A stretch of 34,400 bases of DNA from positions 1 through 34,400 of the forward strand of contig DILV01000022.1 in NCBI GenBank assembly GCA_002425225.1, written 5' to 3'. The notes under the pieces were generated by a model. That model worked only from the letters and a program-made list of their open reading frames with translations, searched no databases and was not told where the DNA came from. Both the position numbers and the translations under genes were made by a program. Below, one piece after another: positions 1-34,400 of the stretch (its first letter is position 1; each line of letters opens with the position of its first letter). Source of the DNA: Thiothrix sp. UBA5583. GTDB taxonomy: Bacteria > Pseudomonadota > Gammaproteobacteria > Thiotrichales > Thiotrichaceae.

Positions 1-23
1 ACCACGGGAAATCCCAAAGAACC
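1..23. repeat. Insertion-sequence-like terminal inverted repeat, left edge
   Basis: Read on the minus strand these bases are GGTTCTTTGGGATTTCCCGT plus GGT. The last 20 bases of the window, read on the plus strand, are the same with one change (third base T here, C there). Both edges therefore run outward into the same sequence, as the two ends of an insertion sequence or two copies of one would. The GGYTCTTT start resembles ends I associate with ISL3-family elements, which is recollection only. The HsdR reading frame leaves its family pattern at this point. Confidence 0.5.
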
Positions 24-670
24 CGTTTTTTGCGTTTCGCCTTCCACAAGCGCCAGATGATCTGGAACGCGGTGTAAGTCTTGCCCGTGCCAGTTGCCAT
101 TACCAGCAACACGCGCTGTTGCCCGGCAGAAATGGCTTCGAGGGTTTTGTTGATGGCTTGCAACTGGTAATAACGCGGCGACTTGCTCGAACCGTCGTCA
201 TGGTAGGCCTGGGTAATCACCGGCAATTGCGCAGCGCTGTAGCCCTTCCACGCACAAAACTTTTCCCATAACTGCTGCGGCGAGGGAAATTCGCCAAGGG
301 CTATTTCACGCTCCAACTGTGCGGGGTTGGTTTTGTCGTGGAAAATGAAGCCGTCACCGTTACTGGCAAACACAAACGGCACATCCAGCAAGCGTGCGTA
401 AGCCAGCCCTTGCTGCATTCCTTTGCCGATCTCGTGGCGGTTGGCTTTGGCTTCAATCACTGCCAATGGCAGGTTCGGCTGGTGGTACAGCACCACATCC
501 GCCGATTTGACGCTACGCCGTGCCCCCACTTGCCCGCGCACAATGACTTTGCCATCACGCAATTTCACTTCCTGACGGATTTGGGTCATGTCATCCCAGC
601 CTGCGTTTTTTACCGCAGGCAGGATGTATTTGCTGATGATGTCGGTTTCCGAAAGCCGCTGTTTGTCCAC
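1..670 (-). CDS. hsdR: Type I restriction enzyme R subunit (HsdR), N-terminal part, truncated at the window edge
   Basis: HsdR is the nuclease/translocase subunit of type I restriction complexes. The first 220 or so residues are present. The start is [11 protein letters not shown], a GTG codon at 668-670; an in-frame TGA lies upstream and no ATG falls between. The N-terminal PD-(D/E)xK nuclease is visible as SADVVLY, then VIEAK, then the Q-rich GMQQGLAYA helix. The helicase Walker A follows as [13 protein letters not shown]. After KRKKR the family normally continues RILFLADRN; here the frame reads VLWDFPW, encoded by the edge repeat, so the gene may be broken by an insertion sequence or simply cut by assembly. 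No hsdM or hsdS lies upstream. The gene is 104 bp downstream of the terC-like gene on the same strand. Confidence 0.88.
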
Positions 671-774
671 GGGATGCCCTGTAGCGCCGGTTGCTCATTT
701 GTTGTGATAAATAGCGGTTTTATGGCGCTACAGCAAGCAATTTATGAACCCTGTAACAATGTCTATGTGATTCC

Positions 775-1722
775 TTAACGTTCGCGGGTATAACGCAAGC
801 TCAGGATCACCGAGATGGCAATAATGCTGGCTACTACCACCAATGACCAAGTGATTGGTATTTTATAAACGTCCAGCAGCAGCATTTTACTACCGATGAA
901 AATCAAAACTAATGCCAAACCGTATTTGAGCAGAACAAAACGATCGGCAAAGTCAGCCAGCAGGAAATACATGGCGCGTAAGCCCAGAATCGCAAAGATA
1001 TTGGAGGTCAACACAATAAACGGGTCACTGGTAATGGCAAAAATGGCAGGAATGGAATCCACCGCAAAAATCAGGTCGGTAATTTCCACCATAATCAATA
1101 CTAAGAACAAGGGGGTGGCATAACGCAGACCATTTTGCACCACAAAGAACTTTTCCTGATGGAACGTCGTTGTCATGCGCATATGCCCGCGTAACCAGCG
1201 AACCAAGGGGTTCTGTTCCAGATCAGGTTGATGTTCTGAAAACCACATCATTTTGATGCCGGTGAATACCAGAAATGCACCGAATACATACAAAATCCAG
1301 TGGAAATGTGCCAACAACCACGCACCGGCCAGAATCATGATCGTGCGCATCAGCAAAGCACCCAGTACCCCATAGAGCAATACTCGCCGCTGGTATTCAG
1401 GCGGAACAGCAAAATAGCTGAAAATCATCAACCAGACAAAGACGTTATCCACTGCCAGTGACTTTTCTACCAGATAGCCGGTCAGGAATTCGAGCGCTTT
1501 GGCATCTGCTATCTCGCGTCCTTGGGTTTCCCCCAAATACCACCATAAGGCGGCGTTGAAAAGCAGTGCCAGTATCACCCAGGCAACAGACCAAAGGGCG
1601 GCTTCCTTGATGGAAACCTTGTGGGCTTTGCGACCGCCCAATAGAAATAGATCAATCAGTAACATGATGATGACAAAGGCAAAAAAGCCAAGCCACATCC
1701 AAGTTGATCCTACGGTTTCCAT
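775..1722 (-). CDS. TerC/Alx family integral membrane protein
   Basis: A 315-residue polytopic membrane protein of the TerC family, whose members are linked to tellurite resistance or, for Alx-type proteins, to manganese export. The family signatures are present: a LAVDNVFVW segment in the first half and [19 protein letters not shown] in the second, each carrying the acidic residues thought to bind metal. About eight or nine hydrophobic segments run from the N-terminus to the C-terminal RYTRER tail. The length is normal for Alx-type members. An AGGAG Shine-Dalgarno precedes the ATG on the minus strand. The gene is divergent from the PsiE-like gene. I looked for the manganese-sensing yybP-ykoY riboswitch in the upstream 200 bp and did not see its conserved elements. 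Confidence 0.9.
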
Positions 1723-1927
1723 TCAGGAGTTCTCCTATAGTTGAGTCTTTTATCGGTATTTTCAATACTGTAGCGAAAGCGCTCATGCTGATGCGAATAA
1801 CCTTGTCAATATCCGTTTATTGATGCAAGCGACAAATACCCAAGTTTTGACAAGGTTTATTGCTAGTATGCTTGTGCCACATTAGCTTCAATGAGCGCAT
1901 CTTAATAAGTGCTAGGAGTATTCAATC

Positions 1928-2347
1928 ATGGTTGGCTATTTAAAGAATTTTGAAAAAATGACTACTCTATCATTGATCGGCATGATGGTCATTGTCGTGG
2001 CATTATCTATTTTTGAACTTGGATGGATTCTTTACAAGGATATCATGACTCCACCGTTGTTTTTGTTGGAAATAGATGAGTTGTTTGAAATATTTGGTTT
2101 TTTTCTGATGGTTTTGATCGGCCTTGAATTGATTGAAACGATGAAAGAGTATCTTGTTTCAGGAAAAATACGGTTGCATGTCATTTTTGCAGTTGCAATA
2201 ATTGCGATTAGCCGTAAAGTTATTATTTTGGAACCTGAAAAATACGAATCATTAACGCTGATAGGTATTGCTGTCATTATGCTTGCACTAGTTATCGGTT
2301 ACAAAATAGTGAAAAACGCGGAAAATCCTCAAAAAGCAGAAGGATGA
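1928..2347 (+). CDS. PsiE-family (phosphate-starvation-inducible) membrane protein
   Basis: A 139-residue protein with four hydrophobic segments (about residues 15-37, 45-67, 80-100 and 105-127). The acidic loop LLEIDELFEIFGFFLMVLIG between the first two is typical of the PsiE family, which is phosphate-starvation-inducible in Escherichia coli and of unknown biochemical role. An AGGAG lies 7 bp before the ATG. It leads a three-gene set with a PAP2 phosphatase and DgkA; the next start is 4 bp past its stop. All three products are small membrane proteins tied to phosphate or lipid metabolism. Its DNA is more AT-rich than the genes to either side. Confidence 0.8.
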   Translation: MVGYLKNFEKMTTLSLIGMMVIVVALSIFELGWILYKDIMTPPLFLLEIDELFEIFGFFLMVLIGLELIETMKEYLVSGKIRLHVIFAVAIIAISRKVIILEPEKYESLTLIGIAVIMLALVIGYKIVKNAENPQKAEG

Positions 2348-2351
2348 AGCC

Positions 2352-2885
2352 ATGCAAGTCGATAGGTATATTTTAAGCCTGTTTAATGAAATAAGAAGCC
2401 CCTACCTTGATGTTTTTTTTGAGGGCATAACATGGCTTGGTTCCCTTTGGCTATTGTTGCCATTCAGTGTGTTGCTAACCGTTGGCATGATGGTGACTGG
2501 GCAATATTCCCTGGGGATGCTAGGCCGTATTTATGTGCCTGCCAGTCTGTTGATAGCAAGTTCGCTGGCTTTTGTATTGAAGGCAGTGTTTGACCGCCAA
2601 CGGCCTAATCTGTTTGAAACCTGGGTGACATTGCCGGTGGATTCAGCTTTTCCAAGTGCGCATTCAGCCCAAGCGGCGGCTTTTTTTATGGCTTTGTGGT
2701 TTTTGTTGCCCACTTCCATGCGTTGGACAGTAGGCTGGATGTTGCTGCTAATCGTTTTGGCTGTGATGGCTTCCAGATTGTATTTGCAAGTGCACTGGCC
2801 TAGTGATGTACTGGCTGGCAGTTTATTGGGTGTAGGCTGTGCTATTGTCTTGCGCTTTATGTTATTGCCCAAGGAGGGTATATGA
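2352..2885 (+). CDS. PAP2-superfamily membrane phosphatase (undecaprenyl pyrophosphate or phosphatidate phosphatase type)
   Basis: A 177-residue membrane phosphatase. The three PAP2 signature motifs are all present: K-x6-RP as KAVFDRQRP (about residues 76-84), PSAH (about 98-101) and SR-x5-H-x3-D as SRLYLQVHWPSD (about 137-148), with the catalytic histidines. Such enzymes dephosphorylate phosphatidate, phosphatidylglycerophosphate or undecaprenyl pyrophosphate at the outer face of the inner membrane. The stop overlaps the start of dgkA by 4 bp (ATGA), so the phosphatase and the kinase are translationally coupled. This suggests both work on the same lipid phosphate pool. The exact substrate cannot be read from sequence. 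Confidence 0.88.
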   Translation: MQVDRYILSLFNEIRSPYLDVFFEGITWLGSLWLLLPFSVLLTVGMMVTGQYSLGMLGRIYVPASLLIASSLAFVLKAVFDRQRPNLFETWVTLPVDSAFPSAHSAQAAAFFMALWFLLPTSMRWTVGWMLLLIVLAVMASRLYLQVHWPSDVLAGSLLGVGCAIVLRFMLLPKEGI

Positions 2886-3256
2886 AAAACAAGTTTCTTG
2901 GCACAGGCGAAGCAGGTTATCACCCGTTACGTAAAATCAAAACGGTTTTCTCAGGTTTCCAATATGCAATCAAATATGATTTCAGTGTTACTTACAAACT
3001 GGTGTTATCCGCTATTGTCTTGAGTCTTGCATTCATTTTTCGGGAGTGGGTAGATTTTTTGTTGTTGATGACAGCAACGGTCTTGGTGGTGATGGCAGAG
3101 TTGTTTAACAGTGCCATTGAGGCCTTATGTGATTTTGTGGAAGAGCGCCATAATGAAAAAATCAAGGTCATCAAGGATATAGCCGCAGCAGCCGTGGGTA
3201 GTGCTATTCTGTTGTGGGTAACTGTGATGGTAATGGAAATCTGGCAGCTATTCTGA
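2882..3256 (+). CDS. dgkA: Diacylglycerol kinase DgkA
   Basis: A 124-residue prokaryotic diacylglycerol kinase, an inner-membrane trimer that phosphorylates diacylglycerol (or undecaprenol in Gram-positives) with ATP. The family core AELFNSAIEALCDFVEERHNE, with the E-x-x-N-x-A-I-E active-site pattern, is at about residues 72-92, followed by a KDIAAAAV segment and a third membrane helix. The amphipathic N-terminus reads GYHPLRKIKTVFSGFQYAI. The length matches Escherichia coli DgkA (about 122). The start overlaps the upstream phosphatase stop. The gene converges on the LOV gene with a 72-bp gap in which I see only a weak five-base hairpin. Confidence 0.93.
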   Translation: MKNKFLGTGEAGYHPLRKIKTVFSGFQYAIKYDFSVTYKLVLSAIVLSLAFIFREWVDFLLLMTATVLVVMAELFNSAIEALCDFVEERHNEKIKVIKDIAAAAVGSAILLWVTVMVMEIWQLF

Positions 3257-3328
3257 TACGTTACGTAAAGATAATTCTTTATCAGCTCGCATCGCAGTGT
3301 CGGTACGGAAATAGCTGCTCAGAACAAT

Positions 3329-3781
3329 TTACGGATTCTCATACGATGCTAGCTGGTTCCTAAGTGTGGTTATTTCTTCCTGTAATGTGACTAACTCACT
3401 GACATCTTTTTGCACACCGATGTAATACATAATGCCGTCTTCTTCATCGAAATAAGGGCTGATGCTGAGATCATTCCAGAACAGGCTGCCGTCTTTGCGA
3501 TAGTTGCGTAATACTGCTCGTACTGGTTGTTCGGCCTCGATGGCGTTACGGACTAATGTAATAGCTGCTTGTTCAGTGTCATTGCCTTGCAGAAAACGAC
3601 AATCTTTATAAAGGCATTCTTCGGCTGAATAACCGGTCATTTTTTCAAAAGCATGATTCACGTACAGCAAAATGGTATCGCTGCCCTCACGTTCGGCAAT
3701 GGTAATGCCATGTTCTGCACGATCCAGCAATGCTTGCAGCAAGTCTGGGCGAATCACTGGTTCCGTAGGTATATCCCTCAT
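3329..3781 (-). CDS. Short LOV-domain blue-light photoreceptor
   Basis: A 150-residue stand-alone LOV (light-oxygen-voltage) PAS protein. The flavin-binding signature is DCRFLQG, with the adduct-forming cysteine at residue 61. The flavin-contacting N93, N103 and Q124 sit in NYRKDGSLFWN and IGVQKDVSE. The usual residue before the cysteine is Asn; here it is Asp60, a conservative change. The last 20 residues form a J-alpha-like helix, and there is no kinase, GGDEF or DNA-binding output domain. In Pseudomonas putida a short LOV protein (PplR1) works with the MerR-type regulator LitR to induce genes much like those further along this window; whether this protein does so here is inference. An AAGGAG ribosome site precedes the ATG. 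Confidence 0.9.
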   Translation of the reverse strand: MRDIPTEPVIRPDLLQALLDRAEHGITIAEREGSDTILLYVNHAFEKMTGYSAEECLYKDCRFLQGNDTEQAAITLVRNAIEAEQPVRAVLRNYRKDGSLFWNDLSISPYFDEEDGIMYYIGVQKDVSELVTLQEEITTLRNQLASYENP

Positions 3782-3862
3782 TTATGGCTCCTTGTATCTG
3801 CGTGAAACCAATCATACTCAACTCAATGCAGTTGTGCTATCACCGTCCTTAACGGCATAGGA

Positions 3863-6800
3863 TTACACCATTGAATCCTTGGCAGACGTTTTAGCGATTT
3901 TGTGAGACTTGCCGAACAATTTGGCGGGCAATTCGCGCACATCCTCTTTCACCAGATACAACGCAGGCACCAGGTACAACGCGAGGAAGGTCGCAAACAA
4001 AATCCCGAAACCCAGTGACACCGCCATCGGGATCAAGAATTGCGCCTGTGTGGTTTTGTCCAGCAACAGCGGGGTCATTCCGGCAAACGTGGTGAGTGAG
4101 GTCAGCAAAATCGGGCGGAAACGGGTTGCGCCCGCTTCCCGCACTGCTTCCGCAATTGCCATGCCTTCTTTGAGTTTGTGGTTAATGCGATCCACCATCA
4201 CGAGGGAATCGTTTACCGCCACCCCGAACAGTGCCAACAAGCCGAACATGCTGCTGATGCTCAAATCCATGCCCATCAAGGTGTGCCCACCGAATGCGCC
4301 GATAATCGAGAACGGAATCACGCTCATGACCACCAACGGTTGTGCATACGATTGCAACGGAATCGCCAGCAGGATGTAAATCGCCAGCAAGGCAAAACCC
4401 AGCCCCAAGAACAGACTGCCCATCGACTCGCGCTGTTCTTTTTGTTCACCCTCCATGTTGTAGCTTACGCCGGGATGTTGCTGCAATTCTGCATCCAGCC
4501 ACACACGGAAATCGGCAACAACCTTGGGAATATTGATGCGCCCCTTGTCGACATCGGCGGTAACATCAATGACCCGCTGGCGGTCTACCCGCGAAATTTT
4601 CGGTGCACCTTGCCCCAACGTAATGTCGGCGACTTCGATCAAGGGGATTTCCGCGCCGTCAGTGGTGCGGATCAGCAGGTTTTGCAAATCGGCCAGTGAA
4701 TAGCGCTCTTCTTTGGGGTAACGCACCATCACTTTGACTTCCGATTTATCCCGCTGGATGCGCTGGGCTTCCGCACCAAAAATTGCGTGGCGCACTTGCG
4801 TACCGATGGCTCCCAGTGTCAAGCCCAGTTGCTCGGCTTCGGGGCGGATGCGCAATTGCACTTCCTGTTTGCCGCCTTCAAAGCTGTTTTTGATGTCGAA
4901 AACGCCCTCGTATTCCGCCATTTTTGCCTTGATTTTATCGGCAACCTGCGCCATTTCCGCAAAATCATTGCCGCGCAATTGCACTGCCAAGGGGCTGCCG
5001 CCTTGGGCGACTTCGGCACGGAAACTGACCTCCTGTGCGCCGGGGATAGCACCGATCAGTTTGCGCCATTCGTTAGTCAAGGCAGTACTGCTGATGGCGA
5101 GGGTGCGTTCTTCCGGGGCAGTAATCTCGAAGGTGACGCTGCCCAGATGCGATTTGCCGGTGCTTTCGCCACGTCTGCCGGACGAGCCGGTTGCGCCAAC
5201 CGTGACGAGGATATGTTGGATAATGCTCTCGCCCGTGGTCGGTTCGATGTATTTTGCCTGTAATTTACTGGCAGCTTCTGCCATGCGCTCAATGTGGCGC
5301 GTGGTCATGTCAATCGGCGTACCTTCCTGCATTTGCAAGGTGGCGGTGGCAAATTCGCCTTGCACACGCGGGAAGAAAGTGAATTTCATGCGCCCGCTCA
5401 TGGGCAAGGTCAGGGTGAGGATAAACAAGGCAATGAAAATGCTGATGACCAGATAACGCCAGTTGAGCGCGGTGTCCAGTGAGGGGCGATAAACACGCTC
5501 GACAAATGTTTCCAGCCCGTGGGAAAACTTGCGCTGGAAACGGGTGAACGCACCGATTTCAGCGTCGCTGCGTGGGTGCAAGTGGCGCAAATGCGCGGGC
5601 AGAATGAACTTGGATTCAATCAGTGAGAAAATCAGCACCGGAATCACGATCATGGGAATTTGTGCGAAAATCGGGCCGCGATCCCCCCCCATCATTAACA
5701 ACGGTGTGAAGGCCGCCACCGTGGTCATGACACCAAACGTAACGGGTATGCTGACTTCCTGCGTTCCCTCCACTGCCGCCCGCATGGGGTCATCGTGGCG
5801 TTTGACGTGCGAGTAAATGTTTTCCCCGGTGACAATGGCATCATCGACCACAATCCCCAGCACCAGAATAAACGCAAACATGCTCACCAGATTCAGGGTG
5901 ACGCCGAGTTCCGGCATCAGCCACAGTGCGCCGAGGAAGCTAACTGGAATCCCCAGCATGATCCAAAACGCCAAATCCATGCGCAGAAACAGCGTCAACA
6001 CAATAAACACCAAAATCGCGCTTTGAATCGCGCTGGACGTGAGGGTGGCGAGACGTGCCTTGATGGTCTTGGAATTGTCGCGCCAATAATCCAGCGTGAT
6101 CCCGGCAGGTAGGCTATCGCGACGTTCTGCAATGTAATCCTTGATCGTATTGGCAAGCGTAATCGCGTTCTGGTCGCCGATGCGGTAGACGTTGATGAAG
6201 GCGGCTTTTTGCCCGTCGTATTCGGAATAGAGTTCGTCTTCGTTGAAGCCATCGTTGATGCTGGCAATATCACCGAGGCGGATGGTGGAGCCATCCTTGC
6301 CGCTGATCACGGTAATATTGGCAAATTCCGCTTGCTGGTAGGCTTGCCCCAGACTGCGTACCAGAATATCGCCGCCACTGGTTTTGACCGTACCACCGGG
6401 AATGTCCCGCGAGGCGTTGCGGATGGCTTGTGCAATCGTATCAAGGGTGATCCCGTATTGGCGCAGGGTGGTTTGCGGCACGCTGACGCTGATTTCAAAC
6501 GGGCGTACCCCGCCCAAATCGGCTTGGGTAATACCGGGCAGGCGCAGCATTTCATCACGCACTTCTTCGGCTTGCAGGCGCAATTCCGCTTCCGAGAGTT
6601 GGTTGCTGGCGAGTACCACACTGATGACTTCGCGGCGGCGGGTGAGTTGTTCGATTACCGGGCGTTCCGCATCGGCGGGCAGGCGATTGACAATGCCATC
6701 CACGCGGGTTTTGATCTGGTTGACCAGCTCGGTCACGTCGTGCTGTTTGTCGATTTCGACACGTATTTGTGCCGAGCCTTCTGAGGCATCGCTGAGGATT

Positions 6801-7033
6801 TCGGTAATACCTTGCAGGTCGGCAATCGCTTCTTCAATACGGGTAATAATGCCGTCTTCGACTTCGCGCGGCGTCGCACCGGGGTAGGCGACGGTAATAT
6901 TGACAATATCCAGCTCAAATTCGGGGAAGACTTCCAGCGGAATGCGTTTGAGGGCGGAATATGTCCCTAACACCATGATGAGTACCATCAGAATGTTGGC
7001 TGCAACCGGGTTGCGGACGAACCAAGCGATCAT
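3863..7033 (-). CDS. RND-family efflux transporter, inner-membrane permease
   Basis: A 1056-residue proton-driven RND pump of the AcrB/HAE type. The N-terminal helix (MIAWFVRNPVAANILMVLIM) is followed by a large periplasmic porter domain, a central membrane block with the proton-relay motif GIVVDDAIVTGEN, a second porter domain starting around SGRMKFTFFPRVQGEF, and a second membrane block ending in LALYLVPALYLV. The length is typical. It overlaps its adaptor gene by 4 bp (ATGA at 7030-7033), so the two form an adaptor-permease pair. No outer-membrane TolC-type gene is present here. The substrate cannot be predicted. Confidence 0.95.
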   Translation of the reverse strand: MIAWFVRNPVAANILMVLIMVLGTYSALKRIPLEVFPEFELDIVNITVAYPGATPREVEDGIITRIEEAIADLQGITEILSDASEGSAQIRVEIDKQHDVTELVNQIKTRVDGIVNRLPADAERPVIEQLTRRREVISVVLASNQLSEAELRLQAEEVRDEMLRLPGITQADLGGVRPFEISVSVPQTTLRQYGITLDTIAQAIRNASRDIPGGTVKTSGGDILVRSLGQAYQQAEFANITVISGKDGSTIRLGDIASINDGFNEDELYSEYDGQKAAFINVYRIGDQNAITLANTIKDYIAERRDSLPAGITLDYWRDNSKTIKARLATLTSSAIQSAILVFIVLTLFLRMDLAFWIMLGIPVSFLGALWLMPELGVTLNLVSMFAFILVLGIVVDDAIVTGENIYSHVKRHDDPMRAAVEGTQEVSIPVTFGVMTTVAAFTPLLMMGGDRGPIFAQIPMIVIPVLIFSLIESKFILPAHLRHLHPRSDAEIGAFTRFQRKFSHGLETFVERVYRPSLDTALNWRYLVISIFIALFILTLTLPMSGRMKFTFFPRVQGEFATATLQMQEGTPIDMTTRHIERMAEAASKLQAKYIEPTTGESIIQHILVTVGATGSSGRRGESTGKSHLGSVTFEITAPEERTLAISSTALTNEWRKLIGAIPGAQEVSFRAEVAQGGSPLAVQLRGNDFAEMAQVADKIKAKMAEYEGVFDIKNSFEGGKQEVQLRIRPEAEQLGLTLGAIGTQVRHAIFGAEAQRIQRDKSEVKVMVRYPKEERYSLADLQNLLIRTTDGAEIPLIEVADITLGQGAPKISRVDRQRVIDVTADVDKGRINIPKVVADFRVWLDAELQQHPGVSYNMEGEQKEQRESMGSLFLGLGFALLAIYILLAIPLQSYAQPLVVMSVIPFSIIGAFGGHTLMGMDLSISSMFGLLALFGVAVNDSLVMVDRINHKLKEGMAIAEAVREAGATRFRPILLTSLTTFAGMTPLLLDKTTQAQFLIPMAVSLGFGILFATFLALYLVPALYLVKEDVRELPAKLFGKSHKIAKTSAKDSMV

Positions 7034-8214
7034 GGCTTGGACTCCGGTTTGGTTTCACCCGCGACTTGCACGGCTTGTCCCTCGGTTGCCAGCGGCAACG
7101 GGGTGATGATTACACGTTGCCCGTTAAGATCAGCATCGGTTTGAAACACGACGTCTTTTTCGGCATTCCACACGAGGTTAATCGATTGCACGCTGACTTT
7201 GCCGTCACGCAATAGCAGGATTTCCTTGCCTTGGCGTACCGCTGAAGCGGGAACAACATACACGTTGTTGAAGGTTTTGCCGTCAATTTTCGCGGTGACG
7301 TATTGCCCAATGCGCAAGGGCGTTGACACGCCGTCGCGGGCGCTGAAAGGCTGGTCAATTTGCGCAATTACGCTGATTTGGCGGCTTTTTTCATCAAGTG
7401 CGGCGCTGCTGCGTACCACTTGCCCTTGCCAGACATCGTTGCGGTTGCCGTTGCTGGGGCTGAACGCCACTTTGGGCATCGCGGCGGTGTCGGCGGCTTT
7501 ATCGCGGAAGGCTTCGGGCATTCCCAGCAGGTCGTATTGCGCCAGTGAGAGCGGCAAATGCACTTCCACCGCGTCGGTGGCGTAGATCACACCCAAGACC
7601 GTGCCGGGGGTGACGTATTGCCCGACTTCGACACGTTTTTCCTGAACGCGCCCGCTGTAAGGCGCGGTAATGCGGGTGCGGGCAAGGTTAAGCTTTTCTT
7701 GCTGGAGTTTGGCTTCGGCGGCATTGATGGCGGCTTGCGCGGCGGCAATGTGCGGGCGGCGGGCGGCAAGATCGCTTTGCGGGCGGGAGGCGTTGCCGTC
7801 AAGCAAATTCCAGTCACGTTGCGCGAGTTTTGCTTGGGCTTGCTGCTCTTGCAGGGACAGTTGTTTTTGCGCGAGATCACCCTCGGCAATGGTAACGGCG
7901 TTGCTGTAGTTGGCAGCATCCAGTTTCAGCAAGGTTTCACCCTTGTCAAAATAGTTGCCAGCCTGAAAGTTGGGGGAAATCTCCAGCACCTTGCCGGAGA
8001 CTTCCGCCACCAGACTGGTTTGGGTTTGCGCCTTGACAATGCCGGAAGCACTAACCTTGACTTGGTAGGATTGCAAGTTCAGCGGCTGGGCTTCAACCAC
8101 GGTGGGGCGGGTTTCCTGCGGGTGTTTTTCGGCTTCAGGGCCGGTAGCGATGAGGAATTTGCCCAAACCGAAACCGACTGCAATGACCAGCAGGGGCAGA
8201 ATGACTTTTTTCAT
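7030..8214 (-). CDS. RND efflux periplasmic adaptor (membrane fusion protein)
   Basis: A 394-residue membrane fusion protein linking the downstream RND pump to an outer-membrane channel. An N-terminal membrane anchor (MKKVILPLLVIAVGFGLG) is followed by a lipoyl-like half (VSASGIVKAQTQTSLVAEVSGKVLEI), an alpha-helical hairpin rich in Gln, Ala and Leu at about residues 100-175, the returning lipoyl half (ITAPYSGRVQEKRVEVGQYVTPG), and C-terminal beta-barrel and membrane-proximal domains. It is first in a two-gene operon and overlaps the permease start. It lies 68 bp downstream of the lipid-operon genes on the same strand, with no clear terminator between. Confidence 0.92.
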   Translation of the reverse strand: MKKVILPLLVIAVGFGLGKFLIATGPEAEKHPQETRPTVVEAQPLNLQSYQVKVSASGIVKAQTQTSLVAEVSGKVLEISPNFQAGNYFDKGETLLKLDAANYSNAVTIAEGDLAQKQLSLQEQQAQAKLAQRDWNLLDGNASRPQSDLAARRPHIAAAQAAINAAEAKLQQEKLNLARTRITAPYSGRVQEKRVEVGQYVTPGTVLGVIYATDAVEVHLPLSLAQYDLLGMPEAFRDKAADTAAMPKVAFSPSNGNRNDVWQGQVVRSSAALDEKSRQISVIAQIDQPFSARDGVSTPLRIGQYVTAKIDGKTFNNVYVVPASAVRQGKEILLLRDGKVSVQSINLVWNAEKDVVFQTDADLNGQRVIITPLPLATEGQAVQVAGETKPESKP

Positions 8215-8282
8215 GAGTACCGACTCGTCCTTTTCCTTTTGAGGGATTATTCTACTGCCCCATTGTGCAAACAGTAAGGAAG

Positions 8283-8390
8283 TTAACCGTAGCGCCCGTC
8301 AATGCGCGGCTTAATCAGCATCGGTACATAGTGCCACACAAACAGCGCAAAAGCGGTAATCCGTAGCAGTTGTGAGCCTAGAATCCACAT
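8283..8390 (-). CDS. Predicted 35-residue single-pass membrane peptide at the end of the lipid operon
   Basis: A short open frame starting 2 bp after the stop of the chalcone-isomerase-like gene and ending at TAA (8283-8285). The product begins MWILGSQLLRITAFALFVW and ends in the basic tail PRIDGRYG, giving one hydrophobic helix of about 20 residues. The position at the 3' end of a tightly overlapping operon suggests translational coupling, although no strong Shine-Dalgarno is visible (AGGG about 13 bp upstream). It could be a real small membrane subunit or a chance frame; similar position and sequence in related genomes would decide. Confidence 0.45.
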   Translation of the reverse strand: MWILGSQLLRITAFALFVWHYVPMLIKPRIDGRYG

Positions 8391-8392
8391 CG

Positions 8393-8920
8393 CTAGGGCA
8401 AACCCTGCAACAACGCTTCCCGCAATTCCTGTGCTATCGGTTGCTTGTCACCCAGCCAAATCCCGAAATACACCCGCGCAAACTCCGCCGATGGCACGCG
8501 GGTAACGGGTTTGCCATTCAACAGCAAACGGGTGGCTTGCGCTTGCGCGTCGTAACACATCTGGTAAACATCACTCGCCTTCACATCCGCATACGCTGCA
8601 TGAAGCTGGTCTAATTGTGGCTGCACCTTTGCCAAGGTTGCCGCATCGTGCTGGCGTTTCAGCACAGTTTCTGCGGCGAGGATGAATTTGTCCGCCGTCA
8701 ATTCCACCGCGTAATCCAGTTTCAGACAGCGCGAAACCTTCGCATCCAGTACCGTAGCGCGGCGGGCATCAGGGCTGACCGCAAGCTCCGCCTCATACAC
8801 CTTGATCACCCCCAGATAACGCGCCTCACCCTTGCCGACGGTTTGCAAACCTGCCGGAATATTTGCCCCGACACTCAGGGGCAAACAGCACAATGCCAGC
8901 AATAAACCTTGACGCAACAT
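8393..8920 (-). CDS. Chalcone isomerase-like periplasmic protein
   Basis: A 175-residue protein with a cleavable signal peptide (MLRQGLLLALCCLPLSVGA, cut near residue 19) and a body resembling the bacterial chalcone-isomerase-like family: GKGEARYLGVIKVYEAEL near the N-terminus, and a C-terminal FARVYFGIWLGDKQP segment found in these proteins. Bacterial members are not flavonoid enzymes in general; the related plant fatty-acid-binding proteins and the lipid operon here suggest a fatty-acid-binding role, which is inference. The gene starts 12 bp after the DUF3833 stop and belongs to the same operon. Confidence 0.78.
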   Translation of the reverse strand: MLRQGLLLALCCLPLSVGANIPAGLQTVGKGEARYLGVIKVYEAELAVSPDARRATVLDAKVSRCLKLDYAVELTADKFILAAETVLKRQHDAATLAKVQPQLDQLHAAYADVKASDVYQMCYDAQAQATRLLLNGKPVTRVPSAEFARVYFGIWLGDKQPIAQELREALLQGLP

Positions 8921-8932
8921 GTCGATAACCCC

Positions 8933-9463
8933 CTAGCGTTTCTGGAACGCAATGGTCACTTCGCCGAGCCGAAGGCCAAACTTGCTCATGCTGGCGCGGT
9001 TGAGCAGCACGCCATCCGGTTGCAGGAACATCCAGTCATCGAAACTGACCTGCCACACCTTGCCGTCCACCGGCAGCTTCAGATCGTATTGCCAGTTAAG
9101 CGCATTGCCATAAGCCTTGCCGCTGGCTTCTCCCACCACGTCGGCAGCTTTGCCGCTGTAGCCATGCTCGCCTTGTTTGCGGATGTGCCAGATGCGCTGT
9201 GATTTTTCGCCATCATTCCAGACGAAATCTTCGGTCAGCACCAATTCGCCATCCGGGGAAACTTCACCCTTGATGTCAACCACGAACTGGCGTTTCAGTG
9301 TGCCGCTGCGATCCTGAAACATGCCCCAGCCACGGGTATTGCCCTGAAAATAGGTGAACAGGTCGAATTTCGGCTCGAAAGCGGCGTAATCTTCAATCTT
9401 CATGCTGCTGCACCCGCTCACGATGAAGCACAGAAGGGTAAGCAGCATAGAGCGCATTCGCAT
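8933..9463 (-). CDS. DUF3833 family lipoprotein
   Basis: A 176-residue predicted lipoprotein. The N-terminus MRMRSMLLTLLCFIVSGC is a lipoprotein signal with the lipid-modified cysteine at residue 18. The mature part (YFQGNTRGWGMFQDRSG, WHIRKQGEHGYSGKA, FDDWMFLQPDGVLLNRA) matches the DUF3833 family, of unknown function, which commonly sits with cyclopropane-synthase-like and DUF1365 genes. The start at 9463 is supported by GGGAG 8 bp upstream. This start lies inside the upstream MFS gene, giving a 71-bp coding overlap, unusually long compared with the 1-4 bp overlaps elsewhere in the operon. Confidence 0.83.
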   Translation of the reverse strand: MRMRSMLLTLLCFIVSGCSSMKIEDYAAFEPKFDLFTYFQGNTRGWGMFQDRSGTLKRQFVVDIKGEVSPDGELVLTEDFVWNDGEKSQRIWHIRKQGEHGYSGKAADVVGEASGKAYGNALNWQYDLKLPVDGKVWQVSFDDWMFLQPDGVLLNRASMSKFGLRLGEVTIAFQKR

Positions 9464-10757
9464 AACTCATCTCCCAATAATCGCGAAAATCCACCTCGCT
9501 GAAGGGGAATCGCCACATTTTCCAGATCACCCAGCCTTTCAGCACGATCGGCAAACCGGCGTACAGGCAAGCCAGCGTCCACAAGGTTGTGTCGGTTTGC
9601 GTGGCTGCATCCTGCGCAAATCCTGCCCAATCCAGCAGCGGAAAGGCAATGCCTACCGCCAGCGCCAACGCCAGCTTGGTCAGCAAACCCCACAGCCCGA
9701 ACAGCAAGCCGGTATGCGGGCTACCCTGATGCTGCATTTGCTGGGCAATATCCGCCTGCATCGAGGCTGGCAAGGCGACATCTGCCCCCAATGCCAAACC
9801 ACTGACCACGCAAACGGCGATAAACCAGCCCAGATCACCCGCACCCAACCACGGCACGCACGCAAACGCCAGCACCGACACACCAAGTGCCAACACCCAT
9901 GCCCGGCTCTTGTCGATGCGGCGGGCGAGCCATAACCACAACGGCAGACCAAGAATGCCGCTGAGGAAATACACCATCAGCACCACGCCGGTTTGCTCCG
10001 GTGCTTGCAACACCAGGGAGACAAACAGGATAAACAAGGTCGCGGGCAGGGCATTGGCGAAACTGTTGATAAAGTAAGCGGGCAGCAACTGGCGTATGGC
10101 GGGATGTGCAGAGAGAATGCTGCCCACCTGGCGCAAATGCGCAAACCAGCGGTTCTGGCGGCGTTCCACCAGCCATACCAAAGCCGGTAACAGGCACAGC
10201 GGCAGTAGCAACCACAGCAACAACGCCAGTGTTGCCAAGGTTTCCCCCAGTTTTGCTTGTGTACCCAACACGAATGGCAAACTCATCACCACCACCGTGC
10301 CGATAATCGCAAAGGCTTCGCGGCTGGCAGCCAGGGCGCTTTTCTGGTGGTAATCGCGGGTCATTTCCGCCCCCCAGGCTTGCCACGGAATGCTGATCAA
10401 TGTCCAGCCCAGATAGGTGATGCTTGACCACAGGAACAGGTAAAAGCCGTCGACTTTCCCCACCGGGCGCAGCAAATAATCCAGCCCGACCAGCAGCAGT
10501 GGCGTACCCAGCAACATGAACAATTTGCGCCGCCCGATGCGGCTGTTCACCTTGTCATTCGCCCAGCCAATCAGCGGGTCGGTGATCACATCCAACCCGC
10601 GTGCTGCCAGCAATGCCATACCCACCACGGTCAGCGACAAGCCCAATTCCTGCGCGTAAAACGTCGGCAGGTACACATACAAGGGCAAGCCCAGCATCGC
10701 CAATGGCAGCCCCGGCAAGCCGTAGAACAGCAGTTGGCGATACCAGGCAGATTTCAT
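9393..10757 (-). CDS. MFS transporter of the sugar/cation symporter (MelB/GPH) type
   Basis: A 454-residue, twelve-helix major facilitator of the glycoside-pentoside-hexuronide/cation type. The signature region is ARGLDVITDPLIGWANDKVNSRIGRRK at about residues 49-75. In related light or singlet-oxygen regulons a carrier of this family is linked to cyclopropane-synthase-like and flavin-oxidase genes, so it may move a lipid-related or stress-related solute instead of a sugar; that is inference. It overlaps the upstream methyltransferase by 4 bp (ATGA) and the downstream DUF3833 gene by 71 bp. Confidence 0.88.
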   Translation of the reverse strand: MKSAWYRQLLFYGLPGLPLAMLGLPLYVYLPTFYAQELGLSLTVVGMALLAARGLDVITDPLIGWANDKVNSRIGRRKLFMLLGTPLLLVGLDYLLRPVGKVDGFYLFLWSSITYLGWTLISIPWQAWGAEMTRDYHQKSALAASREAFAIIGTVVVMSLPFVLGTQAKLGETLATLALLLWLLLPLCLLPALVWLVERRQNRWFAHLRQVGSILSAHPAIRQLLPAYFINSFANALPATLFILFVSLVLQAPEQTGVVLMVYFLSGILGLPLWLWLARRIDKSRAWVLALGVSVLAFACVPWLGAGDLGWFIAVCVVSGLALGADVALPASMQADIAQQMQHQGSPHTGLLFGLWGLLTKLALALAVGIAFPLLDWAGFAQDAATQTDTTLWTLACLYAGLPIVLKGWVIWKMWRFPFSEVDFRDYWEMSYANALYAAYPSVLHRERVQQHED

Positions 10758-11983
10758 CGCAACGGTTTCTCCGAGGGTTTCTCCAAGGTCAACTGGATCA
10801 CATCAATGCGCCCTTCGTTGAAACCGGCTTCGCAATAGGCGAGGTAATAACGCCACAGCCGTTCAAAGCGGGTGTCGTAACCCAGCGGGCGCAAAGCGGG
10901 CAGGGCAGCAACAAACGCTGCATCCCATTCCCGCAGGGTACGCGCATAATCCTTACCAAAGCCTATATGATTGATTTGCCTGAGGTTACTGTCCGCAACC
11001 AACGGGTGCAGGCTGGCTGGGTTGGGCAACATGCCGCCGGGGAAAATGTAACGCTGGATGAAATCCGCCCGCGAACGGTAAGTGTCAAACCAGTCGTCAC
11101 CGATGGTGATAATTTGCAGCACGGCACGCCCGCCCGGTTTCAGGTGACGTTGTAAGGTCTGGAAATAGGTTTGCCAGTATTGCTCCCCGACCGCCTCAAA
11201 CATCTCGATGGAGACGATGTGGTCGTAAGTCCCCTCCAGATGGCGGTAATCGCGCAATTCCAGCACGGTCTGTTCCCCAAAACGTGCCAGCCGTTGCTGC
11301 GCCCAGGCCAGTTGTTCGCTGGAAAGGGTAATGCCATGCACCTTACAACCGCGTTCCGCCGCCAGTTCGGCGAAACCACCCCAGCCGCAGCCGATTTCCA
11401 GCACAGTTTGCCCCGCTGTGACCTGCAATTCGTCGAGGATACGCTGGTATTTGGCGTGTTGTGCCTGTGCCAGCGTCATATTAGGCTGGGTATAGAGCGC
11501 GGCGGAATAGGTCATGCTGGTATCCAGCCATTCGCGGTAGAAGTCATTGCCCATGTCGTAGTGGTGGGCAATGTTCTTGCGGCTGTTACTGACACTGTTG
11601 CGGCGCAAGCGGTGAAACCAGTTGGCGGGTTTGCGCAACAGCTTGCGGTTGTCCAGCGTATTGCCGAACTGTTCCCAGTTGCGCAGTAACAGCGTCAGCA
11701 AATCGGCGGGGTTGTCGCTTGACCAGTCACCCGCCATATACGCTTCCCCAAAACCCAGATCACCTTTGCCCAGGCACTTGAGTGCAAGGCGCAGTGGGCG
11801 GTGAATGTGCAGGCTGGCGTGGATGTCATCGGAATGACCGACCACATAACGTTCCCCATCCAGATGAATCGTCAGCCGCCCGTAACGGATACGCGCCAGT
11901 GTCGCCACCAGCCAGCGTTTCAGGGTCGGCAGTTGCGCCAGTTGCAGAGCCAGCGGCTGTGGCAGGGTAGTTTCCAGATTCAT
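10754..11983 (-). CDS. Cyclopropane-fatty-acyl-phospholipid synthase family methyltransferase
   Basis: A 409-residue S-adenosylmethionine-dependent enzyme of the CFA synthase family, acting on unsaturated acyl chains in membrane phospholipids. An N-terminal lipid-binding domain (about residues 1-125) precedes HHYDMGNDFYREWLD and SMTYSAALY, then the SAM site VLEIGCGWGGFAELAAERGC (about residues 177-196). A FIQRYIFPGGMLP segment is also family-typical. Homologues either make cyclopropane rings or, as in Rhodobacter furan-fatty-acid synthesis, methylate the acyl chain. The adjacent flavin oxidase and DUF1365 genes favour the second possibility but do not prove it. Start overlaps the DUF1365 stop by 1 bp (TGATG). 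Confidence 0.92.
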   Translation of the reverse strand: MNLETTLPQPLALQLAQLPTLKRWLVATLARIRYGRLTIHLDGERYVVGHSDDIHASLHIHRPLRLALKCLGKGDLGFGEAYMAGDWSSDNPADLLTLLLRNWEQFGNTLDNRKLLRKPANWFHRLRRNSVSNSRKNIAHHYDMGNDFYREWLDTSMTYSAALYTQPNMTLAQAQHAKYQRILDELQVTAGQTVLEIGCGWGGFAELAAERGCKVHGITLSSEQLAWAQQRLARFGEQTVLELRDYRHLEGTYDHIVSIEMFEAVGEQYWQTYFQTLQRHLKPGGRAVLQIITIGDDWFDTYRSRADFIQRYIFPGGMLPNPASLHPLVADSNLRQINHIGFGKDYARTLREWDAAFVAALPALRPLGYDTRFERLWRYYLAYCEAGFNEGRIDVIQLTLEKPSEKPLR

Positions 11984-12750
11984 CAGCTAATCTCCTTGAG
12001 CGGTGGGGCGGGTTTACGGTGGAACTTGCCGCCCTTTAACCAGATTTTCAGGGCTTGCCAGTGGATCAGTGCCATCACCTTGAGGCTGACGAACGGGATC
12101 AGCGCAAACTGGCGCAGCAGCCCACCAGTGGTAAACGGCTTTGCACCCCCCTGCTGACTGGCAATCAGCATCAGTTCATCGTGTTCGTATTCGTGGATGA
12201 GGATATTGAGCTTGTCACCCGGTCGGTGGATGAAAAACTCGTAGCGTGCCTGCATCCCCACAAACGGTGAGACATGGAAAATCTTTGGCTTGCTGCCAGT
12301 GACTATGGGGTCAAACGCCGCGCCGTGTTGATGCAGCAAATAGTGGTGATGTTCACCAAAGGTATTGCGTACTTCTGCAATCACCGCCAGCAAGTCACCA
12401 TTGGATGCGAAGCAAAACCACAAACTCAGCGGATTGAACCCATAGCCGAATATACGTGGCATACACAGCAACTGGATGCGGGCGGGCGTAAAAAAAACAC
12501 CATGGTCGTGCAAGACGCGCTCAACCCACGGTCGCCACGCACTGCCATCGCGTGCGCCGTGGTCGCGCTGGTAAAGGCTAAAAACGTTGAGCCGGTTGAA
12601 GGAAACCAGAGGGTTACGGGTGATTTCCCCTACCCGGTCAACGTCAACGAGAAAACTGAAAACGCGGTAACTGAAACGGTAACAGACAGGAAAACGGCGA
12701 CTGTGCATCACAAAAGAGGGGTAAAGGACAGCCGCTGCTGACGTGTTCAT
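11983..12750 (-). CDS. DUF1365 family protein
   Basis: A 255-residue DUF1365 protein. The family landmarks are the N-terminal VMHSRRFPVCYRFSYRVF stretch, GYGFNPLSLWFC around residue 100, and VSPFVGMQARYEF around residue 155. Members almost always accompany a flavin oxidase and a CFA-type methyltransferase, and the trio has been linked to modified membrane fatty acids. I start it at MNTSAAAVLY (12748-12750) instead of the longer upstream frame, because this ATG overlaps the oxidase stop by 4 bp as in the rest of the operon. The reaction catalysed is not evident from the sequence. Confidence 0.88.
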   Translation of the reverse strand: MNTSAAAVLYPSFVMHSRRFPVCYRFSYRVFSFLVDVDRVGEITRNPLVSFNRLNVFSLYQRDHGARDGSAWRPWVERVLHDHGVFFTPARIQLLCMPRIFGYGFNPLSLWFCFASNGDLLAVIAEVRNTFGEHHHYLLHQHGAAFDPIVTGSKPKIFHVSPFVGMQARYEFFIHRPGDKLNILIHEYEHDELMLIASQQGGAKPFTTGGLLRQFALIPFVSLKVMALIHWQALKIWLKGGKFHRKPAPPLKEIS

Positions 12751-14081
12751 GGTGTTACCGCCCCAGCCACCGCTAAGGCAGGCGCAAGCTGAGGAGTCGG
12801 AGCTTGCGCTTGTTGCCAAACCGGGGTAATGCCGAAATCGCGGCACACTTGCACCGCTGATGCCAGCGCATCTTCATGAAAGCCGTAACGCGCATAGCTG
12901 CCACAGAACCAACTGCGCTGTTGCCCTTGCAGGCTTGCCAATTGTGCCTGGGCATTGACGGCGGGCTGGTCGAAGATCGGGTGTTCGTAAGTCATTTCGG
13001 CAATGATGTGTTCGTCACGTGGCAACTGATAAGGGTTAAGGGTGACGAAATAATCGGTGCGGGTTGCCAGCCCTTGCAGCTTGTTCATCCAGTAAGTGGC
13101 GGTCATTTGCTGGCGGGAAGCGGGCTGGCTGGTGGCAAGGTAATTCCACGATGACCACACACGCGGGTTGAGCGGCATCAGGGCTTTATCCGTGTGCAAA
13201 TAGGTACGGTTTGGTTCGTAGCGGAAGCAGCCGAGAATGTCTTGTTCCGCTGCACTGGGTTGTGCCAGCAGTGCCAAAGCCTGGTCAGCGTGGCAGGCGA
13301 AAATCACCGCGTCAAAATCCTGTTTGCCATCAGTTGTAAATACGGTGGCTTGTTGCGCCGTGCGTTCCACCCGTACTGCACCGGGCTGGATGCTGAGCCG
13401 TTGGCCCATTTCTGCCAGCAGCTTGCGCACATAAAAAGAGCTTCCCCCGCAAACCGTTCTCCACTGCGGACGGTTGCGGAGATCAATCAAACCGTGGTTG
13501 GCGAAGAAGCGGAGGAAGCTGAGCGCGGGAAACGTTAGCATGGTAGCAACCGGGCATGACCAGATGGCAGCCCCCATCGGCAACAGGTAATGTTCGCGCA
13601 TATCGCGGGAGAATCTGTACATGTCAAGCAGTTCGCCCAGGCTTAAGCCTTGTATAAGTTCTGGCTTGTCCAGCAACGAGTGGGCGAGCTTGTTGAAGCG
13701 CAGGATTTCGCCCAGCAAGCGCCAGTGACGTGGGCGTAGCAGGTTGCTGCGTTGGGCAAACAGGGTGTCAAGACTGGAACCGGCGTATTCGAGTTCGCCC
13801 TGGTTCAGCGAAAAGGCGAAGGACATGTCAGTGGCACGGGTCTGGATGTCTAACTGCTTGAATAAGCCAATCAGATTGGGGTAATTGCGTTCGTTGTAGA
13901 CGATGAAACCGGTATCCACGGGTACGCTGCATTCGCCTTCGGCAACGTCAATGGTGTGGGTATGCCCACCCAGGTAGGTATTCTTTTCAAACAGGGTGAC
14001 TCGGTGATGTTTGTGCAACAGCCAAGCCGCTGCCAGCCCTGTAATGCCTGAACCGATAATGGCGATAGTGTCTGGTTTCAT
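12747..14081 (-). CDS. FAD-dependent amine-oxidase-like oxidoreductase (lipid operon)
   Basis: A 444-residue flavoprotein. The N-terminal dinucleotide-binding motif is IAIIGSGITGLAAAWLL followed by VTLFEKNTYLGGHT; a C-terminal FAD-contacting segment (WFCGSYARYGFHEDALASA) is also present. It belongs to the NAD/FAD-binding amine oxidase-like proteins found beside DUF1365 and CFA-like methyltransferases, proposed to desaturate or oxidise the acyl chain. It heads the seven-gene overlapping operon that runs to about 8283. A TTGTACAA palindrome with AACTT/AAGTT arms lies 21 bp upstream of the start and is a candidate regulator site. Confidence 0.9.
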   Translation of the reverse strand: MKPDTIAIIGSGITGLAAAWLLHKHHRVTLFEKNTYLGGHTHTIDVAEGECSVPVDTGFIVYNERNYPNLIGLFKQLDIQTRATDMSFAFSLNQGELEYAGSSLDTLFAQRSNLLRPRHWRLLGEILRFNKLAHSLLDKPELIQGLSLGELLDMYRFSRDMREHYLLPMGAAIWSCPVATMLTFPALSFLRFFANHGLIDLRNRPQWRTVCGGSSFYVRKLLAEMGQRLSIQPGAVRVERTAQQATVFTTDGKQDFDAVIFACHADQALALLAQPSAAEQDILGCFRYEPNRTYLHTDKALMPLNPRVWSSWNYLATSQPASRQQMTATYWMNKLQGLATRTDYFVTLNPYQLPRDEHIIAEMTYEHPIFDQPAVNAQAQLASLQGQQRSWFCGSYARYGFHEDALASAVQVCRDFGITPVWQQAQAPTPQLAPALAVAGAVTP

Positions 14082-14101
14082 GATGGTATCTATGTCGTGC
14101 T

Positions 14102-14116
14102 AACTTGTACAAAGTT
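14102..14116 (-). promoter_or_regulatory. Palindromic operator candidate upstream of the lipid operon
   Basis: AACTTGTACAAAGTT has perfect five-base inverted arms around GTACA. The core GTACAAG (gene strand) also occurs in the promoter regions of folE and of the DUF924/epimerase divergent pair. MerR-type light regulators bind AT-rich palindromes of this general kind; no regulator gene is in the window. No convincing -35/-10 pair could be assigned. Confidence 0.35.
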
Positions 14117-14166
14117 TGTAGCATGAACAGTGGATACCGATACAGATACATTACAGTTCTTGTGCC

Positions 14167-15513
14167 TTATTGGGGGAATAATGCCCGCACATTCACCTTA
14201 GCTCGCAGTCGTGCTGCCAGCAAATACAACCCTCCCAGCTTGCGATGCAGGAAAATCGCATCTGCGGGCGGGGTATGCCAGTAATTTTTTTCCATGCTCA
14301 GCACCATTCCCGCATCACGGATACGCGCTGCCAGACTAGATGTGCCAAAGTCATACACACCCTGTTGGCACAAAGGTTCGCAGGCTTGCTGGAACAAATC
14401 CAGCACCGCTGCGCGATGTGCCGGGTTGATATTTTCCTGAAAAAAGCCGATTTGGGTGGTAGCAGCATCCATCATCGCTTTGTCGTTGTTGATTGCCCCC
14501 TGCATTAATTGCCAGTAGCCGTCAGCGACGTGCGCAGGGTATTCACGGGTTGCGCCGAAATCCAGCAGCACCAGTTGCTGGCTGTCACGCTCATAGCGGT
14601 AGTTGGCAAAGTTTGGGTCGGTCTGCACCAGCCGAAACACAAAAATCTCGCGGAACAGCAGATCCAGCAACAGCGTCATCACCCGGTCACGTTCGGCTTG
14701 CGGGCAATGGGCAAGCTGTTCCACTGGCACACCACCAACGTGTGACATTGCCAAAATATTGTGAGTCGTGAAATCGTCATGAACGTCTGGCAACAGGAAA
14801 GCGTCTTCCTTGGCAAGCAATTTGCGGTAATGCTTCAGGTGGTTGGCTTCCAGCGTGTAGTCTGCTTCGGCGTGTAATTGGCGTTTGGCTTCTGCCAGGA
14901 GCGGTTTTATATCCACGCTATTGGGAATCAGGCGGGAAATGCGCAGTAATGTGGCGACATTTTCCACATCGCTGTCAATGCTTTCGCGGATGCCAGGATA
15001 CTGGATTTTCAGCGCCAGATGTCGCCCATCGTGGGTATGGGCGGAATGCACTTGCCCGATGGAGGCCGCAGCAAGTGGCTGAAACGAAAATTGCTTGAAG
15101 TGGGTATGCCAGTTTTTCCCCCAGTTGTTTTCCAGTACTTTGGCAAGCTGGCTGAGTGGCATCGGTTTGGCATCAGCACGTAAGCGCGACAGGATGTCAC
15201 TGAGTTCAGGGGGCAGTAAATCACCGGCATCCATCGACAGCAATTGCCCGACTTTCATGGCAGCACCACGCAGCCGCGCGAGTTCGTCAGCAACCCGCTT
15301 GGCATTGGCAGGTGTGAGGAGCAAATCGCTGACTTTAGGGCGATTGCCTTGGACGAGTTGCCGCGCTCCTTCGGCAAGCATTCTACCTGCTACCCCGGTT
15401 GCTAGTGTACCGAGTTTGGCAAGGCGGCTGATCCGGCTGGTGGGAATGGCAGCCGGGGTGGTCGGGGGATTATTGGCAGAGAAAGGATCAGATTCAGGCA
15501 TGTTCAGGTACAA
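14167..15513 (-). CDS. ABC1/UbiB (ADCK) family atypical kinase
   Basis: A 448-residue member of the ABC1/COQ8/UbiB family. The family-defining KxGQ motif (AAMKVGQLLSMDAGD) is at about residues 86-100, followed by an alanine-rich nucleotide loop (AAASIGQVHSA), the ALKIQYPGI lysine and an LLDFGATREYP segment replacing the normal kinase DFG region. Bacterial UbiB proteins support ubiquinone synthesis or lipid handling as ATPases. This copy is away from ubiE/ubiJ and embedded in the photo-oxidative block; plant homologues are tied to photo-oxidative stress, so a role in that response is inference. MPESDP four residues in is an alternative start. Confidence 0.9.
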   Translation of the reverse strand: MYLNMPESDPFSANNPPTTPAAIPTSRISRLAKLGTLATGVAGRMLAEGARQLVQGNRPKVSDLLLTPANAKRVADELARLRGAAMKVGQLLSMDAGDLLPPELSDILSRLRADAKPMPLSQLAKVLENNWGKNWHTHFKQFSFQPLAAASIGQVHSAHTHDGRHLALKIQYPGIRESIDSDVENVATLLRISRLIPNSVDIKPLLAEAKRQLHAEADYTLEANHLKHYRKLLAKEDAFLLPDVHDDFTTHNILAMSHVGGVPVEQLAHCPQAERDRVMTLLLDLLFREIFVFRLVQTDPNFANYRYERDSQQLVLLDFGATREYPAHVADGYWQLMQGAINNDKAMMDAATTQIGFFQENINPAHRAAVLDLFQQACEPLCQQGVYDFGTSSLAARIRDAGMVLSMEKNYWHTPPADAIFLHRKLGGLYLLAARLRAKVNVRALFPQ

Positions 15514-15840
15514 CCGATAACAACATAAGTTAGCGATTATCTACCATGTATAGCTTTTGTCACAATTTTGTTAAGAAATCTGTGGGCTTGGTGACAGTTG
15601 TGCTACTTGCTATATCGACAATGCAGACTGGGTAGCTTGCTGGACAGGCTAGGGGTTATTGCTGGGTATTTTTTGATCATTTATCCTGTTATACGTACTA
15701 CTGTCCATGTTATATTGTTGAGTGTTGCTCTAATACGACACAGAATTTCAAGGGTTTATTTTTAAGTCAAATAGATGAAATTATAATTAATAGACAACGC
15801 GAATATTATGGTTTGCCCACCCCGTTAGGAGGTTATTATT
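15514..15840. other. 327-bp intergenic region between divergent genes
   Basis: No open frame of interest is seen on either strand. It must hold the promoter of the UbiB-type gene (minus) and that of the small cysteine-rich gene (plus). A TATAAT hexamer lies near 15781 but has no well-spaced -35. A strong AGGAGG site precedes the plus gene. The length is large for a spacer in this gene-dense window. Confidence 0.5.
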
Positions 15841-16122
15841 ATGCTTACCTTAGATGACTGCCGTGATTTTTGTGGATTAAATGAGTGCCAGATTCATGCG
15901 ATTGAGTACTGCGCTGGTTTGAGTCGGGTCGAGGTATTAGCCCTTGCACAACAAGCAGATCATGATTGCAGCGCCTGCCTCAGGATTCTACAATGCTTGC
16001 GGGACTTCTCTGAGCGTGTTTGCCACTGCCAGCATTCGCCTTACAGTGAAACTGAAATGCGCTCATCCATTTATCAATATATTAATAATCATCAGCAGGT
16101 GTTGGCGCAAATTTTAATGTAA
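15841..16122 (+). CDS. Small cysteine-rich hypothetical protein
   Basis: A 93-residue protein I do not recognise. It carries nine cysteines (residues 7, 11, 16, 24, 43, 46, 52, 61 and 63) with CxxxC, CxxC and CxC spacings plus several histidines, a pattern suited to metal or Fe-S binding or redox switching. It has no signal peptide or membrane segment. The C-terminal third is polar and helix-like. The gene is well supported: AGGAGG lies 8 bp before the ATG, and it is convergent with the HNH-like gene. It is the only plus-strand gene within the long minus-strand block. Confidence 0.65.
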   Translation: MLTLDDCRDFCGLNECQIHAIEYCAGLSRVEVLALAQQADHDCSACLRILQCLRDFSERVCHCQHSPYSETEMRSSIYQYINNHQQVLAQILM

Positions 16123-16130
16123 TAAAATGT

Positions 16131-16403
16131 TTAGGGCAACGGCATTAAGGTTAGGTGTTCCGGGTTAATGCACAAGCGATTGCCGCAGGTTTGCTGAACC
16201 AGCATGTTCGCGGGGATTTCGCCAAAAAACGCAATGTAACTGGCGTCCTCGGCACTAACGGTACGGGTTGTACCCGATTCCCCCTGAATCATGGTACGCC
16301 CGCGCCCGCTATTGGCAATTTGCCCCTGCCATTCCCAGCATTGGGTGGTGGGGTTAACGGTGCTGAGGGATTTGAGTTGGGCTTGCAGTTTGGCACGGTA
16401 CAT
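16131..16403 (-). CDS. Degenerate HNH-type zinc-finger protein
   Basis: A 90-residue protein with the layout of small HNH endonuclease domains: CWEWQG at residues 22-27, then a C-terminal TCGNRLCINPEHL block with Cys73, Cys78 and His83. In active members the block reads HTCDN..CVNPEHL and is preceded by an AHR-type motif. Here the first histidine is replaced by glutamine (VQQTC) and AHR by ASY. The zinc-binding frame is thus kept while catalytic residues appear lost, suggesting a DNA-binding or structural role. It follows the SDR by 21 bp on the same strand. Confidence 0.7.
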   Translation of the reverse strand: MYRAKLQAQLKSLSTVNPTTQCWEWQGQIANSGRGRTMIQGESGTTRTVSAEDASYIAFFGEIPANMLVQQTCGNRLCINPEHLTLMPLP

Positions 16404-16424
16404 GGAAAGTTCCTATTACAAGGT

Positions 16425-17159
16425 TTAAGGCGCGAATTCCAGACCCCTAAAGTCGAAAAGTAGCCCCGAATCGCTCAGTTGTCGCGTTTGCATGACGTTA
16501 AGCAAGTGGCTGGCAGTAAATTCCGGCGTTTGTAAATGGTCAGGCGGCACATTGCGTTGGAAGGGCGCGGAAAGTGCAGTCGCCGTTGTGCCGGGTTGTA
16601 AGCCGACGATAATGGTTGGGCGCTTGATGCGATTGAGTTCAATCGCAAAGTTCTTGATCAGCATATTCAGCGCGGCTTTGCTGGCTCGGTAGGAATGCCA
16701 GCCCCCTAGGCGATTGTCACTGATGCTGCCAACCCGTGCGGATAAAATGCCAATGGTGGTCGGGTGTTTGGGGTTGAGCGTTGCGAGCAGGTGTTTGACT
16801 AGTAACGCGGGACCCACGGTATTCAGGGTAAAGGAACGCAGCAGGTGATCGGCTTCCAAAGTGCGCCAGGTTTTTTCCGGCTGCGTGTTGTGATCGTGTA
16901 GCCAGCCGGTAGCGATGAGAATCCAATCAATCGCAGCATTGTTGGGCAATGTTTGCAGTGCTGCAATCATGCTGGCTTCGTCCGTGAGGTCAAAACTAAG
17001 GTCTTGCGTTGCAATGCTTAACGGTAACAATGCGTCGGTGTGACGCGCCAAGCGTATCAGGTGAACGTCGGGAAATTGCACCGCGAGTTGTTGGCAAAAC
17101 GCCTGCCCTATGCCACCGGATGCGCCAGCAACCAACACGGCGCGTGGTGTTGCTGTCAT
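16425..17159 (-). CDS. Short-chain dehydrogenase/reductase
   Basis: A 244-residue classical SDR. The nucleotide site is VLVAGASGGIGQAF at the N-terminus. The catalytic S-Y-K set is visible as GILSARVGSISDNR and WHSYRASKAALNMLI, with an invariant-type Asn (SFTLNTVGPALL). SDRs of this kind recur with photolyase, folE and CFA-like genes in light-induced clusters of Pseudomonas and Vibrio. The start is set at MTATPRAVLV, 2 bp past the 72-residue gene's stop; a TTG 30 bp upstream would overlap that gene. Substrate unknown. Confidence 0.88.
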   Translation of the reverse strand: MTATPRAVLVAGASGGIGQAFCQQLAVQFPDVHLIRLARHTDALLPLSIATQDLSFDLTDEASMIAALQTLPNNAAIDWILIATGWLHDHNTQPEKTWRTLEADHLLRSFTLNTVGPALLVKHLLATLNPKHPTTIGILSARVGSISDNRLGGWHSYRASKAALNMLIKNFAIELNRIKRPTIIVGLQPGTTATALSAPFQRNVPPDHLQTPEFTASHLLNVMQTRQLSDSGLLFDFRGLEFAP

Positions 17160-17161
17160 AC

Positions 17162-17380
17162 CTAGTTGATGCTGCCGGTAATCGGGCAATCGGCGATGTC
17201 GTCAAAAATCTTTTTCAAACCGGGGCTGTTTTCACCCGTGTGCATGGGGATGTCGAGGTACTCGGCTTTGTTGGCTTCAGACTGGAAATAGATTTTAAGG
17301 TCGCCATCCATCACAAAGGGGGCATTTTCAATATCGGTGACATCTTCCAACGTGATCGGGTCGAGTGTGCAAATGCGCAT
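17162..17380 (-). CDS. Conserved-looking 72-residue acidic hypothetical protein
   Basis: A 72-residue acidic soluble protein beginning MRICTLDPITLEDVTDIENA and ending in DDIADCPITGSIN. I do not recognise the family. It is clearly translated: an AGGAGG lies 8 bp upstream of the ATG, and the SDR start follows 2 bp after its stop. The first line of the protein resembles a small beta domain (FVMDGDLKIYFQSEANKAEYLDIP). Its placement between the photolyase and the SDR suggests a role in the same response. Upstream is an ACTTGCAAGT palindrome at 17431-17440. Confidence 0.72.
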   Translation of the reverse strand: MRICTLDPITLEDVTDIENAPFVMDGDLKIYFQSEANKAEYLDIPMHTGENSPGLKKIFDDIADCPITGSIN

Positions 17381-17462
17381 GGTGTGTTCCTCCTAATGGT
17401 TAGCGTTTGAGTGTTGTTAATATGGACAAGACTTGCAAGTAATCCTGCTTTGTATCTGGTAT

Positions 17463-19010
17463 TTATACAAGAGTGTGACAATGATGTTCTCTTACGCTCG
17501 TTGTGTGCGCACGAATCGCACTGCGTTCTGCGGTCGATAGCTTGCGTAAATTACTCACCATAAACCCCATGCGCGGGTGTGCGGCAAAGCGGGTTTCGTG
17601 GCGGTCGAGGAAATCCCAAAACAGCGTGGTGAACGGGCAGGCATCTTGCCCGCTTGCTTTGTCGGGCTTGAATCGGCAGTGCTGGCAGTAATTACTCATT
17701 TTCTGGATGTATTTGCCGCTAGCAATGTAGGGTTTGGAAGCCATGCGCCCGCCATCAGCGTATTGACTCATGCCCAGCGTGTTGGGCAGTTCCACCCATT
17801 CCACCGCATCGACATACACAGCGAGATACCATTCGTGTACCTGCATCGGTTTAACGCCATACAGTTGCGCAAACAGCCCCGTGACCATCAGCCGCTGGAT
17901 GTGGTGGGCGTAACCGTGTTGCAGGGTTTGCCCGATACTTTCGCGCAGGCAGTTCATGTCGGTGTCACCCGTCCAGTAAAACGCGGGTAAATCCTGTTGC
18001 GCATCGAGTGCGTTCCATTCGTACCAGTGCGGCATGTGTTGCCAGTACAAGCCGCGCACGTATTCGCGCCAGCCGAGAATCTGGCGGATGAAACCTTCCA
18101 CCGCTGCCAGTGGTGCGGCGTGTTGCCAGTAACATTCTTCGGTCTTGCGGATAACATCCAGCGGGTTCAGCAGTTTGAGGTTAAGGGAGCTGGCCAGCAG
18201 GGAATGGTTGAGGAACGGTTGCCCTTGCCACATCGCATCCTGAAAGTCGCCAAAGCGAGGGAGGGCTTGATCCAGAAAGCGGGTCAGCACCTGTTGCGCC
18301 TGGGTGGGGGTGACAGGCCAGTTCAGTGTACCCAGTGTGCCGGGATGGTGGGTGAAACGGACATCCACTAGGCGCATGACTTCGCGGGTAATGCCATCGC
18401 TGCTAAACGTAAACGTGGTGGGCGTAGGCAAGAGTGCAGGGCCGGATTTGGGGAAAGCCTTGCGGTTGTCACTGTCGTAATTCCAGTTGCCGCCGATGGG
18501 CTGTTTGCCGTCTTCCAGCAAGATGTTGTAACGCTTGCGCAATTCCCGATACCAGAACTCCATGCGGACTTGCTTGCGCTGACCTGCCCAGCGGCGGAAT
18601 TCGCCGGGCGTGGAGAGGAAGTGGGTGTCACTGAGCAGTTTCAGCGGGATCGTGTGTTGCTTGCAGGTGGCGGCAATCGCCAACAGCACGCGGTAATCGC
18701 CGGGGCGTACCAGCCAGACTTCGGCGGGTGGGGTGGTTTGCAGGGTGATTGCCAAGGCTTCCGCCAAACTGTTGAAGGGGTGCTGGTCGAGCTTCAGGTA
18801 GTGTAGCGGGTATTGTTTGACGGTGAGTTCAGCCGCAAAGTGGCGCATGGCGGCGAGGAACAGGGCAATGCGCTGCTTGTGTGACCAGACGTGGGTGGAT
18901 TCCTGCGCGACTTCTGCCATCCACAGGAAGTCCTGTTGTGGGTCGAAGCCGTTGAATAGCGGCGACTGGCGGTCAAGCTGGTCGCCAAGGATGATGCACA
19001 ATTTACGCAA
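17463..19010 (-). CDS. FeS-containing (6-4) photolyase/cryptochrome family protein
   Basis: A 515-residue flavoprotein of the iron-sulfur bacterial cryptochrome/photolyase class (PhrB of Agrobacterium, CryB of Rhodobacter). The N-terminal antenna domain begins [16 protein letters not shown]. The FAD domain contains NRKAFP, the [13 protein letters not shown] segment and [17 protein letters not shown]. Four cysteines, C354, C442, C445 and C458, have the same 88/3/13 spacing as the [4Fe-4S] ligands of PhrB. Light-driven repair of (6-4) photoproducts is the likely function. The start is TTG at 19008-19010, overlapping the DUF2256 stop by 8 bp; no ATG is suitably placed. Confidence 0.93.
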
Positions 19011-19158
19011 GGTCTGTCCTTTGGTTGCGGGTGCGGCGGCAGCGTTCCGAGCAGTATTTCACCTCGTCCCAACAGTGTTCCCATTTTTTGCGCCATGCGA
19101 ACGGGCGTTGGCATACCGGGCAGGTTTTGTGCGGCAAATGGGGTTTGTGGTGTGCCAT
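19003..19158 (-). CDS. DUF2256 small zinc-ribbon-like protein
   Basis: A 51-residue protein, [20 protein letters not shown] to TRNQRTDLA, with the cysteine pattern CPVC then [12 protein letters not shown]. It matches the DUF2256 family, which often accompanies FeS-type photolyases. The ATG overlaps the epimerase stop by 1 bp (TAATG) and its stop overlaps the photolyase start by 8 bp, so all three genes are coupled. The function is unknown; zinc binding is inferred from the cysteines. Confidence 0.85.
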
Positions 19159-20087
19159 TATGCCTTACGCAGGTAGCTGAGGTTTTCGACAGCAAACTGT
19201 TGCGGCTGAATGCCAAACACGTTCCAAGCAGAATGGTCGGCGCAGGTGTTGCCTTCCAGCAGCATGGTGATCTGGTCGCGGGTGATCGGAAACCACGCTT
19301 GACCATCCAGCACGCTGGCGACCAGTTTGATGGCGTCCGCCGGGGCGGGCAGCATCAGTTTACCTTTGCTTCCGGCAGCTTGCGCGATGGTTTGGATGAT
19401 GTCTTTCCAGCTTGGTGCAACCGGCCCGCATAACGGGAATATGTGTTGCTTGGCAGCAGGATTGCCCACGGCAGCGGCGAAAGCGGCAGCTACATCCTGC
19501 ACATGCACCGGAGCCATTTGGAACTTACCTGCCTGCATGAAATTCAGCCCGCCGAAAAACAGTGGGGCGGGAATTGGCGGTTGTACCAATTCCTTGTTGA
19601 GCTGGGTACAGAATTCCATCTTGCCGCGTGGGTCGCCGAAAATGACCGAGGGGCGGAAAATCGTCCAGTTCAGCCCGGAGGCTTGCACGCATTGTTCGGC
19701 GCGGAATTTGCTGTCCTGGTATTTCGTGCCGCCTGCTTTCACGCCGTTGGCACTCATCAGGATGAAGTGTTTCACGCCCTGTTTTTGCGCGGCGGCGACG
19801 GTGCGCTCTACCCCCCGAAACTGGCTTTCTTCGTAGGTGATGCCTTTGGCGGGGAATTCACGCAGGATGCCGATCAGGTAAATGACGGCATCCGCGCCTT
19901 GCAGGCAGCGGTCGAGTGCGGCGGGGGCGGCAATATCACCGGGGAAGGGGACGCAGCGTTGCGCCTGGTGCAGCTTGTGTTCGCTGCCGGGGCGTACCAG
20001 TACGTGCGGCGTGTGTCCGGCGGCTAGCAGGGCGTCGATGATGTAGGAGCCGACAAAGCCAGTGCCGCCAATGATGCTGATGTTCAT
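19158..20087 (-). CDS. NAD(P)-binding epimerase/reductase, complex I NDUFA9-like family
   Basis: A 309-residue atypical extended SDR. The N-terminal nucleotide site is [19 protein letters not shown], followed by HVLVRPGSE and [12 protein letters not shown]; the classical YxxxK pair is replaced by [13 protein letters not shown]. This pattern fits the NDUFA9-like branch, whose members act in quinone, lipid or pigment metabolism. It heads the operon with DUF2256 and photolyase. Two GTACAAG elements lie upstream in the divergent promoter shared with the DUF924 gene. Confidence 0.85.
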
Positions 20088-20131
20088 ACACTTTCCTTAA
20101 ACCGTAGTTCTTATGCCCTGATTATCCATGA

Positions 20132-20183
20132 TGTACAAGTGGCGTGCTAATATTGGCTTGGTTTACATGGTATTTTGTACAAG
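20132..20183. promoter_or_regulatory. Pair of GTACAAG elements in the divergent promoter
   Basis: TGTACAAG at 20132-20139 and TTGTACAAG at 20175-20183, 44 bp apart (about four helical turns), lie between the epimerase and DUF924 genes. They match the core of the palindrome at 14102-14116 and the element upstream of folE. A shared regulator binding both is a reasonable inference. Confidence 0.35.
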
Positions 20184-20245
20184 TTATGCGTGCGACGGTT
20201 GCTAAGCAAGGCGGTGTTGCTGGTCATGACACAATGGAGTAACAC

Positions 20246-20788
20246 ATGACCCCTGAAGACATTCTCACTTTTTGGTACACCCCTCCTATGCCGGAACATT
20301 GGTTTGCGTCCACCCCTACCATTGATGCCGACATCCGCGAGCGTTTCGGCGCACTTTGGGAGCAAGCGGCGGCGGGCGAATGGGATCACTGGCAAGCCAC
20401 GCCGGAAGGTTGCCTTGCCCTGTGCATCGTGCTGGATCAGTTCCCGCTGAACATGTTCCGGGGGGAAGCCCGCAGTTTTTCCACCGAACAGCAAGCGGTT
20501 GCGGTGACGAAACACGCGGTAGCCAATGGCTTTGATCAGCAATTGCCGGTGGAGCGCCGCAGTTTCCTCTACATGCCCTTGATGCACAGCGAGCATCTGG
20601 AGGATCAGGATGCGTCGGTGCGTTTGTTTGAAGCGGCAGGGCTGGAAGCGAATGCCCGCTTCGCCCGTCATCACCGCGAAATTGTGCAATATTTTGGGCG
20701 GTTCCCACACCGTAATGCGGCACTGGGGCGTGAGAGTACGGCGGAGGAGTTGACCTATCTGGCCTCCAAAGATGCGTTTACGGGTTAA
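20246..20788 (+). CDS. DUF924 family protein
   Basis: A 180-residue DUF924 protein. The family landmarks are the N-terminal ILTFWYTP and WFAST, IVLDQFPLNMFRG at about residues 61-73, and RSFLYMPLMHSEHLEDQ followed by FARHHREIVQYFGRFPHRN near the C-terminus. The biochemical role is unknown; the fold is a helical TPR-like bundle in known members. A GGAG precedes the ATG. The next gene begins 14 bp past the stop, so the two are co-transcribed. Confidence 0.9.
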   Translation: MTPEDILTFWYTPPMPEHWFASTPTIDADIRERFGALWEQAAAGEWDHWQATPEGCLALCIVLDQFPLNMFRGEARSFSTEQQAVAVTKHAVANGFDQQLPVERRSFLYMPLMHSEHLEDQDASVRLFEAAGLEANARFARHHREIVQYFGRFPHRNAALGRESTAEELTYLASKDAFTG

Positions 20789-20802
20789 GGAAAGGCGTTT
20801 GC

Positions 20803-21618
20803 ATGACAGATAACACCCCTACCATGCCGGTCGCTTTCATCGGTCACGGTTCGCCGACCGTGATCCTCAGTGACAACCGTTACACCCGCGCCTGGCGGCA
20901 ACTGGCGGAAAATTTGCCGCGCCCCAAGGCGATTCTGGTCATTTCCGCCCACTGGCTGACCCGTGGCAAGACGCTGGTCACAGCGATGCAACAGCCGCGC
21001 ACTATCCACGATTTCGGGCGGATGGATGCGCGTTTGTTCGAGATCGAATACCCCGCACCCGGTTCGCCGGAACTGGCGCAACAAATTGAGCAACAAGTCA
21101 GCCATACCAGCATTGCACTGGATGAAAGTTGGGGGCTGGATCACGGCGCATGGTGTCCGCTGTCGGTGATGTACCCGCAAGCTGATATTCCAATTATCCA
21201 GTTGAGCATGGATTATACCCAGCCGCCTGCGGAACATTACGCGCTGGCGCAGCAATTGGCTTTTCTGCGTAGTGAGGGCGTGCTGGTATTATGCAGCGGC
21301 AACATCATACATAACCTGCGCTTGATGCAACTTCCAGAAGAACACGGTTTTGGCTGGGCAAAACGCTTTGACCAAGCGGTGGTTGATGGCATCGCGGGAA
21401 ACCAATCCGGCTCGCTGATGGATTACGCTGGTCTTGGGGAGGATGCCACTCTGTCAATACCAACCAATGAGCACTATCTGCCGCTGTTGTATGCACTGGC
21501 ACTTGCGCAGCCGGAAGATGTCGTGAGCTACCCAGTAGCGGGTTTCGCTTATGGCGCGATTTCGATGCGCTCAGTGCTTTGGCAGAACGCGGCGTATACG
21601 GTAAATTGCCGGTCTTAA
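20803..21618 (+). CDS. LigB-family extradiol dioxygenase (YgiD-like, 4,5-DOPA dioxygenase type)
   Basis: A 271-residue class III extradiol ring-cleaving dioxygenase, related to Escherichia coli YgiD and plant DODA. Iron-binding histidines lie in VAFIGHGSP near the N-terminus and ILVISAHWLTRG at about residues 45-56. WGLDHGAWCPLSVMYPQADIP and LVLCSGNIIHNLR are also typical. It cleaves catechol-type rings such as DOPA; the natural substrate here is unknown. It follows DUF924 and precedes DUF2237 on the same strand. Confidence 0.9.
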   Translation: MTDNTPTMPVAFIGHGSPTVILSDNRYTRAWRQLAENLPRPKAILVISAHWLTRGKTLVTAMQQPRTIHDFGRMDARLFEIEYPAPGSPELAQQIEQQVSHTSIALDESWGLDHGAWCPLSVMYPQADIPIIQLSMDYTQPPAEHYALAQQLAFLRSEGVLVLCSGNIIHNLRLMQLPEEHGFGWAKRFDQAVVDGIAGNQSGSLMDYAGLGEDATLSIPTNEHYLPLLYALALAQPEDVVSYPVAGFAYGAISMRSVLWQNAAYTVNCRS

Positions 21619-21635
21619 AACAGAATCAGGAGCTT

Positions 21636-22019
21636 ATGCAAGTGGATAAGATGGAATCGCTGAATGTACTCGGTACAGAGTTGGAAGAGTGTGGTGTCAA
21701 ACCGGTTACGGGATTTTTCCGTGATGGCTCTTGCAACACCAGCAAGCAAGACGTGGGTTCGCACACGGTATGCGCGGTAATGACGCGGGAATTTCTCGAC
21801 TACAGCCGTGAACAAGGCAATGACTTGATTACCCCGATGCCGGAATACGGGTTTCCGGGACTCAAACCCGGTGATACCTGGTGTCTGTGTGCCCGCCGCT
21901 GGCTGGAGGCGCTGGAAGCAGGCAAAGCACCAAGGGTCAGGATTCGTGCCACGCATCAAGCCTGTTTACAAGTCTTATCGCTGGATGACTTGAAGCAGTA
22001 TGCCAACGATTTGTCCTGA
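21636..22019 (+). CDS. DUF2237 family protein
   Basis: A protein of about 127 residues of the DUF2237 family, unknown function. The core NVLGTELEECGVKPVTGFFRDG, then SHTVCAVMTREFLDYS and PGDTWCLCARRWLEA, is family-typical and contains four or five conserved cysteines. I chose the ATG at 21636, with AGGAG just upstream; GTG at 21642 or ATG at 21651 are possible. It is the last gene of the DUF924-dioxygenase-DUF2237 set and converges on folE. Confidence 0.87.
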   Translation: MQVDKMESLNVLGTELEECGVKPVTGFFRDGSCNTSKQDVGSHTVCAVMTREFLDYSREQGNDLITPMPEYGFPGLKPGDTWCLCARRWLEALEAGKAPRVRIRATHQACLQVLSLDDLKQYANDLS

Positions 22020-22034
22020 TGTGACTATGCATAA

Positions 22035-22712
22035 TCAAGTTGTCAGAAATTCAGAACGCATGACGGGGTTGGTGCGGAAACAACCTCCTAACGCCAGCGT
22101 ACTGGTTTGTGAGTCGCTATCCATCACCCCGCGCGATTTGACGCAATAGTGGGTGGCTTTGATGCTAACTGCCACATCGTCAGTTTCCAGCAAGGTCTGC
22201 AAGGCAACCAGAATCTGCCGCGTGAGGCGCTCCTGTACCTGTGGGCGTTGGGCGAAAAAGCGCACGATACGGTTGATTTTCGACAGGCCAATGATTTTTT
22301 CACCCGGAATGTAGGCAACACTGGCTTTGCCATCAATCGTGACGAAGTGGTGTTCGCAGGTACTGGTGAGGTCGATGTCGCTGATTTTCACCATTTCATC
22401 AGTGCCCATTTTGTTGTCGATCAGGGAGATTTTGGGGAAATGGGCATAGTCAAGGCCGGAAAAAATTTCATGCACATACATTTTGGCGATACGGTGCGGG
22501 GTTTCGGTCAGGCTGTCATCATTCAGGTCTAGCCCGAGGGTGCGCACCACGTCAGTCATCAGGTGTTTGATACGTTCGTATTTTTGCTGCGGAGTCAAAC
22601 CATTATCCAGCATGGGTGTTTCCAGCCCATTGGCCAGCAGGGCGTCGCGCACGCGGATGGCTTCAGGGCTGAGGTCGTGGTGGTCAACAAGATAGGCCAG
22701 TTTTGTACTCAT
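22035..22712 (-). CDS. folE: GTP cyclohydrolase I
   Basis: A 225-residue GTP cyclohydrolase I, first enzyme of tetrahydrofolate/pterin synthesis from GTP. Zinc-binding CEHH ([20 protein letters not shown]), the [23 protein letters not shown] segment and the C-terminal [13 protein letters not shown] are all present. The start is set at [10 protein letters not shown], preceded by AAGGAG; a longer upstream frame lacks a ribosome site. In Pseudomonas and Vibrio a folE copy is part of the light-induced regulon with phrB and CFA-like genes, and its location here fits. CTTGTAC at 22763-22769 lies 51 bp upstream. Confidence 0.95.
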
Positions 22713-22762
22713 GAGGGAACTCCTTGGGTAGTTGATAGTACCATTATTGGTTACGTATAAGC

Positions 22763-22769
22763 CTTGTAC
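22763..22769 (-). promoter_or_regulatory. GTACAAG element upstream of folE
   Basis: The gene strand reads GGTACAAGGCTTATACG just upstream of folE. The seven-base core equals that in the lipid-operon and divergent-promoter sites and has the same orientation relative to the gene as in the lipid operon. Confidence 0.28.
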
Positions 22770-22939
22770 CATTAAAGGGGTAAATTTCAGGGCTTCTACC
22801 CTAATAGATAGACAAAATATTACTTTTTATCCTACTATTTTACTAGGAATTGTTGCATAACTTTCATGCCTATTTGCCCCCTCTGCGTCAGCCTCCTATA
22901 TTTCTCACTAAATTACTCAACTATTAGAGGTGGTGAGCG

Positions 22940-24388
22940 ATGGATGCAGCACAAAGGCACGTCGAGCAAATGCGCCAGACAGGCTATGCAGCCGGTTTTG
23001 TCACGTCGATTGAATCCGATACGGTAGCACCGGGTCTGGATGAAGATGTCATCCGCTTCATTTCCGCCAAAAAGAATGAACCCGCTTACATGCTGGAATG
23101 GCGTTTGCAAGCCTACCGCAAGTGGCTGGACATGCAGGAGCCGGAGTGGGCGCACCTGCGTTACCCGCGTATTGATTATCAGGCGATTTCGTATTTTTCC
23201 GCGCCCAAATCCGCCAAAGCCGCGCCCAAAAGCCTGGATGAGGTTGATCCGGAACTGCTGCGCACCTACGAAAAACTTGGTATTCCCTTGCAGGAGCAGA
23301 AAATACTCGCAGGCGTGGCGGTCGATGCGGTGTTTGACAGCGTGTCAGTCGCCACCACCTTCCGTAAGCAACTGGCGGATGCTGGTGTCATTTTCTGCTC
23401 CATTTCAGAGGCGATGCGCGAACACCCGCAGTTGGTGCAGCAATACCTTGGTACGGTCGTGCCGCAAGCCGACAACTATTTCGCGGCATTGAATGCTGCT
23501 GTGTTCACCGATGGCACGTTTGTGTATATCCCGCCCGGTGTACGTTGCCCGATGGAGCTTTCCACCTATTTCCGCATTAATGAACGCAACACCGGGCAGT
23601 TTGAGCGTACCCTGATCATTGCTGACAAAGGCAGCTACGTCAGCTATCTGGAAGGCTGCACCGCCCCGCAACGCGATGAAAACCAGCTTCATGCCGCTGT
23701 GGTCGAGCTGATTGCGCTGGAAGATGCGCAGATTAAATATTCCACCGTGCAAAACTGGTATCCCGGCGATGAAACCGGCAAAGGCGGCATTTACAACTTC
23801 GTCACCAAGCGCGGTTTGTGTGCAGGTGACCGCGCCAAGATTTCGTGGACACAAGTGGAAACCGGTTCGGCGATTACCTGGAAATACCCCAGTTGTATCC
23901 TCAAAGGCGACGATTCAGTGGGTGAATTCTATTCGGTAGCCGTGACCCGTGGCGCACAACAAGCTGATACCGGCACAAAAATGTTCCATATTGGCAAAAA
24001 CACCCGCAGCACCATCGTTTCCAAAGGCATTTCCGCTGACCGGGGGCAAAACGCCTATCGCGGGCTGGTACGGATCAACAGGGGGGCGGAAAACGCCCGC
24101 AACCACACCCAGTGCGATTCGCTGTTGCTTGGTGACCAATGCGGGGCGCACACGTTCCCCTACATCGAAGTGGCCAACCCGACTGCCAAAGTCGAACACG
24201 AAGCCACTACCTCCAAAATTGGCGAAGACCAGTTGTTCTACTGCCGCCAGCGCGGCCTGTCGCAGGAAGACGCAGTGTCAATGATCGTCAACGGCTTCTG
24301 CAAGGAAGTTTTCAAGGAGTTGCCAATGGAGTTTGCGGTGGAAGCCCGCAAGCTGCTGGCGATCAGTCTGGAAGGGGCAGTGGGGTAA
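22940..24388 (+). CDS. sufB: Fe-S cluster assembly scaffold SufB
   Basis: A 482-residue SufB, the scaffold on which SufBCD builds iron-sulfur clusters in the cytosol. The conserved [29 protein letters not shown] and the C-terminal [33 protein letters not shown] region are all present; the length matches the family. It heads the operon sufB-sufC-sufD-sufT-sufE. No iscR- or sufR-type regulator precedes it in the 227-bp gap to folE. Start supported by GAGGTG upstream. Confidence 0.97.
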
Positions 24389-24406
24389 AATACGGAGATA
24401 ATGATC

Positions 24407-25162
24407 ATGTTACAAGTCAACGATTTACACGCATCCATCAACGGCAAGGCCATCCTCAACGGTTTGAACCTGACCATCAAGCCCGGCGAAATCCACGCCA
24501 TCATGGGGCCGAACGGTTCGGGCAAAAGCACCCTCTCCAAAGTATTGGCAGGGCGTGAGGAATATGTTGTCACCAGCGGCAGCATTACCTATCAGGGGCA
24601 GAACCTGCTGGAACTTGCCCCGGAAGAACGTGCCCATCAGGGTATTTTCATGGCATTCCAGTATCCGGTGGAAATCCCCGGCGTCAACAATACCTATTTC
24701 CTGCACATGTCATTGAATGCCATCCGCAAGGCACGTGGCGAGCCGGAACTGAATTCGGTCGATTTCATGCGGCTGGTACGCAGCAAGCTCAAAGCCCTCA
24801 ACATGGACGAAGGTTTGTTGAAACGTTACGTCAATACCGGCTTTTCCGGCGGCGAAATGAAGCGCAATGAAATCCTGCAAATGAGCCTGCTGGAGCCGAC
24901 GTTGGCGATTCTGGATGAAACCGATTCCGGGCTGGATATTGACGCGCTCAAAATTGTGGCAAAAGGGGTGAATACCCTGCGCAGCCCGCAACGCGCCATG
25001 CTGGTGATTACCCATTACCAACGCCTGCTGGATTACATCCAGCCCGATGTGGTGCATGTGTTGAGTGGCGGCAAAATCATCCGCAGTGGTGACAAATCGC
25101 TGGCGCTGGAACTCGAAGCCAAAGGCTACGGCTGGATTCAGGATTATCAGGAGGCAGCATGA
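24407..25162 (+). CDS. sufC: Fe-S cluster assembly ATPase SufC
   Basis: An ABC-type ATPase that drives SufBCD. Walker A ([12 protein letters not shown]), the ABC signature variant ([11 protein letters not shown]) and Walker B ([14 protein letters not shown]) are present. Length is about 251 residues. I start at [10 protein letters not shown] because the GGAG at 24394 is 9 bp away; an ATG two codons upstream is the alternative. The stop overlaps sufD by 4 bp (ATGA). Confidence 0.97.
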
Positions 25163-26478
25163 ACACCCCGGACATCCTGCACCACTACCGCCAATTGGCA
25201 GCCGACCAAACCACTATGGCCCATGATTGGCACAACCGGCGGCAACTGCACGCGGTCATGCAGGTACAGGAACTGCCACTGCCCGAACGCGGTCAGGAAA
25301 GTTGGCGCTATACCCCACTGCCGCCCTTGCTGGACACGGCTTTTCAGCCCGCAGCACTGGAACAGGATTTGCTGTTTGCCGACGATATTGAGCAACTGCG
25401 CCTGACTCCAGCGGCAAGCCTGCGTATTGTGCTGCACAATGGTTTTTTTCTGCCGGAACTGTCCAACCTGCCGGACGATGGCAGTATTCGCATTGAATCG
25501 CTGCGCAGTGCCTTGGCGAACGGTGACAAAACCGTGCAGGCTCATCTGGGTGAACTGAGTGGCGAACAGTCGCACCTGTTCCATGCCCTGAATACGGCCA
25601 TGCTGGGCGAAGGTGTCTACCTGCACATCGCAGCAGGTGCACAACTGGCGCAGCCGATTGAAGTGCTGCACGTCAGCCTCAGTTTTGCCAGTGAATACCT
25701 CGCCCAGCCGCGCTTGTTGGTGGTGGTCGGTGAGGGGGCGCAAGCCAGCATCGTTGAGCAATACGCCTCCCTGGCGGATGTGCTGTGCCTGAATAACACC
25801 GTGACGGAAATTTTCCTGCACGCGGGCGCAAACCTTGAGCATTCACGTTTGCAGAACGAAAGCCTGCGTACCCGCCACCTGGCCAGCCTGTATGTGCAAC
25901 AAGCCGAGGGCAGCCACTACCGCAATACCACCCTGGCATTCGGCGGGGCATGGTCACGCACGGAATTCCATGTACGTTTCAGTGGCACGGGCGCTAATTG
26001 CCGTCTTAACGGTTTCTATCTGGCGGGTGACAAGCAATCCCACGACATGCACCTGAACGTGGTGCATAACCTGCCGGGATGCAGCAGCCAGAGCCATTTC
26101 AAAGGCATTTTGCAGGGTCACAGCAAAGCGGTGTTTGATGGCAATATCGAAGTTAAACCCGCTGCGCAGAAGACCGATGCCCGCCTGAGTAATGCCAACC
26201 TGTTGCTGTCGCGTGATGCCGAAATCGACACCAAGCCCCGCCTGGAAATCTACGCCGACGATGTGCAATGCAGTCACGGCACAACGGTCGGGCAGATTGA
26301 CGAAGAAATGCTGTTTTACCTGCGTTCGCGCGGCATTCCCCACGCGCAGGCCGTCAACATGATTTGCACCGGGTTTGCCGATGAAGTGATTGGCACATGC
26401 GGCTGGGAATCACTGGAAAACCTTGCCCGCGAGGTGTTAGCCCGGCAATTGGCTGCTGCGATGGTCGCAGGGGGGTGA
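25159..26478 (+). CDS. sufD: Fe-S cluster assembly protein SufD
   Basis: A 439-residue SufD, partner of SufB in the SufBCD scaffold. The C-terminal SufB/SufD core is clear: [26 protein letters not shown], then [39 protein letters not shown] and [27 protein letters not shown], including the conserved Cys-His pair. The N-terminal half is variable, as is usual. Overlaps sufC at the start and the next gene by 1 bp at the stop. Confidence 0.96.
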
Positions 26479-26858
26479 TGGCGATGTTCAAGCTGTCACG
26501 TCTCAATCAGGCTAGGATGGTAGAGCAGTACGGCGATACTGCACAGGCGCGGCAGGAATGGTTGAAGCAGGAAGTCATTGCGGCTATCCGCCAGGTTTAC
26601 GACCCGGAAATTCCCGTCAACATTTACGACCTCGGCCTGATTTACGCACTGGAGGTGGACGGCAACAACAACGTCGACATCCGCATGACCCTGACCAGCC
26701 CCGGTTGCCCGGTAGCCGGTAGTTTGCCGGGCAATGTGGAAGCGGCGGCGCGTTCCGTCGTCCAGGTCAACGATGTCAAGGTGGAACTGGTGTGGGAGCC
26801 TCCGTGGGATCAGTCACGCATGAGTGAAGATGCCCGCCTGCAACTGGATATGTTTTAG
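26478..26858 (+). CDS. sufT: SufT-like MIP18/DUF59 Fe-S assembly factor
   Basis: A 126-residue DUF59 (MIP18) protein of the SUF-associated SufT branch. The core is VYDPEIPVNIYDLGLIYALEVD followed by IRMTLTSPGCPVAGSLPG, with the reactive cysteine of the SPGCP motif, and VELVWEPPWDQSRMSEDAR. It helps Fe-S maturation. The ATG overlaps the sufD stop (TGATG) and GGGGGG precedes it; an ATG two codons on is possible. Confidence 0.92.
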   Translation: MAMFKLSRLNQARMVEQYGDTAQARQEWLKQEVIAAIRQVYDPEIPVNIYDLGLIYALEVDGNNNVDIRMTLTSPGCPVAGSLPGNVEAAARSVVQVNDVKVELVWEPPWDQSRMSEDARLQLDMF

Positions 26859-26866
26859 GAGACGGC

Positions 26867-27295
26867 ATGACCGGCAGCATGACATTTGATGACATCAGCA
26901 GTGATTTCGCCTTTCTGGACGACTGGGAACAACGCTACCAATACCTGACCGAACTGGGTGAGGCGCTGGAACCGATGCCCGAAACCGAAAAGACCGAAGA
27001 CAACCGGGTGAAAGCCTGCATGAGCAAGGTGTGGGTAAGGGCATTGCCTGACCCGGACGGCTCCGGCAAGGTCATTTTTCACGGTGATTGTGATACCGCT
27101 ATTATCAAGGGCGTAGTGGCGCTCTTGGTCAACCTGTTTTCCAGCAAAAGCCCCCAACAAATCGTTGACATGGATGTTGACGCCCTTTTTGACCAGATTC
27201 AACTGGCGGAAAATCTTAGCCCCACCCGTCACGTGGGTATATACGCCATCGTCGACAAAATGCGTGCACAAGCACAGGCATTGATCACCTTTTAA
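26867..27295 (+). CDS. sufE: Cysteine desulfuration protein SufE
   Basis: A 142-residue SufE. The persulfide-accepting cysteine is C51 in NRVKACMSKVWV; family members usually read V-x-G-C-x-S-x-V-W. It normally takes sulfur from SufS and passes it to SufB. No sufS lies in this operon, so the sulfur donor must be encoded elsewhere (SufS, IscS or CsdA). A GGAG precedes the ATG, 8 bp after the SufT stop. Confidence 0.94.
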   Translation: MTGSMTFDDISSDFAFLDDWEQRYQYLTELGEALEPMPETEKTEDNRVKACMSKVWVRALPDPDGSGKVIFHGDCDTAIIKGVVALLVNLFSSKSPQQIVDMDVDALFDQIQLAENLSPTRHVGIYAIVDKMRAQAQALITF

Positions 27296-27371
27296 ACCGT
27301 AGTGGTACTGTTGGTTATCAGCAATGTATAACTGGTGTGATATTGTTGTCGCACTTTGACGGGAGTTTTTT

Positions 27372-27902
27372 ATGAAATTGTACAAGGCATTTTATGCTGT
27401 TTGGCTATTTGTATTGGCGCTGTTGGTGTCGGGCTGTGTCGGTGTGCCTGATGGGGTAACGCCTGTGACCGGATTTGAGGTTAACCGCTATCTGGGTAAA
27501 TGGTATGAAATCGCCCGGCTTGACCATTCCTTTGAGCGAGGTTTGGAGCAGGTAACGGCAGAATACAGCCCTCGTGACGATGGCGATATTCGCGTCCTCA
27601 ACCGGGGCTACAATACAGCCAAACAGCAATGGCAGGAGGCGGAAGGTCGCGCCAGATTTGTCGGCTCAAAGGATGTAGGGCAACTGAAAGTATCGTTTTT
27701 TGGCCCGTTTTACGGTGGTTACAATATTGTGGAGCTGGATCCGAACTACCAGTACGTCATGATTGTGGGCAATGATCGAGATTACTTGTGGATTTTGTCG
27801 CGTACACCGCAACTGGATGTAGCTGTGCAGCAGCGTTTGGTAGACAAGGCGAAAAGCCTTGGTTTTGCTACAGAAAAGCTGATTTTCGTGAAACAGGATT
27901 GA
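27372..27902 (+). CDS. Blc-type outer-membrane lipocalin lipoprotein
   Basis: A 176-residue bacterial lipocalin. The lipoprotein signal ends LALLVSGC (lipidated Cys22). The lipocalin signature NRYLGKWYEIARLDHSFERGLEQVTAEYS follows, and the C-terminal DRDYLWILSRTPQL strand pair is typical. Blc binds lysophospholipids and fatty acids. Lipocalin genes recur in light-induced clusters with CFA-like and folE genes, which agrees with the context here. Downstream is the restriction-modification insertion. Confidence 0.92.
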   Translation: MKLYKAFYAVWLFVLALLVSGCVGVPDGVTPVTGFEVNRYLGKWYEIARLDHSFERGLEQVTAEYSPRDDGDIRVLNRGYNTAKQQWQEAEGRARFVGSKDVGQLKVSFFGPFYGGYNIVELDPNYQYVMIVGNDRDYLWILSRTPQLDVAVQQRLVDKAKSLGFATEKLIFVKQD

Positions 27903-27915
27903 AGGGCGGGAGGTT

Positions 27916-27974
27916 TTATTTCTCTATCGCTTGCAACCACATCTCCAACGCTGCCATGTGCCACAGTTTGCTGC
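27916..27974 (-). pseudogene. Detached 3'-terminal fragment of the asparagine-synthase-family gene
   Basis: On the minus strand this fragment reads in frame [18 protein letters not shown] and then TAA. It matches the last codons of the intact gene at 29766-31541 ([21 protein letters not shown]), with the same number of codons to the stop. It has no start and no upstream coding sequence. It is the displaced original tail, or the remains of a deleted second copy. Confidence 0.85.
27932..27974 (+). repeat. 43-bp direct repeat, left copy (R-M cassette boundary)
   Basis: Identical over 43 bp to 29782-29824. Bases on either side differ. The repeat is the segment coding the near C-terminal residues of the asparagine-synthase-family protein. 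Confidence 0.95.
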
Positions 27975-27981
27975 ATAGATA

Positions 27982-28036
27982 GCTTGGGTTTCCGTGCCCG
28001 TCTTGTTAAGCTGGACAAGAGAACTTAACCCAAAGC
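27982..28036 (+). promoter_or_regulatory. Inverted repeats in the restriction gene leader
   Basis: GCTTGGGTT (27982-27990) pairs with AACCCAAAGC (28027-28036) apart from one bulged base. Inside it, CTTGT/ACAAG (28002-28006 with 28015-28019) and GTTAAG/CTTAAC (28005-28010 with 28024-28029) are overlapping, mutually exclusive stems. The region directly precedes the restriction gene ATG at 28046, which lacks a clear Shine-Dalgarno. A regulatory leader or operator is plausible. Confidence 0.4.
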
Positions 28037-28045
28037 AGTAGCCAA

Positions 28046-28876
28046 ATGGATCATAAGCAAGAGTTCCGCGCAAAATTAGCCACGTTCGTTAGTAGTCTCC
28101 AGCAGCACGTCAGTACGGAAAATGGACAGTGGACGGTCAAGGGATTTATCGACGTATTCCAGAACGTCTACACAATTTCATCTGACACCAAGATCGTTTC
28201 CAAGATATTGGAAATTCACTTGTTCCCAAAAATTCTACAGTTTGCGCAAGACAACGGCTATCGTGTGGTGTTGGCTGACCACCAGAATTACTACCCGGAT
28301 ATTTCTTTCGTCAAAACGGATGATGAAAGCGTCAAATTTGCCGTTGATTTCAAGACAACTTACCGCAACCCCAAAAAGCCGCATTTGTGTAACGGTTTCA
28401 CATTGGGTTCGCACGGAACTTACTTCGAGAACCGCCAAAGTACCAAAAACATCCAGTTTCCCTATGGCTCGTATACGGGGCATTTCTGCCTTGGCATCAT
28501 CTACGATAGAGCAGAAGGCGCAACGATAGACGAAACCCGTTCCCATCGGCTGGATGAATTGCAGTCCATCGCTTCAGTGGTCAAAAATTTCCAGTTTTTC
28601 GTAGTAGAAAAATGGCAAATCGCCAGTGATAAAGGCGGCAGCGGCAATACCGCCAATATCGGCAGCATCAATAATATCGACGACATTATCAACGGGCGCG
28701 GCATGTTTTCCCGTTTGGGAGAAAGTTGGTTTGACGATTATTGGATGAACTATTGCAAAATTATTGTGCAAAACGAGCAAGGTATTACCAACAAAATTTC
28801 GACGCTGAAAGCTTTTGTTGCTTATCGCGGTGGTGATGTTTCGCTGGTAGTCGACAAACAGAATGGTGGGGAATGA
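28046..28876 (+). CDS. EcoRV-like type II restriction endonuclease (predicted GATATC)
   Basis: A 276-residue homologue of EcoRV. The catalytic PD...DxK motif appears as YYPDISF then [12 protein letters not shown], matching HYPDFTL and AIDIKTTYTN of EcoRV. The following FTLGS and [23 protein letters not shown] match EcoRV's GGY and TKNIVYPFDQYIAHW. The recognition loop [11 protein letters not shown] corresponds to GSGNTTNIGSI, differing at one Thr to Ala. GATATC specificity is therefore likely. The product is about 30 residues longer than EcoRV, chiefly at the N-terminus and at the C-terminal tail. It overlaps the methyltransferase by 4 bp; no control (C) gene is present. Confidence 0.9.
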
Positions 28877-29769
28877 TAGCAATGAAAGTCAGCGTTCCCC
28901 CAATCAAATCTCAAGGCATTAAAACCAAACTTGTGCCTTGGATCAAAAACATTATTCCCGTTAATTTTGAGGGGCGGTGGGTTGAGCCATTTATGGGGAC
29001 TGGCGTTGTGGCTTTTAACCTTACTCCGCAACAGGCTTTGTTGTGTGATACTAATCCGCATTTGGTTAACTTTTATTCTTGCCTTGCAAAAGGCGTGATT
29101 ACGTCTGAAAGTGTCCGCGTTTATTTGAATAGAGAAGGGGCTTTGCTGCTGGAAAAGGGCGAAGTGCATTACTATGAAATCCGCGAACGCTTTAATCAAT
29201 ACCATGCACCTTTGGACTTTCTGTTTTTGAACCGCGCCGGATTTAACGGCATGATCCGTTTTAATCGGAAGGGTGAGTTCAATATTCCATTTTGTCGTAA
29301 ACCGCAGCGATTTGCCCAAGCCTATGTGACCAAAATCGTGAATCAGGTCGATGCCGTTGCGAAAATCTTGCACACCAAGCAGTTTGAGTTTAAATGCCAG
29401 GATTTTACTAAAACACTCCAGGAAGTGTCGGCGGATGACATTGTGTATTGTGATCCGCCGTATATTGATCGCCATGTGGATTATTACAACGGATGGGATG
29501 AGCTTCAGGAACATCGCCTTCATGCTGCGCTGGAAAAACTGGATGGCAAATTCATCCTTTCCACTTGGCATCACAATGATTTTCGGGAAAATACCTACAT
29601 CAAGTCACTGTGGGGCAAGTTTAACGTGCTGACACGGGAGCATTTCTACCATGTCGGCGCGAGTGAAGATAATCGCAATCCCATGATTGAGGCATTAGTG
29701 ACAAACTACGATCCGTCCGCTGATGAGCAAAAGGTAGAGGCGTTTCAGCAATTTGCGTTGTTGGGTTAA
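28873..29769 (+). CDS. Dam-class N6-adenine DNA methyltransferase (M.EcoRV-like)
   Basis: A 298-residue D12-class adenine methyltransferase. The SAM motif is [15 protein letters not shown] near residue 36, and the catalytic DPPY follows [11 protein letters not shown] near residue 197. It is paired with the EcoRV-like nuclease, so it should protect GATATC sites. The start ATG overlaps the nuclease stop (ATGA); [10 protein letters not shown] three codons in is an alternative. Its stop overlaps the stop of the convergent asparagine-synthase-family gene by 4 bp (29766-29769) in the palindrome GGTTTAACC. Confidence 0.93.
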
Positions 29770-31541
29770 ACCTTGACGCTCTGCAACCACATCTCCAACG
29801 CTGCCATGTGCCACAGTTTGCTGCCTTGAATCCGCGTCAAATGCGCTTCGGGGTTGGCGATCACCTTGTCGATATAGCTACGCTGATACAAACCACGTTC
29901 GCGGCAGGTTTGCGAATCCAGCAAATCCCGCATCATTTCCAGAAATTCGCCACGCACAAACTTCAAGGCAGGCACGGGGAAATACCCCTTGGGGCGGTCA
30001 ATCACGCTATCTGGCACTAGTCCTCGCGCAATCTGTTTCAGCACGTATTTGCCGCCATCGCGCAATTTCAATTCGGTCGGCATTTGCGCAGCCAGTTCCA
30101 CCAGTTCGTGATCGAGGAACGGTACACGCGCTTCCAGTCCCCATGCCATTGTCATGTTATCCACGCGCTTGACCGGATCATCGGCGATGAAAGTCGTCAC
30201 GTCGGCACGTAATACCGCATCCAGCGTTTCTTCCGCATCGGGTGATTCCAGCAATTCGCGCACCAGTTCGCCGGTATAGTCGCGGGTTTGGAACGGGGTT
30301 TGCAACATTTCCGCCATCTCGCGGTGGTCGCGGTCGAAATAATACGGGGCGAGGCGTTGCAATTTGTCGGGATGGGTGGATGCGTGGGCTTGCGGATACC
30401 AGAAATAGCCACCAAACACTTCATCCGCGCCTTGCCCGGATTGCACCACTTTCACATGCTTTGACACCTGTTCGGAGAGCAGGTAGAAACCAATCGCATC
30501 CTGCCCGAACATCGGTTCTGCCATGTTCGCCACCGCTTCCGGTAGGCGCAGCAAGGTCTGTTCGTTGGGGATGTGGAACTTGTGGTGGGTGGGGCGGAAG
30601 CGTTCCACCACCGCGTCGGAATATTCGTATTCGCTGCCTTTTTCTTCCGGCTGGTCGTCAAAACCGATGGTGAAGGTGCGGATGTCTTGGATGCCGATTT
30701 CAGCCAATAAGCCGACCAATAGACTTGAATCCAGCCCGCCCGACAGCAGCACGCCCACGGGTACATCGGCAATATTATTGCGGCGGTGCACGGCGGTTTT
30801 CAGCGATTCGTGTACGGCGTCGATCCATTCCTGTTCGGAACGCGGCTCGCTTGGGCGACGTGCTACCAAATTCCAGTAACGTTTCAGCTCTTGCCGCCCG
30901 TCCATGTGAATGGTCAGGGAATGCGCGGGTTGCAGCTTACGGATGCCATTCAGCACCGTGCGCGGTGCTGGCACGACTGCGTGCAGCGAAAACAGGTTGT
31001 GCAGCGCCAGCGGGTCGAGGCTGGTATCAATCCCCGACGTGGTCAGCAAGGCTTGCGTGTTGGAGGCAAAGCGGAAACTTTTACCAGCGGTGGCGTAGTA
31101 CAGCGGCTTGATACCCATGCGGTCACGCGCTATGAACAGCACTTTTTTGCGCATGTCCCAAATCGCGAAAGCGAACATTCCCAGCAAATGCTTGGGCGCG
31201 TCTTCGCCCCATTCGGCGTAGGCTTTGAGGATAACTTCGGTATCGCCTTCGGAGAAGAAATGATGCCCGCGAGCCTTCAGTTCCGCCCGCAATTCGGGGT
31301 GGTTGTAGATCGTGCCGTTGAATACCAGTGCCAAGCCGGATTCGATGTCCACCATCGGCTGGCTGGATTTGTACGACAGGTCAATGATGGCAAGGCGGCG
31401 ATGCCCGAACGCCAGCGCACCATCAGAAAAGCTGCCCGCGTGATCGGGGCCGCGCTTTTCCAGCTTTGCCATCATGCTGTTGAGGTATTTTAGTTCGGGG
31501 AGTTGCCCGTCGAGGCGTAGTTCACCGCAAATGCCGCACAT
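29766..31541 (-). CDS. asnB: Asparagine-synthase-family glutamine amidotransferase (NAGGN amidotransferase-like)
   Basis: A 591-residue two-domain enzyme. N-terminal class II glutaminase: the nucleophile is Cys2 ([10 protein letters not shown]), with [11 protein letters not shown] and [15 protein letters not shown]-terminal synthase: the ATP PP-loop is [16 protein letters not shown], followed by [42 protein letters not shown] and overall length resemble N-acetylglutaminylglutamine amidotransferases (an osmolyte pathway) more than housekeeping AsnB; this is from memory of the family. Its usual partner, a GNAT/ATP-grasp synthetase, is not next to it. The last codons derive from the inserted cassette side of the 43-bp repeat. 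AAGGA precedes the ATG, which lies 12 bp after an AT-rich foreign gene. Confidence 0.88.
29782..29824 (+). repeat. 43-bp direct repeat, right copy (inside asnB 3' end)
   Basis: Identical to 27932-27974. It lies within the last 20 codons of the asparagine-synthase-family gene, which stays open because the sequence beyond the repeat supplies a new tail and stop. Confidence 0.95.
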
Positions 31542-31553
31542 GGGAGTTCCTTG

Positions 31554-34244
31554 TTACCCGTTAAACATCTTCCATGCAGTGTGCCACAAATTGGTGAGCA
31601 AATCTAAAAGACCATAATGCAGAATAAAGTAGGTTGTAATGAAAACAATGATTATGAAGCATATAATCAATAAAACTTTCTTGCCAAAATCCATCAATAA
31701 TATTGTGGGGATATTTTTATGTTTTAAAAGGGCATTATTTACTTGGCCTAATAAAGCTTTTTCAAAGCGACTCTGACTACGCTTAATTGCATCAATATCA
31801 CTAGTGTAGTCAAAAGTTGCAGCCATTTTGATCTCTGCCAATGCCTTTACTTCCAGTTCTTGACATGCTGTTATGACTTTGTTTAAATCCTTGGCAATAT
31901 TATTCGAGGATTCAATAATATTCAAACTATTCCTACCTTGTTCAATAGTCGCCGAATTAACAACATCATGCAACTTATTGATCTCGCGATGAATTAAGTC
32001 AATTATTTCGCTCTTATATTTGCCAGTCAAATCAAGCTCGTGAATTTTATCTAGTATGCGTAATTCCGAAGATTTCAAAAACTCTAAAACTTCATCTTTA
32101 TCAGTTCTTAATTTAGCCTGATACTGTGAAAGTACATCTATGCTTTCCTGGACGTCTTTGTTAATTAATAACAATCCTTCTTGCTCATGTGCAACCAGCA
32201 CTTTAAGGCTATCTTCTGACCTTTTTATGTATTTTTCAGCATCATGAGCTGCTGCATTTATCTTACTTAAACCGGAATTCATTGTTTCAATCGGTTCTTC
32301 GATGATTGATATGAGTTCAGCACGGGTTTTGTCATCTATATGAATTTCATACTTTTCTTGAATGCTGCTAAGTTGTTTATTTAATGCATTGTTAAAAATA
32401 TCGAGTTTTGAAATATTTTCATTAATTAATATCGTATCAAGATTGTGAGATCTATTTTGATTGATTTGCAGATCGACCTTTGCACTCAAGGATTTTAGAG
32501 GGTTTTCCAAACCACTAATGGTTTTCTTTCTTTTATTCTCTTCTAATTTTATATGATAAATATCATCATAGACAGTACCTAGCATTCGACTAACTTCTTC
32601 CAATGTCCTCTTAGTGTTCTGATCCTCTTGATCTTTAATGATTTGCACGGCTTTTTTGTTTGCGCTTTCTTTTATACTTTCAAAATTAATACTATCATCT
32701 ATTACAATCTCATCTAATTGCTGCTTAATCGCTCCCATCATTAAAGCATTGCTCTGCGTCTGAGGATAACTTGAAAGCAAATAAAAGGCTACATGCAGAA
32801 AGTATAGTGTTTTTTCTTTATATCCAAGACTTAAATAAAACTCTCCTAGCTCATGATATTTATATGGTTCTCTTAAAACGTGATTACCTTCATACGCCAA
32901 CTCTAGTTTTTCCAAGTATTTTTCTTTTTCTTGTTCTATTAAAGTCTGATCACCTTCGCATTTTATTATGTCTAGTATCGCATTCTTAATCTTTGCTATC
33001 TTAATGCTCAAATCATTTTCCATACTTATCAAACTTTCATGAAAGTCAATTGTTTCCTCAAGAGATACTAGCAGTGTTTGCTCTATGTTTTCAAAGTTGT
33101 TAGTACGTCTGGCTTTTTCCAAAATAAAAGCCTGTTCGTGCTCTGGATTTAAGTTGATTGCCCTTTTAAATAAGGCAGTAGTAGTTCGCCTAGATTTATT
33201 TTTGTGGGCAATAACCGCAAGATAAGCGTACAAGTAAGACAGGGCAATAGATCGCTGTTCTATTTCCTTATGAATTTTTCTAAGTTTATCCGCGTTTTCT
33301 TGTATTAAAGAGCCGTCTAGAAAATCATTATCAAAGATATAAGGCGTGAGTTCAATCCCGAATTTATCCTTTATAGATTTATTGTAAGCCAAGGCATTGT
33401 TTCTTATCTTATCCTTGAAGAAGTCGAGATTTGAAAAGTCATCAAAGTTTAGACTTTCATTATCTATTACAACTTTTGTATTGATGCTTACCGGATATCT
33501 TTCAGAGTGATTATTGGTGATAATTTCATTTATTTCATCAGTAAATGTATCAAGGCGTGTGCATAAAAAGGTATTTGGCTCAAGCACACCAAACTGTATG
33601 TGACTTAAATTTAATTTTCCATCGCGTTCTTGAATAAAAGTTCCTGCACCTGATATTCCTTGCATGGACGCTACAATGTTTCCCATTGACAAAACCGGAC
33701 TACTTTTGCAAAGCATTTTTGTGTGCCCGCTTTCATCAAATTGATGGTGCTGAACAATATATGGAGTTAGCTTGCTTATTTGCTCAACATTTTTTGTTAT
33801 CCTAGGATAGCCTGAGATGAAGAAATTCTTTGAGGAGTAGTTATTATTATCTAAATCAAAGAACTCTAGCGTGCTTACTTCTTTTTCAATTTTTGTTTCT
33901 GATGCTGGAAGTATGATAAGTCCAATATCCACTTTTTTATTAGCTAAAAAGCGAACAGTAATATTTGAGCAGATGATGTTGTCCTCTGGATACGCCTCAA
34001 TAAACACAAAGATATTATCTTTGTTTATGTTTATAGAGTTTTCTGCAAACAATCCATATTCTATAGCCATCTTTTTATTTTTTGGGAAAAATATGTGTTT
34101 CGCAGTCAAGATATAATATGCCTGGTCTTTTTCATGAGACTTAAATATCACCCCGCTCCCTTGAGAAAATACACGTTCATCGTCCTCATTCTCGTAATAG
34201 TATTCTATTTTAATGGCATATTTTTTCACTGCATCACTAGACAT
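31554..34244 (-). CDS. Trypsin-like protease, coiled-coil, membrane-anchored protein (putative defence)
   Basis: An 896-residue AT-rich gene product with no family name I can give. Residues 1-230 look like a trypsin-fold serine protease: GSGVIF, then LTAKH (His50), KVDIGLIIL (Asp106) and GISGAG (Ser198) give a plausible complete catalytic triad. Residues about 330-520 are helical and TPR-like (YLYAYLAVIAHKNKS; ALFKRAINLNPEHEQAFILE; YHELGEFYLSLGYKEKTLYFL). Residues about 530-850 are long charged coiled coils. A single membrane helix lies near residues 857-880 (VLLIICFIIIVFITTYFIL), followed by a short tail. There is no signal peptide, so the protease should be cytoplasmic, tethered by its C-terminus. 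A GGAAAG ribosome site sits 11 bp after an upstream partial gene. Confidence 0.72.
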   Translation of the reverse strand: MSSDAVKKYAIKIEYYYENEDDERVFSQGSGVIFKSHEKDQAYYILTAKHIFFPKNKKMAIEYGLFAENSININKDNIFVFIEAYPEDNIICSNITVRFLANKKVDIGLIILPASETKIEKEVSTLEFFDLDNNNYSSKNFFISGYPRITKNVEQISKLTPYIVQHHQFDESGHTKMLCKSSPVLSMGNIVASMQGISGAGTFIQERDGKLNLSHIQFGVLEPNTFLCTRLDTFTDEINEIITNNHSERYPVSINTKVVIDNESLNFDDFSNLDFFKDKIRNNALAYNKSIKDKFGIELTPYIFDNDFLDGSLIQENADKLRKIHKEIEQRSIALSYLYAYLAVIAHKNKSRRTTTALFKRAINLNPEHEQAFILEKARRTNNFENIEQTLLVSLEETIDFHESLISMENDLSIKIAKIKNAILDIIKCEGDQTLIEQEKEKYLEKLELAYEGNHVLREPYKYHELGEFYLSLGYKEKTLYFLHVAFYLLSSYPQTQSNALMMGAIKQQLDEIVIDDSINFESIKESANKKAVQIIKDQEDQNTKRTLEEVSRMLGTVYDDIYHIKLEENKRKKTISGLENPLKSLSAKVDLQINQNRSHNLDTILINENISKLDIFNNALNKQLSSIQEKYEIHIDDKTRAELISIIEEPIETMNSGLSKINAAAHDAEKYIKRSEDSLKVLVAHEQEGLLLINKDVQESIDVLSQYQAKLRTDKDEVLEFLKSSELRILDKIHELDLTGKYKSEIIDLIHREINKLHDVVNSATIEQGRNSLNIIESSNNIAKDLNKVITACQELEVKALAEIKMAATFDYTSDIDAIKRSQSRFEKALLGQVNNALLKHKNIPTILLMDFGKKVLLIICFIIIVFITTYFILHYGLLDLLTNLWHTAWKMFNG

Positions 34245-34255
34245 ATATCTTTCCT

Positions 34256-34400
34256 TTAATATTCAATTTCTTGCGTGGTTTTTATTCTAAAACCAAATTC
34301 ATCCTTTTCCTTGTCTTGAAACCTCATAGATGAATTCAGATCTTTTGTGGAATGTATAATGATCGGCTGCGTCTTATTTTGGCTCTTTGGGATTTCCCGT
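34256..34400 (-). CDS. C-terminal end of an unidentified protein, truncated at the window edge
   Basis: An open frame enters from the right edge and ends at TAA (34256-34258) after 47 codons. The C-terminus reads MRFQDKEKDEFGFRIKTTQE then IEY. It lies 11 bp upstream of the protease gene on the same strand, so the two probably form one operon. The first six or so codons lie within the edge repeat; if that is an insertion-sequence end, this is a remnant of a disrupted gene. The family cannot be told from this fragment. Confidence 0.5.
   Translation of the reverse strand, partial: REIPKSQNKTQPIIIHSTKDLNSSMRFQDKEKDEFGFRIKTTQEIEY
34381..34400. repeat. Insertion-sequence-like terminal inverted repeat, right edge
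   Basis: GGCTCTTTGGGATTTCCCGT matches the reverse complement of 4-23 at 19 of 20 bases. The flanking eight bases (34373-34380, CTTATTTT) differ from those inside the left copy (24-31, CGTTTTTT), so the two ends do not look like the two sides of one insertion event. Confidence 0.5.

Follow-up and report, generated by a model that had tools for sequence, protein, structure and literature searches.

The 3' end of asnB as a probable site of repeated module entry, among the modules an EcoRV-type restriction-modification pair, in the genus Thiothrix

We find that short modules, several of them defence genes, have repeatedly come to lie at the 3' end of the asparagine synthase gene asnB in the genus Thiothrix, and that in Thiothrix sp. 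UBA5583 (G000) a perfect 43-bp direct repeat at this end brackets an EcoRV-type restriction-modification (R-M) pair. Defence genes are apparently swapped in by ordinary homologous recombination, replacing the last few letters of asnB. The explanation we prefer, and judge somewhat likelier to be right than wrong, is an integrase-free hotspot, in which modules enter via homologous recombination in asnB and bring a new tail for the gene. For the window (the whole 34,400-nt stretch analysed, positions 1 to 34,400 of contig DILV01000022.1), the evidence supports the conclusion that the DNA that brought the R-M pair also supplied the asnB tail now in use. This makes a compact, testable case of how defence systems may move between species without a mobility enzyme, riding on the end of a housekeeping gene.

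The gateway gene asnB (29766-31541, minus strand) encodes 591 aa (PF00733, E 3.7e-86; PF13537, E 3.5e-45). A repeat search places one copy of the 43-bp sequence within it (inner copy, 29782-29824, minus strand) and a second copy of this asnB 3' end beyond the cassette (outer copy, 27932-27974, minus strand); the whole direct repeat comprises 48 nt at 96% identity (27932-27979 and 29782-29829), with 100% identity over the first 43 nt. The inner copy runs on into the tail that asnB now uses, WLQ-SVKV-stop (SVKV-stop at 29766-29780, minus strand), and the outer copy reads WLQ-AIEK-stop, an asnB-like ending at 27916-27930 on the minus strand. Repeat search and translation thereby confirm what a preliminary description of this DNA had observed, namely the repeat, the cassette between its copies and the differing SVKV and AIEK endings. 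In its own genome the 43-bp sequence occurs at these two places only; with up to 3 mismatches allowed, 14 of the 16 genus genomes searched hold one copy, which is the normal asnB end, and two copies are found in G000 and G006.

The left edge of the cassette (27975-28045, plus strand) is about where homology with G001, G004 and G006 starts, and the genes that family searches found inside it are R and M, with no recombinase among them. R (28046-28876, plus strand; 276 aa) is a member of the EcoRV endonuclease family (PF09233, E 4.8e-119; EcoRV PDB chains, E 2e-40); in alignment with the EcoRV chains its PD...DxK segment shares YPD and has DFK, and its recognition-loop segment is conserved relative to GSGNTTNIGS. 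PD...DxK is the catalytic motif of such enzymes, and the loop segment serves recognition. Beside R lies its cognate, the D12-class N6-adenine DNA methyltransferase M (28873-29769, plus strand; 298 aa; PF02086, E 3.5e-49; PADLOC MTase_II, E 2.3e-136), whose stop overlaps the asnB stop. The distal neighbour of the cassette is a blc-like lipocalin gene (27372-27902, plus strand; PF08212, E 2e-43), which adjoins the cassette in G000 only; 11 other genus genomes gave a match, in each case at another place and followed by different downstream DNA. The tatD, sigma-54-type regulator and transposase reading frames were named by eye. GATATC is depleted in the sampled loci (ranks 16 and 14 of 64, counted from 0), and we rejected this as a sign of an active R-M system; since carriers and non-carriers both show depletion of many palindromes, GATATC depletion is no evidence.

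We compared asnB tails at 29 of 30 loci, leaving out G006, the 30th, because its frame breaks early. Exactly four residues follow WL-x in 29 of 29, that of G000 included, and the final residue is L, V or I in all of them; the exception in this last residue is the tail of G006 itself, MNKN, which follows the frame break. The equal codon length of the two endings in the window had been put forward as a sign of 3'-end integration, and we reject it as such evidence because four residues is the ancestral length. AIEK ends in K, unlike the 29 compared tails, and as random frames first stop at codon 5 with a frequency of 2.9% (six sampled loci), AIEK may have arisen by chance.

An EcoRV-type R is present in 5 of the 16 genus genomes, four of which (G000, G001, G004 and G006) carry R-M at the asnB end, in one orientation and in three downstream contexts, while G007 has its copy away from asnB. 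Two relatives of carriers, G013 (of G004) and G010 (of G001), have no R-M and one repeat copy each. Compared with G013, the last ~15 nt of asnB are replaced in G004 and the flank resumes at stop +2; compared with G010, the flank of G001 and G006 resumes at the tatD end. The SVKV tail accompanies R-M in G000, in G004, where it stands beside M, and in the outer asnB piece of G006, which upholds the earlier proposal of a link between R-M and the asnB 3' end, with the tail given by incoming DNA. An assembly artefact at the short repeat, the true genome having an empty asnB[AIEK] site and a circular or tandem form, would suit a window that is one whole contig of a 42-contig draft, but R-M also lies at asnB in G004 and G006, both single-contig assemblies, and we regard such an artefact as extremely improbable. 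Outside the genus, 1 of 79 R loci fetched has an asnB match in its flank, many of these loci ending at contig ends; in that one, L076 (Chromatium), asnB is ~4.4 kb off and not adjacent. The 12 records of plasmid R-M copies are all below 60% identity.

Cargo varies at the conserved asnB edge among the genus loci compared, and in G006 modules are stacked: asnB[MNKN] is followed by the BnzA/BnzB defence genes, a decayed asnB 3' piece of ~440 bp ending in SVKV, M, R and tatD. An arriving module seems to give asnB a four-residue tail of its own, and with the older tail persisting downstream in G006 the locus becomes a partly readable record of successive gains, so that the turnover of integrase-free hotspots can be tested directly within one genus. 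The decayed G006 piece is also what a tandem asnB duplication might have left, R-M having been gained between the copies and the outer one later deleted to 43 bp in G000. The piece is, however, accounted for by later insertion, and 43 bp at 100% identity are better preserved than a decayed remnant should be, unless gene conversion has kept them so. Two full asnB genes stand at none of the loci examined, G006 having a decayed partial second copy, and deletion of a tandem copy, an alternative raised in the preliminary description, thus gained no direct support; we consider it very unlikely.

The outer asnB copy varies in length: it measures 43 bp in G000 and ~440 bp in G006, there through the later insertion, and G001 and G006 have a 13-nt asnB-like remnant at the left edge (12 of 13 positions match, a score reached in 14 of 5000 base shuffles). 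In G004 none was found (68% identity over 44 nt). A reading of the G001 and G006 left edge as a degenerate palindrome is unsupported, 1364 of 5000 base shuffles being as good, and the asnB-end match is the better one.

These edges bear on whether bare R-M DNA was inserted into asnB with a 43-bp target duplication, SVKV being simply 12 nt beyond M. The anatomy of G000 fits such an event exactly, and for some R-M systems the accessible part of PMC3874152 describes long target duplications of variable size (order of 100 bp). Against it, the SVKV-M fusion is common to G004 and G006, which implies a unit already tied to asnB; a second repeat copy was not found in G004, and the 12 nt encoding SVKV were not seen after the M stop in G007. 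As for empty relatives, G010 and G013 have their single copy, and a site with a single repeat and the AIEK tail was found in none of the genus genomes, a sample without near relatives of G000. We hold this explanation to be unlikely, and a long target duplication could nevertheless have been the founding event.

The same edges, together with a scan for the PF00589 and PF07508 families, speak to site-specific integration, in which a recombinase would act in trans on the asnB 3' end and the 43 bp would be attL/attR. Integration of this kind would account for the same site and orientation in four genomes, for the 13-nt remnant in G001 and G006, and for the G000 and G006 edges, which can be aligned by eye through the junction. 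Among the PF00589 matches listed, however, the tyrosine recombinase closest to asnB on the same contig is 142 kb away (G014), and in the R-M carrier G004 the nearest is 215 kb away; large serine recombinases (PF07508) are found in 0 of 16 genomes. No integrase thus appears at the site among these matches, no recombinase in the cassette or nearby, and there is neither a constant core nor a constant length of the outer copy, which tells against the integrase-like mechanism that had been suggested for the window. A distant recombinase may act in trans, yet homologous recombination agrees with both the R-M divergence and the asnB exchange, and we give integration in trans only a slim chance.

At 4-fold sites, G000 differs from G001, G004 and G006 by 0.19-0.29 in R, 0.20-0.24 in M and 0.27-0.28 in the first 1500 nt of asnB, against 0.56-0.67 for tatD and 0.50-0.62 for blc (4 comparisons tested, Fisher p 4e-4 to 8e-10). 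Vertical inheritance of R-M, which we first favoured on the similar divergence of R-M and asnB, is rejected for G000, tatD and blc being far more diverged. The low asnB divergence could come partly from slow synonymous change. R-M presence requires 3 changes on the tatD tree, and both asnB trees show almost no resolution. Nor is tatD the more diverged in every pair: between G001 and G006 the 4-fold values are 0.11 for tatD, 0.12 for R, 0.19 for M and 0.32 for blc.

Comparing flanks with asnB 1051-1764 in 6 genome pairs, we see signs that asnB may be exchanged between genus members. Differences rise from 3.8% in the flanks to 11.9% in asnB for G001/G010 (p 1e-17) and from 6.4% to 10.7% for G006/G010 (p 1e-4). 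For G004/G013 the values are 7.2% against 6.4% (p 0.53), with 12.7% in the last 204 nt, and 4-fold differences are 4/111 in tatD and 37/234 in asnB (p 6e-4). G003/G011 behaves in the opposite way (flanks 12.3%, asnB 7.6%; p 1e-4), and G012/G015, intended as a control, also rises at the asnB end (6.4% against 2.7%, the aligned flank being only 53 nt). The asnB 3' third of G000 is no closer to R-M carriers than to non-carriers, so that co-transfer of asnB into G000 is shown for the tail only.

Under entry by homologous recombination, a module would come in attached to the terminal part of an asnB gene (SVKV-M-R in this case), perhaps by natural transformation or from another DNA source. The donor asnB end would pair with the resident asnB through ordinary, presumably RecA-dependent, homologous recombination; pairing within asnB would exchange the end and leave the gene whole with the donor tail. 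At its far end the DNA would be joined either through another crossover, located in the flank, or illegitimately. In G000 this distal joint would lie within the resident asnB end, whose final 43 bp, with the DNA beyond them, would have survived as the outer repeat; the joint may have been linear, or a circle may have entered in Campbell fashion through the 43 bp. Counting against this reading, the two 43-bp copies show no difference, whereas R and M of G000 are 7-10% apart from those of other carriers, which calls for an unsampled recent donor or gene conversion. A more specific version, which we find quite doubtful, sees a recombinase-free cassette slot bounded on one side by the 3' end of asnB and on the other by a locus-specific 30-bp palindrome. 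Units of an asnB tail and a module (EcoRV-like R-M, BnzA/BnzB, PDC-S70 nuclease) would be swapped between species, the C-terminus of asnB serving to dock them and the palindrome marking the far edge. When up to 3 mismatches are allowed, this palindrome occurs nowhere else in the 16 genomes, and 12 of the 16, G000 included, do not have it.

Judged by titles, the literature yielded none relevant to Thiothrix R-M or asnB integration sites. In tRNA islands, integrative elements restore the 3' end of their target gene, and the asnB locus resembles them in that incoming DNA restores a gene end and a second copy lies at the far end; unlike them, it has no constant core and no integrase was found there. 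R-M insertion with long target duplication was reportedly described by Nobusato in 2000 and Furuta in 2010, both cited through PMC3031569 and PMC3874152; the likeness to such cases is an R-M pair between long direct repeats of target sequence, and the differences are one site in four species, a fused asnB tail and an outer copy that varies or was not found. Another parallel is the 2017 system of PMC5635113, in whose available sections variable accessory genes lie beside a core gene, no integrase is found and the core gene shows signs of recombination; here, by contrast with those sections, one edge lies inside asnB, the last codons are exchanged with the cargo and the distal edges vary. In Vibrio T6SS effector arrays, according to the part of PMC5361080 at hand, displacement proceeds by homology-facilitated illegitimate recombination, with a one-sided homology anchor, an illegitimate joint opposite, older DNA shifted downstream and stacking, as in G006. 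There, in the same part of that source, an effector gene is displaced, whereas at asnB the change is confined to the last four residues of a housekeeping gene and defence genes are among the cargo.

The EcoRV-like restriction-modification (R-M) cassette is bounded by a perfect 43-bp direct repeat, as the preliminary description had it, with an outer copy at 27932-27974 and an inner copy, inside asnB, at 29782-29824; the sequence occurs at these two places only in the source genome (G000). The repeat copies enclose two overlapping genes, the endonuclease gene R of the EcoRV family (PF09233; EcoRV chains in the PDB at E 2e-40, with catalytic and recognition-loop segments aligning) and M, encoding a D12-class adenine methyltransferase, and one TTAA holds both the end of M and, on the opposite strand, that of asnB. 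The system so encoded is an ordinary EcoRV-like R-M. The two asnB endings reported earlier are also present, the gene itself ending WLQ-SVKV-stop and the outer repeat continuing into AIEK-stop. Their equal length had been taken as a mark of integration, a reading that fails: all 29 comparable asnB tails have four residues after WL-x (the last being L, V, or I), so tail length is inherited. SVKV and LQTL (from G001) look like donor asnB tails, MNKN (from G006) less so; AIEK misfits the pattern and may be a chance sequence or an aged tail, a stop at its stop codon position having a 2.9% probability by chance. Upstream of asnB, an 896-aa protein (31554-34244, minus strand) has no Pfam or PADLOC match, and pieces related to it lie upstream of asnB in the genomes G011, G008, and G030.

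In a sample of 16 genomes (G000 and G001-G015) from the genus, which is probably Thiothrix, R is present in 5, and among 63 family genomes searched full-length matches came only from the same 5, a sixth genome holding a 31-position fragment. Four carriers (G000, G001, G004, and G006) have the R-M at the 3' end of asnB, in one orientation and with a common left cassette edge; beyond it lie blc in G000, tatD (named by eye) in G001 and G006, and, in G004, a DUF4143 AAA-ATPase, a transposase-like ORF, and a sigma-54-type regulator (the latter two named by eye). The R-M of G007 (protein identity to G000 of 87% for R and 85% for M) sits elsewhere, and the DNA after its M looks unrelated. At fourfold degenerate sites, the divergence of G000 from the other three asnB-linked carriers is 0.19-0.29 for R and 0.20-0.24 for M, versus 0.56-0.67 for tatD and 0.50-0.62 for blc, indicating that the R-M crossed species lines after the split. 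Comparisons among G001, G004, and G006 do not all agree: R and M lie below tatD in two pairs (G001/G004: R 0.19, M 0.17, tatD 0.38; G004/G006: R 0.24, M 0.18, tatD 0.32) and not in the third (G001/G006: R 0.12, M 0.19, tatD 0.11; blc 0.32), in which tatD is next to the R-M and might have travelled with it.

Integrase-type integration, the pattern to which the arrangement had been likened, is not borne out. PF00589 proteins occur in 16/16 genomes, and among the matches listed, the stronger ones, the nearest on an asnB contig lie 142 kb (G014), 172 kb (G013), and 215 kb (G004) away, some asnB contigs being short; PF07508, the other of the two recombinase families searched, is absent from all 16. 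The outer asnB copy, moreover, varies: 43 bp in G000, about 440 bp in G006 for a later insertion, and, in both G001 and G006, a 13-nt remnant, CACAGTTTACTGC, located 2 nt past the stop codon of tatD (12/13 identical to the G000 asnB end, 14 of 5000 base shuffles being as good); none was found in G004. This variability argues against a site-specific system, for which a constant core would be expected. R-M insertion with long target duplication, as treated in PMC3874152, is a possible founding event.

The R-M is absent from G013 and G010. In G013, whose tatD is close to that of G004, asnB has the tail SQGV and the regulator comes right behind it. The alignment of G004 to this site runs to 13 nt before the asnB stop and resumes at stop +2, 3.0 kb lying in between. 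G010, close to G001, has asnB (SQGL), 57 bp, and tatD, and these 57 bp are absent from G001 and G006. The two genes are convergent neighbors in 9/15 other genomes, at spacings of 57 bp to 66.7 kb; in the remaining 6, and in G000, tatD is elsewhere or differently oriented.

Other cargo also adjoins asnB. The order in G006 is asnB (MNKN), BnzB, BnzA in two pieces, a decayed asnB 3' piece (SVKV), M, R, and tatD. In these PADLOC-matched defense genes of the Bunzi system (L045:3758-8736; BnzB E 6e-196, BnzA pieces E 3e-99 and 4e-92), transposase-like ORFs separate the two BnzA pieces. G006 thereby resembles a later stage of G000, with a new tail and cargo adjoining asnB and an older asnB end displaced; its asnB (L045:1830-3598) breaks frame near codon 520 at a one-base gap relative to aligned relatives, reflecting either decay or sequencing error. 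G002 and G011 have a common cassette in two different downstream contexts, and 4 nt separate the end of its 188/189-aa ORF from the asnB stop; the G011 protein (L037:9405-9974) matches PADLOC PDC-S70 and DUF3368, making it a candidate defense gene, and its G002 relative (L038:7096-7662) is 91% identical. Further cases are two ORFs between asnB (LQTL) and M in G001, apparently one broken gene and without Pfam match, a PDC-S01 ATPase in G004, and, in G007, a protein of 1043 aa (L046:954-4085) that weakly matches NACHT and lies 20 nt downstream of asnB. In G003, G005, G008, G009, G012, G014, and G015, the proteins examined first have other matches or none, including a weak antitoxin match in G008, and a DinG-like helicase is the second gene in G005. 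Scored at the asnB locus alone, this cargo shows a suggestive bias toward defense genes.

We compared flanks with asnB positions 1051-1764, and with its last 204 nt, in six genome pairs, several of which show signs of exchange in asnB. Divergence is higher in asnB than in the flanks for G001/G010 (11.9% vs. 3.8%; p 1e-17), G006/G010 (10.7% vs. 6.4%; p 1e-4), and G001/G006 (8.3% vs. 5.7%; p 0.008). For G004/G013 it is similar (6.4% vs. 7.2%; p 0.53), but the last 204 nt reach 12.7%, and fourfold sites show 37/234 differences in asnB vs. 4/111 in tatD (p 6e-4). G003/G011 goes in the opposite direction (7.6% in asnB vs. 12.3%), and G012/G015, with 2.7-3.2% in asnB rising to 6.4% in its last 204 nt, has an aligned flank too short for a judgment. 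The two asnB trees have almost no resolution; the tatD tree has three well-supported pairs. Across genomes, the carriers are not the nearest to G000 in the 3' third of asnB, and fourfold divergence of its asnB is low (0.26-0.28) against carriers and noncarriers alike, which may reflect exchange, slow synonymous change, or both.

A 30-bp palindrome (up to 3 mismatches) occurs only 4 times in the 16 whole genomes, in three contexts, each time at the distal boundary of the DNA following asnB: L230 (G010), L229 (G002), L231 (G011), and L228 (G004). It is absent from G000, G001, and G006. The G010 version, GACGATTTCGCAATACACTGCGGAATCGTC, has a predicted RNA fold of -17.2 kcal/mol, the other three versions folding less stably, and stands single; in G002, G004, and G011 the palindrome is accompanied by a second, diverged unit, and G003 has a partial unit. 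The palindrome, which lacks a T-run, could be either the terminator of asnB itself or a docking edge. Separately, the 6-bp palindromes CCGCGG, CGTACG, GCATGC, CTGCAG, and GCCGGC are strongly depleted in the fetched genus loci, in genomes with and without the R-M alike; CCGCGG has 0 occurrences, with about 76 expected in carriers (182 kb) and 114 in noncarriers (260 kb).

Overall, the asnB 3' end appears to be an integrase-free exchange site located where a core gene ends. It would belong with the hotspots that Oliveira et al. described (PMC5635113), displacement being one-sided, as in the proposal made for Vibrio effector arrays (PMC5361080).
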